Source: Agathobacter sp.
GTDB lineage: Bacteria; Bacillota; Clostridia; Lachnospirales; Lachnospiraceae
Direction of reading: 5' to 3'
DNA length: 64,000 bases
NCBI GenBank assembly: GCA_017409825.1
Contig: JAFQRZ010000004.1
Span: forward strand, 1-64,000
Position numbers and translations under genes: made by a program. Of the stretch, positions 1-64,000 are shown piece after piece (the first letter of the stretch is position 1; every line of letters begins with the position of its first letter). Below the pieces are notes generated by a model. The model worked only from the letters and a program-made list of their open reading frames with translations. It was not told where the DNA came from and did not search any database.

Positions 1-50
1 GCCATGCAAACTGTTTGACGCACCGTTCTTGTGCGGAGTTTTTGCATGGC
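1..50. repeat. Nested hairpin at window edge
   Basis: Perfect 10-bp arms GCCATGCAAA (1-10) and TTTGCATGGC (41-50) enclose a second stem, CGCAC (19-23) with GTGCG (31-35). The part GCGGAGTTTTTGC resembles the core of the hairpin at 56594-56663 on the other strand. It may be a terminator of a gene left of the window or one copy of a dispersed palindromic repeat. The left boundary is cut by the window, so its full extent is unknown. Confidence 0.5.
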
Positions 51-350
51 TCATGTAATATCACCTTTATAAGACTGCCCACATTAGAGAAACAGAAATT
101 TGAGAACGGTGTCTGTTGCACAACGTACAAAGTGGTGCAGAATGTAAAAGCTATGCCAGACAAAAAACTTAAGCCAGCAGAGTGTTCCAAGAAAATAAAC
201 GCGTTTCCCTTAAAGGTTCGAAATTCCCTAGAAGATACAGCGACATATTTTATTTCAAAAGTAACATAAGGCGACGGCAAATCGGAATTTTCCTAAGATG
301 AACTTTACGAATTGAAGACACAGTCAACAATAGCTTTTTTAAGCTGTACA
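51..350. other. Intergenic stretch without a recognisable gene
   Basis: No convincing coding region is seen between the hairpin at the window edge and the promoter before the first gene. A plus-strand open frame at 15-269 starts at TTG inside the hairpin, has no ribosome binding site, and gives a protein of no recognisable family. No tRNA or riboswitch fold was recognised. Confidence 0.5.
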
Positions 351-359
351 TGTTATAAT
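351..359 (+). promoter_or_regulatory. Extended -10 promoter for the polymerase-like pair
   Basis: TGT followed by a perfect TATAAT (354-359) forms an extended -10 element about 40 nt before the first polymerase-like gene. No good -35 hexamer is visible 16-18 bp upstream, which is tolerated in extended -10 promoters. Confidence 0.5.
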
Positions 360-398
360 ATATTGAATAAATTTGTATGAAAGGAAAAATGTACCTTT

Positions 399-1760
399 AT
401 GTCAAAATTAGATTTCAAACAAAAAATTATTGTTATCTTCTTTTTAGGTTTGCCATTTGTAGATTTACTGACATCCTTGTCAACTAGATTTATCGATTTC
501 CCAATTACAATTGGCATTGTAGTAAGAGGTTTGTCGTTAGCAATCTCTGTTGTATATGTATTTTTATATACGAAGTGCAAATACAAAAAGCATACGATTC
601 TATACATCGGTGCAATAGCTGTTTTTGCGATACTTTACTTCCTTACCAAACCAGATATATGGCAGCTTTCCAGCCTGGTTACAGAAGTGATTGCAGCTTT
701 CAAATATTTGTATTTTCCAATTATGCTGCTTTGCCTTTATAACATCTTTCAGGATTTTCATATCGAAGCAGACACTATAAAACGCATAATCTCTATCAAC
801 TGCTTTGTTTATGCTGCTATGATGCTGATTCCTTATTTTACTGGAACTGGTTTTTCTTCGTATGAATGGAGCTTTGAAGGAACGACCGGCTGGTTTTATG
901 CTGCAAACGAAATTGGACCTATCCTCATCGTCCTTTCTATTTGTATGCTCGATTTGATGGATAATAATAAGAAATGGAAAGTCTTGCTTTGCCTTCCAAT
1001 CATTTACTCGGTTTCCATCATTGGAACCAAGGTAAGCTATATCGGAATTATTGCTTCGGTAATTATCGCTTGCCTTATCTTTATCTTAAAAACCAAAAAG
1101 AACCGCTTTGTTTTACCAGCAGCGCTTCTTGCAATATTGATTCTTTGTAATTTTGGTTCTGTTGCCGTAGAAAATATGGGAACATTAGCTGATTTGGACA
1201 AACTCCCACCTTCTTCCGAAGTAGAAACCGAAACACTTCCAGAAGAAGACTATCCAATTGATAAAGTTCCACAGACGACTGTTTCACTCATTCAGGGAAA
1301 CAAACTTCTGTATTTGGCAAATCGTGTCACAAGTAATCGTGTGTTATATTTCTTCGAAAACTGGAAACCATACACAAGCAATGGTGTCTCTACCATATTA
1401 TTTGGATTTGGCTGGGCCGAACGTCCTGCCCTCAACAATATGTATTATAAAACTTTGGTAGAAATCGATATTTTCGATATTTTACTGCACTATGGCGTTA
1501 TCGGATTTTTGATTTATTTTGCACCATTTGTATTCCTTGTTTACAAATTTTTCTGCAAGCTAAAATATATCCGAATGGAATCCTATGCCTATATTCTTAC
1601 CGTTATATTAGGTGTGGGCATTTCCTGCATCGCAGGTCATATTTTGGGTGCACCAGCGGTATCCATTTACCTAATCCTGTTATTGTTACTCGTCGTACAA
1701 CAAACGGAATCGCATCCTGCTTACCGAAAAGGAGATGACTCTTCCAATGACAAACTATAA
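399..1760 (+). CDS. O-antigen polymerase/ligase-like membrane protein (copy 1)
   Basis: A 453-residue polytopic membrane protein with about ten to twelve hydrophobic segments, of the Wzy/O-antigen ligase type that polymerises or transfers lipid-linked glycan repeat units outside the membrane. A large polar region at about residues 260-340, rich in Glu, Pro and Thr, matches the big extracytoplasmic loop of such proteins. The next gene is a paralogue of identical length and overlaps it by 26 nt, so the two are probably cotranscribed. The position beside glycosyltransferases and a flippase supports polysaccharide assembly. The family is recognised from topology and context; substrate and exact activity are inferred. 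Confidence 0.7.
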   Translation: MSKLDFKQKIIVIFFLGLPFVDLLTSLSTRFIDFPITIGIVVRGLSLAISVVYVFLYTKCKYKKHTILYIGAIAVFAILYFLTKPDIWQLSSLVTEVIAAFKYLYFPIMLLCLYNIFQDFHIEADTIKRIISINCFVYAAMMLIPYFTGTGFSSYEWSFEGTTGWFYAANEIGPILIVLSICMLDLMDNNKKWKVLLCLPIIYSVSIIGTKVSYIGIIASVIIACLIFILKTKKNRFVLPAALLAILILCNFGSVAVENMGTLADLDKLPPSSEVETETLPEEDYPIDKVPQTTVSLIQGNKLLYLANRVTSNRVLYFFENWKPYTSNGVSTILFGFGWAERPALNNMYYKTLVEIDIFDILLHYGVIGFLIYFAPFVFLVYKFFCKLKYIRMESYAYILTVILGVGISCIAGHILGAPAVSIYLILLLLLVVQQTESHPAYRKGDDSSNDKL

Positions 1761-3096
1761 TTTGAAACAAAAGCTCCTGCTTCTCTTTTTCCTGCTGCTA
1801 CCTTATGTCGATTTGGTAACCGCAGTGACTACTCGTTTTGGACTAGTTTCCGTGAGTTTAGGTGTTATTGTAAAGGGAGCTGCATTACTCTTTTCCTTGA
1901 TCTATGTATTAGGGTTTAGCAAATGCAAATATCGAAAGCTTACACTTCTTTATCTAATAGGAGTCGCTGTTTTCGCCGCTCTGTACCTGCTGACCAAACC
2001 GGATGTCCTAAGCTTACCAAGCCTGGTTACAGAAGCAACCTACGCATTCAAATTTTTATTTTTACCACTTATGTTGATTTGTCTGTACCATATCTTTCAT
2101 GATTTTGATATTCAGACAAATGATATCAAACGCGTAATTGTTGTAAACAGCCTCGTATACTCTGCTATGGTCCTTATCCCATATTTTACCAAAACCGGAT
2201 TTGCAACCTATGGACCAGACCTTAGCAAAGGAACCTTGGGTTGGTTTTATGCCGGAAATGAGATTGGAGCCATACTAATCCTTTTATCCATCAGTATTTT
2301 GTATCTTATGGATAATGACAAAAAATGGAAGCTTATCTTTATCGTCCCTGTCATCTACTGTGCTACGATTATTGGTACCAAGGTTGCTTATATGGGCATC
2401 ATCGCTTCTACCATAATTGTGGTACTGGCGTTTATCCTAGGCACGAAAAAGAATCGCTTTACCTTACCTGCAGTGGTTCTTGTAATACTTATTGTATGTT
2501 GCATGAATTCACTTGCGCTGTGGAATATGGAAAAATTTAGTATGGAACATGAAACATATTATGCTTCTGTAGAAACGGAAGTTGAAACTCCCGTCACGAC
2601 TCCTACTACCTCAGGGAAAGCAAGTAGTGAAAACACCGACTATATACTCAATCTTATTAGTGGAAATGAAACGCTGGCTAAAATTGATAAAATTTTAACC
2701 AAACGACTTTATCTTTTCTTAGAAAACTACATTCCATACGAAAAAGCTGGCATCGCAACCAAGCTCTTCGGCTTAGGCTTTGCTCCACGTACCGCAATCC
2801 AATACACCTATATGCGGAGGCTTGTCGAAATCGATATCCTCGACATTTGGTTGCATTACGGAATTATCGGCTTCTTCGTATACTTTGCACCATTCTTATT
2901 CTTGGCATACAAGTTTATTGGCAACTTGAAAAAAGCAAGTGTGGAATCCTACGCATATTTACTGGTTGCTTTGCTTGGCTTCGGCATCTCCTGCATTGCA
3001 GGTCATGTCCTTGGAGCTCCACCGGTATCGATTTATCTCATCCTATTGCTTTTAGTTGTAATACGTCAAATAGAAACCAAAAAAGGGCAACCGTAG
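1735..3096 (+). CDS. O-antigen polymerase/ligase-like membrane protein (copy 2)
   Basis: A paralogue of the preceding gene, also 453 residues, with clear similarity through the membrane segments (for example both have GWFYA..NEIG near residue 160 and SCIAGH..GAP..SIYLI near the C-terminus). The polar loop at about residues 265-315 is quite different: Thr/Ser/Glu-rich, with no close match to the first copy. The ribosome binding site AAAGGAGATGACTCTTCC lies inside the end of the first gene. The stop codon lies within the loop of a terminator hairpin. It is probably a wall or capsule polysaccharide polymerase or ligase; two related copies suggest two acceptors or linkages, which is inference. 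Confidence 0.7.
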   Translation: MTLPMTNYNLKQKLLLLFFLLLPYVDLVTAVTTRFGLVSVSLGVIVKGAALLFSLIYVLGFSKCKYRKLTLLYLIGVAVFAALYLLTKPDVLSLPSLVTEATYAFKFLFLPLMLICLYHIFHDFDIQTNDIKRVIVVNSLVYSAMVLIPYFTKTGFATYGPDLSKGTLGWFYAGNEIGAILILLSISILYLMDNDKKWKLIFIVPVIYCATIIGTKVAYMGIIASTIIVVLAFILGTKKNRFTLPAVVLVILIVCCMNSLALWNMEKFSMEHETYYASVETEVETPVTTPTTSGKASSENTDYILNLISGNETLAKIDKILTKRLYLFLENYIPYEKAGIATKLFGLGFAPRTAIQYTYMRRLVEIDILDIWLHYGIIGFFVYFAPFLFLAYKFIGNLKKASVESYAYLLVALLGFGISCIAGHVLGAPPVSIYLILLLLVVIRQIETKKGQP

Positions 3097-3106
3097 TTGC
3101 CCTTTT
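3081..3106. terminator. Bidirectional terminator between convergent genes
   Basis: An 11-bp stem, AAAAGGGCAAC (3081-3091) and GTTGCCCTTTT (3096-3106), closed by a 4-nt loop. The TAG stop codon (3094-3096) of the plus-strand gene is part of it. The run of six T read on the minus strand also suits termination of the operon ending at 3118. Confidence 0.85.
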
Positions 3107-3117
3107 ACTTTACAAAT

Positions 3118-4257
3118 TTACCATTTGTATCTCTTTTCAATTACATCTACAATTCGCTGAACCACACGTTTTGATGCATTTCCATCATCCATTCCACCGG
3201 ACAACTCTACATATTTACGTGCAGCTTCTTTGCCACCTTCTGGAGTATACTTACTGATTTCTTCAATCAGCGCTTCTTTTGTCTCACAAATTTTATATGG
3301 CATCTCAAAATATTCTTTTGTCATACCACGCATTTTTTGATATTCTTCCAAATCAGTAGCAAATATATAGGTTGGTTTTCCTAAGAAAGAAAATGCAAAT
3401 ACCGAATCGGAATAATCCGTAATCAAAATATCTGCTGCGAACAAAATATCCTGTATATCTGGATAAATAGACCCATTTATGACTCTTTCACTATATACAT
3501 AACCTACATCATTTTGATTCACGTTTGGATGCAATCGCAACAAAATTTTCCACTCTGCTCCTAATGCCTCTAAAATCTCCTCACATGGAAGATCGTATGC
3601 ATCGAGAGAGCCATCATCGCGAAACGTTGGTGCATATAAGATAAGCTTATCTGATTTTGATACTCCGAAACACTCACGAACCTTCTGGTTTATCTCTTCC
3701 TTATTTGCAGTAAACAAAATATCATGACGTGGCAACCCACATTCCATAATTTCACATTCGCACCAGAAGGATTCCCTGTAACACTGTGTCAATCGCTTGC
3801 TGTTTGAAAGGAACAAATCGGTCTGTTTCGAATTCTTAATACTTTCTTTGATATAGCTCGGTGGAAGTTTATCAATTACTTCTTTTTCTACTAATTTAGG
3901 ACCATACGCTCCATGCCAGGTCTGTATCACATACTGCCCTCTTTTTTTCGCTAAAAACATTTCATTTTTTACATTTGTAACGATTACTTTTGCAGTCGCA
4001 ATCTCATACAAACCAGTTCGTCCTAAAAATCTTGCTTTTCGGATTGGTGCTGGAAGTTCTTCCTCCATATCGTTCACCAGCCAAACCATATCATACCCTA
4101 GATTTTGACGAATCATCTCTTCTGCAATATATTTCGGATTACAGCCATAGCCTTTCCCGTTAAAATTAATAAATACAACCTTATTCTCTTTTATTGGGAA
4201 AAAATGATAAAAATATGACATGAACCTTAATTTCATTCGATAGATTAGGTCTCTCAT
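3118..4257 (-). CDS. CDP-glycerol glycerophosphotransferase family protein
   Basis: A 379-residue protein of the TagB/TagF family, which transfers glycerol (or ribitol) phosphate from a CDP-alcohol to a glycan or teichoic acid acceptor at the inner face of the membrane. Seen motifs include TWHGAYGPKL (about residues 113-122), LILYAPTFRDDG (about 206-217), LLRLHPN and ILITDYSDSVFAF (about 276-288), the usual C-terminal signature. Its ATG overlaps the flippase stop by 4 nt, showing translational coupling. It is last in the polysaccharide operon and may add polyol phosphate to the repeat unit. The substrate is not determined by sequence alone. Confidence 0.85.
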   Translation of the reverse strand: MRDLIYRMKLRFMSYFYHFFPIKENKVVFINFNGKGYGCNPKYIAEEMIRQNLGYDMVWLVNDMEEELPAPIRKARFLGRTGLYEIATAKVIVTNVKNEMFLAKKRGQYVIQTWHGAYGPKLVEKEVIDKLPPSYIKESIKNSKQTDLFLSNSKRLTQCYRESFWCECEIMECGLPRHDILFTANKEEINQKVRECFGVSKSDKLILYAPTFRDDGSLDAYDLPCEEILEALGAEWKILLRLHPNVNQNDVGYVYSERVINGSIYPDIQDILFAADILITDYSDSVFAFSFLGKPTYIFATDLEEYQKMRGMTKEYFEMPYKICETKEALIEEISKYTPEGGKEAARKYVELSGGMDDGNASKRVVQRIVDVIEKRYKW

Positions 4258-5714
4258 TTGTTTTCTCCTTTTTTCTTTACGGGTATCTTTTCCAACAGAA
4301 GATTCTTGATAATGAAAAACGATTCATTTTTCATGATAATGGAGCCTGCTAGGTAAACAATCACACCTACAAGCACCTTAATTATTAAAGTAATTACCAT
4401 CCCACCTATATCTGGAATGATATATACCACAAATGACATGATAGCACTCAATACCAACTGTGGCATAATGTCAAGCAACTGCTCGCCAGCACCATAATGG
4501 ATTGGTTTTTTCAATTGCTGCATATTTACAATCATTGCATAGATATCATAGATTACCATCATGATAGCAATTGCTAATACGTTAATCTTTACACCAATCA
4601 CCAAAAGCAACACATACATTGGTTTTTTCCATATTTCTAAGCCTAAGACAATATCGCTACGACCGATGGCCTTTAATGTCTGTAATGGGAATATTCCCAA
4701 CAGACCTACTGCTGAACCTATACATAGCAATTGCGCAAATGGAATACTCTGACTCCACTTTTCCGTATACAATAATAGGACCAGAGGCTCCATTACTGCC
4801 GCAAGACCAAATAATGCTGGAAATACAATATATGACATCAATTGTAAGCTGCGCTTCGTTAAATTCTTTACTCGAGTTACGTCGTCGCTCTCATTTGCAA
4901 GTGCTGGAAAAAGAACTGCCATAACGGTATTGGACAAATTCTGCGTAATCAAATTTGGAATTTGCTGACCCTTGGTATAATACGCTAAATCCGCACTTGT
5001 ATATACTTTTCCAATAATTAAGCTTCTAACTTCATTAAAAAATGTACCACTCAGATCTGCCGCAAATAACTTTGAACTATATCCCATCATATTCTTCGCA
5101 GATTGCATTGAGAATTTAAGTTCCGCATGCCATGGTACTATAATTGCAAGCACGATTGTACTAACGATTACATTTGATATAGATTGTGCAACCAACGCCC
5201 ATACTCCATATCCGAGCACTGCCATTGCAATTCCGATAGTTCCAGATATGATAGTGCTTATAACCGTTGAAACAAAGTTCTTTTTGAACATCATGTGTCT
5301 GGCAACATACGCATTTTGTATCGAGTTATATGCACTCAATGGAATCTGTAACGCAAACACCCTAAGTACTAAAACCAATTCCTGATTTTCATAAAAGTCT
5401 GCCACGAACGGAGATGCAAAAAATATGCCTATATAAATAACGATTGCACATACAAAACTACAGTAAAAATTCGTTGAGAAATCCGTCGAATCTGCATCTT
5501 TATTCTGAATTAAGGCAGTTGCAAAACCACTTGAAATAAAAACATAGGCCAAATTAATAAATACTAATACCAGAGCAATCATTCCATAATCATCTGGCGA
5601 TAAAAGTCGTGCCAAGACAAGTGAAATGACAAAGGATATGCCTTGTGCCAACACTCGTTCTGCAAACTTCCATATAAAACTTCCTATTATCGCAATTTTC
5701 GTATTTTGTGCCAT
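4254..5714 (-). CDS. Wzx-type polysaccharide flippase
   Basis: A 486-residue protein with about 12-14 membrane segments, of the MOP/polysaccharide exporter superfamily that flips undecaprenyl-linked oligosaccharides across the membrane. The N-terminal pattern GSFIWKFAERVLAQ followed by SLVLARLLSPDDYG is typical of the lipopolysaccharide/teichuronic acid transporter branch (WzxC/TuaB-like). It lies between a glycosyltransferase (3-nt gap) and the TagB/TagF-like gene (4-nt overlap). With the polymerase-like pair nearby it supports a Wzx/Wzy-type assembly route. Confidence 0.9.
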   Translation of the reverse strand: MAQNTKIAIIGSFIWKFAERVLAQGISFVISLVLARLLSPDDYGMIALVLVFINLAYVFISSGFATALIQNKDADSTDFSTNFYCSFVCAIVIYIGIFFASPFVADFYENQELVLVLRVFALQIPLSAYNSIQNAYVARHMMFKKNFVSTVISTIISGTIGIAMAVLGYGVWALVAQSISNVIVSTIVLAIIVPWHAELKFSMQSAKNMMGYSSKLFAADLSGTFFNEVRSLIIGKVYTSADLAYYTKGQQIPNLITQNLSNTVMAVLFPALANESDDVTRVKNLTKRSLQLMSYIVFPALFGLAAVMEPLVLLLYTEKWSQSIPFAQLLCIGSAVGLLGIFPLQTLKAIGRSDIVLGLEIWKKPMYVLLLVIGVKINVLAIAIMMVIYDIYAMIVNMQQLKKPIHYGAGEQLLDIMPQLVLSAIMSFVVYIIPDIGGMVITLIIKVLVGVIVYLAGSIIMKNESFFIIKNLLLEKIPVKKKGENK

Positions 5715-5717
5715 TCT

Positions 5718-6665
5718 TTACTCTTCCTTCTTGAACAACTGCTTTAGATATTCCAAAAGCAACCACTTTACATATCCGAATTTACCATTTATAAACAGAC
5801 GGACCAAAACATACCAAACCATAGGACCAATGACCTGGTGATGGTTTCTTACATCTAATTTCTGCAAATTAATCGCAAGATACTCGCATAACTGCATAAT
5901 AGCAGCAACACCTAATTGTTTATCTATGTTTTTTACAAATAAATATCTGTCCTTATATGCATAAGCTGCATCAAAACGCTTGATAGAATATTTACTATTT
6001 ACAATACTATTTTCTCTCTGCACATAATAATACAGTTTATCCGAAATCAAAGAAATCGTATTACACTGACTGATTACATGATGTATAAAAAACTCATCTT
6101 CATGCAATTTTCCCTCTTCAAAACTACAGTTTTCGAAAAGATGCTTATGATACAACTTATTCCATGCTGGCACCAAGCGCCACACATTGTCCTTTTTGGT
6201 ATATCCACAAACTAGTTTTAAAGTTTCTTCCATGGAAAAAATCGTATTTTCAAATGCAAACTGTTCTTCTTCTGTTTCCAAGCTTTTCCCCGCTTCATCA
6301 ACGGAACAAAAATCACAGATACATAAATCCGTACCATCCTTCACAATCGCTTCATGCATCTTTTCCAACATATCTACTGCAATGTAGTCATCGCTATCCA
6401 CGAAAGCAATGTATTCTCCATTCGCAATACGAAGCCCCGCATTTCGCGCAGAGGAAAGGCCTCCATTTTCTTTATGCAGGACACGAATACGCGAATCTTT
6501 TTGTTTTAATTCATCACAAAGCAGTGGACAATTGTCTGGAGAACCATCGTCCACTAAAATAATCTCTATATTTTTATAAGATTGACTCAATAAACTATTT
6601 ACACATCGTTCCAAATAAGCTTCTACCTTATAAATTGGAACAATAATGGAAATTAAATCGCCCAT
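5718..6665 (-). CDS. Glycosyltransferase family 2
   Basis: A 315-residue GT-A fold transferase. The N-terminal half shows ISIIVPIYKVEAYLERCV, then ILVDDGSPDNC (about residues 36-46), GGLSSARNAGL and the metal-binding FVDSDDY (about 88-94). The C-terminal part varies and probably sets acceptor specificity. It would add one sugar to the lipid-linked repeat unit on the cytoplasmic face. The start is supported by AAGAGGAATCGT before ATG. The donor sugar cannot be told from the sequence. Confidence 0.9.
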   Translation of the reverse strand: MGDLISIIVPIYKVEAYLERCVNSLLSQSYKNIEIILVDDGSPDNCPLLCDELKQKDSRIRVLHKENGGLSSARNAGLRIANGEYIAFVDSDDYIAVDMLEKMHEAIVKDGTDLCICDFCSVDEAGKSLETEEEQFAFENTIFSMEETLKLVCGYTKKDNVWRLVPAWNKLYHKHLFENCSFEEGKLHEDEFFIHHVISQCNTISLISDKLYYYVQRENSIVNSKYSIKRFDAAYAYKDRYLFVKNIDKQLGVAAIMQLCEYLAINLQKLDVRNHHQVIGPMVWYVLVRLFINGKFGYVKWLLLEYLKQLFKKEE

Positions 6666-6680
6666 ACGATTCCTCTTGAA

Positions 6681-7637
6681 CTATTTTTTCTTTACTAAAC
6701 TTTTTAAATTAAATATTGCTTTTGAAACATGCGATAAACCTTTGGCATTTAAAAAGGCTACCAAACGTCTTTTGGACGGAAATCTTTGAAATACCATATC
6801 TTTATAGAAATGTGGGTATTTTTCATTTACCGCATTTCGAAGCTCATCAATCACCTGTTTTTTTTCATCACTGTCTAATTCTTCAAGACGATTAATGGCA
6901 GTAAGTAAAATATGGTCAATATAAAGATACTCAAGTTCCTCTTTATACTTTTCTTCCCATCCGTTTATCTTCGCGAACTCTTCCACATGATTCATTACCG
7001 TCAAAAGGTCCTTATTTTTCTTTGCATTGTTATTATGCATGATAGAACCTTCACGACAATTGTAATAATACAGCCCCTCATGTACCACACTAACATTCTC
7101 TGTTTTCATCAATTGTTTCGTGTTGTATTCCAAATCCTCATACCATAAACCGATTGGGAAAGTGATTCCTTCCGCAAATTCTCGTCGAAAAATTTTGTTA
7201 CATGCCGAATGGGCAAATTCGAACTTATTATGGACATTGGTATAATCATGATGTACTTCCCTGTCTGGGAAATGCTCTACGATATCACAAACTACAATAT
7301 CCGCTTCTTCCTTCTTGGCCGTTTCGTACATTAGTTGATACATTTTTTCATCAACCCAATCGTCGCTGTCCACGAACCCAATGTACTCGCCTCTTGCATG
7401 AGGAAGCGCCCAGTTTCTTGCACTAGACAAACCACCATTTTCTTTTTGGAACACTCTTATTTTTTCTGGATATTTTTCTTCATATTCCTTCAAAATACAT
7501 AATGTTCCATCTTTTGACCCATCATCTACAATGAGCAGCTCGATTTCTTCCAAGGTTTGCTTTAACAATGATTCTATACACACATCCATGTATTTTTCCA
7601 TATTATATGCTGCAATTATTACGCTAACCTTTATCAT
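6681..7637 (-). CDS. Glycosyltransferase family 2 (tandem copy A)
   Basis: A 318-residue GT2 enzyme with VSVIIAAYNMEKYMDVC at the N-terminus, LLIVDDGSKDGT, GGLSSARNWAL and FVDSDDW. It is closely similar over its full length to the next upstream gene, including the C-terminal stretches REGSIMHNNNAKKNKD and FLNAKGLSHV..AIF, so the pair arose by tandem duplication. Its ATG shares one base with the stop of the upstream copy. The role is sugar transfer in repeat-unit assembly; donor and acceptor are unknown. Confidence 0.9.
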   Translation of the reverse strand: MIKVSVIIAAYNMEKYMDVCIESLLKQTLEEIELLIVDDGSKDGTLCILKEYEEKYPEKIRVFQKENGGLSSARNWALPHARGEYIGFVDSDDWVDEKMYQLMYETAKKEEADIVVCDIVEHFPDREVHHDYTNVHNKFEFAHSACNKIFRREFAEGITFPIGLWYEDLEYNTKQLMKTENVSVVHEGLYYYNCREGSIMHNNNAKKNKDLLTVMNHVEEFAKINGWEEKYKEELEYLYIDHILLTAINRLEELDSDEKKQVIDELRNAVNEKYPHFYKDMVFQRFPSKRRLVAFLNAKGLSHVSKAIFNLKSLVKKK

Positions 7638-8605
7638 TATTTGTCCTCTTTTTTATCTCTCATTTTAGATTTATAATCAAAAATAGCTTTTACAACTTGG
7701 GAAAATCCTTTTGCATTCAAGAAAGTAACTACCTGCTTTTTCTTCTCGTATTCCTTAAACGCCTTGGATTTATAAAACTTTGGATATTTTTTTAATACTT
7801 CTTTTCTTAAATAATTTATAACTTCTCTTTTTTCTGTATTCTGCTGATTTTCCAATCGATTAATGGCTGTATATAAAATATGTTCCAGATATAAATACTC
7901 TAGCTCTTCCTTATATTTCTCTTGCCAGCCATTCTCTTCTACAAAATCCCACACATGATTTAAAACGGTTAAAATATCTTTATTTTTTTGTGCATTGTTA
8001 TTGTGCATTGTAGAACCGTCTCTACAATTGTATTGATACAACCCTTCATGAATTATACTTATCTTATCCGTTTTCATAAAAAGCATTGCCGAATATTCGA
8101 GATCCTCATACCACAATCCCTTTGGGAAAAATGTTCCTGTTGCAAATTCTCGTCGAAAAATTTTATTAAGTACTCCTCCGGCAAACGCAAGCTTATTCGG
8201 AACCGTTGTATAATTCTGATAATTTTCACCATCCTCATACTGCTCTACACTATCACATACAACAATATCTGCATCTGTTTCTTTTGCCTTCTGATACATT
8301 TTCTCGTACATATCAAGCGATACCCAATCGTCGCTATCTACGAAGCCAATATACTCTCCTGTGGCATATTCTAATGCTAAATTTCTTGCACTTGCCTGAC
8401 CACCATTTTCTTTATGGAAAACTTTAAGTATGTTAGGGTACTCTTCCTCATATTTTTTCAAAATAGAAAGTGTATTGTCCTTAGAGCCATCATCTACAAT
8501 AATAACTTCCAACTCTTTCAAGCTTTGATTCATCAACGATTCTACACATTTTTCAACATACGTTTCCGCATTATATGCAGGCACAATCACACTTACCTTT
8601 ACCAT
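7637..8605 (-). CDS. Glycosyltransferase family 2 (tandem copy B)
   Basis: A 322-residue GT2 enzyme: VSVIVPAYNAETYVEKC, VIIVDDGSKDNT, GGQASARNLAL and FVDSDDW. An upstream in-frame extension of 16 codons exists, but the ATG at 8605 is preceded by AAGAGGATATAAAT and begins at the conserved MVKVSV, so it is chosen here. It is a paralogue of the following gene, with the same C-terminal region (DGSTMHNNNAQKNKD). The two copies probably add related sugars at successive or alternative positions. Confidence 0.9.
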   Translation of the reverse strand: MVKVSVIVPAYNAETYVEKCVESLMNQSLKELEVIIVDDGSKDNTLSILKKYEEEYPNILKVFHKENGGQASARNLALEYATGEYIGFVDSDDWVSLDMYEKMYQKAKETDADIVVCDSVEQYEDGENYQNYTTVPNKLAFAGGVLNKIFRREFATGTFFPKGLWYEDLEYSAMLFMKTDKISIIHEGLYQYNCRDGSTMHNNNAQKNKDILTVLNHVWDFVEENGWQEKYKEELEYLYLEHILYTAINRLENQQNTEKREVINYLRKEVLKKYPKFYKSKAFKEYEKKKQVVTFLNAKGFSQVVKAIFDYKSKMRDKKEDK

Positions 8606-8621
8606 ATTTATATCCTCTTTT

Positions 8622-9674
8622 CTAACTGAGAATTTCTTTAAAGTTATCCTCAATATACTGCTGATATTCTTTCAGCAAATCAATCTTCTTCTCTTCTTTT
8701 TTCAGCTCAAGCATACTTTGCACAATATCATCCGTACCTTCCAAATAGATATTGTACTTTTCCAATCTCTTAGGGAAAATCAATTTCAGTCCGAGCACTT
8801 TCGCTTCCCAGAGAACCATGCCCTGACCTTCATATCTAGACTCCAAACAAAATGCATCCATCTGTTTTAAGATATGGAACGGATTCGTTCTATTTCCTAA
8901 GAAATATACCTTATCCTGCAAATTATTCTGTTTTACCCATTCCTTATATCGTTCTTCATCTGGCCCTGCGCCAATTATGTAAAGACGTAGTGTATCCTTG
9001 ATGGAAACTGCTTTTTGAAAATCCTCCAGCAAATAATCATAGCCTTTCTGCACATAGATACGTCCCATGCAAGCAATATTGGTCATTGTTGCATCCACTT
9101 TAACCTCGGATTCTTCCTGACTCTGTGCTATGATTTTATCTACATTAATGATGTTCGGGATAACTGTAACCTTTGCATCATGCATCTTACTAAATTTCCG
9201 GAAAGGTGCTATTACCCCTTCGGATACCGCTACAAATTCATCAAAATATTTGTATTTATTTTTGAAAAAAGCATATAGGATTCGATATTTCTTGTTATAC
9301 TCATACTCTTTGCTCATATCATTATGAATCCACATAATCTTCTTTGCATTCTCATACAAAGAAACATAGTATGCGCACTCTTGTCTGTAGCTATCATAAT
9401 CAATTACAATATCGTAATCCTTATCAATTCCAGGTCTTTTACATATTTTCTTTATGAAGCCAAATGGCAGAAAACGGAACCAATATGGAAATGGTTCTAA
9501 AAAATTAATATGAATATTTGATGATAGCTCACTAATATCATAGAATACATCTTTAGAAAACAAATATACATCAACCTCATACGCATCTAAAATATCACTT
9601 TTTATTAAATTCACTAAAGATCTCTGAATTCCACCAACATTTAGATTTGCCTGAAATATTGCTATTTTTTTCAT
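8622..9674 (-). CDS. Glycosyltransferase family 4/1 (GT-B)
   Basis: A 350-residue GT-B transferase. The N-terminal pattern KIAIFQANLNVGGIQRSLVN is typical of the GT4 acceptor domain. The C-terminal donor domain has ACMGRIYVQKGYDYLLEDF (from about residue 200), YIIGAGPDEERY and VYFLGNRTNPF. The E-x7-E region is present as ESRYEGQGMVLWEAKVLGL, so the enzyme looks intact. RBS GGAGAGTCAAA precedes ATG. It would act on the cytoplasmic face during repeat-unit assembly; the sugar is unknown. Confidence 0.88.
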   Translation of the reverse strand: MKKIAIFQANLNVGGIQRSLVNLIKSDILDAYEVDVYLFSKDVFYDISELSSNIHINFLEPFPYWFRFLPFGFIKKICKRPGIDKDYDIVIDYDSYRQECAYYVSLYENAKKIMWIHNDMSKEYEYNKKYRILYAFFKNKYKYFDEFVAVSEGVIAPFRKFSKMHDAKVTVIPNIINVDKIIAQSQEESEVKVDATMTNIACMGRIYVQKGYDYLLEDFQKAVSIKDTLRLYIIGAGPDEERYKEWVKQNNLQDKVYFLGNRTNPFHILKQMDAFCLESRYEGQGMVLWEAKVLGLKLIFPKRLEKYNIYLEGTDDIVQSMLELKKEEKKIDLLKEYQQYIEDNFKEILS

Positions 9675-9696
9675 TTTGACTCTCCATATTTGCTTG

Positions 9697-10674
9697 CTAG
9701 TCTTTTATCATAAAAATCAGTTTTACGATTACATATAATTTTCGATTCAATAGTTCATACACGATTCTTCGATTTCTCGCTAATCTAGTAATGTACTTAT
9801 TCTTTTTGAAATCCGGATAGCGCTTTAGAAATTCAGACCGAATCGACTTCATCTGTTCCATCTCTCCAGAACGAATCAATTTCACCATCGTATAGATGTA
9901 AATTTCCTGTATCGCTATCATCTCTATTTCATCTTTATAATATTCAAACAGACCCTTCTTTTTGTAAAAATCGCTTACGTCATCTAGTGCTGTTAATATC
10001 TCCTTCGTGCGTTCCAGCTTCATACTATGTAAAGTCGAACCGCTTCGTTGATAATAATTGTACACTGGTACATCCACATAAACACATTTCGATGTATGTG
10101 CTAAATACTTTTTGGTAAATCGTAAGTCTTCCGCCCAAACCCTGTCTGGGAAAAGAAGCTTCTCATTCTGAATAATCTCTCGCTTAAAAAGTTTATTCCA
10201 CACAGAATTTTCCATCATGAGAAGTGTTTTCTCTTCTTTTATATTGTAAATTACTCCTGGTGTGAAGCCATTCTCATGAACTTCTTTGATACAATTTCCC
10301 TCTTCATCCACACTGCGAAACGCACAAAAAACCAAATCTGCATCCGTTTTCTGTGCCATTTCATACATCACCTTCAGGTAATTGGATTCTACTGTATCAT
10401 CACTGTCAACGTATGCAATATACTTTCCGCAAGCAAATTTTAAACCATTGTTTCTTGCTGCACTCTGTCCTGCATTTTCCTGATGGAACAGTTTAAATTT
10501 ATCTGGATTCTTTGCCACGAATTGTTCAGCAATATCCCTGCTCTTATCCGTTGAACCATCATCCATAAGGATTACTTCGTAAGCATCAAACTCCTGATTC
10601 TCCAAAGAAGTCAGACAACTCTCTATATATTTTTCTACATTGTAAATTGGTACAATTACACTAATCTCTTTCAT
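9697..10674 (-). CDS. Glycosyltransferase family 2
   Basis: A 325-residue GT2 enzyme with ISVIVPIYNVEKYIESC, VILMDDGSTDKS, AGQSAARNNGL and YVDSDDT. It resembles the tandem pair downstream but is more distant. An in-frame TTG two codons upstream (10680) is also possible, because the GGAG element lies 11 nt before TTG and 17 nt before ATG; the ATG is preferred here because MKEISV matches relatives. It sits directly downstream of the 2-epimerase gene. Confidence 0.87.
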   Translation of the reverse strand: MKEISVIVPIYNVEKYIESCLTSLENQEFDAYEVILMDDGSTDKSRDIAEQFVAKNPDKFKLFHQENAGQSAARNNGLKFACGKYIAYVDSDDTVESNYLKVMYEMAQKTDADLVFCAFRSVDEEGNCIKEVHENGFTPGVIYNIKEEKTLLMMENSVWNKLFKREIIQNEKLLFPDRVWAEDLRFTKKYLAHTSKCVYVDVPVYNYYQRSGSTLHSMKLERTKEILTALDDVSDFYKKKGLFEYYKDEIEMIAIQEIYIYTMVKLIRSGEMEQMKSIRSEFLKRYPDFKKNKYITRLARNRRIVYELLNRKLYVIVKLIFMIKD

Positions 10675-10699
10675 ACGCAATTTTCTTTATACTCCAGAA

Positions 10700-11806
10700 T
10701 TACTTCTTGAATTTTTCTATAATCGCATCTACAATTCGCTTACTTGCCTGACCATCTCCATAAGGATTTGATGCCTGGCTCATTCTCGCATACTCTGCTT
10801 CATCGCTTAATAATTCATCAATCAATCCGTAGATGACATTTTCATCTGTACCTGCCAGTTTCAGCGTACCTGCAGCAATCCCTTCTGGACGCTCTGTCGT
10901 ATCACGCAAAACAATCACAGGTTTTCCAAGAGATGGAGCTTCTTCCTGAATTCCACCGCTATCTGTAAGAATCAAATACGATTTATTCAGTAAGTTATGG
11001 AAATCTAATACTTCAAGTGGTTTAATGAGTTTTACCCTGTCGCAATCACCAAAGATTTCTTCTGCAGTCTGCACAACAATTGGATTTAAATGTACTGGAT
11101 AAACCACTTTAATATCTTCATATTTTTCAATAATTCGTTTAATTGCGCGGAACATATTTCTCATTGGCTCGCCGAGATTTTCGCGTCTATGAGCAGTAAG
11201 CATAATCATTCTAGCATCGCCTACCCAATCAATGATTTCATGTTCGTAATCTTCACGTACGGTTGTCTGAAGTGCATCAATTGCAGTATTTCCAGTAACA
11301 ATAATTGTTGCTGGGTCTTTGCCTTCACGAAGAAGATTTTCTTTACTCTGCTCTGTTGGCGCAAAATTCATATCAGAAATCACGCCTACAAACTGTCTGT
11401 TTGCTTCTTCTGGAAATGGTGAATATTTATTATAGGTTCTAAGTCCTGCTTCTACATGTCCAATGGCAACCTGATTGTAGAATGCTGCCAGCGCACCGGC
11501 AAATGTGGTCGTTGTATCACCGTGTACCAATACGATATCCGGTTTTACTTCCTTAATCACTTCTTCCAAACCTTGAAGTACTCTGGTCGTAATATCAGAC
11601 AAGGTCTGCCCCTGTTTCATAATATCCAAATCATAATCTGGTACAATCTGGAATGCATCCAATACCATATCCAACATCTGTCTGTGCTGCGCTGTAACAC
11701 ATACGATTGTTTCAATTTCTTCACGCCTCTGTAATTCTTTTACAAGTGGAGCCATTTTGATGGTTTCAGGTCTTGTTCCAAATACCGTCATTACTTTAAT
11801 CTTCAT
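10700..11806 (-). CDS. wecB: UDP-N-acetylglucosamine 2-epimerase (non-hydrolysing)
   Basis: A 368-residue enzyme interconverting UDP-GlcNAc and UDP-ManNAc in the cytoplasm. Clear family motifs are VFGTRPETIKMAPL (about residues 8-21), GHVEAGLRTYNKYSPFPEE (about 115-133), TAHRRENLGEPM and the UDP-binding TDSGGIQEEAP (about 287-297). Length is normal for the family. It immediately precedes the WecG/TagA-type transferase in reading order on the map (the two are 1 nt apart), and that enzyme uses the UDP-ManNAc made here, so the repeat unit probably starts with ManNAc linked to a primer sugar. MnaA is the equivalent name in Bacillus. Confidence 0.95.
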   Translation of the reverse strand: MKIKVMTVFGTRPETIKMAPLVKELQRREEIETIVCVTAQHRQMLDMVLDAFQIVPDYDLDIMKQGQTLSDITTRVLQGLEEVIKEVKPDIVLVHGDTTTTFAGALAAFYNQVAIGHVEAGLRTYNKYSPFPEEANRQFVGVISDMNFAPTEQSKENLLREGKDPATIIVTGNTAIDALQTTVREDYEHEIIDWVGDARMIMLTAHRRENLGEPMRNMFRAIKRIIEKYEDIKVVYPVHLNPIVVQTAEEIFGDCDRVKLIKPLEVLDFHNLLNKSYLILTDSGGIQEEAPSLGKPVIVLRDTTERPEGIAAGTLKLAGTDENVIYGLIDELLSDEAEYARMSQASNPYGDGQASKRIVDAIIEKFKK

Positions 11807-11807
11807 C

Positions 11808-12524
11808 TTATTTCTTCCTCATCTTTCTGATTTTTCCGATGAATTTCACATTACTATCATAGAATCGTTTGAATCGCTTTGGTTCCTTGGCGATTCGATA
11901 TAGCCATTCTAAATTCAATTTGATAAATATTTCTGGTGCCCTTTTCTTTGTTCCACTCAGAACATCAAATGACCCACCAACGCCAACAAAGATTCCTTTT
12001 TCAAATCTATCGTAATGCTTATGAATCAAGATTTCCTGTGCTGGAATTCCTAATGCTACAAGCACTGCATCTGGTTTTAACTGCACGATTTCATCAAATA
12101 CCGCATCTTTATCTTGCACGTATCCATCGGTATAACCTAATATACGAAGATTTGGATATTCCACCTGTAGCTTTTTTACTAATGTTTCTAATACTTCTCT
12201 CTTCGCGCCTAAAAGATAAATGCCTTTTTGGTTTTCATTCAAAATTCGAAACAATTCCTGTGAAATCTCAACTCCAGGAACACGACCATCTACTGGCATA
12301 CCAAGCATCTGTGCTGCTTTTACAACCCCGATACCATCTGCCACAATCGTGCTATCCTCTGATTTCAGTACTGCATCGAATGCAGGATTTTCCACCCCTA
12401 TCATTAATGTTTCTGGATTAGCCGTAATGATGAATGCTTTTTTATTTTCTTTTATATTTGATTCCAATTCTTGAATAAAAGAATGAAAATCTTTTTTATA
12501 TAGTTTATCAAAATATTTTTGCAT
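11808..12524 (-). CDS. tagA: WecG/TagA/CpsF family N-acetylmannosaminyltransferase
   Basis: A 238-residue GT26 enzyme that moves ManNAc (or ManNAcA) from UDP to a lipid-linked first sugar. Family motifs are ITANPETLMIG (about residues 33-43), the catalytic ADGIGVVKAAQ (about 62-72), IYLLGAKREVLE, LVALGIPAQEILI and GVGGSFDVLSGTKKRAPE (about 188-205). It lies between the initiating sugar-phosphate transferase and the 2-epimerase, a natural order for the first two sugars. Compare the divergent relative at 34371-35042, which lacks several of these residues. Confidence 0.9.
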   Translation of the reverse strand: MQKYFDKLYKKDFHSFIQELESNIKENKKAFIITANPETLMIGVENPAFDAVLKSEDSTIVADGIGVVKAAQMLGMPVDGRVPGVEISQELFRILNENQKGIYLLGAKREVLETLVKKLQVEYPNLRILGYTDGYVQDKDAVFDEIVQLKPDAVLVALGIPAQEILIHKHYDRFEKGIFVGVGGSFDVLSGTKKRAPEIFIKLNLEWLYRIAKEPKRFKRFYDSNVKFIGKIRKMRKK

Positions 12525-12541
12525 ACTATTTCCTCAAAGAA

Positions 12542-13927
12542 TTATTTTCTTACCTCAATCGGTGTTTCTTCTACTACAAATACATCGTCTCTGCTCTGGA
12601 AGCCTTCGGTACTGTCAGACTTAAACAATACAATCAAGGTCTGGAAGCAAAGCTTAATATCATTCCAAAAGCTGTATCTTTCGATATACATCATATCCAT
12701 GATGAGCTTGTCCTTTGGTGTTGTATTGTACTTTCCTGCAATCTGTGCATAACCAGTAAGACCAGCTTTCACACGAAGTCTGTATTCAAATTCTGGAAGT
12801 GCCTCTGTGTAAGAATAGACGTTTTCTAACATTTCTGGTCTCGGGCCTACAAAGCTCATATCCCCCAAGAAGATATTTAAAAACTGTGGCAACTCGTCCA
12901 TTCTTGTTTTACGGAGAAGATGACCGGCTTTAGTAATACGGTCATCATCCGCTGTCGCAGAACGATTTTCTACATTCTGCTTCATCGTACGGAATTTGTA
13001 TACCTTAAATACCTTTCCATCTCTCGTCGCACGCTGCTGTTTAAAGAACACTGGACCGCCATCGTCAAGCTTAATCGCAACTGATGCAATCAGCCAAATT
13101 GGGCTGCTTACGAGAATGGCTAACGCAGATACCACGATGTCAAATGCACGTTTGAAGAAACGCTGCTCTAACGTAAGACCTTCCACATTGAAATTCAACA
13201 TGGATACGTCATCCAAAAGATAGTACTCTGCAAGATTTTCTACTACGTCCGTAACTTCTGGACTAATATAAATATTAATTAAATGTTCATAACAATAGTG
13301 TACGATATCTGTTCTCTCACTAATTGGTACATCATACAAGAACACCGTATCCATTTTACTGATAATATCTTCCAAATCAGAACGTCTATAATCTACTACT
13401 CTTTGTACATCATATTGCTTCTGATATTTCTTAATACTACGGGTAATCTGTTCCAAATTCGATTCTTTGGTTGTAATCACACAACATTTTTCCGGTGGAA
13501 TCAATTTAAAATACATCCAGTTTCCGAAAGAAACGAATCCTACTACAATTAAGGTATGCAAACCTAAGATTCCAAGCAGCTCACCAATATGCATCAAACG
13601 AAATGCGCTAACGTCCGCTTCTAAGGTACTCATGATCATCAATTCAAAATATGTGATGATATCCGTAAGTGCAACGGCTAATCCAAGTGAATAAATAATT
13701 GGTTTATTCTTTCTACGTCCGATATCATATTTCCCATAAATCGCCACCATCAAAAGTATTACGATAACGTACGTCAGTACCGTAGTACCTAACGTACGGG
13801 ATGGACGTGTCAAACCAATATTCTTGGTTCCGAACACTAAGATAAATGATGCTAGTAATGTGAAGTACATCATCATTTTGAGTACGTAAATCATGAAGTT
13901 TGCAAAACTCTTTTTAAATGCTCCCAT
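12542..13927 (-). CDS. Initiating polyprenyl-phosphate sugar-1-phosphate transferase
   Basis: A 461-residue polyisoprenyl-phosphate hexose-1-phosphate transferase (WcaJ/WbaP type). About four to five N-terminal membrane segments (residues 10-145) are followed by a soluble linker domain with ..CVITTKESN. The catalytic domain starts near residue 255 (FFKRAFDIVVSALAILVSSP) and contains FKVYKFRTM, DELPQFLNIFLGDMSFVGPR and GYAQIAGKY. It starts repeat-unit synthesis on undecaprenyl phosphate. It is the first gene of the minus-strand polysaccharide operon, 39 bp after leuA, with no obvious terminator between, so read-through from leuA is possible. Confidence 0.93.
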   Translation of the reverse strand: MGAFKKSFANFMIYVLKMMMYFTLLASFILVFGTKNIGLTRPSRTLGTTVLTYVIVILLMVAIYGKYDIGRRKNKPIIYSLGLAVALTDIITYFELMIMSTLEADVSAFRLMHIGELLGILGLHTLIVVGFVSFGNWMYFKLIPPEKCCVITTKESNLEQITRSIKKYQKQYDVQRVVDYRRSDLEDIISKMDTVFLYDVPISERTDIVHYCYEHLINIYISPEVTDVVENLAEYYLLDDVSMLNFNVEGLTLEQRFFKRAFDIVVSALAILVSSPIWLIASVAIKLDDGGPVFFKQQRATRDGKVFKVYKFRTMKQNVENRSATADDDRITKAGHLLRKTRMDELPQFLNIFLGDMSFVGPRPEMLENVYSYTEALPEFEYRLRVKAGLTGYAQIAGKYNTTPKDKLIMDMMYIERYSFWNDIKLCFQTLIVLFKSDSTEGFQSRDDVFVVEETPIEVRK

Positions 13928-13966
13928 TGCTTTATCCTTCTTTGTTTCTAAGATATGTAATATGCA

Positions 13967-15637
13967 TTATTCGTTTTCGGACAAACGATTTAATGCCGAA
14001 AATACCCCACGGATGGATGCTCTCGTAATATTGCTGCTTACACCTACACCAAAGGTAATTCTTCCTGTCTTATTATCCTTCATCTGAATGTATGCAGCCG
14101 CCTTCGCGTGTGAACCTTCACTAAGTGCATGTTCATCATAATCCACGATAGTAAAGTCTGCTGCACCTACACCATTCTTAATTGCGATACGAACAGCATC
14201 GATAGGACCTGTACCTCTGCCTTCTGAGACAATTTCTCTTTCGTGATATTTGAACACAAGTGTCACTCTAGTCTCTTCATCCGAATGGTCATCTTCCACC
14301 TTTGCACTAATAAATTCATAAGGTGTCTTACGTTTTAAGTATTCCCCACGGAAGGCATCCATAATACGTGCTGGTGCTACTTCGCCGCCTTCTGTTTCTG
14401 AAATAAGCTGAATAACATCCGCAAACTCTCTGTGCATTGCTTTTGGCAGCTTGTATCCATATACTGTGTTCATTACAAATGCTACGCCGCCTTTACCAGA
14501 CTGGCTGTTAATACGAACAACTGGTTCATATTCACGACCTACATCAGCAGGATCAATTGGAAGATATGGAACCTCCCAGTTTGCGTCACCACGTTCTTTG
14601 AGTGCCTGCTCACCCTTGTTGATTGCATCCTGGTGCGAACCAGAGAAAGCAGTAAATACAAGCTTACCTGCATAAGGATGACGCATACCTACCTGCATCT
14701 TGCAGCAACGTTCATATACATCAATAATTTCATTTACATTTTCTAAATTCAATTCTGGGTTAATACCCTGAGAGAACATATTGTAAGCAAGATTTAAAAT
14801 ATCTACGTTACCTGTTCGTTCTCCATTTCCAAAAAGTGTACCTTCTACACGGTCTGCACCCGCAAGTAATGCAAGTTCTGTTGCCGCAACACCAGTACCT
14901 CTATCGTTATGAGGATGCACCGAAAGAATTACATTTTCTCTATCTTCAAAATGTGTATTCATCCATTCAATCTGGTCTGCATACACATTTGGAGTATTCA
15001 TTTCAACGGTAGCTGGCAGGTTGAAGATAATCGGATTCTCATTTGCATGATTCCATTCTTTCTGCACAGCCGTACAAATTTCAAGTGCAAAAGGAAGCTC
15101 TGTTCCAGTAAAGCTTTCTGGTGAATATTCCAAAGTTAAATTGCCATCATAATTCTTCATTCCTTCTTTTACCATACGTGTCCCAGCGATGGCAATGTCG
15201 ATAATTTCTGGCATTTCCTTGTGGAAAACTACATCTCTCTGGAGTGTAGATGTGGAATTATAAATATGGAAAATTACATTTGGAATTCCTTGAATCGCTT
15301 CAAAGGTGCGGTCAATGAGCTCCTGTCTGCACTGGCAAAGCACCTGCACCTTCATATAGTCTGGAATCATATTCTCTGCTACCAGCTTACGAAGGAAATC
15401 AAATTCAATCTGAGATGCAGCAGGGAAACCAATCTCAATTTCCTGAAATCCGAGCTTTACAAGAAGCTGGAACATCTCCACTTTTTCTTCCACAGTCATT
15501 GGTTCAATGAGTGCCTGATTTCCATCTCGTAAGTCAACCGAGCACCAGATAGGTGCCTTTTCAATTTCTTTATTTGGCCACTGACGCTGTGGATAGTCTA
15601 CCACAGGTACTCTTTTGTATCTTTTATAATTTAACAT
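13967..15637 (-). CDS. leuA: 2-isopropylmalate synthase
   Basis: A 556-residue enzyme joining acetyl-CoA and 2-oxoisovalerate, the first step of leucine synthesis. The N-terminus and length match the long LeuA type typified by actinobacterial enzymes: RQWPNKEIEKAPIWCSVDLRDG..ALIEPM. The metal site SVHPHNDRGTGVA (about residues 241-253) and GNGERTGNVD are intact. The last 120 residues form the leucine-binding regulatory domain. It starts 4 nt after the stop of the HPr-like gene. No T-box or leader peptide is visible, because it is embedded in the cdaA-glmM operon. Confidence 0.95.
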   Translation of the reverse strand: MLNYKRYKRVPVVDYPQRQWPNKEIEKAPIWCSVDLRDGNQALIEPMTVEEKVEMFQLLVKLGFQEIEIGFPAASQIEFDFLRKLVAENMIPDYMKVQVLCQCRQELIDRTFEAIQGIPNVIFHIYNSTSTLQRDVVFHKEMPEIIDIAIAGTRMVKEGMKNYDGNLTLEYSPESFTGTELPFALEICTAVQKEWNHANENPIIFNLPATVEMNTPNVYADQIEWMNTHFEDRENVILSVHPHNDRGTGVAATELALLAGADRVEGTLFGNGERTGNVDILNLAYNMFSQGINPELNLENVNEIIDVYERCCKMQVGMRHPYAGKLVFTAFSGSHQDAINKGEQALKERGDANWEVPYLPIDPADVGREYEPVVRINSQSGKGGVAFVMNTVYGYKLPKAMHREFADVIQLISETEGGEVAPARIMDAFRGEYLKRKTPYEFISAKVEDDHSDEETRVTLVFKYHEREIVSEGRGTGPIDAVRIAIKNGVGAADFTIVDYDEHALSEGSHAKAAAYIQMKDNKTGRITFGVGVSSNITRASIRGVFSALNRLSENE

Positions 15638-15641
15638 TCCT

Positions 15642-15908
15642 CTAATCCTCTAATCCCTTTTCTAAGCATGCTACCAAATGTGCTAAAGCCTCTTCTTCAT
15701 CTTCCCCTTCACAAATCAATTGGATTTCTTCTCCATATTTGATACTTGAGCCTAACACACTGAGCACACTCTTTGCATTGGCGATATTTCCACCACCATA
15801 GCAATAGGTCACTTTACATTTAAATTTCATTGCCTCTTTACAAAGGCCTCCTGCTGGTTTCACATCCAAACCGGTTGGATTTGTAATTCTTACAATCTGT
15901 GATACCAC
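15642..15908 (-). CDS. HPr-like protein lacking His15
   Basis: An 88-residue HPr-fold protein. The GTG start at 15908 is preceded by GGGGGG at 7 nt, and MVSQIVRITNPTGLDVKPAG then lines up with HPr. HPr has a phosphorylated His at position 15 (GLHARPA); here that position is Asp15 (GLDVKPA), and the nearby Arg is Lys17. The HprK target region is kept: NAKSVLSVLG with Ser47 aligned to Ser46. It therefore cannot take phosphate from enzyme I in the normal way but could be a seryl-phosphorylated regulator, as Bacillus Crh is (Gln at 15). It sits between glmM and leuA with gaps of 21 and 4 nt. Confidence 0.85.
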   Translation of the reverse strand: MVSQIVRITNPTGLDVKPAGGLCKEAMKFKCKVTYCYGGGNIANAKSVLSVLGSSIKYGEEIQLICEGEDEEEALAHLVACLEKGLED

Positions 15909-15929
15909 ACTGAATCCCCCCAATACAAT

Positions 15930-17279
15930 TTAAATCATTACTTCCATAATCAAATCAGCCAACTCGCGAGCTTCTTTGTCGATTACTTTCTGATCTTTTC
16001 CTTCAATCATAACTCGAACCAATGGTTCTGTTCCGGAAGGACGAATCAATACTCTTCCTTCGCCAGCAAACTTCGCCTCTAATGCTTCGATTGCTTTTGC
16101 AATACGTGGGTATTCCATATAGCTGTTCTTCTTATGATTTGGTACCTTTGCATTAATCAAAGCCTGTGGAAGCACTTCCATCACTTCTGCTAATTCGGAT
16201 AATGGTTTTCCGGTATCCACCATTACCTGCAATAAATGAAGTGCACTTAAAAGACCATCGCCTGTCGTATTATCATCCAAAAAGATAACGTGTCCAGACT
16301 GCTCTCCACCGATGTTATGTCCATTTTCTAACATATTTTCTAATACATATCTGTCGCCAACTTTTGTCGTTTCCAGCTTAATACCGAGTTCTTTTGCTGC
16401 TAAAGTAAGGCCTAAGTTTGACATTACTGTGATAACCAATGTGTTGTTCTTTAAGAGGCCTTTGTCTTTCATGTGTTTTGCGCAGATAAGCATAATCTGG
16501 TCACCATCTACCATATTACCATTTTCATCTACTGCAAGCATACGGTCAGCATCGCCATCAAATGCAATACCGATTTGTGCCTTTTCTGCAACAACTCGTG
16601 CCTTAAGTTCACCCATGTGAGTAGAACCACAGTTAGAGTTGATGTTTGTTCCATCTGGATTGGTATGAATTGCAATCAGTTCTGCACCTAAATCTCGCAA
16701 TGTTTCTACCGCTGTATAATGGTTTGCACCTTCTGCACAGTCGATAACAATTTTCATACCTTTTAAATCAACTGGTACACAGTTCTTTTCGTATTCGATA
16801 TATTCTTCCTTCATATCAAAACGATACTTGATTTTTCCTACCCCGGAACCGATTGGGAAATCGATATCTTCCATATCGTGTTCGATATGATACTGGATTT
16901 CATCTTCTAATTCATCGGAAAGCTTATAGCCCTCTCCGTTGAAGAACTTGATTCCGTTAAATTCCATTGGGTTATGCGATGCAGAAATTACTACACCTGC
17001 ATCTACCTTGTGAAGTCTAGTAAGATATGCTACCGCTGGTGTTGGTAACACACCTACATATACTGCATTGGCTCCTACTGAACAGATACCTGCCATCAAC
17101 GCATTTGCTAGCATACCGCCAGAAATACGTGTATCACATCCTACGATAATTGTTGGCTGATGGGATTTTTCTTTTGTTAGTACATAAGCTCCTGCCTGCC
17201 CTAGTTTCATTGCAAGCTCAATTGTAAGCTCTGTTCCTGCTACACCTCTTACTCCATCTGTTCCAAATAATCTTGCCAT
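15930..17279 (-). CDS. glmM: Phosphoglucosamine mutase
   Basis: A 449-residue enzyme converting glucosamine-6-phosphate to glucosamine-1-phosphate for UDP-GlcNAc and peptidoglycan synthesis. It starts MARLFGTDGVRG, has the phosphoserine loop GVVISASHNPMEFNG (about residues 94-108), the metal site DGDADRML (about 242-249) and the C-terminal RPSGTEPLVRVM. RBS AGAAGGAATGAAAA precedes ATG. It is third in the cdaA-cdaR-glmM arrangement found across Firmicutes, where GlmM is known to bind and modulate the diadenylate cyclase. Confidence 0.97.
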   Translation of the reverse strand: MARLFGTDGVRGVAGTELTIELAMKLGQAGAYVLTKEKSHQPTIIVGCDTRISGGMLANALMAGICSVGANAVYVGVLPTPAVAYLTRLHKVDAGVVISASHNPMEFNGIKFFNGEGYKLSDELEDEIQYHIEHDMEDIDFPIGSGVGKIKYRFDMKEEYIEYEKNCVPVDLKGMKIVIDCAEGANHYTAVETLRDLGAELIAIHTNPDGTNINSNCGSTHMGELKARVVAEKAQIGIAFDGDADRMLAVDENGNMVDGDQIMLICAKHMKDKGLLKNNTLVITVMSNLGLTLAAKELGIKLETTKVGDRYVLENMLENGHNIGGEQSGHVIFLDDNTTGDGLLSALHLLQVMVDTGKPLSELAEVMEVLPQALINAKVPNHKKNSYMEYPRIAKAIEALEAKFAGEGRVLIRPSGTEPLVRVMIEGKDQKVIDKEARELADLIMEVMI

Positions 17280-17308
17280 TTTTCATTCCTTCTTTCTTGC
17301 TTAAAAAT

Positions 17309-18613
17309 CTATTCGCCTAAATCTTCAGATTCACCTGCATCTGGCATAGATGCATCTTTGATATATACTGTCACCTTAACTGGAAGGTAACTATATTTAT
17401 TTTCATCCAAATCTAAGGTAAGCTCAACCTCATGAATTCCTACTGGAAGATGTGTTACATCAATACTTCCACTTAAGTTTCCACTACTTAGATTTGCAAT
17501 ATCCTCTTCCAAACCAAGTATGTGTACCGCAATACTGCTTAATTCAAATTCTAACTTACTATGATTTGAAAGACCTGTAACTATAATATTCTCTGTCTGA
17601 ACACGGAATACCTTTTCTTTGATTTTTCCAATCGAAACGGTAATCTCTACGGTAGATTCTTCTGGTTCTACTAAGGTCACACCTTCTGGCACATATTCAG
17701 TAACATCAATTGCTACCTCTACATCCTTATTCTTTCCTTCTACCGAAATTAAATCATCTGGTATTTCAATCGAATTGATGGTATTTAATACCGCTTTGTT
17801 TCCCTTCAGTAAAATCGTAGTTGGATTACTGCTAATTTCAGTTACTGTATATCCCTCTGCTGGAGTACCAGTAGGTTTCACCGTTATCTCAACTTCTTTT
17901 GTATTTAGGATTTCTGCCGAAACAGTGACCGTACTATCACTCTTGGTAAGTCTGGTCTCATCAACCTCTTTTCCATCCTTGTCATATAGTACCGGTTTCG
18001 CCTTATAAGTCGTCCATGAATCTGACATTCCTGACACATCTATCGTCGCTACTGCTGCAGTAATTTTCTGCACAATTGATTTTGGCCCGGAGACCTTCAA
18101 AACATTCGGCGCTGTCACTTCTACACCACCAAGCGCATATCCTTCTGCTACTTTTCCAGTAGCCTTTGCAGATACAACGAACTGCTTTATCATCAAGTCT
18201 TCTAACGCAACCTTAAGTGTCTTGCTCGTAGAAGTTAGCTTAATTGAATTTTGATTTACATTTGAAATCGGCGCGATTTCAATTGGTACCGAACCTCTTG
18301 TACCTTCTTCTTCAATAACGATTTGATCCATATCTGCAGTCGCAGTAAAATCGGATTCATCTAGCTTATCCAAAATACTTCTTGCTGCGGTTATTGTAAA
18401 AGACACCTTATTTGAGCCATCCAATACTTCGTAGTATTTGCCCATGTTCTCAATGCTTTCTCTGTTTTCGATGCTGACATTAATCATCATCGTCTTAGAC
18501 TTTGTTGGATCTTCTAGATTATATACAACCAACCACAAGGTAAATGCAAAAAAGAGTGCCAGAATTTTAAATCCCAAATTATTGGTTAAAGCTTTTAAAA
18601 TATTATTTTTCAT
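17309..18613 (-). CDS. cdaR: CdaR-type YbbR-domain protein
   Basis: A 434-residue extracytoplasmic regulator of the diadenylate cyclase. One N-terminal membrane anchor (about residues 12-30, ILALFFAFTLWLVVY) is followed by about four YbbR repeats built of beta strands, each ending in patterns such as VKPTGTPAEGYTV or AKATGKVAEGYAL. The start overlaps the cdaA stop by 11 nt, so translation is coupled. In Bacillus and Listeria CdaR modulates CdaA at the membrane; this role is inferred here from family and operon order. The C-terminus is acidic (DAGESEDLGE). Confidence 0.92.
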   Translation of the reverse strand: MKNNILKALTNNLGFKILALFFAFTLWLVVYNLEDPTKSKTMMINVSIENRESIENMGKYYEVLDGSNKVSFTITAARSILDKLDESDFTATADMDQIVIEEEGTRGSVPIEIAPISNVNQNSIKLTSTSKTLKVALEDLMIKQFVVSAKATGKVAEGYALGGVEVTAPNVLKVSGPKSIVQKITAAVATIDVSGMSDSWTTYKAKPVLYDKDGKEVDETRLTKSDSTVTVSAEILNTKEVEITVKPTGTPAEGYTVTEISSNPTTILLKGNKAVLNTINSIEIPDDLISVEGKNKDVEVAIDVTEYVPEGVTLVEPEESTVEITVSIGKIKEKVFRVQTENIIVTGLSNHSKLEFELSSIAVHILGLEEDIANLSSGNLSGSIDVTHLPVGIHEVELTLDLDENKYSYLPVKVTVYIKDASMPDAGESEDLGE

Positions 18614-19493
18614 TCTTTAACCTCCTCTTCAACAATTCCATTCCTTTCGCTGGTTTTTCTACGTTCAAATTCTGTAGCTGCTGCAGTTTCGCACGAAGGT
18701 CATCCGCATCCAGATTGCGGAAAATCTCTCCACGATATGCAACAGACACACGACCTGTTTCTTCCGAAACAATAATCGTTAAGGAATCGCTCACTTCACT
18801 GACACCTACTGCTGCACGATGTCTGGTTCCCAGCTCCTTACTCAGTCTTAAACTGTCTGATAAAGGCAGATAACAAGTAGCAGAAACCACTCTGTCACCT
18901 CTTAAAATAACCGCACCATCATGAAGCGGTGTATTTTTCTCAAATATATTGATAAGAAGCTGACTAGACACCAATGCATCTACATCAATTCCCGTACGAA
19001 TATATTCATCTAAAACGATTTCATCTTCAATTACAATCAAGGCACCTGTTTTTACTTTGCCCATTGCAAATACAGCTTTAATTAATTCATCTATCGTATG
19101 ATTTGAGAACTTCTCCTCTGCTGTTTTATTAAAAATAAACAAGCTTCCAAAAATATTTTTTCCGCCAATGTTTTCCAAAGCATTTCTAAGTTCTGGCTGG
19201 AAGATAATTACCAGTGCAATCAAACCTACATTTAAGGTATTCTCTGCAATCCATAAAATCGTACTCATCTGGAAGAATGCCGCCATAAGCACGAATAGCA
19301 AAATCACCATAATTCCTTTAAACAGATTCCAGGCACGTGTTGATTTAATCCACAACAATAGATGGTATACCAAGAAGGAGATAATCAGAATCTCTACCAC
19401 ATCAACCCATGTAATAGTTAAATTGGCCATGCTCAATATACGCGACAACTGATTTTGTACTAACCCGAGCATTTCTCTAAAATATTCCATCAT
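18603..19493 (-). CDS. cdaA: Diadenylate cyclase CdaA
   Basis: A 296-residue membrane enzyme making c-di-AMP from two ATP. Three N-terminal membrane segments (about residues 25-100) precede the DAC domain, where both catalytic signatures are seen: LHDGAVI (about 191-197) and GTRHRAAVG (about 223-231). Order cdaA-cdaR-glmM is the standard one linking c-di-AMP to cell-wall precursor supply. Two unknown membrane proteins precede it in the same apparent operon. ATGATG gives two adjacent start choices that differ by one residue. Confidence 0.97.
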   Translation of the reverse strand: MMEYFREMLGLVQNQLSRILSMANLTITWVDVVEILIISFLVYHLLLWIKSTRAWNLFKGIMVILLFVLMAAFFQMSTILWIAENTLNVGLIALVIIFQPELRNALENIGGKNIFGSLFIFNKTAEEKFSNHTIDELIKAVFAMGKVKTGALIVIEDEIVLDEYIRTGIDVDALVSSQLLINIFEKNTPLHDGAVILRGDRVVSATCYLPLSDSLRLSKELGTRHRAAVGVSEVSDSLTIIVSEETGRVSVAYRGEIFRNLDADDLRAKLQQLQNLNVEKPAKGMELLKRRLKNEK

Positions 19494-19527
19494 TCTCTCC
19501 TTTCTAAATTATTCTTTTCTAGCTTTC

Positions 19528-20565
19528 CTATTTCAAAAATTCTTCTTCAATATCTAACTCTTCAACAATTTGCTGACGACTTACTGGTTTTTCCGTTTTA
19601 TTCCGTCGTTCTCTAATTTTATCCAAAGAAGAAAAACCACTAAACTGAATGATTTCTTTATCCGAAGATGCCACCATTTTCTTTGGTACCGCTTTTACAA
19701 AATAATAGTAATCATCATCTTCAAACTGCACATGTTCTGTTCTGCTATAATCCAAGTCCATGAACATAAATTCAATCACAAATCCCAAAACAATTGCAAC
19801 TACGTTCCCTATAATCATACTTAAGATTCTGCCTGAAACATCAAACAACAAATACCCTACAAATAATCCCGATATCTGAACCAGTGCACCAGAAACTACT
19901 GCAACCTTCCACGCATGATCAATGGACATTTTTCGAACGGCATAAACCACAATCGCTGAAATTGCAAATACAACCACCGTCAAATACATTTCCTTGTTTG
20001 CCAGAAGCTGTCCCGCTGTAATCGTCATCTTCATTGCTTCCACTCCCCCTGCACCAGCTGAAGTAGCCTGAAGAGCTGTTACATTTTCATAAATACCATC
20101 CAAGAAGAAAAATACAATCGTTCCGCATGCAACGGCTGCTGCTGAATACATCTTTCTAAGAAGTCCTGTCGCAATTGGAAGAACGTATGGTATATGCAAC
20201 GCAAAGCAAATCGGTGTGAGTGCAAACAATACTCCATCCTCTGGCGAAAAACGAAAATATAAGAAAAATACTAACACAAAAATCAATAGTGCTGTAAAAG
20301 CCACCTCTATGGAAAGCACATAAAGATTTATCACAACCAAAGCCGCTGCTACAAAAAGTGTAACACTTTGTGGAAGCAGACAGCATACAAATGCTAATCC
20401 CAGCGCAACTGGAAACGTACTTACGCTCTCCATAAATCCAACCGTGCTATTAATCAAAACAAATAACGCCAGTGCCAGGATAAATTTATATACAAATTTG
20501 AGATACATCTCATATTTCCCACAAAAGCGAAATATCTGCTCTTTTATCTCTAATAACTTTGTCAT
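19528..20565 (-). CDS. Polytopic membrane protein of unknown function
   Basis: A 345-residue protein I cannot assign to a named family. It has about nine hydrophobic segments between residues 25 and 270, then a soluble C-terminal tail of about 75 residues containing a DDDYYYFVKAVP acidic-aromatic stretch and a charged end. The upstream 134-residue gene and the downstream cdaA are only 8 and 34 nt away, so it is likely cotranscribed with the c-di-AMP genes. A link to c-di-AMP or envelope physiology is inferred from position only. Confidence 0.75.
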   Translation of the reverse strand: MTKLLEIKEQIFRFCGKYEMYLKFVYKFILALALFVLINSTVGFMESVSTFPVALGLAFVCCLLPQSVTLFVAAALVVINLYVLSIEVAFTALLIFVLVFFLYFRFSPEDGVLFALTPICFALHIPYVLPIATGLLRKMYSAAAVACGTIVFFFLDGIYENVTALQATSAGAGGVEAMKMTITAGQLLANKEMYLTVVVFAISAIVVYAVRKMSIDHAWKVAVVSGALVQISGLFVGYLLFDVSGRILSMIIGNVVAIVLGFVIEFMFMDLDYSRTEHVQFEDDDYYYFVKAVPKKMVASSDKEIIQFSGFSSLDKIRERRNKTEKPVSRQQIVEELDIEEEFLK

Positions 20566-20573
20566 ACTGCCTC

Positions 20574-20978
20574 CTACTTTTTCAATTTCTCTTCTCTTTC
20601 AAACATACTGTATGCCACCTTCAGATTCTGAATGTATGCATCCAACTTCTTTTTACTACTCTTGTAACGATAGTAATATACCAATACTGTAGCAAACAAA
20701 TATACCACCATAAACAGTATGTAAACTACCACCATTACGGCAACAGTATCTATAATCTCCAACGTATTAATCTGATGTAAAACCATGTCCCAGTTGCTAA
20801 TCATCCAAAGGACCGCCATAATCAAATATGCAAAGCTTCCAGTAAAAAAGCTTTTCACAACTTCCTTGCCAATGTAATCACTACGGTAATATTGGCCGGC
20901 TTGACGATGTTCTTTTTCCTCTGTCTGTTCATATATCGCAATCTTATAAAGTTGCTTTACGCGATCCTCGTTTACCAT
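20574..20978 (-). CDS. Small two-helix membrane protein of unknown function
   Basis: A 134-residue protein with two membrane helices (about residues 48-65 and 75-105) between charged ends; the N-terminal part is basic and Gln/Glu-rich, and the C-terminus has YKSSKKKLDAYIQNLKVAY. It is the first gene after the promoter at 21019-21047 and has a strong AAAAAGGAGACCTT ribosome binding site. I recognise no family. It probably belongs with the next gene, since the two are 8 nt apart. Confidence 0.7.
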   Translation of the reverse strand: MVNEDRVKQLYKIAIYEQTEEKEHRQAGQYYRSDYIGKEVVKSFFTGSFAYLIMAVLWMISNWDMVLHQINTLEIIDTVAVMVVVYILFMVVYLFATVLVYYYRYKSSKKKLDAYIQNLKVAYSMFEREEKLKK

Positions 20979-21018
20979 AAGGTCTCCTTTTTCTAGACAT
21001 AATTACGCATTATTTTTT

Positions 21019-21047
21019 ATTATAGCACAGTAAGAAATAAATGGAAA
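21019..21047 (-). promoter_or_regulatory. Promoter of the cdaA-glmM-leuA operon
   Basis: On the minus strand TTTCCA (21042-21047) and a perfect TATAAT (21019-21024) are 17 bp apart. The element sits just after the terminator of the preceding operon and about 40 nt before the 134-residue gene, so it is the most likely start of the unit that runs to leuA. Confidence 0.6.
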
Positions 21048-21050
21048 GCA

Positions 21051-21097
21051 AAAAAGGGGTGTTTTGCCCATGTTTTCACGGACAAAACACCCTTTTT
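21051..21097 (-). terminator. Terminator of the hom-glpK-comF operon
   Basis: A strong stem: AAAAAGGGGTGTTTTG (21051-21066) pairs with CAAAACACCCTTTTT (21083-21097), one G bulged, and a T run follows on the minus strand. It lies 18 nt after the stop of the YvyF-like gene. Confidence 0.88.
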
Positions 21098-21114
21098 ACC
21101 AACATTTATTCCTC

Positions 21115-21519
21115 TTATAATCCCTGAAGGAAACGCATACGATCCTTATCACGGTTCGTCTTCTTTTCTTTGGCAGTCGGGATATATGTAGCACTCCTAA
21201 GCTCATTCTGGAGCTTCGCTTTGCAAGCATCACAGAATCTGCCACTGCGAATCATCGCACCACACTGCTCGCACTCAATCCCTTGCATAGATTCTTCAGA
21301 GAAAGTCAGTCTTTCCTCACGAATCCACTGCTTAATCTGCTTTGCAGACACCTCGCATGCCTCGGATACAATATCAATTGTAGAGCCTGGATTGTCATTG
21401 ATATATCTTTTTACTTCCTGGAATTTGTCTTCCAATTTCGCCTGACAATTTGGGCAAAGTCTCGTTCTGGTAAGAGCGTTAAATAATCTTCCGCATCCTT
21501 TGCAATTAATTACGTCCAC
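21115..21519 (-). CDS. YvyF-like zinc-ribbon/HTH protein
   Basis: A 134-residue protein starting at GTG with AGGAGG 7 nt upstream; a longer reading to 21552 exists but has no ribosome binding site. Two CxxC pairs near the N-terminus (CKGCG, CPNC) and two later (CEQCG, CDAC) suggest two zinc ribbons, with a helix-turn-helix-like segment between them (ACEVSAKQIKQWIREE). It resembles Bacillus YvyF, a flagellar-operon protein adjacent to comF genes, which agrees with comF lying upstream here. No flagellar genes are in the window, so a flagellar role is not claimed. A shorter relative lies at 62175-62474. Confidence 0.8.
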   Translation of the reverse strand: MDVINCKGCGRLFNALTRTRLCPNCQAKLEDKFQEVKRYINDNPGSTIDIVSEACEVSAKQIKQWIREERLTFSEESMQGIECEQCGAMIRSGRFCDACKAKLQNELRSATYIPTAKEKKTNRDKDRMRFLQGL

Positions 21520-21530
21520 GCGTATACCTC

Positions 21531-25049
<3,519 letters not shown>

Positions 25050-25054
25050 TCGTC

Positions 25055-25498
25055 TTACTCCCTAGCAATGATTTTTGCGTAATGTACGCCTTCTACTTGT
25101 TCAATATTGGAAACCATCTCATCCACCTTGTCTTCTGTGTGAAACACATCAATACTTAGAGTTAGAGACGCAATCCCATTGATTGGTACGGATTGATGAA
25201 TCGTCATAATATTACATTTAAATTTATCAATCGCACGTAAAATATTGGACAATAATCCTGGCTCATCATCCAACTGAAGCACCAGTGTAATCGACTTTCC
25301 TCTTTCGTTTTCATGAAAAGGAAAAATATCATCCTTGTATTTGTAGAAAGAGCTTCGGCTAATTCCTACGGCATCCGTCGCATCCTGTACAGATGCGGCC
25401 TTACCGGATTCAAATAATCGCTTCGCCTCTACAACTTTAAGCAACACCTCTGGCACTGCTTTTTCTTTCAACACAAAGTAATTTGTCTTTTCTGACAT
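25055..25498 (-). CDS. ACT-domain protein, PheB/UPF0735 family
   Basis: A 147-residue protein. The start at 25498 follows AGGAAGGACCACAAAAG and gives MSEKTNYFVLKEKAVPEVLLK; the longer in-frame reading to 25555 overlaps the neighbouring gene and lacks support. Residues 20-65 look like a helix-turn-helix region (ESGKAASVQDATDAVGISRS), and residues 70-145 form an ACT domain (TLVLQLDDEPGLLSNIL). The family is known as PheB in Bacillus. Its place 5 nt before hom suggests amino-acid sensing for the aspartate pathway, which is inference. Confidence 0.88.
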   Translation of the reverse strand: MSEKTNYFVLKEKAVPEVLLKVVEAKRLFESGKAASVQDATDAVGISRSSFYKYKDDIFPFHENERGKSITLVLQLDDEPGLLSNILRAIDKFKCNIMTIHQSVPINGIASLTLSIDVFHTEDKVDEMVSNIEQVEGVHYAKIIARE

Positions 25499-25533
25499 CT
25501 CTTTTGTGGTCCTTCCTCGCTTTTTTACACCAT

Positions 25534-26751
25534 TTATGCGCGTGGTTTCCCGCATTCAGAACAGAATTTTCCGCTGTTCGTCGTTCCACATTCGCAAACC
25601 CAATCTGCGGCTGGTGCTGCTTTACCGCACTCTGGACAGAATTTACCTGTATTCACACTACCACATGCACAGGTCCATGTATTTGCCGCTGGCTGTGTTG
25701 CTGGAGCTTCTACTGGCTGTGCTGGCGCCTGCTGTGGTGCTGCCGCAAAAACTGTTGCCTGTGGAGCTGCCTGCTGCGGTGTGCCTACTGGCATCTGACC
25801 TAAAATATTCCCCTGCATATTCATGCCCATACCCATGCCAAGGAAGCTGTTCATCGCACCGCCTTCATTAGAGCCTGCTGCTTCCATGCCACGAGCCATA
25901 TGTCCAACCATATATCCTCTCTGGATATTAGGGTCAGAAAGCATCGCACCTTCATTTCTAAGATTAATGAGTTCTTGTGATTTTTCATCATAAGAAATGC
26001 TTGCGATACCTACTGCCTGGATTTCCATACCACGCATCTGATTCCATTCCTGGTCTAATACAGATGCCATATATCTACCAAGCTCAAGAGCTTTACTTGT
26101 CACATGAGAAATACGTGTGCCATCTGCTGACATCTGGTTAATTGATGCCTGTAAAGCCTGAAGAAATTCAGAAACATACTGTTCGTTGATTTCGTTAATA
26201 TCTACATAATCCTTATTTCTTGGAACTGCTTCTGCATAAAACTGTAATGGATTTACAATTTTGATGGAGTATGTACCATGTGCACGAATAAATAATTCTG
26301 CATTATAGAATGCATCAAAATAATTGATTGGATTACGTGTTCCAAATTTAATTCCTTTGATTTCCTGAAGATTGATGTAATAAACCTTCTGCTCTCTTGG
26401 AGAATCTCCACCAAATTTCACACGATCAAAGGCTTCTTTTAAAGTATCACCAAATTCACCATTTAAAAGGGATGGCATAGATGAGTTGTCTACCTTGTAA
26501 TAGCCTGGCTCTGCAGTATAATCTACTACCTTACCACCATCAACCAGTAACATAAACTGATTCTCATATACACGAATCAAAGAACCATTGGATACAGTAT
26601 CATCGGTTCCCTTTACGTTCTGTCCGTTGCGTGTTTTGATACCACGACAGAAGACTGTCTGTTCCCCCATATTATCTGGCTCGATAATCTCCAACCACTG
26701 ATCGCCAAAGCCGCCTTTAATCGCCTGTCCAATTGCTTTAATAATTCCCAT
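25534..26751 (-). CDS. SPFH-domain protein with C-terminal zinc ribbons
   Basis: A 405-residue YdjI-like member of the SPFH (stomatin/flotillin) group, related to proteins often labelled virion core protein. Residues 25-270 form the SPFH region; 280-350 are rich in Met, Gln, Ala and Pro; the end carries two zinc ribbons, WTCACGSVNTGKFCPECGK and WVCECGTTNSGKFCSECGK. RBS GAGGAGGAAATAAATC is strong. The adjacent upstream gene also ends in a zinc ribbon, so the two may act together at the membrane. Bacillus YdjI belongs to a stress-linked gene set; function here is not established. Confidence 0.85.
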   Translation of the reverse strand: MGIIKAIGQAIKGGFGDQWLEIIEPDNMGEQTVFCRGIKTRNGQNVKGTDDTVSNGSLIRVYENQFMLLVDGGKVVDYTAEPGYYKVDNSSMPSLLNGEFGDTLKEAFDRVKFGGDSPREQKVYYINLQEIKGIKFGTRNPINYFDAFYNAELFIRAHGTYSIKIVNPLQFYAEAVPRNKDYVDINEINEQYVSEFLQALQASINQMSADGTRISHVTSKALELGRYMASVLDQEWNQMRGMEIQAVGIASISYDEKSQELINLRNEGAMLSDPNIQRGYMVGHMARGMEAAGSNEGGAMNSFLGMGMGMNMQGNILGQMPVGTPQQAAPQATVFAAAPQQAPAQPVEAPATQPAANTWTCACGSVNTGKFCPECGKAAPAADWVCECGTTNSGKFCSECGKPRA

Positions 26752-26801
26752 GATTTATTTCCTCCTCTTTTTGAAGTCATTTTCTTTTGATGCTTTATCT
26801 A

Positions 26802-27578
26802 TTAATTATAATCCACTTCGTAGAATTTGTGAAGAGACCAAACTCGAATATTTAATGGAACAATACCGCTTCCGCAATACTCACAGTACTTTGCCCCAAG
26901 AACCTTCACAGGCGCACCACATTGTGGACAGGTTGTTCCAACTGCATTATCCAATTTCGCATCTTCTACATCCTGTATGTACACCAATTCCATATTATAT
27001 TTTGTCTGTGTTTTCCGCTTTTTATCCCCTGCAATTACTTCACCATCCTGCATCTTGTAATACATATATCCAACTGCACTTTGTATCGTAATCACACATT
27101 TTCCATTCTGTTTCTGGTAATTTGCAATTTCTGTCTGATGAATTTCAATATCCGAATAGGTTTCCCCTACATTATTGGCACGATTATCTTCAATAATGTT
27201 TGTGACTTGTTTTTTTATATCATCAGACGCATCCACCAAACGTTCTGGATTATTTGCAGAAATTGCAAGCAAAGCTGAGGTCAACATATTCTCTGCCTTA
27301 TGCTTAAATTCTTCCCAGGAGAACTCTGGAAAATCTCGCATAATCTGCGGCTCCATCAAACGCGTCATAGCCGACACCGATTTCGGTGTCTCTGCCTGTA
27401 CATCCGCCGCCATTTTCAAACCTTTCACAAAATCCGTTGTTCCGAAAAGCTGACTAGACATACTGCGAAGCTTTCTCGTTACATTTTTATATACCGTAAA
27501 TATACCAATTCCAACTGCAACCAAAAACAGCAATAAAATCAGTAGCTTGATAAGCTCATACGTACTCATCCCCAGCAT
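26802..27578 (-). CDS. TIM44-like membrane protein with zinc ribbon
   Basis: A 258-residue protein: one N-terminal membrane helix (about residues 8-28), a soluble domain from about 70 to 205 resembling the Tim44/bacterial Tim44-like lipid-associated fold, and a C-terminal zinc ribbon CPQCGAPVKVLGAKYCEYCG (20 residues, about 215-234). GGAGGTGACGAA precedes ATG. It is paired with the SPFH/zinc-ribbon gene 50 nt downstream. A shared membrane-associated role is inferred from domains and spacing only. Confidence 0.78.
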   Translation of the reverse strand: MLGMSTYELIKLLILLLFLVAVGIGIFTVYKNVTRKLRSMSSQLFGTTDFVKGLKMAADVQAETPKSVSAMTRLMEPQIMRDFPEFSWEEFKHKAENMLTSALLAISANNPERLVDASDDIKKQVTNIIEDNRANNVGETYSDIEIHQTEIANYQKQNGKCVITIQSAVGYMYYKMQDGEVIAGDKKRKTQTKYNMELVYIQDVEDAKLDNAVGTTCPQCGAPVKVLGAKYCEYCGSGIVPLNIRVWSLHKFYEVDYN

Positions 27579-27600
27579 TTCGTCACCTCCATTTCAAATT

Positions 27601-28737
27601 TTATTCCTCATCCGAAGTCATATTATCCGGACAGCCTAAGCTCAACCACTTCAAATAACCATTGATAAAAATATCAATATCACCATCCATGACATTATCT
27701 ACATTGCCACTTTCTACGCCGGTACGTCGGTCCTTTACCATCGTATATGGCTGCATGACATAGGAACGAATCTGGTTTCCCCAGCCAATTTCTGTCACTT
27801 CGCCACGAATCCCAGCCGCCTTCGCCATCTGTTCTTCCTGTCGCAAAAGATACAGCTTCGCCTTTAACATCTGCATCGCCTTATCTTTATTCTGGAACTG
27901 CGAGCGTTCGTTCTGACACTGTACCACGATTCCTGTTGGAAAATGCGTAATACGAATCGCCGAAGAAGTTTTGTTGATATGCTGTCCACCAGCCCCACTC
28001 GAACGATAGGTATCAATACGAATTTCGTCATCTTTGATTTCGATATCAATGTCTTCATCAATATCTGGCATAACATCACAGGACACAAAAGAGGTCTGCC
28101 TTTTTCCAGCTGCATTGAATGGCGAAATACGTACCAAACGATGCACTCCTTTTTCCGATTTCAAATATCCATACGCATTTTCTCCATTTACTTCAAATGT
28201 AATGGATTTAATACCAGCCTCTTCTCCATCCAGCGAATCTAACACCGTAAGCGTAAATCCCTTTTTGTCCGCCCATCTCGAATACATACGAAACAACATA
28301 GATGCCCAGTCACAGGACTCCGTCCCACCTGCGCCTGCATGAAGCGATACAATAGCCTTCTTTCCATCGTATTCTCCCGACAATAATGTCTTTAAATGAA
28401 TCGCCTCATAGGTAGCCACAAAATCATCCAGCATTTCCTGAATTTCTGGAATCAAAGAAGCATCATTTTCTTCGTAGCCCATCTCAATCATAGTTTCAAT
28501 ATCTTCGTATCCCTGTTCCAGATTCGCATAGGTCGCTACGTCATCTTTCATGCTTTTTAATTCCTGCATTTTCTTTTGAGAAACCGATGGGTCATTCCAA
28601 AAATCCGGAGCCTCCATCTCTCGCTCCAATTCTTGAATCTTCTGCTGTTTATTTACCAAATCCAGTGCTGCCTTTACTTCCTGCAAAGGGCTTTTATAGG
28701 TAGCCAGCTCTGTTTTAAAGTTGTCTAATTCGACCAT
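27601..28737 (-). CDS. prfB: Peptide chain release factor 2
   Basis: A 378-residue factor that ends translation at UGA and UAA. The GGQ loop SGAGGQHINKTSSAIR (about residues 245-260) and the codon-recognition tripeptide in VRISPFNAAGKRQ (SPF) are present. Many prfB genes need a +1 frameshift at an internal UGA around codon 25; here the matching region (VKAALDLVNKQQKI) is read in one frame without a stop, so that autoregulation is absent. The ATG has AAGGAGAATTT upstream, and the gene overlaps the VanZ-like gene by 23 nt. Confidence 0.96.
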   Translation of the reverse strand: MVELDNFKTELATYKSPLQEVKAALDLVNKQQKIQELEREMEAPDFWNDPSVSQKKMQELKSMKDDVATYANLEQGYEDIETMIEMGYEENDASLIPEIQEMLDDFVATYEAIHLKTLLSGEYDGKKAIVSLHAGAGGTESCDWASMLFRMYSRWADKKGFTLTVLDSLDGEEAGIKSITFEVNGENAYGYLKSEKGVHRLVRISPFNAAGKRQTSFVSCDVMPDIDEDIDIEIKDDEIRIDTYRSSGAGGQHINKTSSAIRITHFPTGIVVQCQNERSQFQNKDKAMQMLKAKLYLLRQEEQMAKAAGIRGEVTEIGWGNQIRSYVMQPYTMVKDRRTGVESGNVDNVMDGDIDIFINGYLKWLSLGCPDNMTSDEE

Positions 28738-29209
28738 AAATTCTCCTTACAAAATATAATAACACTAATGCTATCGTAATTCCGCAGGTATCTACACCCA
28801 CATCAAACAAATTTCCGCTTCTGCCCGGCACAAACAACTGATGAAACTCATCCGAAGCCGCATACACAACCGCAGCCAGCCACGCACACAGATAGCGCTT
28901 CTTCTCGGTATCCATTTGCGTATAAAACCGAATTGCAGCAAACACGAGAACTGCCAAAATCCCAAATTCTGTCATGTGTGCCAATTTGCGAATTGGAAAA
29001 TCCCAAATTGCAGTCATTTCGAGAAGCTGAGCCTCATCCCATCCCAACTGAAATATCCAATTCCAAATTTGCATAAACAAATGACTAATCCCGCCGCTCA
29101 AATCTGCGGATTCCTCTCCCCGCTGTGCGGAAAAACAAAATATTACAATCATCCAAGCCACAACAAAAACATGTGAAATGACCTGTCTTATCTTTTGAAG
29201 TTTACTCAT
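28715..29209 (-). CDS. VanZ-like family membrane protein
   Basis: A 164-residue protein with four membrane segments and the family motifs FCFSAQRGEESADLSGG (about residues 24-40), RKLAHMTEFGILAVL (about 73-87) and ASDEFHQLFVPGRSGNLFDV (20 residues, about 118-137). VanZ-like proteins are widespread; some raise resistance to lipoglycopeptides, but most have no known role. It overlaps the protease gene by 8 nt and prfB by 23 nt, so it is cotranscribed. Confidence 0.88.
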   Translation of the reverse strand: MSKLQKIRQVISHVFVVAWMIVIFCFSAQRGEESADLSGGISHLFMQIWNWIFQLGWDEAQLLEMTAIWDFPIRKLAHMTEFGILAVLVFAAIRFYTQMDTEKKRYLCAWLAAVVYAASDEFHQLFVPGRSGNLFDVGVDTCGITIALVLLYFVRRIYGRIRQL

Positions 29210-30527
29210 TTGCTAACTTTTCCTTCATGATTTCTACAGCCTTTAAAAACTGACTATCATACTGCTTCTCATAGGCCTCTCCTTCTGGACCTGAGTATTC
29301 GTAATCCACTTCTACATCTGGAGCAACACCGATTTTGTGAATATCGTTTCCTTTTGGAGTAAAGTATTTTGCCGTCGTAATTTTCATTGCATCCCCGTCT
29401 GACAAACGAATAATATTCTGCACGATTCCCTTTCCGTAGGTTGTTTTCCCTACGAGAGTTGCATATTCATAATCTTTCAATGCACCTGCGAAAATTTCTG
29501 ATGCACTTGCACTGTTTTCATCTGTCAACACAACAATTGGCAAATCCAAACAGCTCGCACCAGATGTATATTCGTCGCGATTACCATACTTATCCTCTAC
29601 ATAAACCAAAAGCCCTTCTGGCAATATCTGATCTAGTAACTTTACAACCGAATTCAGCAATCCACCTGGGTTTGCACGAACATCAATAATCAAGCCTTTG
29701 GCACCTTGCGTCTGAAGCTGTTTCACCATAACCTCAAACTGCTCATCCGTCTTATCCTGAAATTCTGTAATCTGAATATATCCGATTCCATCATCTAACA
29801 TTTCGCCTTCAATACTTGGAAGCTCTACATGTCTTCTTTCCACATCAAATTCCAAAATCTCTCCTGTGGATGGACGATATACTTCAATGTGTACTGTTGT
29901 TCCTTCCTCTCCACGAATGTGCTGCACCAATTCGGATACTTCTACACTAGTAGCGGTAATCCCCTCTACAGAAAGAATCATATCTCCATTCTTAAGCCCA
30001 GCTTCTTCCGAAGGTGTTCCTCGATATACCTTTGTAATCGTCACCTCCATCGTAGTCAAATTCTGACTGACACCTGCCCCGATTCCATAATAGGTTCCAG
30101 AAGTAGAGACTCTCATATCTTCATATTCTTCTGGTGTATAGTATACGGAATATGGATCCTCCAAGCTTTCCATGACACCACTGTAAATGGAATTATAAAT
30201 ATCTTCTTTTTCAAAATCGCCATAATAATAGATATTCATATACTGGTAAATTTCATCTACTTTTTCTGCTACCTCATCATTTAAAATAGCATTTCCCTGA
30301 ATCGTAGATGCACCAGCTTCCCCAATAATCAACAGCTGTCCTGACATTTTCAAAACGCCCTTGATTCCAAAACATACGATAGCCACACAAACCATCGCGG
30401 TTAACACACCAAAGAAAAATGCGTGCTTTTTGAAGAAGCTTTCCTTCTTCTCTTCTACCGATTCCATGTACACCGCTTCATTGGTGCACTCCTCATTTAA
30501 ATTTTCAATTTCATTATTGTACTGCAT
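29202..30527 (-). CDS. Carboxy-terminal processing protease (S41, CtpA-like)
   Basis: A 441-residue membrane-anchored, extracytoplasmic serine protease. The start at 30527 follows AGAGGAAAAATT; a longer in-frame reading to 30668 would run into the ftsX terminator and gene. A single membrane helix lies at about residues 40-62, then a PDZ domain (YYGIGAGVSQ..., about 140-215) and the S41 catalytic domain with LIIDVRANPGGLL and TDENSASASEIFAGAL; the serine is in SASASE and the lysine in TYGKGIVQ. The substrate is unknown. In Clostridia such proteases sometimes act in spore or envelope signalling. Confidence 0.92.
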   Translation of the reverse strand: MQYNNEIENLNEECTNEAVYMESVEEKKESFFKKHAFFFGVLTAMVCVAIVCFGIKGVLKMSGQLLIIGEAGASTIQGNAILNDEVAEKVDEIYQYMNIYYYGDFEKEDIYNSIYSGVMESLEDPYSVYYTPEEYEDMRVSTSGTYYGIGAGVSQNLTTMEVTITKVYRGTPSEEAGLKNGDMILSVEGITATSVEVSELVQHIRGEEGTTVHIEVYRPSTGEILEFDVERRHVELPSIEGEMLDDGIGYIQITEFQDKTDEQFEVMVKQLQTQGAKGLIIDVRANPGGLLNSVVKLLDQILPEGLLVYVEDKYGNRDEYTSGASCLDLPIVVLTDENSASASEIFAGALKDYEYATLVGKTTYGKGIVQNIIRLSDGDAMKITTAKYFTPKGNDIHKIGVAPDVEVDYEYSGPEGEAYEKQYDSQFLKAVEIMKEKLANE

Positions 30528-30600
30528 AATTTTTCCTCTTCTAAAAATATAACTTTGATGTTTATTATGCCACAACTCATCATTTTTTTCTACCATAAAA

Positions 30601-30632
30601 AAAGAACTATCACAATTTTGTGATAGTTCTTT
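30601..30632 (-). terminator. Terminator after ftsEX
   Basis: A perfect inverted repeat: AAAGAACTATCACAA (30601-30615) with TTGTGATAGTTCTTT (30618-30632). On the minus strand it is followed by a run of T, and it begins 6 nt after the ftsX stop. Confidence 0.9.
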
Positions 30633-30637
30633 AAATA

Positions 30638-31543
30638 CTATACTTTTAAATGTTTGCGAATCGTCCATATACTTCCCAAGAAACCAATACCAACGCCTAA
30701 CAGTAAGCCAATTGGAACAAGTCCTTGGAACAGAGTGTGTGGAGATACAAATTCGAGAAGCGAGCCTACGAAAGCAAACTTTTCTGCGACATAAAGCACA
30801 ACCTTGTCATAAAGCACATAAAGCAATACTAATGGTGCCGCTGCACCGATTAATCCGATTATGATACCCTCTACAATAAATGGTGCACGTACCAGATAGT
30901 CCGTTGCTCCTATCAGTTTCATAATCGCAATTTCTTCCCTACGAACTGCGATACCAACTGTAATTGTATTGTTAATCAAGAATACTGCTACACAAAGCAG
31001 AATCGCTATGATTCCACCTGACACTATGCTCAGAATTTTATTAAACTCTGTCAAGGTTTCCGCTACTGATTGGGACTGTTTAACATCTCGTATCCCTTCT
31101 ATGCTCTCCAAATATGTCACTAAAGAAGTCTGCTTCGAAACATCCTTTAAATAGATTGCATAGTTCGCAGAATTGGCCAATGGATTTTCCGAAAAGCCAC
31201 TTGCATATTCTTCATTTCCTTCAAAATACACTTCCTTGAAGCTTTCCCATGCTTCTTCTGCAGAAACAAAATCCATCTCTCTTACTTCGGTTCGTTTCGC
31301 AATCTCTTTTCCGATTTCTTTGATTTCATCTTCTGAAAGTCCTTCATCAAAAAAGACCGTAATTGCAACACTTTCTTCCGCATCCTGTACCATCGCATTT
31401 ACATTAAACACTAAAATATAAAAGATACCAAACATAAAGATGCAGGCCGCCATAGTTGCCATAGATGCAAGTGAAAACATACTATTTCTAGCAATGTTTT
31501 TAAAGCCCTGTTGTATTGAATAAAAAAACGTATTAATTTTCAT
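30638..31543 (-). CDS. ftsX: Cell division ABC transporter permease FtsX
   Basis: A 301-residue membrane protein with four membrane segments (near residues 22-45, 170-200, 220-250 and 265-290) and a large outer loop (about 50-165) that in Firmicutes contacts peptidoglycan hydrolases. The start at 31543 gives [20 protein letters not shown] and overlaps ftsE by 11 nt. With FtsE it would couple ATP use inside the cell to wall hydrolysis outside. The NlpC/P60 hydrolase at 35473 is a possible client, but this is inference. Confidence 0.94.
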   Translation of the reverse strand: MKINTFFYSIQQGFKNIARNSMFSLASMATMAACIFMFGIFYILVFNVNAMVQDAEESVAITVFFDEGLSEDEIKEIGKEIAKRTEVREMDFVSAEEAWESFKEVYFEGNEEYASGFSENPLANSANYAIYLKDVSKQTSLVTYLESIEGIRDVKQSQSVAETLTEFNKILSIVSGGIIAILLCVAVFLINNTITVGIAVRREEIAIMKLIGATDYLVRAPFIVEGIIIGLIGAAAPLVLLYVLYDKVVLYVAEKFAFVGSLLEFVSPHTLFQGLVPIGLLLGVGIGFLGSIWTIRKHLKV

Positions 31544-32219
31544 AAGCTGTATCACCCGCTTTGCTATCACCTACGATAACACCTTTCTGCACAGTGATTA
31601 CACGCTTTTTCATGACCTTTACTATCTCCATATTGTGAGTTACAACAATCACCGTTGTACCGCGATTATTGACCTCTTCTAGTAATTTCATGATTTCCCA
31701 TGCATTATTGTTGTCCAAATTTCCTGTTGGCTCGTCCGCCAAAAGGATGCTTGGCTCATTAATAAGAGCTCTGGCAATTGCAACACGCTGCTGCTCCCCA
31801 CCAGATAGCTCCTTTGGATAGGAACGATATTTTGCAGCCAAACCTACCATTGATAAGAAAGAAGGCACTTTCTTCTTAATATTTCTGGTTGGCTCGCCGA
31901 TTACCTTCTGTGCAAAGGCAATATTTTCATATACATTTCTATCCTTCAACAAACGGAAGTCCTGAAAAACAACTCCGATATTTCTACGGAATTTCGGAAT
32001 CTGTCTTCTTCTAATCCTACCCAGATTTTTGCCATTAATCGTAATAGTTCCCGCAGAAGGCTCCAATTCCTTTAACAATAATTTAATCATCGTCGACTTA
32101 CCAGATCCACTGTCGCCTACGATAAACACAAATTCTCCATCTTCAATTTCCAGGCTAACATCGTTCAGCGCAGGTATCCCTGCAGAATAAGACTTGCTGA
32201 CATGTTCCAGTTTAATCAT
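31533..32219 (-). CDS. ftsE: Cell division ATP-binding protein FtsE
   Basis: A 228-residue ABC ATPase partnering FtsX. Walker [16 protein letters not shown] (about residues 35-49), signature [15 protein letters not shown] (about 138-152), Walker [13 protein letters not shown] (about 157-168) and H-loop VVTHNMEIV are all intact. FtsE-type features such as [15 protein letters not shown] are present. It lies 20 nt after the PucR/CdaR-type regulator and is coupled to ftsX by an 11-nt overlap. Confidence 0.95.
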
Positions 32220-32239
32220 TTCAATCTCCTAACTATTTT

Positions 32240-33328
32240 CTAGTAGTCCAATGTCTCCATATACTTCATGTACTTCACTACCATAAGCGCAATGCGGAAT
32301 GTAATAGCATCTTCAAACACACGCAAATCAAGCCCTGTACTCTTCTGTAGCTTATCCAATCTGTATACCAAAGTATTTCTATGGATATACAGCTGTCTAG
32401 AAGTTTCAGATACATTTAAGCTGTTTTCAAAGAATTTATTGATTGTGGTAAGCATTTCTTCATCAAAATCATCTGGTGATCTTCCATCAAAAATTTCCTT
32501 GATAAACATTTTGCAAAGAGGAATCGGAAGCTGATAAATCAAACGTCCAATTCCAAGCTGTGAATATGCAATTACGTCTTTTTCCTCAAAGAAAATCTTT
32601 CCTACATCAAGGGCCATACGAGCCTCTTTGTAAGAACGCGATACTTCTTTTAATTCATTCACTATGGTACCGTATGCTACATGTACATTGTGTTCCGCGT
32701 CGCCTCGGAATAAGTTAATGATAACCTCTGCTGTTTTGCTTAAGTCCTCATATTTCTCATTCTCTGCCAATTCTTTTACAACGATGATATTCTTTTCATC
32801 AACCGCTGTAACGAAATCTTTGGATTTGCCACCAAAAAGCCCACGGATTTTCTCTAATTCGTTTCCATCCTTGTCGCGATTTGTCTCAACGATAAATACG
32901 ACACGTTTTACTTCTGTTTCGATGTGCAGTTTCTTTGCACGATTATAGATATCTACTAAAAGGAGATTATCTAACAAGAGGTTCTTGATAAAGTTATCCT
33001 TATCAAAACGCTCTTTATATGCTACCAACAGATTCTGTATCTGGAAGCTGGCAATCTTGCCAATCATATATACATCTTCTGTATCTCCATACGCCAACAG
33101 AATATACTCCAACTGATGATCATCAAATACCTTAAAAAACTGACATCCGCCCACTACCTGGCTATCTGCAGGTGAGCTCACAAAACTCTGTGCAGGCTCA
33201 ATAAACTTGTCTGCATCCTGGAATGTAGCAGCCAGAATCTTGCCGTCTACATCTATCACGCACAAATCAGTTCTAGTAATATTTTTTAATCCATCGATTG
33301 TATTTTGTAATATTTGATTGGAAATCAT
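32240..33328 (-). CDS. PucR/CdaR-type transcriptional regulator
   Basis: A 362-residue regulator. The N-terminal part (about 1-110) resembles a sugar-diacid-recognition/GAF-like sensing region (TRTDLCVIDVDGKILAAT). The middle has a GGDEF-like PucR domain, and the C-terminus carries the PucR-type helix-turn-helix SETSRQLYIHRNTLVYRL (about 312-329), followed by a helix ending in KYMKYMETLDY. This CdaR means carbohydrate diacid regulator and is unrelated to the c-di-AMP CdaR at 17309. Target genes are unknown; ftsEX directly downstream may be cotranscribed. Confidence 0.85.
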   Translation of the reverse strand: MISNQILQNTIDGLKNITRTDLCVIDVDGKILAATFQDADKFIEPAQSFVSSPADSQVVGGCQFFKVFDDHQLEYILLAYGDTEDVYMIGKIASFQIQNLLVAYKERFDKDNFIKNLLLDNLLLVDIYNRAKKLHIETEVKRVVFIVETNRDKDGNELEKIRGLFGGKSKDFVTAVDEKNIIVVKELAENEKYEDLSKTAEVIINLFRGDAEHNVHVAYGTIVNELKEVSRSYKEARMALDVGKIFFEEKDVIAYSQLGIGRLIYQLPIPLCKMFIKEIFDGRSPDDFDEEMLTTINKFFENSLNVSETSRQLYIHRNTLVYRLDKLQKSTGLDLRVFEDAITFRIALMVVKYMKYMETLDY

Positions 33329-33401
33329 ACCTTTTCTCCTTATCCCCCATATTTGCGTTTTGCATAAATACCTGCCTCTATTTTAATGCATAAACACAAA
33401 A

Positions 33402-33448
33402 AAAGAAAGAGGGAATGTGCATTTTTTATGCATTTTCTCTCTTTCTTT
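33402..33448 (-). terminator. Terminator after yitT
   Basis: An imperfect hairpin: AAAGAAAGAGGGAATGTGCA pairs with TGCATTTTCTCTCTTTCTTT across a short T-rich loop. It lies about 23 nt after the stop of the YitT-family gene on the minus strand, and its own A-rich left flank gives a T run there. Confidence 0.75.
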
Positions 33449-33471
33449 GCTTAAAATCTAGTAAATTTTAA

Positions 33472-34341
33472 CTAAAATTCCTTTTTATACTCCTGAAAGC
33501 CTTCTCCCAGCACTTCTTTCACATCCGAAACGATTACAAATGCACTCGGGTCCACTTCATTGACAATATCCTTTAATCCAATAATTTCTTTTTGGGTCAC
33601 GATACAGTATAAAACACATTTATCTTCCTTGGTATACATCCCTGTCGCCTGAAGACCTGTCACACCACGCTCCAACTCTGTCATGATACGCTTTGCAACC
33701 TCTTCATGTTCGTTCGTGATGATATATGCCGCCTTAGAGTAATTGAAACCTTCCACAATCAAATCGGACACCTTGGTCTGCACTACAATACCAATAATTG
33801 CATAAAGAGTTGGTCTCATACCAAAGATGAAAAGACCCAGCAGCACAACCAGACCATCAATCACTTGTAAAATCTGTACAATCGAATAATGTCTCATTTT
33901 CAATTGTACCAAAGCTGACACCATATCCGTACCACCTGTTGTAGCTCCTACACGAATCACAAAACCAATTCCTGCACCTGCGCAAACACCACCAAACAGA
34001 GCTGCTATCATCAGGTCTCCTTCTGCCATATTAATCGCTGGCAAAATATACAGCCAAACGGATAACATAATTGTTCCAAACAACGTTTTACCAATGAATT
34101 TTTTTCCTTTCAGGAAATAGGATAAAATAAACACTGGTACGTTCAATGCAATATTGGTCAACCAAAGTGGAATACCACCTTCTATAAACACTTCTGTTAC
34201 GTGCTTAATAACAATTGCCAAACCACTAAATCCACCTGTAACCAATCCGACTGGATCATAAAAACAAGCAATACCAAATGCCAAAATTCCTGTTCCAAAT
34301 ATGATCATGATATAATCATAAATTCTACTATGTTTTTTCAT
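33472..34341 (-). CDS. YitT family membrane protein
   Basis: A 289-residue protein with five to six membrane segments (about residues 10-190) and a soluble C-terminal DUF2179 domain (about 200-285, ERGVTGLQATGMYTKEDKCV). It starts with the typical pattern YDYIMIIFGTGILAFGIACF. Firmicutes often carry several YitT paralogues of unknown transport or sensing role. It is 29 nt downstream of the WecB/TagA-like gene and shares its promoter. GGTGAGCT before ATG is a moderate ribosome binding site. Confidence 0.9.
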   Translation of the reverse strand: MKKHSRIYDYIMIIFGTGILAFGIACFYDPVGLVTGGFSGLAIVIKHVTEVFIEGGIPLWLTNIALNVPVFILSYFLKGKKFIGKTLFGTIMLSVWLYILPAINMAEGDLMIAALFGGVCAGAGIGFVIRVGATTGGTDMVSALVQLKMRHYSIVQILQVIDGLVVLLGLFIFGMRPTLYAIIGIVVQTKVSDLIVEGFNYSKAAYIITNEHEEVAKRIMTELERGVTGLQATGMYTKEDKCVLYCIVTQKEIIGLKDIVNEVDPSAFVIVSDVKEVLGEGFQEYKKEF

Positions 34342-34370
34342 AGCTCACCATTCTCTTTCTTAAAAGAATC

Positions 34371-35042
34371 TTATTTTGTATCTTTTTCATTTTTTATATA
34401 ATTCATAAGCTTATACTTACGAAGTTTTTTCAGCAGTAGAAATTTAAGACTATGCTTCTGTCCTACGATTTTCCCACTGCCAATCCCATACCAAAGCCTT
34501 GTAGATAGCATCGCTTTATGCTCTGCCAAAAAATGTTCCTGCATTGGCGATGGCAATACACTTACGATAACATCTGGAGCAAGCATATTGATATCATTTA
34601 TAATGCCCTCATCTGCTCCAACGCATTCCTCTAATGCTTGCGCTCCCACAATATGCAATCTAGGAAATTCCTCTGCAATATATTCGCAAGTCTGTACAAC
34701 TTCCTGCTGCGCATCTCCAAGCACAAAAATTGAGTAACGATTGCGTTCCAAAATATTCATAAGTCGAAAGAAGAATTCGCGTTTCTCAAGCTCACGTTTA
34801 CGCAGAGTTGTATTTTCCCCCACTGCATCCCAAACACCATTTTCTGCTATCACCGTAACATCCATTTCTTCTAGCATTTTTTTCACAACTTCATCTTCCT
34901 TTGCCAGAAGAATGGTACGCATATAAACTTCCTCTACCGTAGTAAAAACATGGTTATCTAAGTTTTTTCCAATACGCATCAAATTCTCTAATGCGGTATA
35001 ACTATTCAGTTTAATTCCTGCTACTGTAATTTCCTTAATCAT
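34371..35042 (-). CDS. Divergent WecB/TagA/CpsF family protein
   Basis: A 223-residue protein with the GT26 fold pattern (start EITVAGIKLNSYT, then IFVLGDAQQEVVQ, LHIVGAQ..., APDVIVSVLPSPMQEHFL and GIGSGKIVGQKHSLK). Compared with the canonical enzyme at 11808, the T-A-N-P segment is TTVEE and the catalytic ADGIG is AENGV, so the catalytic Asp and the Asn are missing. It may be inactive, use another mechanism or bind substrate as a regulator. No ribosome binding site is visible before the ATG, and a strong promoter lies so close that the mRNA could be leaderless. Confidence 0.75.
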   Translation of the reverse strand: MIKEITVAGIKLNSYTALENLMRIGKNLDNHVFTTVEEVYMRTILLAKEDEVVKKMLEEMDVTVIAENGVWDAVGENTTLRKRELEKREFFFRLMNILERNRYSIFVLGDAQQEVVQTCEYIAEEFPRLHIVGAQALEECVGADEGIINDINMLAPDVIVSVLPSPMQEHFLAEHKAMLSTRLWYGIGSGKIVGQKHSLKFLLLKKLRKYKLMNYIKNEKDTK

Positions 35043-35050
35043 GACAATTC

Positions 35051-35079
35051 AGTATATCAAAGGGGGAAAATTTTGGCAA
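35051..35079 (-). promoter_or_regulatory. Promoter directly abutting the start codon (possible leaderless mRNA)
   Basis: On the minus strand TTGCCA (35074-35079), 17 bp, then TATACT (35051-35056). The start codon is at 35042, so a normal start of transcription about 7 nt after the -10 element would fall at or within 2-3 nt of ATG. No Shine-Dalgarno sequence is seen upstream. Confidence 0.55.
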
Positions 35080-35246
35080 GCATTTTAATTGTTCGACAAT
35101 TTGCGACAACTTCAAACAATTTTTTTACTATTAAAATGTCAATCCTTTTCTTGTTTTTTTCCAATTTTTACTAAAGTTTATGATATCTTCACAAAACGGT
35201 TGTTCGTTTTTCTCCGCTTTTCCCACATCCTACACCACTCATTTTT

Positions 35247-35255
35247 TGTGGATAA
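35247..35255 (-). promoter_or_regulatory. DnaA box 1
   Basis: TGTGGATAA, the exact complement of the consensus TTATCCACA, in a non-coding AT-rich stretch. A weaker match (CGTGTATAA) lies between it and the second box. dnaA and dnaN are not in the window, so this is not evidently the chromosomal origin. Confidence 0.55.
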
Positions 35256-35307
35256 CGTGAATAAGTCCGTGTATAACTCGATTTTTGGGGCTTTCCGAGC
35301 CCTCAAA

Positions 35308-35316
35308 TGTGGATAA
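35308..35316 (-). promoter_or_regulatory. DnaA box 2
   Basis: A second exact TGTGGATAA in the same orientation, 61 bp from the first. The 430-bp gap (35043-35472) otherwise holds the promoter of the downstream gene, one direct repeat pair and a terminator, and no gene. Confidence 0.55.
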
Positions 35317-35402
35317 CTTTTGAATCATAGCATTTGACAATTTGCAACACTTTTTTTCCAATCACAACATATTTGTGCAATTTGTACATGTATCACAAGT
35401 AA

Positions 35403-35455
35403 AAAACTTCCATTTCGCCTCATAAGCAAGCTTACGAGGCAGAATGGAAGTTTTT
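35403..35455 (-). terminator. Terminator after the NlpC/P60 gene
   Basis: A long hairpin with two mismatched positions: CTTCCATT, GCCTC and TAAGC on the left pair with GCTTA, GAGGC and AATGGAAG on the right; a T run follows on the minus strand. It lies 18 nt after the stop codon. Confidence 0.85.
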
Positions 35456-35472
35456 ACTTTTCTAAATAGTTT

Positions 35473-36603
35473 TTAAAAGATTCTACGGATTGCAAGCACC
35501 TGTTTGTACTGCCAATTATCTGAAATCTTAATTCCTTCTTTTCTATTTGATGCATGCACAATTTTACCATTTCCAATATAAATTGCTACATGTCCGCTAT
35601 AGCAAATAATATCACCAGGGCGAACATCAGATGCACTTACTGCGTATCCAACATATCTCTGCTGGTATGAGCTATGTGGAAGCTTTACACCAAATGCTTC
35701 ATAAATCTTCATTACAAAGCCAGAACAATCTGCACCATTTGTCAAACTTGTTCCACCCCATACATAAGGGTTTCCTACGAACTGTACCGCATAATCAACT
35801 ACCGCCTGACCTTCTTTACTTGCTGGTGCATTGTAGTGCTTATTGGAAGAAGAGGATGCCTGCTGCTGTTTCTTTGCTGCAGCTTCTGCTTCTAAACGAG
35901 CTCTTTCTTCCTCTTTTGATTCTGCATAATTATAAACTGTTTCTACTGATACATACTCGGATGCTACATAACCTACATAAGAACGATACTGTACCTTAAG
36001 CCATCCTTCCATAGACTCATCAAGGACTGTCATCTTGTTTCCTTCTGTAAGCAATGTATATACACCTGCTTCTGTCGAAGCTTCTTTACGAATTCTTAAA
36101 GCGTCTGTAATTACAATACCAACTCTTTGTGAAACAGCTTTACAAGTAGCTTCATCGCCAACAACTACGTAATCTGCAGATACATAACCTGTTACGCTGC
36201 CAGAAGTAACCTTATACCAACCATCTAATGTTTCAAGTACGGTTGCAGCTCCGTTGTTATAAAGCTTACCGAGCACTGCTGCATTTGGATTTGCCTCAGT
36301 TCTAATATTCAGATATTCATTTACTTTTGCGATTGCAATGTTTGCGTATGGGTTTGTAGGTTCTGCTACAACTGGTGCTTCATTTTCTTCTACACCGGCA
36401 TAGAGTTCATCCTCTGTAGCATCTTCTAATACAACCGTTTCGCCAATGGCTGAATGAGCACCTGCGGAAAAGCTGTATGAAGTTCCTGTAATGTAGTTCG
36501 TACTTTCAACGGTCTGTCCTGCAAATACCTCTGCTGGAACAGTTGTAACCAAAAGTGCTGCAACTAAAAGGCCTGCTGTAAGTCTTACTCCCTTGTTAAT
36601 CAT
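35473..36603 (-). CDS. Secreted SH3-domain NlpC/P60 cell-wall hydrolase
   Basis: A 376-residue exported endopeptidase. The second ATG (36603) is used, because GGAGGATACA before it overlaps the first. Signal peptide at residues 1-30 (KGVRLTAGLLVAALLVTTVP, cleavage near VFAGQ). Two bacterial SH3 domains follow (about 95-150 and 165-235), then a Gln/Ser/Lys linker and the NlpC/P60 domain (about 260-376) with catalytic Cys in GADCSGFVMKIYEAFGVKLP (20 residues) and His in SGHVAIYIGNGKIVHASN. It has its own consensus promoter and WalR-like direct repeats. It probably cuts stem peptides during growth and may be controlled by FtsEX or WalRK. Confidence 0.93.
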   Translation of the reverse strand: MINKGVRLTAGLLVAALLVTTVPAEVFAGQTVESTNYITGTSYSFSAGAHSAIGETVVLEDATEDELYAGVEENEAPVVAEPTNPYANIAIAKVNEYLNIRTEANPNAAVLGKLYNNGAATVLETLDGWYKVTSGSVTGYVSADYVVVGDEATCKAVSQRVGIVITDALRIRKEASTEAGVYTLLTEGNKMTVLDESMEGWLKVQYRSYVGYVASEYVSVETVYNYAESKEEERARLEAEAAAKKQQQASSSSNKHYNAPASKEGQAVVDYAVQFVGNPYVWGGTSLTNGADCSGFVMKIYEAFGVKLPHSSYQQRYVGYAVSASDVRPGDIICYSGHVAIYIGNGKIVHASNRKEGIKISDNWQYKQVLAIRRIF

Positions 36604-36638
36604 TGTATCCTCCAAAATCGAATGAATTTATTAATTTT

Positions 36639-36664
36639 GTTACGAATTTGTTACAAATGTTACG
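36639..36664 (-). promoter_or_regulatory. Candidate WalR (YycF) box
   Basis: Three direct repeats GTTAC(G/A) on the plus strand at 36639, 36650 and 36659, read on the minus strand as GTAAC hexamers. Two of them form TGTAAC-N5-CGTAAC, one mismatch from the known WalR consensus TGTWAH-N5-TGTWAH. They lie just downstream of the -10 element, a position usually linked to repression. WalR itself is not in the window. Confidence 0.4.
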
Positions 36665-36669
36665 ATGCC

Positions 36670-36698
36670 ATTATAACAACCCTGTATACAAGTGTCAA
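36670..36698 (-). promoter_or_regulatory. Consensus sigma-A promoter of the NlpC/P60 gene
   Basis: On the minus strand TTGACA (36693-36698), 17 bp, TATAAT (36670-36675): a perfect match to the vegetative consensus. The transcript would have a 5' leader of about 60 nt. Confidence 0.85.
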
Positions 36699-36771
36699 GC
36701 CCCTAAATATGCACTTTCCTAGGTACATTTCACCCTATATTTGGGGGATTGTATTCAAAAAGCAGAAAAAA

Positions 36772-36793
36772 AGAGCTATCTTGCGATAGCTCT
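36772..36793 (-). terminator. Terminator after ridA
   Basis: The stem AGAGCTATC (36772-36780) and GATAGCTCT (36785-36793) with loop TTGC, followed by a run of T on the minus strand. It starts 19 nt after the ridA stop. Confidence 0.88.
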
Positions 36794-36811
36794 CTTCGTA
36801 ATAGTTTCGTT

Positions 36812-37186
36812 TTATTTCGTAGCAATTGCTTCGATTTCAAGCAATACATCTTTTGGAAGTCTTGCGACTTCTACACAGCTTCTTGCAGGGAATTCAGAAG
36901 TAAAGTATTCTTTATAAACCTCATTGATAGTTCCAAATTCATTCATTTCTTTGATAAACACAGTTGTTTTGATAACATTGTTTAAACTTGTGCCTGCTGC
37001 TTCTAAAAGATTCTTGAGATTTGTAAGCGCCTGATTTGCCTGGGCTACGGTTCCCTCTGGAATTTCACCTGTTGCAGGATTTACTGGAATCACACCAGAA
37101 GTATAAACCATTCCGTTTACTTCAATTGCCTGTGAGTATGGTCCGATTGCTGCTGGTGCCTTGTCTGTACTAATAATGTTTTTCAT
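36812..37186 (-). CDS. ridA: RidA family reactive-intermediate deaminase
   Basis: A 124-residue cytoplasmic enzyme that hydrolyses reactive imines and enamines released by PLP enzymes. It has the full family pattern: APAAIGPYSQAIEVNGMVYT at the N-terminus, NLKNLLEAAG in the middle, and PARSCVEVARLPKDVLLEIE (20 residues) with the key Arg near residue 103. Length is exactly typical. It has its own promoter and terminator, so it is probably monocistronic. Confidence 0.95.
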   Translation of the reverse strand: MKNIISTDKAPAAIGPYSQAIEVNGMVYTSGVIPVNPATGEIPEGTVAQANQALTNLKNLLEAAGTSLNNVIKTTVFIKEMNEFGTINEVYKEYFTSEFPARSCVEVARLPKDVLLEIEAIATK

Positions 37187-37233
37187 ATTTTATTTCTCCT
37201 TTTTATGATACATATTTTATTCACTTCTTATCT

Positions 37234-37261
37234 ATTATAGTAAACTGACGTTATCTTACAA
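37234..37261 (-). promoter_or_regulatory. Promoter of ridA
   Basis: On the minus strand TTGTAA (37256-37261), 16 bp, and a perfect TATAAT (37234-37239). The -35 hexamer overlaps the last codons of the CvfB-like gene. Confidence 0.5.
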
Positions 37262-38087
37262 GACGGATTTTGCCATCTGTGATATCGATAACTCTCTGCT
37301 TATATAAATGTCCTACTGCACGTTTAAATGCGTTTTTACTAAGACCTGTTTCCCTCTTAATAACCTCAGGACTTGCTTTTTCCGAAAATGGAAGCACACC
37401 TGCATAAGACTCAATAAGTTCTAAAATCTTTTCTGCATCCGCATCCATCTGGATATATGCCTTTTCTCGCAAGGTCAAATCCAACTTTCCATCTGGTTTT
37501 ACCGCTACAACTTTTGCATCAATAATATCACCTATGCGAAGGTAGCTATGATCCTCATGACTCGGAATACGTGCAGAATATTTATCATCTACCGCCACAA
37601 ACGTACCAAAGTTATCACTAAATTCATACACACGTCCAGTTACCATGTCATCTTTCTGGTATGGAGAATCTGTGGAAAGCAAATTATAAAGTCCCTTCAT
37701 ACTCGCACAAAGACGATTGCTCTTGTCCGTATATACCGTTACCAGCACTTCATCCTCTGGCTGTACCTTCTGGGTCATCTCTTTAAATGGAAGGAACAAA
37801 TCCTTTTCCAGTCCCCAATCAAGAAATGCACCAATTTTTCCAATTTCTTTTACCGTAAGTACGCCAAACTGCCCTAATGTAAGTTTTGGCTCATTCGTTG
37901 TCGCAATCATGCGGTCTTTGGAGTCTTTATATAAGAAGACTTTGATTTTATCTCCACGTTTCGCTTCCACTGGTACCTGTTTCGCAGGAAGCAGCACTCG
38001 TTCCTCTGCATTTTCCGTTTCCCCGAGGTATACACCGAAGTCTACCTTCTTTATATAGATAAGTTCTTGGTATTCACCTAATTTCAT
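37251..38087 (-). CDS. CvfB-like S1 RNA-binding protein
   Basis: A 278-residue protein of the CvfB/YitL family: tandem S1-type domains (about residues 3-65, 70-135 with LTVKEIGKIGAFLDWGLEKD, and 145-205) followed by a C-terminal winged helix (about 215-275; LSKNAFKRAVGHLYKQRVID). CvfB in Staphylococcus affects virulence gene expression and is thought to bind RNA; a general role in RNA metabolism is inferred here. A promoter lies about 45 nt upstream. Confidence 0.88.
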   Translation of the reverse strand: MKLGEYQELIYIKKVDFGVYLGETENAEERVLLPAKQVPVEAKRGDKIKVFLYKDSKDRMIATTNEPKLTLGQFGVLTVKEIGKIGAFLDWGLEKDLFLPFKEMTQKVQPEDEVLVTVYTDKSNRLCASMKGLYNLLSTDSPYQKDDMVTGRVYEFSDNFGTFVAVDDKYSARIPSHEDHSYLRIGDIIDAKVVAVKPDGKLDLTLREKAYIQMDADAEKILELIESYAGVLPFSEKASPEVIKRETGLSKNAFKRAVGHLYKQRVIDITDGKIRLVR

Positions 38088-38129
38088 AGTTTCCTCTTTC
38101 TTTATATAATGTCTATCCGTTTCGTAGCA

Positions 38130-38158
38130 AGTTTACATGGGTATCGCATCCTTGTCAA
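38130..38158 (-). promoter_or_regulatory. Promoter of the CvfB-like gene
   Basis: On the minus strand TTGACA (38153-38158), 17 bp, TAAACT (38130-38135). The -35 hexamer is perfect and the -10 matches at four of six positions. Confidence 0.6.
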
Positions 38159-38175
38159 CTTGTTTCTGTACCCAC

Positions 38176-38886
38176 TTACGCCTCACCTAAAAATAAAACT
38201 GTCGCGTAAGCCTTACCACTTTCATTCACAAGCACAACTGTAACTGCATCCCCCTGTATCGTCACACGTGGTACAATTATATCTCCCTGCATCGCAGCAG
38301 TCTTGTACTCTACACGAATATCTTTCACCTGAAAACTTTCTGGAAGATACTCTTCCGCAACCATAACATATTTCGCGTTGTTCATGTGGTTATTGGTATC
38401 AATAAAATAATTTGGCACAATGATCGCCGTTTTTTCTTCATATTCTTCTGGAATTACAATCTTTCTATCACAATAATCCATTTCCAGCATTGGTTCATCT
38501 GGATAGTGAGAAGATACTTCATCCGTAATACGAATTGGACGGCCTGTTCTAGGATCAACCAATACCCAGATTGAATTGGCTTTTACTATTTTATCGCCTT
38601 TACCATTTTCCATACAAAAATTTCTTAATCCAAACAAACCTCTGGTTTGATACGGCCAGGTCGTTACACAAATATCCTCGCTCAGCTTTGGCATCTCTTC
38701 AATGCAAATCTGCCAGAACGACAAAATCCATGCCATGTTCTGCTCCAATAGCTGTGCGCCACTTTCTCCAAGCTCTTCCGAATGCAATGTGCTGGAATCC
38801 TGCAGATAATTAAGAAGCGCATGATAGGTAAGTTCGCTTTTTGAATTCGACTCGCTATAGCGAACCTTTGATTTTAATTCATACAT
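38176..38886 (-). CDS. Acyl-ACP thioesterase
   Basis: A 236-residue double hot-dog thioesterase of the FatA/FatB-like bacterial group, releasing fatty acids from acyl-ACP. The N-terminal hot dog has ELTYHALLNYLQDSSTLHSE and ENMAWILSFWQI; the second has YFIDTNNHMNNAKYV (about residues 161-175), containing the Asn/His catalytic region. Gut Clostridia often use such enzymes to set acyl chain length. GAGGTAGAATT precedes ATG. Confidence 0.9.
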   Translation of the reverse strand: MYELKSKVRYSESNSKSELTYHALLNYLQDSSTLHSEELGESGAQLLEQNMAWILSFWQICIEEMPKLSEDICVTTWPYQTRGLFGLRNFCMENGKGDKIVKANSIWVLVDPRTGRPIRITDEVSSHYPDEPMLEMDYCDRKIVIPEEYEEKTAIIVPNYFIDTNNHMNNAKYVMVAEEYLPESFQVKDIRVEYKTAAMQGDIIVPRVTIQGDAVTVVLVNESGKAYATVLFLGEA

Positions 38887-38954
38887 AATTCTACCTCATG
38901 TTCGATTCAGTCCTAAACATGTGTTAAGTGTAACACTAATTTTCACAAAAAGAA

Positions 38955-38981
38955 AGACCTCGAAGAATTTCTTCGAGGTCT
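38955..38981 (-). terminator. Terminator of the tRNA-Gln transcript
   Basis: A perfect 13-bp inverted repeat, AGACCTCGAAGAA (38955-38967) and TTCTTCGAGGTCT (38969-38981), 7 nt after the tRNA 3' end, followed on the minus strand by a T-rich run. Confidence 0.9.
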
Positions 38982-38987
38982 CATTAG

Positions 38988-39058
38988 CTGGCCCACAAGG
39001 ATTCGAACCTTGGATGACGGAGTCAGAGTCCGTTGCCTTACCGCTTGGCGATGGGCCA
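38988..39058 (-). tRNA. tRNA-Gln (anticodon CTG)
   Basis: A 71-nt cloverleaf on the minus strand. The acceptor stem TGGCCCA pairs with TGGGCCA, the discriminator is G, the D arm is GCC..GGC, the anticodon arm is ACGGA-CTCTGAC-TCCGT with CTG at positions 34-36, and the T arm is CAAGG-TTCGAAT-CCTTG. CCA is not encoded (the next bases are CTA). It reads CAG codons. It stands alone, with its own consensus promoter and terminator. Confidence 0.96.
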
Positions 39059-39078
39059 ATGTTGTCTCAACAAATGGT

Positions 39079-39107
39079 ATTATACATAGGTTATGCACGT
39101 GTGTCAA
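39079..39107 (-). promoter_or_regulatory. Consensus promoter of tRNA-Gln
   Basis: On the minus strand TTGACA (39102-39107), 17 bp, TATAAT (39079-39084): a perfect vegetative promoter that would start transcription about 14 nt before the tRNA. Confidence 0.88.
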
Positions 39108-39153
39108 CAACTTTTTAAAAATTTTTTTAAATTTTTACTATGTAAGAAAAAGC

Positions 39154-39801
39154 TTAAGAAAACAACTGCACCTGCTTATCAATAACGGCATAAGTGGTTT
39201 CATCGCCCCATTCGAGCCCTGCAGCCCCGTTCGTATGTTCAATGACCGCTTTTTCGATTTCTTCCTTCCGTTCTACTGGGACAAGCACAGTCATTCTAAC
39301 ATCAACACCATATTCGCTTTCCATTATCGCAATTTCTTTTTGCGCAAATAAATATTGTAATTTTCCAATTCCATTGTAGTCTGTATTTATATATAGAAGA
39401 AAGCCACTTCTTTTTTCGATCATCTGCGAATTTGCCAATCCCTCTTGCACAGCTTTCTGGTAAGCCCGCACCAATCCACCTGTTCCCAGCAACACGCCCC
39501 CAAAATAACGTGTTACAACAACGGCCACATTCGTGACACCTTCTTTTAATAACACATCCAGCATCGGTCTGCCTGCCGTCTGAGCTGGTTCTCCATCATC
39601 CGAACATCTTGTGAGCTCCTGATGTTCCCCAATAACAAAAGCACTACAGTTATGTCTGGCATCCCAGTATTTCTTTTTCATTTCGTTGATGAATGCCACT
39701 GCTTCCTCTTCGCTTTCTACGGGTCTTACTGTAGCTATGAAACGGGATTTCTTTTCTATAATTTCACCTTCTCCGCCCTGATACACGACACAATATGACA
39801 T
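39154..39801 (-). CDS. YigZ/IMPACT family protein
   Basis: A 215-residue protein of the YigZ (UPF0029/IMPACT) family. The N-terminal domain carries EKKSRFIATVRPVESEEEA and the signature DDGEPAQTAGRPMLDVL (about residues 69-85) with VVVTRYFGGVLLGTGGLVRA (20 residues); the C-terminal ferredoxin-like domain follows. AAAGGATGCAGATT precedes the chosen ATG; another ATG lies three codons upstream. It is conserved in bacteria and linked to ribosome or translation control in eukaryotic relatives. Its bacterial role is unsettled. Confidence 0.92.
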   Translation of the reverse strand: MSYCVVYQGGEGEIIEKKSRFIATVRPVESEEEAVAFINEMKKKYWDARHNCSAFVIGEHQELTRCSDDGEPAQTAGRPMLDVLLKEGVTNVAVVVTRYFGGVLLGTGGLVRAYQKAVQEGLANSQMIEKRSGFLLYINTDYNGIGKLQYLFAQKEIAIMESEYGVDVRMTVLVPVERKEEIEKAVIEHTNGAAGLEWGDETTYAVIDKQVQLFS

Positions 39802-39909
39802 AATCTGCATCCTTTCTCAACAATCTCTAAAAACTTTATTAAATCTTTCTTAATCCTATCATACCGCCCCCTCTATTTCAATTTTTTTCTTCCTAAGAGG
39901 TATGATTTT

Positions 39910-39949
39910 TGGTATAATATGAGTAACTATAACTATAGTTGTTTATAAT
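39910..39949 (+). promoter_or_regulatory. Promoter region of the class A PBP
   Basis: TGG-TATAAT (39910-39918) is an extended -10 element; a second TATAAT lies at 39944-39949. Between them is a 10-bp perfect palindrome AACTATAGTT (39931-39940), which could be an operator or chance in AT-rich DNA. No good -35 hexamer is visible. Confidence 0.45.
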
Positions 39950-39969
39950 GCTTATAGGAGGCAATTTTT

Positions 39970-42534
39970 ATGACTTATAACAAGAGTTCAACCAAAAAGC
40001 GTATTAAAAATGCGAACTCGAAAAAAACAAAGATAAAAAATAAACTCGGACTAACAGGACTGCAGATTGGTCTTATTGCATTCATTGTTGTTGTCGTGAT
40101 TGTTTGTTCTGCTTTACTTGGCATTGCAAAAGGAATCATTGATTCTGCTCCAGACATCTCCAAAATCGACGTAGTACCAACTGGTTTTTCTACTTCCGTT
40201 TTGGCAGATGACGGCGTTACAGAAATCACCACATTAGTTGGTTCTGGTGCCAATCGTGAATATGTAAAATTAGACCGCATTCCAGACCATATGCAGCAAG
40301 CGTTTGTTGCAATTGAAGATGAACGTTTCTACGAGCATAACGGCATTGATTTGCAGAGTATCGCACGAGCAGGCGTTGCTACCGTACAAAAATTATTGAC
40401 AGGCAGTGGTAGCATTCAGGGCGGTAGTACCATCACACAGCAGTTAATCAAAAACAATGTCTTAACCAGCTGGACTGGCGAAAAAAACATGCTCGAAAAG
40501 ATTCAACGCAAGCTCCAGGAACAGTATCTCGCCTTGAAATTAGAAGAACAAATCAATGACAAGGATTGGATTTTAGAAAACTACTTAAATACCATTAACT
40601 TGGGTTCTAATACTTTGGGTGTTCAATCTGCAGCCAATAAATACTTTGGCAAAGACGTATCTGAACTCACACTTTCCGAAAGTGCTGTTATCGCTGGTAT
40701 TACACAAAATCCTTATGGATACGACCCAATTCGTTTTCCAGAAAAAAATGCGCAACGACGCGAGCGTGTATTAAATAATATGCTTGAGCAGAAATATATT
40801 TCTAAAGCACAATACGATGAAGCCTTAGCCGATCCCGTTTACGACAGAATCTCATCCTACAACGTAGAAACTACGACTTCCTATAACACTTACTTTGTAG
40901 ATGCATTAATTGACGATGTTTTGGATGACTTAATCAATAAAGCGGGGTATACGGAATCGGATGCATATAAAGCGCTTTATCATGGTGGATTAACGATTGT
41001 TTCTACTCAAGATTTAAACATTCAAAAAATATGCGACGAAGAAGTCAATAATGAAAAAAACTATTTTGCTAAACCTAGATATTCGTTTCATATGTCATTC
41101 TCTGTAAAAAAAGCCGATGGAAGCACCAAAGCATACACGCACCTAACCATGCTTTCTTACTATAGAAATAAACAGACTTCCGAATTTAGCATTATTTATC
41201 CTACGGAAGACGCATGTTATGATGCTATCAGACAATATCAGAAAGATATTTTAGAAGAAGGCGATAGTATTGTAGAAGGTACTGAATCCATCCTTATCAC
41301 GTTACAGCCACAGGTTGCAGCAACAGTTATCGACCAGAGCACTGGCGAAGTAAAAGCGCTAGTTGGTGGCCGTGGAGACAAGACCGGAAATCGTATTTGG
41401 AATCGAGCTACTGACACCAAACGTCAGCCAGGTTCTACATTTAAGATTGTATCTTGTTATGCTGCTGCCTTGGATGCTGCTGGAAAAACACTTGCATCCG
41501 TACAGGATGACGCCCCATTAAAAGTTGGCGACAAAGAATATAAGAACGATCTTGAGAACGAATTCTATGGTTTAACCACTATGCGCGAAGCCATTCGTCA
41601 TTCTCATAATATTACAGCGTTAAAATTTGCACAAGAAATTGGGATTAATCTCTGCTATGAATATGCTACAAAATTTGGTTTCTCGTCTTTAACAGAAAGC
41701 GACAAGACTTTGAGCCTTCCTCTTGGAGGATTAACCACTGGTGTTACCACTCTTGAACTTGCTTCTGCTTATGCTTCTATTGCAAATGCAGGGGAATATA
41801 TTGAGCCAAGCTTCTATACGGCCGTATATGACCACGAGGGAAATCTCATCTTAGATAACACGAAACAAGAACAGCACAGAGTCATTAGCGAAGAAACTGC
41901 CTGGTTGTTGACCGAAGCAATGCGAGATGTTATGACGCTTGGAACTGGTAGAGAAGCTTATTTTGGAAGCACCATGGAACAGGCTGGTAAGTCCGGTACA
42001 ACTACCGACTGTCGCGACATTCTTTTTGCTGGATATACCCCATACTACACAACCGTTATTTGGGGCGGTTACGATGACAACACAGGTCAAGTTCCAGAAG
42101 AACGTGGATATATACGAGCCATTTGGAAAGCTGCTATGAAACGTATGCATGAAAATTTGGAATATAAAGATTTTAAGAAGCCATCTTCTATTACCACTGC
42201 AGACGTATGTATTATGTCAGGATTATCTCCATTAGAAGGTGCTTGCGAATTTTGCCAAAAGGGAAATGCAATTTACGAAGAATATTTTGCTATCGGCACA
42301 GTTCCAACTGAAACCTGTGACCATCATATCACTTTAGATATTTGTTCCGAGACAGGTATGATAGCAAGTGCGAACTGTCCGGAATCGCAGATTGTAAAAA
42401 AAGTATTTATTATTGATGCAGATACTGAAACGATGGATAAACCATATATTGCAACAGAAGAATTCTTATCCACTACCTGTACGCATCACTCCGAAAGCAA
42501 AGCGAACAACTTCACAACCAGCGATGATGACTAG
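39970..42534 (+). CDS. Class A penicillin-binding protein (transglycosylase/transpeptidase)
   Basis: An 854-residue bifunctional peptidoglycan synthase. A basic cytoplasmic start (residues 1-28) precedes one membrane helix (about 32-55). The GT51 domain has AIEDERFYEHNGID and GGSTITQQLIKNNVL. The transpeptidase domain has the SxxK serine in KRQPGSTFKIV (about residue 490), SHN as HSHNIT, and KSGTT as AGKSGTTTD (about 677). The C-terminal region (740-854) is Cys-rich (CEFCQ, CDHH, CSET, CPES, CTHH), which is unusual and could bind metal or form disulfides. RBS ATAGGAGGCAATTTTT is strong. Its end faces the long hairpin at 42615. Confidence 0.95.
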   Translation: MTYNKSSTKKRIKNANSKKTKIKNKLGLTGLQIGLIAFIVVVVIVCSALLGIAKGIIDSAPDISKIDVVPTGFSTSVLADDGVTEITTLVGSGANREYVKLDRIPDHMQQAFVAIEDERFYEHNGIDLQSIARAGVATVQKLLTGSGSIQGGSTITQQLIKNNVLTSWTGEKNMLEKIQRKLQEQYLALKLEEQINDKDWILENYLNTINLGSNTLGVQSAANKYFGKDVSELTLSESAVIAGITQNPYGYDPIRFPEKNAQRRERVLNNMLEQKYISKAQYDEALADPVYDRISSYNVETTTSYNTYFVDALIDDVLDDLINKAGYTESDAYKALYHGGLTIVSTQDLNIQKICDEEVNNEKNYFAKPRYSFHMSFSVKKADGSTKAYTHLTMLSYYRNKQTSEFSIIYPTEDACYDAIRQYQKDILEEGDSIVEGTESILITLQPQVAATVIDQSTGEVKALVGGRGDKTGNRIWNRATDTKRQPGSTFKIVSCYAAALDAAGKTLASVQDDAPLKVGDKEYKNDLENEFYGLTTMREAIRHSHNITALKFAQEIGINLCYEYATKFGFSSLTESDKTLSLPLGGLTTGVTTLELASAYASIANAGEYIEPSFYTAVYDHEGNLILDNTKQEQHRVISEETAWLLTEAMRDVMTLGTGREAYFGSTMEQAGKSGTTTDCRDILFAGYTPYYTTVIWGGYDDNTGQVPEERGYIRAIWKAAMKRMHENLEYKDFKKPSSITTADVCIMSGLSPLEGACEFCQKGNAIYEEYFAIGTVPTETCDHHITLDICSETGMIASANCPESQIVKKVFIIDADTETMDKPYIATEEFLSTTCTHHSESKANNFTTSDDD

Positions 42535-42614
42535 AATCGTATGGAGCATTTCCTCTTTGAAGCAATGGAATCGTATGGAGCATTTTATTTTTGAAATAAT
42601 GTAAACCAACTAAG

Positions 42615-42683
42615 AAAACCCCTAGAATATAAAATTGGAAGTCTTATGTCAATACAGCGACAATTTTATATTCTAGGGGTTTT
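42615..42683. repeat. Long perfect hairpin with conserved loop (copy 1)
   Basis: Perfect 23-bp arms (42615-42637 and 42661-42683), starting AAAACCCCTAGAATATAAAA, enclose a 23-nt loop (42638-42660) that begins GAAGTCTTATG and ends ATACAGCGA. It lies between two convergent genes, 12 nt from the stop of glutamine synthetase, and may end both transcripts. A second hairpin at 44996-45070 has an unrelated stem but nearly the same loop. Confidence 0.85.
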
Positions 42684-42695
42684 CGTATTATTTAA

Positions 42696-44819
42696 TTACA
42701 CTTCAAAAATCAAATCTCCATACGATGGCATTGGCCACATTGACTTGTCGACAATCATTTCCAGCTTATCTACAGGATCACGAAGCTGTTCCATGGCTGC
42801 ATTCACTTCATCTCTATAATAACGTGCCTGCGCTGCTCCGCGTTCCATTCGGAAGGCTTTTTCTGTTACATCCTGCAACTTAACCATAGCCTCCTTTGTT
42901 TCTTCCAAACACTTTGAAGTTTCCTTCAAAAGAGATATCTGAACATTTACTGGCGCCTCTGGACACGCAGCTTTTACTGAATTGATACTATCTGCCAAAA
43001 CCGTCGTATAACGAATGACCGCTGGGACAATCTGCTTGGTGGCAATATCAATCATCGCTTTCGCCTCAATATTCAGTGTTTTCGCATAGATTTCGTATTC
43101 AATTTCCATACGAGATTCCAATTCGCTTCTACTGAATACGCCAAATTTTTCAAACAACTCTACCGATGCTGGAGCAACGTATTCTGGAATTGCATCCACC
43201 ATACATTCCAAATTTGGAAGTCCACGACGTGCCGCCTCTTCGACCCATTCTTCAGAATATCCATCACCATTAAAAATAATACGTTCATGTGCCTGCGCAT
43301 ACTCCTGAATCAAACTATGCACAGCAGCATCAAAATCTTCCGCATTTTCTAGTACATCACACGCCTCTGCAAAAGCTTCTGCAACGATAGTATTTAAAAT
43401 TACATTCGACTGTGCCACAGAATCCTGTGAGCCTACCATACGAAATTCAAATTTATTTCCGGTAAAAGCAAATGGAGACGTACGATTTCTATCTGCTGCA
43501 TCCTTACGGAAGTCCGGTAATGTTTTTACCCCAGTGGAAAGCCCTTCCCCTTTAATGCTATGTGTAGCAGCACCTTTTTCCATATACTGTGCCAAAATAT
43601 CTTCTAACTGTTCTCCAAGATAAACAGAAATAATCGCTGGAGGTGCTTCATGTGCACCTAAACGGTGATCATTTCCTACATCTGCTGCAGAAGCACGGAG
43701 TAAACCAGCATGCTTATCCACCGCTTTTAACACACATGCTAAAACCAAAAGGAACTGTGCATTCTCATGTGGTTTCTTACCTGGATCCAATAAATTGATT
43801 CCATCATCTGTCGTAAGCGACCAGTTATTATGCTTACCAGAACCATTTACCCCATCAAATGGCTTTTCATGCAGCAGACACTGAAGTCCATGTCTACCTG
43901 CAACCTTTTTTAAGGTTTCCATTACGAGTTGATTATGGTCTACTGCCACATTACATTCTGCATAAATTGGCGCCATCTCATGCTGTGCCGGAGCCGCTTC
44001 ATTGTGTTCTGTTTTTGAGGTAACTCCAAGCTTCCAAAGTTCAACGTCTACGTCCTTCATATATGCCGCAATACGTTCACGAATAGAACCGAAATAATGG
44101 TCATCCATTTCCTGTCCCTTTGGAGGCATTGCTCCAAAAAGTGTACGTCCAGTAAATACCAAATCTTTTCTTTTTAGATATTTTTCTCTATCTACAAGGA
44201 AGTATTCCTGCTCCGCGCCTACAGAAGGGGTTACCTTCTTTGATGTGGTATTGCCAAACAAGCGAAGTAAACGAAGTGATTGTTCTCCCACCGCCTGCAT
44301 AGAACGAAGTAATGGTGTTTTCTGGTCTAATGCTTCACCTGTATAAGAACAAAATGCTGTAGGGATACAAAGTGTTGCACCACCTGCATCCTGTCGCACA
44401 AAGGCAGGGGATGTACAATCCCATGCAGTATAACCTCTCGCTTCAAATGTTGCACGAAGTCCACCAGATGGGAATGAAGACGCATCCGCTTCCCCTTTGA
44501 TTAATTCTTTTCCAGAGAAACTCATAAGCACCTTTCCGCTATCCATCGGTGCAGTAATAAAAGAATCGTGTTTTTCTGCAGTTACACCAGTAAGCGGCTG
44601 GAACCAATGTGTAAAATGAGTGGCACCCTTTTCAATCGCCCATTCCTTCATCTCATGTGCAATAACATCTGCAGTTTCGATATCCAACTCGCCACCCTCT
44701 GCAATAATCTGATGAAGTTTACTGTACACTTTCTTTGGAAGACGTGCCTGCATCACAGAATCATTAAACACGTTCTCTCCAAATATTTCAGATACATTGA
44801 TTCTCAAATTCTCGTTCAT
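42696..44819 (-). CDS. glnA: Glutamine synthetase type III
   Basis: A 707-residue GSIII (GlnN-type) enzyme making glutamine from glutamate, ammonia and ATP, in a dodecamer of larger subunits than types I and II. Recognised segments include FTHWFQPLTG (about residue 60), EKHDSFI, KKVTPSVGAEQEYFLVD, HNEAAPAQHEMAPI and KPFDGVNGSGKHNNWSL. Length is normal for GSIII, which is common in Bacteroidetes, Clostridia and cyanobacteria. AGAAAGGGAAATTC precedes ATG. A 23-bp palindromic site and an AT-rich leader lie upstream. The gene is flanked on both sides by the conserved-loop hairpins. Confidence 0.96.
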   Translation of the reverse strand: MNENLRINVSEIFGENVFNDSVMQARLPKKVYSKLHQIIAEGGELDIETADVIAHEMKEWAIEKGATHFTHWFQPLTGVTAEKHDSFITAPMDSGKVLMSFSGKELIKGEADASSFPSGGLRATFEARGYTAWDCTSPAFVRQDAGGATLCIPTAFCSYTGEALDQKTPLLRSMQAVGEQSLRLLRLFGNTTSKKVTPSVGAEQEYFLVDREKYLKRKDLVFTGRTLFGAMPPKGQEMDDHYFGSIRERIAAYMKDVDVELWKLGVTSKTEHNEAAPAQHEMAPIYAECNVAVDHNQLVMETLKKVAGRHGLQCLLHEKPFDGVNGSGKHNNWSLTTDDGINLLDPGKKPHENAQFLLVLACVLKAVDKHAGLLRASAADVGNDHRLGAHEAPPAIISVYLGEQLEDILAQYMEKGAATHSIKGEGLSTGVKTLPDFRKDAADRNRTSPFAFTGNKFEFRMVGSQDSVAQSNVILNTIVAEAFAEACDVLENAEDFDAAVHSLIQEYAQAHERIIFNGDGYSEEWVEEAARRGLPNLECMVDAIPEYVAPASVELFEKFGVFSRSELESRMEIEYEIYAKTLNIEAKAMIDIATKQIVPAVIRYTTVLADSINSVKAACPEAPVNVQISLLKETSKCLEETKEAMVKLQDVTEKAFRMERGAAQARYYRDEVNAAMEQLRDPVDKLEMIVDKSMWPMPSYGDLIFEV

Positions 44820-44902
44820 GAATTTCCCTTTCTAAACTAGTATCCCGCCGAATAAAACCGACTTGACGTTTAAGTATATCTAATAAATATCGTCTTATTA
44901 TG

Positions 44903-44925
44903 TATAAAATCTTATCAATTTTATA
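44903..44925. promoter_or_regulatory. Palindromic site upstream of glutamine synthetase
   Basis: TATAAAAT and ATTTTATA (perfect 8-bp arms) are separated by 7 nt, about 80 nt before the glnA start. It does not match the GlnR/TnrA site TGTNAN7TNACA. It may be an operator or part of an AT-rich promoter. Confidence 0.3.
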
Positions 44926-44995
44926 TCGTAAATATACTCCTTATTCCTCTATCTGTAAAGATAAAATTTGCTGTTTTTTATTTTGCACAAAGTAA

Positions 44996-45070
44996 GAACT
45001 CCCCATCTATATATTCATTTAGAAGCCTTACGCCAGTACAGCGATAAATGAATATATAGATGGGGAGTTC
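44996..45070. repeat. Long perfect hairpin with conserved loop (copy 2)
   Basis: Perfect 26-bp arms (44996-45021 and 45045-45070), starting GAACTCCCCATCTATATATT, enclose a 23-nt loop (45022-45044) that begins GAAGCCTTACG and ends GTACAGCGA. The loop is 19/23 identical to that of copy 1, with four transitions and no length change. It lies 36 nt after the aldolase stop codon, on the minus strand side, without a strong T run, so it may not be only a terminator. Confidence 0.85.
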
Positions 45071-45105
45071 GTAGTTTATTCAATACCTAAATCAAACAGC
45101 AAATC

Positions 45106-45969
45106 TTATGCTTTGCCAACAGAACCAAAAAGTTCCATTTTTTCTTTTACAGTTGCTTTGATAGCTTCAGTACCAGGAGCAAGTAATTTACGAGGGTCAA
45201 ATCCTTTGCCTTCTAAATCTTTACCAGCTTCTACGTATGTACGTGTAGCTGCAGCAAATGATAACTGACATTCTGTATTTACGTTGATCTTAGCTACGCC
45301 AAGGTCGATTGCTTTCTTAATCATTTCTTCTGGGATACCTGTACCACCATGAAGTACTAATGGCATTGTACCTGTTTTTTCCTGAATAGCATCCAATGTT
45401 TCGAAGCTAAGTCCTGCCCAGTTTGCTGGGTATTTACCATGGATATTACCGATACCAGCTGCAAGCATATCTACGCCAAGATCAGCGATTGCTTTACATT
45501 CATCTGGATCTGCACATTCACCAGCACCTACTACACCATCTTCTTCTCCACCGATAGAACCAACTTCAGCTTCGATAGATAATCCTAACTGATGAGCAAC
45601 TGCTACTAATTCTTTTGTCTTTGCAACGTTTTCTTCAATTGAGAAATGTGAGCCGTCAAACATGATTGATGTGAAACCAGCTTTGATACATTTGTAGCAT
45701 CCGTCGTATGAGCCGTGATCTAAGTGAAGTGCTACAGGAACTGTGATTCCAAGTTCTTCATCCATAGCTTTTACCATAGCTGCAACTGTCTTGAAACCTG
45801 TCATGTACTTTCCAGCACCTTCAGATACACCAAGAATAACTGGAGAGTTTAATTCCTGTGCTGTTAAAAGGATAGCCTTTGTCCATTCTAAGTTGTTGAT
45901 GTTGAACTGTCCAACTGCATAGTGGCCAGCTTTTGCTTTGTCGAGCATCTCTTTTGCTGATACTAACAT
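45106..45969 (-). CDS. fba: Class II fructose-1,6-bisphosphate aldolase
   Basis: A 287-residue zinc-dependent aldolase of glycolysis and gluconeogenesis. Signatures: VPVALHLDHGSYDGCYKCI with the zinc His (about residues 74-92), the second zinc region AEVGSIGGEEDGVVG, and GNIHGKYP with VLHGGTGIPEEMIKKAI. It starts MLVSAKEMLDKAKAGHYAVG (20 residues), with AGGAGGACAATAAA before ATG. It appears monocistronic between the conserved-loop hairpin and the lipid kinase gene. Confidence 0.97.
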   Translation of the reverse strand: MLVSAKEMLDKAKAGHYAVGQFNINNLEWTKAILLTAQELNSPVILGVSEGAGKYMTGFKTVAAMVKAMDEELGITVPVALHLDHGSYDGCYKCIKAGFTSIMFDGSHFSIEENVAKTKELVAVAHQLGLSIEAEVGSIGGEEDGVVGAGECADPDECKAIADLGVDMLAAGIGNIHGKYPANWAGLSFETLDAIQEKTGTMPLVLHGGTGIPEEMIKKAIDLGVAKINVNTECQLSFAAATRTYVEAGKDLEGKGFDPRKLLAPGTEAIKATVKEKMELFGSVGKA

Positions 45970-46029
45970 TTTATTGTCCTCCTAGATTTAAAATTTTTAT
46001 GCATTTTAAATACAATTTCGTTGCTAATA

Positions 46030-46035
46030 ATTATA
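46030..46035 (-). promoter_or_regulatory. Probable -10 element of the aldolase gene
   Basis: A perfect TATAAT on the minus strand, about 60 nt before the aldolase ATG. The -35 region is weak. Confidence 0.35.
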
Positions 46036-46071
46036 TTACATTTTTCAGAAAAAAGAAAGCGAAAATACAAC

Positions 46072-46971
46072 TTATTCGTTTTCTTTCGTAAGAATGTTGA
46101 GTTTTCTATGGTGATTTTTGATTTCTACACTCCAATGTTCTCCACCATTCTCCCCGTCCATCGTCCAACTTACACTAGAACGCGAACGAATCGCAATATG
46201 CGAAGTCTTAAAACTGTATACCATCTTCGTCTCTGGAATGATACCTGTCAAATATGCAATGATTTCATTTAATTCAATTGGGTTATTTGGGCTCTTAACC
46301 AAAGTAACCTCGAACTCTCCATCATCTAACTGCACATCTTTTCCTGTCAATCCCTTAAATCCTGCAACCGAAACAGAATTCGTAATCATACCATATATAA
46401 ATCTATCCTGAATAATCTCGCCATTGGCCTCTACCTGCATCAGGTAATTTGGAATAGAAGCAAGACTCTTTGCCGCTGACAAAATATACGCCGCATGTCC
46501 AAAGATATTTTTCAGTTCCTGTGGAGTCTCATAAGAGATTTCTGTAAACAGACCAAAGCCAGCAATGTAGATAAATGTCTCCTCATTGAACTGTCCCACG
46601 TCACACGGGAATATATGCTCACCTACCGCAATTTCTGCTGCTTTTACCATATCATTGGGAATACCTAAGGTGCGTGCAAAATCATTGGTGCTTCCTGCTG
46701 GAATATACCCCAATGGTGTATACAAATCCGCTTCACGCATACCTGTAACCACCTCATCCAAGGTGCCATCTCCACCACTACAGACAATACGGTCATATTC
46801 CGCCCCATCTGCTTTTACTTTACGGGTTGCATCACCTCTTGCCTGCGTTGGATATACCGTAGGCTCATATCCAGCTTTTACCATTACATCCACAATGTCC
46901 AATAAATTGTTTTTTATCAATCCCATACCCGACTTTGGATTGAATACAAATAACAGTTTTTTCTCGCTCAT
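46072..46971 (-). CDS. Diacylglycerol kinase-family lipid kinase
   Basis: A 299-residue soluble lipid kinase of the DagK/YegS/BmrU family, which phosphorylates diacylglycerol or related lipids with ATP at the membrane face. It shows FVFNPKSGMGLIKN (about residues 9-22), IVCSGGDGTLDEVVTGM (about 62-78) and LGYIPAGSTNDFARTLGIP (about 87-105). It is 12 nt after the Crh-like HPr gene and may recycle diacylglycerol released by teichoic acid or glycolipid synthesis. Confidence 0.9.
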   Translation of the reverse strand: MSEKKLLFVFNPKSGMGLIKNNLLDIVDVMVKAGYEPTVYPTQARGDATRKVKADGAEYDRIVCSGGDGTLDEVVTGMREADLYTPLGYIPAGSTNDFARTLGIPNDMVKAAEIAVGEHIFPCDVGQFNEETFIYIAGFGLFTEISYETPQELKNIFGHAAYILSAAKSLASIPNYLMQVEANGEIIQDRFIYGMITNSVSVAGFKGLTGKDVQLDDGEFEVTLVKSPNNPIELNEIIAYLTGIIPETKMVYSFKTSHIAIRSRSSVSWTMDGENGGEHWSVEIKNHHRKLNILTKENE

Positions 46972-46983
46972 TTGCTTTTCCTC

Positions 46984-47232
46984 TTATTTGGTTAAAAAAT
47001 CCTCCAAAGCAGCAATCGCCACTTCTTCATCATTGCCATCTGCTTCCACTGTGATTACCTTATCTACATCCAAGCCTAAGCCCATAACACCCATAATGCT
47101 CTTTGCATTGATGCGTTTGTTTTCCATTTCAATCATAACATTGCTCGAAAAACTGTTCGCCAAACCTACAAGTTCTGCCAATGCACGTGCATCATATACA
47201 GATGATGTTTTAACAGTAATCTCCTTTTTCAT
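46984..47232 (-). CDS. Crh-like HPr protein lacking His15
   Basis: An 82-residue HPr-fold protein. The ATG at 47232 follows AAGGGAGAAATTTGTT; a longer reading to 47337 overlaps whiA and is rejected. Aligned with HPr (GIHARPA), the sequence is VYDARAL: Asp14 replaces the phosphorylated His15, though the following Arg is kept. The HprK site INAKSIMGVMGLG is intact, Ser45 matching Ser46. It lies directly after whiA, the same position as crh in Bacillus (rapZ-yvcK-whiA-crh), and hprK is 4 kb away. A regulatory, not transport, role is inferred. Confidence 0.87.
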   Translation of the reverse strand: MKKEITVKTSSVYDARALAELVGLANSFSSNVMIEMENKRINAKSIMGVMGLGLDVDKVITVEADGNDEEVAIAALEDFLTK

Positions 47233-47257
47233 AACAAATTTCTCCCTTAGTTTTTTA

Positions 47258-48106
47258 CTACATAGCATGACTTTCTCGAATAGCATCCGCCACAGCTGCC
47301 AATTTTCGAAGTCTATGATTAATTCCAGATTTCCCAACCGGTGGATCTAGATATTTCCCCAAATCCTTAAGTGGTGCTTCTGGATATTCCAATCTTACCA
47401 ACGCCATCTCCCTTAATGGTGCCGGCAGACTGTCGAGCCCTTCTGTGTCTCGTATGAGCTCTATATCTGCGATTTGTTTCACCGCGGCATTTACTGTTTT
47501 ACTGATGTTTGCAGTCTCACAATTTACCTGTCGGTTTACAGAATTACGCATCTCTTTCAGTATGCGCACATTTTCCAAATTCATGAGCGACACATACGCT
47601 TCCATTACATTCAGCATATCAACAATCTGCGAACCTTCCTTCAGGTAAACCACATAGTAATTTTTTCGTACGATTACTTTTGGCTCCGTTTCAAACTCTT
47701 TCATAAGTTCCTGAAGCCTTGCCGCCTGTTCTGGCGTTCTGCACACAATTTCGAAGTGGTAGCCTTTGTTTGGGTCTGTCATAGAACCCGATGCCATAAA
47801 CGCGCCTCGAATAAACGCTCGTTTACAGCAGGTTTTCTCCAAATACAGCCCCTGTATCGCCTCCACTATTTTTTTGCACTCCTGGCTGCCCAATGGTTCT
47901 CCCACATCAATGTCAAATGCTCGTCTCATAAGAGTCGAATACTTTTCTATCAATATCGGATTATCCGTTTCAAAGGACAATGCAAGCGGATTCACACTTA
48001 TACGTCCTTCCTGCATAATCATCGCCGAAAGCTCTGCAATCTGACAGTGCTTGGCCTTGCTATGCTGACGTGCCAGTTCTGCTTTTACATCACTTGAAAA
48101 TGACAT
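47258..48106 (-). CDS. whiA: Sporulation/division regulator WhiA
   Basis: A 282-residue DNA-binding protein with an N-terminal LAGLIDADG-like domain (FIRGAFMASGSMTDPNKGYH, 20 residues, about 88-107) and a C-terminal helix-turn-helix (about 245-275, LGKYLDPPVGKSGINHRLRK). Firmicute WhiA affects cell division and chromosome segregation. The gene starts 1 nt after rapZ ends; YvcK, usually between them, is absent here. The order rapZ-whiA-HPr is kept. Confidence 0.95.
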   Translation of the reverse strand: MSFSSDVKAELARQHSKAKHCQIAELSAMIMQEGRISVNPLALSFETDNPILIEKYSTLMRRAFDIDVGEPLGSQECKKIVEAIQGLYLEKTCCKRAFIRGAFMASGSMTDPNKGYHFEIVCRTPEQAARLQELMKEFETEPKVIVRKNYYVVYLKEGSQIVDMLNVMEAYVSLMNLENVRILKEMRNSVNRQVNCETANISKTVNAAVKQIADIELIRDTEGLDSLPAPLREMALVRLEYPEAPLKDLGKYLDPPVGKSGINHRLRKLAAVADAIRESHAM

Positions 48107-48107
48107 T

Positions 48108-48986
48108 CTATTTTCCTCTTAAAGCATCCTTTGTCAAATCTCTATGCTCAATCTTTAAACCATAATCCCTATCTTCGCCATCCAAACGCTTATGCAATTC
48201 ATTTGCCAGCGTAACAGAACGATGTTTTCCACCTGTACATCCAATCGAGATAACCAATTGGTTCTTTCCTTCCGAGATATACTGTGGAATTAAAAATTGA
48301 ATCAAATCTTCCAACTTATCAATAAACTCGGTTGCCTCCGGATATTTCATAACAAAATCCTGAATTTCTTTATCATTGCCTGTCTTTGGACGAAGTTCTA
48401 CATCATAATACGGATTCGGTAAAAATCTCACATCCATTACCATGTCCGAATCTGCTGGAATCCCATATTTGAAACCGAAGGATAAAATCGTAATCATCAT
48501 ACTCTTAAACTCTTCGTCATTTACAAAAATTCGCTCCAGCTCATATTTTAATTCGCGAGTAAGAAGATTACTCGTATCAATAATATAATCTGCATCCTTT
48601 TTCAAAAATGCAATCTTCTCGCGTTCTCTTTCCAATCCCTTTTCAATGCGTTCCCCATTCGTCAATGGATGAATGCGGCGCGTCTCTTTGTATCGCTTAA
48701 TCAATACTCTATCATCCGCATCCAAAAAGAGAATCTCAAACGGAATTTCCATGTAGCCCAAACGTTGCAATGCAAATTCCAAATTCTCCAAATCTGCACC
48801 ACTACGCACATCCATACCAATTGCAACCTTTTGCTGCGTTGGCTGGCTACCATTAAAAAACTCCAAAAACTTCTCAAATAATATAGTTGGAAGATTATCT
48901 ATACAAAAATACCCCATATCTTCCATCATTTTCATTGCTGTACTTTTTCCAGCTCCGGACATACCGGTTACGATTACCAGCTTCAC
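48108..48986 (-). CDS. rapZ: RapZ-family nucleotide-binding protein (YvcJ)
   Basis: A 292-residue protein. It starts with GTG at 48986, sharing one base with the murB stop, and GATAGGAGAATTTTA is its ribosome binding site. Walker A GMSGAGKSTAM (about residues 8-18) and the C-terminal signature GCTGGKHRSV (about 249-258) are clear. In E. coli RapZ guides decay of the GlmZ RNA to control amino-sugar synthesis; in Bacillus YvcJ affects competence. Its exact role here is not visible. Confidence 0.95.
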   Translation of the reverse strand: MKLVIVTGMSGAGKSTAMKMMEDMGYFCIDNLPTILFEKFLEFFNGSQPTQQKVAIGMDVRSGADLENLEFALQRLGYMEIPFEILFLDADDRVLIKRYKETRRIHPLTNGERIEKGLEREREKIAFLKKDADYIIDTSNLLTRELKYELERIFVNDEEFKSMMITILSFGFKYGIPADSDMVMDVRFLPNPYYDVELRPKTGNDKEIQDFVMKYPEATEFIDKLEDLIQFLIPQYISEGKNQLVISIGCTGGKHRSVTLANELHKRLDGEDRDYGLKIEHRDLTKDALRGK

Positions 48987-49897
48987 TAAAATTCTCCTAT
49001 CATCTTTACCTCAGGTTCTAATTCCACCTGAAACCTATCCCATACAATTTTCTTTACATCTTCGATTAACTGAATGACATCCTTAGCAGTTGCATCCCCT
49101 GCGTTAATTACGAAACCGCAATGCTTTTCGGATACCTGTGCTCCCCCAACTCGGTATCCACGCAAGTCCGCATCCTGAATCAATTTTCCTGCAAAATATC
49201 CTTCGGGACGTTTAAACGTACTGCCCGCACTTGGATATTCCAATGGTTGCTTGTCTACACGACGAGCTTTGAAATCCGCCATTTTTTCTCGAATCTCTGT
49301 TTCCTCACCTGGCTCAAGCTCCAATGTCGCTTCCAAAACAATATATTCTTTTTCTGGAATACAACTATGGCGATACGACAACTCTAGCTCTTCTCTAGAC
49401 AATTCTATTATCTCACACTCTGGTGTAAGTACCTTCGCACTCACTACCACATCCTTCATTTCTCCGCCATAAGCACCTGCATTCATTACAATGGCACCAC
49501 CTAGAGAACCAGGAATTCCTGCAGCAAATTCCAACCCTGTTAAACTGTTTTTTGCTGCTTCTGCGGCCGCCTTCGCCAAAATCGTTCCAGCCGATACCGT
49601 CATGCATCTGCCATCTAATTGGATATCCTCTGCTTCCTTTCCAAAGGCAAGAACCAATCCACGAATGCCTTTGTCACCCACCAAAAGATTACTTCCGTTT
49701 CCCACAACAGTGACTGGCACCTCATACCTCTTTGCCAGGGAAATAATATCCGCTACCTGCGAAACCTTTGGCGATACAAACACATCCGCATTGCCACCAA
49801 TGCGGAAGGTTGTATGTTTACTCATCGGTTCGTTTTCCAGGATGGCTTCTTTCGAAGCCAGCTCTGCTAATTTATCATAGAACTCTCGATTTATCAT
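48986..49897 (-). CDS. murB: UDP-N-acetylenolpyruvoylglucosamine reductase
   Basis: A 303-residue FAD enzyme reducing UDP-GlcNAc-enolpyruvate to UDP-MurNAc, the second committed step of peptidoglycan synthesis. It has PMSKHTTFRIGGNADVFVSP (20 residues, about 24-43), VVGNGSNLLVGDKGIRGLV and GIPGSLGGAIVMNAGAYGGE (20 residues), and the catalytic SAGSTFKRPEG (about 227-237). Length fits the type without the extra loop. The stop overlaps rapZ by one base. Confidence 0.96.
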   Translation of the reverse strand: MINREFYDKLAELASKEAILENEPMSKHTTFRIGGNADVFVSPKVSQVADIISLAKRYEVPVTVVGNGSNLLVGDKGIRGLVLAFGKEAEDIQLDGRCMTVSAGTILAKAAAEAAKNSLTGLEFAAGIPGSLGGAIVMNAGAYGGEMKDVVVSAKVLTPECEIIELSREELELSYRHSCIPEKEYIVLEATLELEPGEETEIREKMADFKARRVDKQPLEYPSAGSTFKRPEGYFAGKLIQDADLRGYRVGGAQVSEKHCGFVINAGDATAKDVIQLIEDVKKIVWDRFQVELEPEVKMIGEF

Positions 49898-49916
49898 AAT
49901 CTTCGATTCCTTTTTA

Positions 49917-51317
49917 TTATGCTTCTTTTAAGAATGCTACATATCCTCTATATGCTTCGTATAAGTCTACCTTACTGATGATTTCCCATGGTGCATGCAT
50001 ATTTAAAACTGCAACACCACTATCAATTACATTCATACCATAGCTTGCTAAAATGTAAGCGATAGTTCCGCCGCCACCCTGGTCTACTTTACCAAGCTCT
50101 GCCGTCTGGAAGGATACTTCGTTTGTATCCATAATATTACGAAGCTTTGCAATATATTCTGGATTTGCGTCATTTGAGCCGCCTTTGCCGCCTCTGCCTG
50201 TAAATTTGTTAAATACAAGACCTTTACCAAAATAAGCCGCATTCTTTTTCTCCATAACAGATGGGAAGTTAGGGTCAAATGCTGCAGATACATCCGAAGA
50301 AAGCATTTTGGAATTCTTGAGTGCACGACGAAGTGCAAGTTCTGAATAGCAGCCTGCCAAATTCATCACTTCTGCTACGCAGTTCTCAAAGAACTTCGAT
50401 TCCATACCTGTTGCACCTACACTACCGATTTCTTCTTTATCTACTAAAAGACAAACACTTGTATATTCTGGTACATCTACTTCTAACATCGCTTTATAGG
50501 ATGGCCATGCACATACTCTGTCATCATGTCCATATCCCATAATCATACTACGGTCAAATCCATAGTCTCTCGCTTCTCCCGCTGGAACTACTTCAATTTC
50601 TGCTGAAAGGAAATCTTCTTCTTCAACGCCATAAGTTTCTTCCAAAATACGGAGGATATTGCCTTTTACTTTTTCTTTTACCTTTTCTTCAGCATCTTCC
50701 TCTTCTGTCATTGGGATGCTACCGATAAGAAGGTCAAGACTTTCGCCTTCAATTACTTTCGCTGCCTTTTTGTCAAGCTGGTCAGCAGAAAGATGAATTA
50801 ATAAATCGCTGATACCGAATACTGGATCTTCTGGCTTGTCGCCGATGTTTACATTTACCGTAGTGCCGTCTTTCTTACAGATTACTCCATGTAAAGCAAG
50901 TGGAAGTGCAACCCACTGATATTTTTTGATACCGCCATAATAATGGGTATCTAACATAGCCATTTCGGTATCTTCAAACATTGGAACCTGCTTTAAATCA
51001 ATACGTGGAGAGTCGATATGTGCACCAAGAATGTTCATACCAGCTTCCATACCCTTTTCACCTAAAATAAACATTGCAAGACCCTTGCCCATGTTATTTG
51101 CGATTACTTTGTCCCCCGCCTTTAATGCTGTGCCAGCAGCAATTGCTTCATCCAAATCCACAAAGCCCGCTTCTTTTGCTAAATCATAAATGTATGTGGC
51201 ACATTCACGTTCTGTTTTACATTCGCTGATAAATTTACGATAATCTTCTGCAAACGCGAACACTTCATTTCTTTTTTCTCCCTGTGGGTATTTTTCCCAA
51301 GCATTTTTTCTTTCCAT
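49917..51317 (-). CDS. M18 family aminopeptidase
   Basis: A 466-residue cytoplasmic zinc aminopeptidase of the DAP/M18 family. The metal site residues are visible in GAHIDSPRIDLKQVP (His and Asp, about residues 96-110), LLVDKEEIGSVGATGM (Glu-Glu, about 292-307) and the C-terminal HAPWEIISKVDLY. It belongs to the larger ApeA-like branch and releases N-terminal, often acidic, residues from peptides. It lies 2 nt from hprK and 19 nt from murB in one transcription direction. Confidence 0.93.
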   Translation of the reverse strand: MERKNAWEKYPQGEKRNEVFAFAEDYRKFISECKTERECATYIYDLAKEAGFVDLDEAIAAGTALKAGDKVIANNMGKGLAMFILGEKGMEAGMNILGAHIDSPRIDLKQVPMFEDTEMAMLDTHYYGGIKKYQWVALPLALHGVICKKDGTTVNVNIGDKPEDPVFGISDLLIHLSADQLDKKAAKVIEGESLDLLIGSIPMTEEEDAEEKVKEKVKGNILRILEETYGVEEEDFLSAEIEVVPAGEARDYGFDRSMIMGYGHDDRVCAWPSYKAMLEVDVPEYTSVCLLVDKEEIGSVGATGMESKFFENCVAEVMNLAGCYSELALRRALKNSKMLSSDVSAAFDPNFPSVMEKKNAAYFGKGLVFNKFTGRGGKGGSNDANPEYIAKLRNIMDTNEVSFQTAELGKVDQGGGGTIAYILASYGMNVIDSGVAVLNMHAPWEIISKVDLYEAYRGYVAFLKEA

Positions 51318-51319
51318 TT

Positions 51320-52261
51320 TTATTCCTCTTCTCTATTTTTTACTAAATTTTGTTGTACCCTGCGATAAAGCTCCTGTGCCGCATGGTAACCCATCTTCTT
51401 CTGTCTATGGTTAACCGCCGCTGTCTCACAGATAACAGCTAAATTTCGTCCTGGACGAATTGGCACCGAATAGCATACGACCTTATTCCCAAGATATTCA
51501 ATATACTCATCTTCCAATCCCATACGGTCATATTCAGCATCCTTCTTCCATTCTGAAAGATTAATTACCAAATCGATTTCCTGTTTTTCTCGAATACATT
51601 CTACACCATACAAGGACTTTACATCTACGATTCCAATACCACGAAGCTCGATAAAGTTTCGCGTAATATCTGGTGCCGTACCAATCAAAGTATGGTCATT
51701 GATACGACTGATTTCTACAACGTCATCCGATACCAAACGATGTCCACGTCGAATCAGCTCAAGTGCCGCTTCACTTTTACCGATGCCACTCTCTCCCGTA
51801 ATCAAAACACCTTCGCCATAAACGTCTACCAAAACGCCATGAATGGTAATACATGGAGCTAACAGCTCACCCAAAGCATAAATCAACTCCGCAGTAAATT
51901 CGGAAGTCGGACGCCTGGTTCCTAATACTGGAATTCCGTTTTCTTCTGCAATTTGAATAAAATCTGCATCCGGAACCAAATCACGGCTAAAGATGATACA
52001 AGGCATCTCATAACTTAATAGCTCGCGGTAGATTTCTAATTTCTTTTCTTCTTCCAGCTGCTTGGTGTAGAAATACTCTACGTTACCAATTACCTGAACA
52101 CGAGAACTATCAAAATGCAAAAAGTAGCCCGCTAGCTGCAATGCTGGTCGATTGATATCCGAGCGTTCTATTTTACGTTTTTTTAAATCAATGTCATCGG
52201 TGTAAACCTTTAGGTCTAACCGTTCCACGATTTTGGAAACACTGACTCCATTTTTACTCAT
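51320..52261 (-). CDS. hprK: HPr kinase/phosphorylase
   Basis: A 313-residue bifunctional enzyme that phosphorylates and dephosphorylates HPr on Ser46 to drive carbon catabolite control. The catalytic domain (about 130-313) shows Walker A ITGESGIGKSEAAL, LVSDDVVEISR and the family signature LRGIGIVDVKSLYG. The two HPr-like proteins of this window both keep the serine it modifies. GGGGGGACGAACC precedes ATG. It lies between uvrC and the M18 peptidase. Confidence 0.96.
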   Translation of the reverse strand: MSKNGVSVSKIVERLDLKVYTDDIDLKKRKIERSDINRPALQLAGYFLHFDSSRVQVIGNVEYFYTKQLEEEKKLEIYRELLSYEMPCIIFSRDLVPDADFIQIAEENGIPVLGTRRPTSEFTAELIYALGELLAPCITIHGVLVDVYGEGVLITGESGIGKSEAALELIRRGHRLVSDDVVEISRINDHTLIGTAPDITRNFIELRGIGIVDVKSLYGVECIREKQEIDLVINLSEWKKDAEYDRMGLEDEYIEYLGNKVVCYSVPIRPGRNLAVICETAAVNHRQKKMGYHAAQELYRRVQQNLVKNREEE

Positions 52262-52339
52262 GGTTCGTCCCCCCTATTTGGTGTCGTACACATAAGTGCC
52301 GATATTCAAAATAATTTTATCATATTTCCAGATAGATTT

Positions 52340-54211
52340 CTACTCTTTTAAAGGCTGATGGAAGAACAAGTATACCGCTTCTGCGCTGCTCTGATTCATT
52401 CCATCCACTTGTACCAATTCCTCAACTGATGCACTTCGAATATTCTCCAAGGACTGGAAGTGCTTCATCAATGCCTTTCTTCTCGTCGGTCCAATTCCAG
52501 GTATATCATCCAGCACTGATTTTACCTGAGATTTGCTTCGAAGGCTTCTATGATATTCGATTGCAAATCGATGTGCTTCATCCTGAATTCGCGTAATCAA
52601 TTGAAAACCTTCCCCGTGGCGGTCAATTGGAATCTCTACGTTATTGAAATACAACCCTCTCGTACGATGATTATCATCTTTTACCATACCACAAACTGGA
52701 ATATCCAATCCCAATTCCTCTAATACCTGAAGACAAATATTTACTTGTCCACGACCACCGTCCATCATGATAATATCTGGGAAACGAGTAAATGAACCCA
52801 TTTCTTCTGGCAGATTTTTGTCCTGCAATTCATTCCGTTCCTCCATCCCATGCAGGAAACGTCTCGTCAACACCTCATGCATAGAGGCATAGTCATCTGG
52901 TCCCGCTATCGTACGAAGTTTAAACTTACGATAATCACTCCTCTTTGGCTTTCCTTTTTCATAAACCACCATTGAGCCTACGGTTTCAAAACCATTGATA
53001 TTAGAAATATCAAATGCTTCCATTCGATGTAATCCCTTTAGACCCAAAAGCCCTTCGATTTCCTTTACTGCTCCAATCGTACGACCTTCTTCACGTTTTA
53101 TCTTTTCTTTATCCTGGTCTAACACCATCTGTGCATTACGAGCTGCCAACTCGACCAATTTATTTTTCATCCCTTTTTGTGGTGTATGAATACTTACTTT
53201 GTGACCACGTTTCTTTCCTAACCATTCTTCCACCAGATTTGCTTCCTCAATCGCTTCCTGCAGCAAAATCTCTCTTGGAATAAAAGGCGTTCCCGAATAA
53301 AACTGTTTGATAAACGTAGAAAGAATATCACTCCTCGTTTCATCCGTTCCCACTCTTACGTGGAAGTGATCACGACCTATTAATTTTCCACTTCGAATAA
53401 AGAATACCTGAACTACTGCATCCACATCATCTGCAGCAAGTGCAATAATATCCTTATCTTCTCCATCTGTATTTGTAATTTTCTGCTTCTGTGCAATCTG
53501 CTTTACACTGGATAAAAGCTCTCTGTATTCGATGGCTTTCTCAAATTCCATATCTTCGGAAGCCTGATTCATTTTCACTTCCAAATCACGCATGACTGGA
53601 GCATAATTCCCATTTAAAAATTCCATTACACCCTGTATTTTCTCTGCATATTCTTCCTTGCTGATACACCCCTGACAAGGGGCATCACACTGATGAATGT
53701 GATAATTCAAACATGCTCTGTCCACTCCAATATCTCTTGGCAGATTACGATTGCAGGTACGGAGTTTGTAAATTTTGTTAATCAAATCTATCGTATCTTT
53801 TACAGCTCCTGCACTGGTATACGGACCAAAGTACCTCGACTTGTCCTTTTTCATCAGGCGTGCAAAAAGCACACGTGGAAAATCCTCTCCCACCGTCACA
53901 CGAATGTACGGATAGGTTTTATCATCTCGAAGCATCGTATTGTATTTTGGTGTGTGCTCTTTAATCAGATTACATTCCAATACAAGTGCTTCTAATTCCG
54001 AATCCGTAATGATGTATTCGAAACGCTCAATATGCTCCACCATCTGTTTCTTTTTAATCCCCTCATTATGGCTTGGCTGAAAATATTGACGCACGCGTTT
54101 TCGGAGACTAAGTGCTTTTCCAATATAGATAATGGCATCTGATTTATCATGCATAATATAAACTCCCGGTAAATCCGGGAGTTTTTTCAATTCATCCTGT
54201 ATATCAAACAT
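52340..54211 (-). CDS. uvrC: Excinuclease ABC subunit C
   Basis: A 623-residue nuclease making both incisions in nucleotide excision repair. The N-terminal GIY-YIG domain has LPGVYIMHD and [18 protein letters not shown]; the UVR motif lies near residue 210 ([18 protein letters not shown]); the UvrC homology domain has [19 protein letters not shown]; and a helix-hairpin-helix pair ends the protein ([19 protein letters not shown]). The zinc-like cysteine cluster [19 protein letters not shown] at about residues 163-181 is also intact. It is 20 nt after ftsH. Confidence 0.97.
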
Positions 54212-54230
54212 ATGAATCCTCTTTTATTTT

Positions 54231-56279
54231 TTAATCCTCTTCGAAATAATCATCTACGAGTTCTACAACTTCTTTTCTTTCGGTTTTCGCTTCTTCTGAA
54301 ACGACCTCATCCACAAAGATATCCTCTTCTTCTGGAATTCCTTTCATCTCACGATACAGTTTCATGAATTCCTTACCAGTAATGGTTTCTTTTTCAAAGA
54401 GATAATCCGAAATCTTATCCAATACTTCTTTGTTTTCTTCCAACATCTGATATGCATTGCTATAGCACTGATTGATTAATGCAAGAACCTCTTCATCAAT
54501 CTGACCTGCAGTATCTTCACCACAGATAAGCCCTGCTGCACCATTCAAATACTGATTTTCCACCGTTGCAAGACACATCATTCCAAAACGGTCTGACATA
54601 CCATACATCGTAATCATCGCACGCGCGATTCTTGTCGCATTTTCGATATCGTTGGCTGCACCGCTTGTCGCTGAATCGAACTGAAGCATCTCGGCAGCAC
54701 GACCTGCCATATATGTCGTAATCTTTGCAATCAGTTCATCCTTTGTCTCCAGATATTTTTCTTCTTCTGGAGTCTGGAGTGTATAACCAAGAGCCCCCAT
54801 CGTACGAGGAACAATCGTAATTTTCTGTACTGGTTCCGTATCCTTCTGTAACGCCGAAACAAGTGCGTGACCTACTTCATGGTAAGCTACAATCTTTCTT
54901 TCCTTTTCGCTCATCACGCGGTCTTTCTTTTCTTTACCACCGACTGCTACAAGTTCAAACGCTTCAAAAAGGTCTTTCTGATTTACAAACTTACGACCAT
55001 CTTTTACCGCTAAAATGGCAGCTTCATTAATCATATTCGCAAGGTCGGAACCTACAAGACCAGCAGTTGCTAATGCAAGTGCATCTAAGTCTACGGTTTC
55101 ATCCATATTTACATCTTTGGAATGTACCTTAAGGGTTTCTAAACGGCCCTTTAAGTCTGGTTTATCTACAATTACTCGTCTGTCAAAACGACCTGGACGA
55201 AGCAATGCTTTATCCAATACTTCAGGACGGTTGGTTGCCGCCAAAATCAAAATACCTTTCGAGGTGTCGAAACCATCCATTTCTGCAAGCAGCTGGTTTA
55301 AGGTCTGTTCACGTTCATCGTTTCCACCACCATAACGTCCGGTATCACGGCTCTTACCAATCGCATCAATTTCATCGATAAAGATAATACATGGTGCCAT
55401 CTTCTGTGCTTCCTTGAATAAGTCTCTCACTCGAGAAGCACCTACACCAACAAACATTTCTACGAAATCAGAACCTGCTAATGAGAAGAATGGTACATTT
55501 GCCTCTCCTGCTACCGCCTTCGCAAGAAGTGTTTTACCAGTTCCTGGAGGCCCTACCAAAAGAGCTCCCTTTGGAAGCTTCGCACCGATTTCTTTATACT
55601 TAGCAGGATTGTGAAGAAAGTCTACCATTTCCTGTAAGGTTTCTTTGGCTTCATCCTGACCCGCAACATCCTTAAATGTCACCCCGGTAGAAGTCTCTAC
55701 ATAAACCTTGGCAGTAGATTTTCCAACGCCCATCGTTCCATTTCCCATTTTTCTAAATAGGAATCCTAAAAGAATCCACATAAGCACAAGAGGAAGGATC
55801 CAGCCCACCGTTTCCATAATAAGCGCAGCCGTCGTATCTGGCACAGTCGCTTTTACTTCTACTCTCTCACCTTTTTTATTTGTCATATTCTTTACGGACT
55901 GCACAAGTTCTTCATCGTTAATATATCCTGTATAATAGGTAACCTCATAGTCTTCCTTATCGTCTACTAAGGTATAATCAATCTGATAATTACCAAAGGA
56001 TACACTTTCTATATTTCCAGCTTCTAATTCTTCTAAGAATGCTGTATACGTGGTCTCCTTCGTGGTCATATTATTGAAACGGTCTGAAAAGAACGACATG
56101 ATAAGAAGTGCCACCAATGTAAACATGATGAATACAAGTGCATTCTGTGGATTTGGCTTTTTCGACCCATTTCCGTTGTTATCACCATTTCCATTATTTC
56201 CGTTATTATTTCCATTCCCATTTGGACTATTATTTTCTGGTCCAAGTTCTGGGTTATTGTATTCGTTTGAACTACTCAT
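54231..56279 (-). CDS. ftsH: ATP-dependent zinc metalloprotease FtsH
   Basis: A 682-residue membrane AAA+ protease degrading misfolded and regulatory membrane proteins. It begins with a 45-residue Asn/Gly-rich tail ([19 protein letters not shown]), which is unusually long, then two membrane helices (about 48-66 and 158-178). The AAA domain has [13 protein letters not shown] (Walker A), [12 protein letters not shown] and the [23 protein letters not shown] (20 residues). The zinc site is HEVGH ([10 protein letters not shown]). The C-terminus is acidic. Confidence 0.97.
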
Positions 56280-56394
56280 ATTTCCTCCATTTTTCTAATC
56301 GTACAATACCCTATTATAAAGAGTTTGCGGCGTGAAATCAACTCCTACACCACGAAGTTTATCAATCTTTAATATTTGAATTGCATAAAACAAA

Positions 56395-56571
56395 TTACAT
56401 CTGATGGCGCACCACCTGATATTCATCCCCTGATTTAAAATATGGACATGATTTGTAGCTGCTCTGAATAAAACGAGCCATATCATCCTCATCCATATTC
56501 ACAGAGCAGTAATATTCTTCATCTTCTTCATCGTACTCATTATACGCACAAAAATCACAATTCGTTGTCAT
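56395..56571 (-). CDS. Small acidic Cys protein, DUF6472-like
   Basis: A 58-residue protein read from ATG at 56571, preceded by AAGGAGAGAAATT. It begins MTTNCDFCAYNEYDEEDEEY and ends KSGDEYQVVRHQM, with Cys at 5, 8, 22 and 42 and a run of acidic residues. This matches my memory of a short protein family conserved in Clostridia, named DUF6472; the family label is from memory and the function is unknown. It fills the gap between ftsH and the DUF4250 gene. The cysteines suggest metal binding. Confidence 0.8.
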   Translation of the reverse strand: MTTNCDFCAYNEYDEEDEEYYCSVNMDEDDMARFIQSSYKSCPYFKSGDEYQVVRHQM

Positions 56572-56593
56572 AATTTCTCTCCTTCAACACCAC

Positions 56594-56663
56594 GCCCGTG
56601 TATGAGTGTAGAACGGCTCGTGGCTCCGCAAAAAACTCGCCTTTTCTACATCATACACGTGGC
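56594..56663. repeat. Imperfect hairpin between two small genes
   Basis: About 19 paired bases: GCC-CGTGTATGAGTGTAGAA on the left and TTCTACA-TCATACACGTGGC on the right, with one bulged base on each side. The loop contains CTCGTGGCTCCGC and AAAAAACTCGCC. Read on the minus strand, the core GCGAGTTTTTTGCGGAG resembles the hairpin at the window start. It could end the DUF4250 transcript or be a dispersed palindrome. Confidence 0.6.
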
Positions 56664-56683
56664 TTACTTTTCAACATAATTAA

Positions 56684-56860
56684 TTATGAAAACTGATTCT
56701 GATTTTCGTCATAAACATAATTAATTACTGCAAGCTTCTCAATAATCTCCTCAGCAGTCGTTCCTTCTGCTGCCGCAAGTTCTTCTAGGCTTGGATATAA
56801 ATCACGCAACTTGGTGTTTACAACACTAAGTAACATGACTGGGTCTTTCGGTAAACTCAT
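56684..56860 (-). CDS. DUF4250 family protein
   Basis: A 58-residue protein beginning MSLPKDPVMLLSVVNTKLRD (20 residues) at ATG 56860, chosen because AAGGAGAGAACTAT precedes it; a ten-codon upstream extension has no support. The sequence is predicted helical (SLEELAAAEGTTAEEIIEKL) and matches the DUF4250 family of Clostridia, whose function is unknown. It lies 19 nt after the WYL regulator gene. Confidence 0.85.
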   Translation of the reverse strand: MSLPKDPVMLLSVVNTKLRDLYPSLEELAAAEGTTAEEIIEKLAVINYVYDENQNQFS

Positions 56861-56879
56861 ATAGTTCTCTCCTTCATTT

Positions 56880-57869
56880 TTATATCTCATAACGAGACAT
56901 GATATTCGTTAGATAAGCGATATATTCACTTCTCACTTCGTCTGGTGAAATAATTTCCACGCGAGGTCCTAAACCTGCCAGCCAGCCGAAAAACTGTGAG
57001 CTCACCACAACCTCTGCACGTGCGATAAAATGATTATCTCCATCTGGTCGAAGTGCTATATCTGTTCCAAAGGTATCAATAATAACACCCGTTAATGAAT
57101 TCTCGCAACGAAGACGTACTGTCTTCTCTTCTCCCGCAAACATACCAAAGGTTTTCTTAGAAAACTCAGCCATATCCAAATGTTCAAAGGACTCTTTTCC
57201 CTCACGAGCCTCCTGACTCAAAGCAATATCTACAATTTTATCTACACGATAAAAACGAATCTCATTCGCTTTTTCATCAAATGCCATTAGGTAATAATTT
57301 TCATCATCCCAAGTCAATCTCCATGGGCTTACTTCATACCATGTCCCATCATGACGAAGCTGCATTTTCTTATTTACATCCCAGTCAAAATAATGGAAAC
57401 GAATTTTTACGTTCTGGGAAATAGCAGTATGCACCATATCCACATTGTAATAAATGGTTTCATTCAATGTTTTGCTTCGTCCGATAATTTCCACCTGACG
57501 GCGCATGGCCTTCGCATCGTATTTACTCGTTAACGTTTCTAATTTTGTAATCAGTTCCCTAGACTTCTTTTCGGTAATAAATTTCGAAGACTGCACCAAA
57601 TCCACTAGAAGTTTTACCTCTGCTAGCTCGAATGGACGACTAGCAAGCATATAGCCTCCACGGTGCTCCTCGGAACGGATAATGTCCATGCCGAAATCGT
57701 TCAAGGTATCAATATCATTATATATACTCTTTCTTTCTGCCTTTATTCCCTGACTGTTCAAATACTCAATGAGTTGAGGTGTGGACACCGCATGCTTCTC
57801 ATCTGTATTCTCCATCAAATACTGTGCAATATGTAATAATTTTTGTTTTTGATTTTCTGATTTTGGCAT
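56880..57869 (-). CDS. WYL-domain transcriptional regulator
   Basis: A 329-residue YafY-type regulator. The N-terminal winged helix-turn-helix (about residues 1-65, VSTPQLIEYLNSQG and RKSIYNDIDTLNDFG) binds DNA; the WYL domain (about 130-225, with KIRFHYFDWDVNKK and SPWRLTWDDENYYLMAFDE) binds a ligand, often nucleic acid or nucleotide; a WCX domain ends it. The start at 57869 is favoured by GGGAGATAGT; ATG at 57881 is possible. It is divergent from the GlpA-like operon and may regulate it or its own gene. Confidence 0.88.
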   Translation of the reverse strand: MPKSENQKQKLLHIAQYLMENTDEKHAVSTPQLIEYLNSQGIKAERKSIYNDIDTLNDFGMDIIRSEEHRGGYMLASRPFELAEVKLLVDLVQSSKFITEKKSRELITKLETLTSKYDAKAMRRQVEIIGRSKTLNETIYYNVDMVHTAISQNVKIRFHYFDWDVNKKMQLRHDGTWYEVSPWRLTWDDENYYLMAFDEKANEIRFYRVDKIVDIALSQEAREGKESFEHLDMAEFSKKTFGMFAGEEKTVRLRCENSLTGVIIDTFGTDIALRPDGDNHFIARAEVVVSSQFFGWLAGLGPRVEIISPDEVRSEYIAYLTNIMSRYEI

Positions 57870-57915
57870 ACTATCTCCCATCCTTTATCCGACCAATAAA
57901 TCGTACACATGAAAA

Positions 57916-57949
57916 AGTATTTTCATTTTAACACAAATTTTCAATTTGT
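57916..57949 (-). promoter_or_regulatory. Promoter and palindromic operator of the WYL regulator
   Basis: On the minus strand TTGAAA (57939-57944), 17 bp, AATACT (57916-57921). A perfect palindrome ACAAATT-TTC-AATTTGT (57933-57949) covers the -35 hexamer, a good position for autorepression. Confidence 0.45.
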
Positions 57950-57988
57950 AAATAATTCTTTTCTTACCTTTTATTTATCATTGTAAAG

Positions 57989-57997
57989 TGATATAAT
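57989..57997 (+). promoter_or_regulatory. Extended -10 promoter of the GlpA-like operon
   Basis: TGA followed by a perfect TATAAT (57992-57997), about 60 nt before the first gene. It is divergent from the WYL regulator promoter, with the palindrome at 57933-57949 between them. Confidence 0.55.
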
Positions 57998-58056
57998 ATC
58001 TCTATCTGAAAATGATTTTCTAACTTATAAGAAAAAGCAATAGGAAGGAGTTTACT

Positions 58057-59493
58057 ATGATGTACGATGTAGCGATTATTGGTGCTGGCGTCATCGGAAG
58101 TGCAATCGCAAGAGAGCTTTCCAAATATGACGTAAAGTGTTGTGTCATCGAACGTGAAGAAGACGTTTGCTGCGGCACATCCAAAGCAAACAGTGCCATT
58201 ATCCATGCAGGTTTTGACGCAAAACCAGGAACATTAAAAGCTAAATTAAATGTTCGTGGTAATGAAATGATGGATCAGTTATCCAAAGATTTGGATATCC
58301 CATTCAAGAGAAACGGTTCTTTGGTTGTATGTACAAAAAACCAGGATCCAGCAGGCTTAGAAGAGCTTTTGGAAAAAGCAAAAGCAAATGGAGTTCCAAG
58401 ATGCCGTATCTTAGACCGTGACGAACTTATCGCCATGGAGCCAAACTTAAGTGATGATGTAGTGGCAGCACTTCACGCACCAACTGGAGCTATCGTTTGT
58501 CCATTCCACATGACGATGGCATTTGCAGAAAATGCATTTGAAAATGGGGTAGAGTTTTTCTTAAATACCAATGTTGAGAAAATCGAAAAAGCAGAATGCG
58601 GCTACCGTATTATAACCAACAAAGAAACATTTGAAACAAAGGTTGTTGTAAATGCTGCTGGTGTTTATTCCGATGAATTCAACAATCAGGTTTCTGACAG
58701 AAAATTACAGATTATCGCTCGTAAGGGTGAATATATGCTTTTGGACAAGCAGGCAGGATGTCACGTAAACCAGACCATCTTCCAGCTTCCAAGTAAAATG
58801 GGTAAAGGCGTATTAGTTTCTCCTACCGTTCATGGTAACCTTTTGGTAGGACCTACTGCTGCAGATATCGAAAACAAAGAAGGCACTGATACTACTCAGA
58901 AATATTTGGATTCTTTAGGTCCATTATCTGCACTCTCTGTAAAGAACGTACCTCTTCGTCAGGTTATTACAAGCTTTGCAGGTCTTCGTGCTCATGAAGT
59001 AGACGGCGACTTCGTCATCGGCGAAGCAGAAGACGCACCAGGTTTCTTCAATGCTGCTGGCATCGAATCTCCAGGACTTTCTTCTGCACCAGCCATCGGC
59101 GAGTACCTCGGTGATATGATTGCAGAAAAGCTTGCACTTGTAAAAAAAGAAAACTTCAAAGCAACCAGAAAAGGTATCTTAAATCCAGAACACCTCACCA
59201 TGGAAGAAAGAAATGCTTTGATTAAAGAAAACCCAGCTTACGGCAATATCATCTGTCGTTGTGAAATGATTTCAGAAGGAGAAATTTTAGACGCGATTCA
59301 CCGTCCACTCGGCGCTCGCTCACTCGATGGCGTAAAACGTCGTACACGTGCTGGTATGGGACGTTGCCAGGCAGGCTTCTGTTCGCCAAGAACAATGGAA
59401 ATCCTCGCTCGCGAAGTTCCAATGGAAATGAATGAAATCACAAAGAACGGTGGCAAATCTACATACATCGTAGGCACCAATAAAAATATTTAA
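58057..59493 (+). CDS. GlpA-like FAD oxidoreductase with BFD-type iron-sulfur domain
   Basis: A 478-residue flavoprotein of the DAO/GlpA family. The N-terminal Rossmann motif is DVAIIGAGVIGSAIAREL, followed by the CCGTSKANSAIIHAGFDAKP region of anaerobic glycerol-3-phosphate dehydrogenases. The C-terminal domain (about residues 405-465) is a [2Fe-2S] BFD-like fold with CRCEM and GRCQAGFC. AAGGAG precedes ATG. It leads a three-gene operon with a GlpB-like flavoprotein and a DUF1667 protein. Glycerol-3-phosphate oxidation is the likely role; the acceptor is not known. Confidence 0.85.
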   Translation: MMYDVAIIGAGVIGSAIARELSKYDVKCCVIEREEDVCCGTSKANSAIIHAGFDAKPGTLKAKLNVRGNEMMDQLSKDLDIPFKRNGSLVVCTKNQDPAGLEELLEKAKANGVPRCRILDRDELIAMEPNLSDDVVAALHAPTGAIVCPFHMTMAFAENAFENGVEFFLNTNVEKIEKAECGYRIITNKETFETKVVVNAAGVYSDEFNNQVSDRKLQIIARKGEYMLLDKQAGCHVNQTIFQLPSKMGKGVLVSPTVHGNLLVGPTAADIENKEGTDTTQKYLDSLGPLSALSVKNVPLRQVITSFAGLRAHEVDGDFVIGEAEDAPGFFNAAGIESPGLSSAPAIGEYLGDMIAEKLALVKKENFKATRKGILNPEHLTMEERNALIKENPAYGNIICRCEMISEGEILDAIHRPLGARSLDGVKRRTRAGMGRCQAGFCSPRTMEILAREVPMEMNEITKNGGKSTYIVGTNKNI

Positions 59494-59507
59494 GGAGGAC
59501 GCTACAA

Positions 59508-60770
59508 ATGAAAAATTATGATCTTGTAATCGTTGGTGGCGGTCCTGCTGGTCTTGCCGCTGCTGTCTCAGCTAGAGACAATGGTATCGAAAGCATCCTT
59601 ATCATCGAACGTGATAAAGAGCTTGGTGGTATCTTAAACCAGTGTATCCACAACGGATTTGGTTTACATACTTTTAAAGAAGAATTAACAGGTCCTGAAT
59701 ATGCTGCTCGTTTTGCAGCACAGGTATATGAAAGAAATATCGAATACAAATTAAACACCATGGTTATGGATATCAATGACGACAAAGTCGTTACTGCTAT
59801 GAACCGTGAAGATGGCATGTTCCAGATTCAGGCAAAAGCAGTTATCCTTGCAATGGGCTGTCGCGAACGAAGCCGTGGTGCACTTAATATCCCTGGCTAT
59901 CGTCCAGCAGGTATCTACTCTGCTGGTACAGCACAGAGACTTGTAAACATGGAAGGCTTCATGCCAGGTAAAAAATGTGTCATCTTAGGTTCTGGTGACA
60001 TCGGTCTTATCATGGCACGTCGTATGACCTTAGAAGGTGCTAAGGTAGAAGTCGTAGCAGAACTGATGCCTTACTCCGGCGGATTAAAGAGAAATATCGT
60101 ACAGTGTTTGGATGACTTCGGTATTCCTTTGAAGCTTAGCCACACGGTTATTGACATTGAAGGCAAAGAACGTGTAGAAGCTATCACCATCGCAGAAGTC
60201 GGTCCAGATAGAAAACCTATCCCTGGCACAGAAATCCGTTACGAATGTGATACCTTACTTCTTTCCTGTGGTCTTCTTCCAGAAAACGAATTATCGAGAA
60301 GTGCTGGTGTAAATCTTTCTCCTATCACTTCTGGTCCAGTGGTAAACGACAGCTTAGAAACCAACATCGATGGTATCTTCGCTTGTGGTAATGTACTTCA
60401 CGTACATGACCTCGTTGACTACGTTTCTCAGGAAGCCACTACCGCTGGTAAGAATGCTGCAAACTATATCAAAAACGGTAAAAATGCGGAAGCGAAAGAA
60501 GTAAAGATATATCCAGAAGGCGGCGTACGTTATACTGTACCTGCTACCATTCGCCCAAGCGAAATGGATGATACTCTTACCGTGCGTTTCCGTGTTGCAG
60601 ATGTATACAAAAACCACGCAATCTGCACCTACTTTGATAACGAACTCATTAGCAAACGCAAACGTCCTGTTATGGCACCAGGTGAAATGGAACAGGTTAT
60701 CCTTACGAAAGCAAAACTTGCGGAATACCCTGAGCTTGACAGAATTACCATTACATTGGAGGAGGCATAA
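59508..60770 (+). CDS. GlpB-like NAD(P)/FAD-dependent oxidoreductase
   Basis: A 420-residue pyridine nucleotide-disulfide-type flavoprotein. FAD motif YDLVIVGGGPAGLAAAVSAR; middle GALNIPGYRPAGIYSAGTAQ (20 residues) and a second Rossmann motif KCVILGSGDIGLIMARRM; C-terminal FACGNVLHVHDLVDYVSQE. It is 14 nt after the GlpA-like gene and 3 nt before the DUF1667 gene. Together the three resemble GlpABC-type systems of Clostridia in which no membrane GlpC subunit is present. Confidence 0.88.
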   Translation: MKNYDLVIVGGGPAGLAAAVSARDNGIESILIIERDKELGGILNQCIHNGFGLHTFKEELTGPEYAARFAAQVYERNIEYKLNTMVMDINDDKVVTAMNREDGMFQIQAKAVILAMGCRERSRGALNIPGYRPAGIYSAGTAQRLVNMEGFMPGKKCVILGSGDIGLIMARRMTLEGAKVEVVAELMPYSGGLKRNIVQCLDDFGIPLKLSHTVIDIEGKERVEAITIAEVGPDRKPIPGTEIRYECDTLLLSCGLLPENELSRSAGVNLSPITSGPVVNDSLETNIDGIFACGNVLHVHDLVDYVSQEATTAGKNAANYIKNGKNAEAKEVKIYPEGGVRYTVPATIRPSEMDDTLTVRFRVADVYKNHAICTYFDNELISKRKRPVMAPGEMEQVILTKAKLAEYPELDRITITLEEA

Positions 60771-60773
60771 GAC

Positions 60774-61139
60774 ATGGAAAAAAGAGACTTAATCTGTATC
60801 GGATGTCCTTTAGGATGCCCACTCACTGTTACTATCGAAAATGGCGAAGTTACCGAAGTAAAAGGTAACACCTGTCCAAAGGGTGATGCCTATGCTCGTA
60901 AAGAAGTAACCAACCCAACACGTATCGTTACCTCTACCGTAGTCGTAGAAGGTGGCGTAGCTCCTATGGTATCCTGTAAAACAGCAGCAGATATTCCAAA
61001 AGGAAAAATCTTTGACGTAACAGATGCGTTAAAAGATGTCGTTGCAAAAGCTCCTGTTGCTATCGGCGATGTATTACTTGCTGATGTAGCTGGAACTGGC
61101 GTAGATATTGTAGCGACAAAGAATGTAGAAGCTATTTAA
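60774..61139 (+). CDS. DUF1667 iron-sulfur-like protein
   Basis: A 121-residue protein with an N-terminal Cys pattern CIGCPLGCPLTV and a fourth Cys in GNTCPKGDAYA, similar to the [4Fe-4S] motif at the start of molybdopterin oxidoreductases. The rest is a small beta-rich domain (RIVTSTVVVEGGVAPMVSCK). DUF1667 genes usually follow GlpA/GlpB-like genes, as here. It may carry electrons for that complex. GGAGGAGGCATAAGAC is its ribosome binding site. Confidence 0.87.
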   Translation: MEKRDLICIGCPLGCPLTVTIENGEVTEVKGNTCPKGDAYARKEVTNPTRIVTSTVVVEGGVAPMVSCKTAADIPKGKIFDVTDALKDVVAKAPVAIGDVLLADVAGTGVDIVATKNVEAI

Positions 61140-61161
61140 AATTTATCTTTTATATCAAATG

Positions 61162-61191
61162 AAAACGGGACACCTTTCGGTGTCCCGTTTT
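61162..61191 (+). terminator. Terminator of the GlpA-like operon
   Basis: A perfect 13-bp stem AAAACGGGACACC (61162-61174) and GGTGTCCCGTTTT (61179-61191) with a TTTC tetraloop, 22 nt after the last stop. The 209-bp gap up to murI also holds a short hairpin TTGTAAAGG..CCTTTACAA and no credible gene. Confidence 0.9.
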
Positions 61192-61348
61192 CGAGGAGTT
61201 TAGTTATGAAAATGTTTATAATAAAAAGGGAATGTTTGTAAAGGCATTTCCGACCTTTACAAGTGTTAGTATATACAGAAAATATGGCAAAAATATGTCC
61301 ATTTTCAAAAACATTTCTAAAATCGCATACAATTTTTTAATAAACTTT

Positions 61349-62122
61349 TTATAATTCTAAAAGCATTTTACATAGTTCTATTTTTTTCTTGTCCTCTAGA
61401 CTGTTTCTAAAATCTACGGCCCCCTGCGTAGTACTTGGATTCAGTAAATCTGCTTCTGCAAGTCTACGACGCATTTCCCTCGCAGTTCCTTCTCCTCCAT
61501 CAAACACAAGCACATCTGGCCCGAGGACTTCCTTAATCATATCCTTCGCAAATGGATAATGGGTACATCCTAATACAACCGAATCCACTGGATGGATACG
61601 ATGCACAAAAAGCAATTCCTCCAAATATCTACGAAAATCATCGCTGGTTAAATCTCCGCGTTCCACAAAGTCCATAAGACCTGGACATGGTAATGGGATG
61701 ATTTCCGCCATATCTTCATATTTCGCCATGAGGCTTTGGAATTTCTCTTCACGAATGGTCATCGGTGTTGCCATAACTAAAACTCGGCAATTTGGTTTCA
61801 ACGTAGCTGCTGGCTTCACCGCTGGCTCAATCCCCACAATTGGAATATCTGGATACATTTCGCGCAGAACTCTTACCGCTGCACTAGTCGCTGTATTACA
61901 AGCCACAACCAGCCCTTTTGCTCCCTGTGCAAAAAGATATTCTGCAGCATCAATCGTAAGCTGTTTTACGGTCTCTTTATCCTTCATGCCATAAGGGGCA
62001 TTCTTGGAATCTCCATAATAAATATAATCCTCATTGGGAAGGATTTTTACGAGTTCTCTTAATACACTGATTCCGCCTACACCAGAATCAAATACTGCAA
62101 TTGGATTTGTTTTCTTTGACAT
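61349..62122 (-). CDS. murI: Glutamate racemase
   Basis: A 257-residue enzyme giving D-glutamate for peptidoglycan. Two catalytic cysteines are visible in VACNTATSAA (about residue 74) and VLGCTHYPFAK (about 186), with the substrate loop VFDSGVGGISVL at the N-terminus. AGGAGTATATT precedes ATG. Divergent from the small zinc-ribbon gene, whose -35 element overlaps the murI start codon. Confidence 0.97.
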   Translation of the reverse strand: MSKKTNPIAVFDSGVGGISVLRELVKILPNEDYIYYGDSKNAPYGMKDKETVKQLTIDAAEYLFAQGAKGLVVACNTATSAAVRVLREMYPDIPIVGIEPAVKPAATLKPNCRVLVMATPMTIREEKFQSLMAKYEDMAEIIPLPCPGLMDFVERGDLTSDDFRRYLEELLFVHRIHPVDSVVLGCTHYPFAKDMIKEVLGPDVLVFDGGEGTAREMRRRLAEADLLNPSTTQGAVDFRNSLEDKKKIELCKMLLEL

Positions 62123-62145
62123 AATATACTCCTATTATGTATAAT
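62116..62145 (+). promoter_or_regulatory. Promoter of the small zinc-ribbon/HTH gene
   Basis: TTGACA (62116-62121), 18 bp, TATAAT (62140-62145). Its -35 hexamer overlaps the murI start codon on the other strand, so murI expression may interfere with it. Confidence 0.6.
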
Positions 62146-62174
62146 AATTGTATCACATTAATTGGGAGGCCAAT

Positions 62175-62474
62175 ATGGATATCAATAAACCTCGTTTAGA
62201 TTTAGACGAATTGGAACGTAAGAATTCCATCAGCTATAAATACTGCGAACACTGTGGTGCCGCAATCCCTCGTAGTGCGGAATTCGCCTGCTGTTCACAC
62301 TGCCAGGAAACCATTCTCTTTCACGCAGTTAAAGACTATATCCGCGAGAATAATGTCAATGAATTTCAGGTTGCAGAACACTTCGGTATTCCACTCCGTT
62401 TGGTAAAACAATGGATGCGTGAGTTACGTATTGAATACGTCAATCCAAATCGTGGACCTAGATTATTTCAATAA
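62175..62474 (+). CDS. Small zinc-ribbon/HTH protein related to YvyF
   Basis: A 99-residue protein from ATG 62175, preceded by TTGGGAGGCCAAT. A zinc ribbon (YCEHCGAAIPRSAEFACCSHC, Cys pairs near residues 24-27 and 40-44) is followed by a helix-turn-helix-like region (QVAEHFGIPLRLVKQWMREL). The layout recalls the YvyF-like protein at 21115, which carries KQIKQWIREE. Short and monocistronic, with its own terminator. A role as a small regulator is inferred; no family name is certain. Confidence 0.75.
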   Translation: MDINKPRLDLDELERKNSISYKYCEHCGAAIPRSAEFACCSHCQETILFHAVKDYIRENNVNEFQVAEHFGIPLRLVKQWMRELRIEYVNPNRGPRLFQ

Positions 62475-62480
62475 AACACA

Positions 62481-62505
62481 AAAGAGTTCCATAACGGAAC
62501 TCTTT
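62481..62505 (+). terminator. Terminator of the small zinc-ribbon/HTH gene
   Basis: AAAGAGTTCC (62481-62490) and GGAACTCTTT (62496-62505) with loop ATAAC, followed by TTTCTTTTC. The A-rich left flank may also end the minus-strand SufB transcript, since the hairpin is 12 nt past its stop. Confidence 0.9.
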
Positions 62506-62516
62506 TTCTTTTCTCA

Positions 62517-63434
62517 TTATTTCAAGAATCCGTTGATAATCTGTTCCTCTGCTTCCGCTTCTGTAAGTCCCAAAGTCATTAACTTAATCAACTGCTCTCC
62601 TGCGATTTTACCAATCGCTGCTTCATGAATCAGGCTCGCATCAATATTCGCTGCAGTCAGCTGTGGACTTGCTGCTACTACTGCCTGGTCCATAATGATG
62701 GCATCACATTCACTATGTCCTGTACACACACTATTTCCGTTGATGTTAGAGAAGAATTCCTGTCTAGACTCATCTCGTGCAACTGAACGTGATATAATGT
62801 TTGCACTACATCCATCCCCATTCAAATCTACAGAAAAATCGGTACGCGCGTACTGTTTTCCATGCGTCATCAATTTTTCACGAACCTCTAACGTCGCACC
62901 CGCTGCCAAATCCCCGCGAGTAATACGATTCGTAGAATCGATTCCTTTAATCTGGGTCGTTTCCATTTCAAGAACGGCACCTTCTTCTAAATGAATAATG
63001 GTTTCTGGATTCATGATATTTTCACCATTCCCATCTCCTTCACCATAGTGACGCTCTACATATTTCACCTTTGCATTCTTTCCTATATAAAAGGTATGCA
63101 CACCATCATGCTTTGATGTATCAACACCACAATTGTGGATGCCACAGCCTGCTACGATTGTGACATCTGCACCTTCGCCGATATAGAAGTCATTATAAAC
63201 AACTTCCTGAATACCACTCTGGCTAAGCAATACTGGAATATGCACACTCTCGTTTACGGTACCTGGCTTGATTACAATATCAATGCCATCTTTATCCTCT
63301 TTTTGCACTATATCAATATTCGCAGTTGTATTTTTCCCCGCACTTGCCCCATTGGCACGAATATTATATGCACCTTCTGGAACCTCATGCAAATCTGCAA
63401 TCTGCGATAAAAGATTTTTTTGTATTAAATCCAT
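62517..63434 (-). CDS. Short SufB/SufD-like iron-sulfur assembly protein
   Basis: A 305-residue protein with the SufB/SufD beta-helix core but about 150 residues shorter than usual SufB. The C-terminal region has GHSECDAIIMDQAVVAAS (with Cys in SEC) and LIHEAAIGKIAGEQL. The SufC-like ATPase gene ends 20 nt upstream on the map, so the two are one operon. Short SufB with SufC alone fits the minimal SMS-type system (SmsB and SmsC) of anaerobes. Iron-sulfur scaffold function is inferred from this. Confidence 0.85.
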   Translation of the reverse strand: MDLIQKNLLSQIADLHEVPEGAYNIRANGASAGKNTTANIDIVQKEDKDGIDIVIKPGTVNESVHIPVLLSQSGIQEVVYNDFYIGEGADVTIVAGCGIHNCGVDTSKHDGVHTFYIGKNAKVKYVERHYGEGDGNGENIMNPETIIHLEEGAVLEMETTQIKGIDSTNRITRGDLAAGATLEVREKLMTHGKQYARTDFSVDLNGDGCSANIISRSVARDESRQEFFSNINGNSVCTGHSECDAIIMDQAVVAASPQLTAANIDASLIHEAAIGKIAGEQLIKLMTLGLTEAEAEEQIINGFLK

Positions 63435-63454
63435 AGTTGTATCTCTTTTCTATC

Positions 63455-64000
63455 TTACTGCTTGTCCGCCAATGTCTGACAAGATCTACTAGTATATAAA
63501 AGTGTAGGTAAAACTTCCTCACGTGTTCCGATTTTTTCAATTTCTCCATTTGCAATCACGATAATCTTATCCGCGATGTTAAGAATTTTCTCTTGATGGG
63601 AAATGATAAGAATCGTTCCATGAATCTCGTCTCTCATCTTCTCAAATACCTTAATCAAACTATTAAAGCTCCACAAATCAATCCCTGCTTCTGGCTCATC
63701 AAAGATAGACATCTTAGTTCCTCTCGCCAAAATCATCGCAATTTCAATACGCTTGAGTTCTCCTCCAGAAAGGCTAGCATTAATCTCACGATCAATATAA
63801 TCTCTTGCGCAAAGTCCTACTTCGGAAAGAATATTGCAAATATCATTCACACTCATCGTCTTTCCTGCCGCAATAGAAATCAAATCCTTTACAGTTAATC
63901 CCTTGAAATGAACTGGCTGCTGGAAAGCAAAACTGATTCCCTTCCTTGCTCGTTCCGTAATATTAAGATTGGTAATGTCTTCCCCATCCAGTAAAATCTG
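63455..64000 (-). CDS. SufC-like Fe-S assembly ATPase (partial, 5' end off window)
   Basis: The 3' part of an ABC ATPase; the reading frame is open from 64000 and the true start lies outside. Visible are the Q-loop in SFAFQQPVHFKG, signature SLSGGELKRIEIAMILARG, Walker B MSIFDEPEAGIDLWSF and H-loop LIISHQEKIL. The DEPEAGIDLW form of Walker B is typical of archaeal and anaerobe SufC-like proteins. It drives conformational change of the scaffold with the adjacent SufB-like protein. Confidence 0.9.
   Translation of the reverse strand, partial: QILLDGEDITNLNITERARKGISFAFQQPVHFKGLTVKDLISIAAGKTMSVNDICNILSEVGLCARDYIDREINASLSGGELKRIEIAMILARGTKMSIFDEPEAGIDLWSFNSLIKVFEKMRDEIHGTILIISHQEKILNIADKIIVIANGEIEKIGTREEVLPTLLYTSRSCQTLADKQ

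Follow-up and report, generated by a model that had tools for sequence, protein, structure and literature searches.

A dispersed family of gene-end hairpins with variable stems and a conserved tip in Agathobacter sp.

The two long hairpins found past the glnA and fba genes of an Agathobacter sp. contig belong to a dispersed family in which the loop is conserved, the stems are long, almost perfectly paired and different in sequence between copies, and an outer inverted repeat often extends into the 3′ end of the adjacent gene. We think it probable, with some reserve, that this is an old family of 3′-end elements occupying terminator sites, with arms written or renewed by fold-back template switching and a tip that is conserved. 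Studies of RNA evolution have yet to settle how long, perfect stems originate and keep pairing as their sequence changes. Template switching has been proposed as the answer, and its own authors term the evidence for maintenance circumstantial (PMC8794818). The present family offers dozens of hairpins that serve as replicates within one genome, a second genome with orthologues, element-free sites in three close species and coding sequence that marks the template arm, making the process directly measurable; it also gives a major group of gut bacteria one more structured 3′ element.

The window is a stretch of 64,000 nt (assembly GCA_017409825.1, contig JAFQRZ010000004.1, positions 1 to 64,000). 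Both hairpins were found where a sequence-only reading had placed them, on the minus strand just after the stop codons of glnA and fba, and its account of two 23-nt loops identical at 19/23 positions, with all four differences being transitions, was confirmed. It had also claimed perfect Watson-Crick stems of 23 and 26 bp; the second is 26 bp as claimed, but the first is 24 bp. Allowing up to three mismatches, the loop pattern matches exactly twice in the window and not once in 100 shuffles. The features concerned are:

42612..42686, minus strand (the mRNA-sense strand of glnA): hairpin element 1 as matched by covariance model R1, between glnA and the convergent penicillin-binding-protein gene; stem 42614-42637 / 42661-42684, loop 42638-42660
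44996..45070, minus strand: hairpin element 2, between fba and glnA; stem 44996-45021 / 45045-45070, loop 45022-45044
42563..42595, plus strand: inverted copy of the glnA 3′ end, pairing with 42702-42733 (arm score 44)
42702..42733, minus strand: glnA 3′ coding end, the sequence copied at 42563-42595
42534..42601, plus strand: direct repeat D1, two tandem 34-nt units 85% identical, holding the inverted glnA end and beginning on the final stop-codon base of the penicillin-binding-protein gene
44957..44980, plus strand: outer inverted-repeat arm of element 2, pairing with 45088-45114 (score 31)
45088..45114, minus strand: the other outer arm of element 2, comprising fba 3′ untranslated region, stop codon and last codons
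42696..44819, minus strand: glnA, glutamine synthetase type III, host gene of element 1 (open reading frame and Pfam)
45106..45969, minus strand: fba, class-II fructose-bisphosphate aldolase, host gene of element 2 (open reading frame and Pfam)
39970..42534, plus strand: penicillin-binding protein gene (transglycosylase and transpeptidase), convergent with glnA (open reading frame and Pfam)

A whole-genome search for further copies, as the same reading had proposed, gave 35 loop matches in the 2.8-Mb genome and none for the reversed-pattern control. Thirty-four of these have a stem of at least about 17 bp, interrupted in a few cases by a single mismatch, wobble or extra base; the remaining match, in locus L020, is a partial copy that lies next to a full one. 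Most copies lie downstream of a stop codon in one orientation, sense with that gene; as counted with a mechanical open reading frame finder and with the partial L020 copy included, a right-hand neighbour is present in 34 of the 35 rows and in 30 it points into the element, with its stop no more than 45 nt beyond the 26-nt arm. The suggestion that stems vary as long as they pair while the loop is held turned out to be right, with 451 double-changed cells versus 119 in shuffles, 96.6% of all cells paired, and a loop identity of 0.89 among 31 paralogues, compared to 0.76 for the middle stem and 0.72 for its shuffled null. The covariation score was 0.784, whereas shuffles gave 0.171 and sliding the register never gave more than 0.190. 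The inner stem is partly conserved across copies, and the middle stem is near chance identity among paralogues. Loop positions 10 and 15 also covary (T-A 24, C-G 20, T-G 4 and unpaired 1 in 49 copies), so that the loop is not simply unpaired and contains a small inner hairpin. Faster evolution of the middle stems than of the flanks was unsupported (orthologue identity 0.85 versus 0.78-0.85).

Inverted copies of gene ends exist outside the stems. The outer-repeat score averaged 34.2 in 34 own copies, the partial copy in L020 being excluded, versus 15.5 in mismatched pairs, a control with its 95% point at 21 and its 99% point at 25 in which at least one pair reached 55. Own copies exceeded these points in 29/34 and 25/34 cases, respectively; those not above the 95% point were L002, L004, L020, L031 and L035, three of which form a GGAATATAATGG-like subfamily. 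None of the 22 element-free genes in C21:1-84000 passed the 95% point. When coding ends only were scored, a stricter test with its 95% point at 19, the element genes of contig C21 gave 44 (glnA), 20 (fba), 14, 12 and 12. In three close species (GlnA identity 86-88%), 30 ends of orthologous genes were compared; none has the outer inverted copy, their fold-back scores range from 12 to 22, and they do not support placement of the element inside a pre-existing long palindrome. Scores above 22 were reached at 8 of 12 own gene ends and at 4 of 12 in Agathobacter sp. RGIG4703, which shows no element at two of the 12 (secF and rnfB). Among 28 arms, including some without a clear copy, the inverted flank scored higher against its own species’ gene end than against the other’s in 20, equal in 4 and lower in 4. 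Diagnostic sites split 70 to 7 with self-alignment, which is biased, and 14 to 13 when each inverted copy was aligned first to the other species’ gene end, an outcome that counts against the reading we prefer; we relied on the score comparison. A candidate switch-point homology of 3 nt (GAT) was seen by eye at a single junction, L012. Outside the genus only 9/20 copies had outer repeats above control, and those of genome G108 share a CATTTAAAAATCTC-like arm, so there they are part of the element and not of the host genes.

Model R1 matched 2 of 62 genus genomes at E ≤ 0.01, a rough value as for all our covariance-model searches: the own genome and RGIG4703. Of the 15 RGIG4703 elements fetched, 12 sit at places orthologous to own ones, with diverged arms, and many copies are therefore old. 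Within the genus, the same two genomes alone also have a longer form, whose flanks are similar and whose covarying tip is about 90 nt (10 places in the own genome, 8 in RGIG4703 and 0 in the 60 others), and at carB-like, murA-like and GH2 genes (Pfam) the short form here corresponds to the long form in RGIG4703 with a similar outer flank. Relatives matched in 87 of 397 sampled family genomes, the own genome included, with at most eight candidates scored per genome so that copy numbers there are lower bounds. All 11 related loci fetched fold as long hairpins, including L237, whose contig ends early, when folded at its match; an architecture script that found 17/30 relative loci missed other long hairpins and was left out of the counts. 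The outer inverted gene-end copy, the longer relative and the finding that just two genomes have the 23-nt loop go beyond what the sequence-only reading had described.

Several other candidates were set aside. One loop match in viral contigs (L050) and a single weak match in genome G006 (L036) had no stem by eye. A hairpin that other species conserve past glnA (GAACCACGAAGCTGTGG) first resembled a second loop family and is separate from this one, with 27 matches in 25/62 genomes (two each in G019 and G056, one elsewhere), 23 of them close to a glnA match. At the gathering threshold of Rfam 15, no hairpin matched in the window or in 24 loci, of which 18 carry a short, long or related form; that score was reached only by a tRNA at window positions 38988-39058, the best hairpin score was mir-1277 at 35.3 bits versus 81 required, and permissive thresholds gave nothing relevant. 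Our searches of an open-access library showed no description of the family.

Three contig ends carry a double-hairpin unit of 541 bp whose copies are 97-98% identical across 428 nt, which points to recent spread. The unit has matching AAATTCCG/CGGAATTT ends, and its host flanks are inverted, not direct, in both matched contig-end pairs, where the pairing itself rests on the inverted match. These units, the patchy distribution and the sense orientation past stop codons are all consistent with a snap-back mobile element, a reading we regard as possible but doubtful. Here a transposition or retro-type mechanism would insert the apical hairpin at gene 3′ ends, and insertion itself would prime copying of the flanking gene end in place of a target-site duplication, with later divergence being ordinary. 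A bolder and equally doubtful reading is a Lachnospiraceae-wide class of small mobile elements multiplying at gene 3′ ends through snap-back DNA synthesis. In that case a conserved structured tip would be added past the stop, the new 3′ end would fold back, and host DNA with the gene end would be copied as the second arm; each copy would then be a terminator as well as a continually renewed fold-back record of its host gene, and neither the enzyme nor the insertion route would have been described previously. We saw no direct target duplication and found no parent transposon for the double unit, Y1 transposases and reverse transcriptases being the enzymes searched for. Neither a Y1 transposase (PF01797; none in the own genome, 97% complete, or in RGIG4703, 71% complete) nor a reverse transcriptase (two in the own genome, none in the incomplete RGIG4703) is supported as mobiliser, and no reverse transcriptase candidate is common to both. 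The snap-back reading is also opposed by the age of many copies, and arms that tend toward their own species’ gene end would need copying after the species split.

The position of the elements suggests a role at transcript ends. A stable hairpin just past the stop is what an intrinsic terminator would look like, and the relatives have one there too, with a helix of at least 7 bp at 30/30 orthologous gene ends of the three close species. Of 29 long-form copies, 22 have a frame of 100 or more codons in sense that ends no more than 190 nt upstream, and 6 have a convergent one. A weak T-run follows the stem (5.5 T in 12 nt sense versus 4.9 antisense), with sense richer in T than antisense in 26 of 50, equal in 11 and poorer in 13; a simple terminator scan found none, its loop limit of 8 nt being inapplicable to long loops. 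The element most likely does a terminator’s job, often for two convergent genes, and we infer that the hairpin terminates transcription. It is also possible, although improbable in our view, that the copies form a regulon in which one protein or small RNA acts on the apical domain to tune mRNA stability or read-through. The apical structure is conserved across paralogues and, in its long form, across the family, and aptamers such as HMP-PP and guanidine-IV are known cases of a conserved tip on a terminator stem (PMC8632094). However, 14 host genes assigned by Pfam (glutamine synthetase, aldolase, SAICAR synthetase, carbamoyl-phosphate synthase, GH2, FtsX permease, EPSP/MurA type, class-II tRNA synthetase, RF3, PmbA/TldD, L20, Fe-S protein, nucleoside phosphorylase and SecD/F) have no evident common theme, close species with the same genes have the element only patchily, and the other species has the long form at the same gene.

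Ordinary RNA selection on terminators or RNA-binding 3′ hairpins, with stepwise compensatory mutation and no special copying, would account for the strong covariation, sense orientation and terminator position, as well as for the single compensated pairs that separate some orthologous stems (L007/L053 and L017/L054). It leaves the inverted coding copies outside the stem, absent at the three close species’ orthologues, unexplained. G-U pairs are also scarce, making up 17/1383 pairs (1.2%) in 52 elements versus 37/421 (8.8%) in the terminator-like helices at the close species’ 30 orthologous gene ends, counts in which individual pairs and sequences are not independent; 53 elements were compared, L020 by its partial copy, and 52 helices counted because one was shorter than 7 bp. 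We consider ordinary RNA selection quite unlikely as a sufficient explanation. A point against our preferred reading is that stem wobbles (16 G.T versus 7 A.C) lean towards the non-mRNA strand, whereas selection acting only on the mRNA hairpin would give the opposite bias. Inverted fold-back chimaeras are an artefact of some amplification methods, but coincidence, local duplication or assembly artefact is refuted by the 35 dispersed copies with none in the control and by a second assembly that has orthologous copies whose arms have diverged.

Template switching would leave a reverse-complement copy of adjacent sequence that is absent in the unmutated relative, which was found though not at every copy, and compensatory change without G-U intermediates, which was also found. 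In the fold-back template-switching reading that we prefer, an element has a conserved apical structure (23 nt in the short form, about 90 nt in the long), an inner stem that is largely conserved, a middle stem constrained little beyond pairing, and conserved outer flanks, with most elements sitting right past the stop where close species have a terminator-like hairpin. The nascent strand may fold at the hairpin and copy its own other arm, and copying that sometimes runs into the gene end would place an inverted gene-end copy on the far side. The copying process is probably replication template switching and recurrent, the apical domain may be held because something (a protein, an RNA or a recombinase) recognises it, and the family presumably spread as a mobile element. 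Two options suggested from the sequence, a mobile palindromic element and a conserved tip carried on a terminator or 3′ end, both fit, and neither is proven.

Among known systems, REPs have a conserved stem sequence and a Y1 transposase companion. Like the REP and BIME palindromes with RAYT transposases, our elements are extragenic, palindromic, multicopy and sometimes in head-to-head pairs; unlike them, the stem is variable, so that they fall outside that kind of palindrome, and we found no Y1 gene in either genome. MITEs (PMC5896051) are likewise short, dispersed, non-coding, strongly hairpinned and patchy between relatives, but here no parent transposon was found and the flanks are inverted host copies with no direct target duplication seen. 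Intrinsic terminators and terminator-embedded aptamers (PMC8632094) share the post-stop position, GC-rich stem base and conserved tip nucleotides, and differ from the arms of about 26 bp, weak T-run and apical domain of 23 to 90 nt common to unrelated genes seen here. MRSC-65-2, from the main text of PMC11109978, is also a structured motif with many copies per genome and proposed to be selfish, but has a conserved repeat (UYCCGG), occurs in diverse phyla and is sometimes near a transposase; that main text does not contain Roseburia, Eubacterium, Lachnospir- or Agathobacter. The coding palindromes of nematomorph mitochondria (PMC6649704) are perfect inverted repeats that include protein-coding sequence, as here, with both arms coding inside genes, whereas in our family one arm is a gene end and the other an outside copy. 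The template-switch RNA hairpins of Monttinen and Loytynoja (2022, PMC8794818), described there from microRNA and rRNA genes with reconstructed histories, also have perfect stems made or corrected from the opposite arm, multi-base compensation without G-U steps and a loop that is kept; unlike those, the present hairpins form a dispersed multicopy bacterial family in which copying reaches protein-coding ends.

The sequence-only reading had described two long hairpins with unrelated stems and a common 23-nt loop, and both are present as it stated. The features around glnA and fba are:
42615-42683, hairpin after glnA (gene on the minus strand)
44996-45070, hairpin after fba (gene on the minus strand)
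42563-42595, inverted copy of the glnA end

Allowing up to three mismatches, the loop pattern matched twice in the window and never in 100 shuffles. The whole genome (2.80 Mb) holds 35 matches and none to the reversed pattern, and a long stem lies under every match except one partial copy. Across 49 copies from two genomes, a 31-pair structure has standard pairs in 96.6% of its cells and 25 of the 26 outer-stem pairs have changed on both sides somewhere, giving a covariation score of 0.784 compared to 0.171 for shuffles and at most 0.190 with a slid register. Loop positions 10 and 15 also covary, as the closing pair of a small hairpin within the loop. Identity of the middle stem is 0.76 among paralogues against 0.72 by chance, and among orthologues it changes no faster than its flanks.

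A family model built from the 49 copies matched 2 of 62 genus genomes at E ≤ 0.01 and also picked up eight further sites of greater divergence in the window's genome. The second carrier is Agathobacter sp. RGIG4703, an assembly from roe-deer rectum, which also supplied all nine stretches found in a collection of 84,980 species (this collection may omit the window's own genome). None of the three species nearest in GlnA sequence (86-88%) gave a model match, with two of these assemblies incomplete (58% and 84%). Two loci of the window's genome, L134 (contig C31, 130500-139500) and L135 (contig C34, 58000-67000), each carry three variant hairpins with GACGCCTTGCGTAAGCACAGCGA-type loops at intervals of ~3-4 kb; the sequence printed around the hairpins is identical on both contigs, so the segment is duplicated. 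At one RGIG4703 locus (contig C81, 36216-36290; ~370-540 of the fetched stretch L053), the element lies within another long inverted repeat, AGAGCTGTCGTAAGGCAG / CTGCCTTACGACAGTTCT, with a fold of -89.5 kcal/mol.

Position relative to genes was tabulated for 35 rows, the partial copy included, using mechanically called ORFs. A right-hand neighbour was found in 34 rows (the remaining row has none in its stretch), and in 30 it points into the element, with its stop no more than 45 nt past the 26-nt arm. Convergent genes flank 18 elements; the sense gene alone points into 12, the other gene alone into three, and neither into one. In most cases, then, the messenger strand is the one that reads UCGCUGUAYUGRCRUAAGRCUUC. 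Gene ends of close species also have helices: one of at least 7 bp lies within 110 nt of the stop in all 30 ends compared, drawn from 12 genes (11, 12 and 7 in genomes G012, G042 and G014).

Complementarity between the two flanks resumes beyond the stem, where the right arm frequently enters the coding end of the gene. When the left flank was aligned with the right one in reverse complement, the best score averaged 34.2 over 34 copies, where mismatched pairs, with flanks taken from different copies, averaged 15.5 (95% point 21, 99% point 25, maximum 55). The 95% point was exceeded in 29 copies and the 99% point in 25, leaving five without outer arms above control. In a stricter test using coding ends only, none of 22 element-free genes on the same contig exceeded the 95% point of 19; the five element-adjoining genes scored 44 (glnA), 20 (fba), 14, 12 and 12. 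Orthologous gene ends in close species score 12 to 22, and scores above 22 were reached by 8 of 12 genes in the window's genome and 4 of 12 in RGIG4703. Gene names outside the Pfam assignments, among them purC, carB, murA, aspS, prfC, rnfB, mtnN and secF, were read from the sequences. Inverted repeats reaching into gene ends were seen at most loci with an element and at no tested gene end without one. At locus L012, the inverted copy meets the convergent gene at GAT; judged by eye, the copy would provide that gene's stop while its last residues would remain those of a close species.

An element sits at a place orthologous to one of the window's genome in 12 of the 15 first-fetched RGIG4703 loci, so many copies are older than the species split. 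The gene-facing flank matched its own species' gene end better in 20 of 28 arms, equally in four and worse in four. Diagnostic sites strongly favoured the own species, 70 to 7, when arms were aligned to their own gene, but showed no such preference (14 to 13) with the gene of the other species as reference; because the count depends on which gene is used, we consider it only likely that the arms were renewed after the split. A scarcity of G-U pairs also speaks for copying at the DNA level: they are 17 of the 1383 pairs counted in 52 element helices, against 37 of 421 for the 30 close-species helices, a comparison in which pairs inside one helix are not independent.

At 3 of 12 orthologous genes in RGIG4703, the outer flank is similar but encloses another stem, one with a ~90-nt tip; at two, neither form is present. 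The core pattern of this long form occurs 10 times in the window's genome, eight times in RGIG4703 and not in the 60 other genus members. Twenty-nine tips distinct by letters (20 and 9 from the two genomes) align, with changes on both sides in 18 of 27 predicted pairs, and in 22 of them a sense frame of 100 codons or more ends a short way upstream. At E ≤ 0.001 the long-form model matched 87 of 397 sampled genomes of the Lachnospiraceae, the family of Agathobacter; the count includes the window's own genome, and several copies per genome were frequent. All 11 relative loci fetched from this search fold as long hairpins. In a phylum sample of 398 genomes, five matched at E ≤ 1e-5; four of these, counting the window's own, belong to that family. 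Outer repeats exceeded the 95% control in 9 of 20 copies from three other genera (5/7 in genome G349; 3/8 in G108, with an arm common to copies; 1/5 in G390). By eye, the conserved parts flanking the inner helix (UCGCU ... AAGG) are alike in both forms, and we infer that the short form derives from the long one by reduction.

Other hairpins occur around glnA. A different, conserved GAACCACGAAGCTGTGGAA hairpin on a varying terminator-like stem follows the gene in many other genus species (27 matches, L077-L103, in 25 of 62 genomes; further loci L070-L073 and L075) and is not in the window's genome. The glnA leader of relatives (L069-L076) has by eye a hairpin GAACGAGGGCGTTCCA...TGGAATGCCC with a T-run, perhaps an attenuator; none was seen in the glnA leader of the window's genome.

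A 541-bp double-hairpin unit runs up to the contig edge on C8, C15 and C23 of the window's genome. Its three copies are 97-98% identical across the 428 nt present on these contigs, with unrelated left flanks, indicating that the unit moved or was copied fairly recently. For two pairs of contig ends that could be joined, the flanks are inverted host sequence; this is suggestive only, since the pairs were matched by that very similarity. Several contigs of this genome stop at or within the unit (L199, L201, L203, L205, L210-L212), and the palindromes seem to break its assembly. No Y1 transposase was found in either carrier genome. Reverse transcriptases occur in the window's genome only of the two, with genes at C11:41292-41882 and C7:9300-9896.

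The family combines a conserved tip with a freely varying paired stem, a mostly sense position after the stop and a scarcity of G-U pairs. We propose that the hairpin could stall the nascent DNA strand or let it fold back, and that the folded strand would then copy its own arm and, in some cases, the end of the gene too. Selection would purge events overwriting the coding side, so that the copy would sit on the far side. The element itself presumably acts as a terminator. Several observations count against this explanation. The T-run after the stem averages 5.5 of 12 nt in sense and 4.9 in antisense, which is weak, and wobble pairs lean to the non-messenger strand, 16 to 7. So do the five copies of 34 without outer arms above control, and a middle stem that among orthologues changes no faster than its flanks.

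Among known systems, REP/RAYT does not fit on two tested features, and the tested loci gave no Rfam family at curated thresholds. The copying agrees with template-switch mutation, a process on record for RNA hairpins (PMC8794818) and quasipalindromes (PMC7202029). We class the family with dispersed palindromic 3′ elements.
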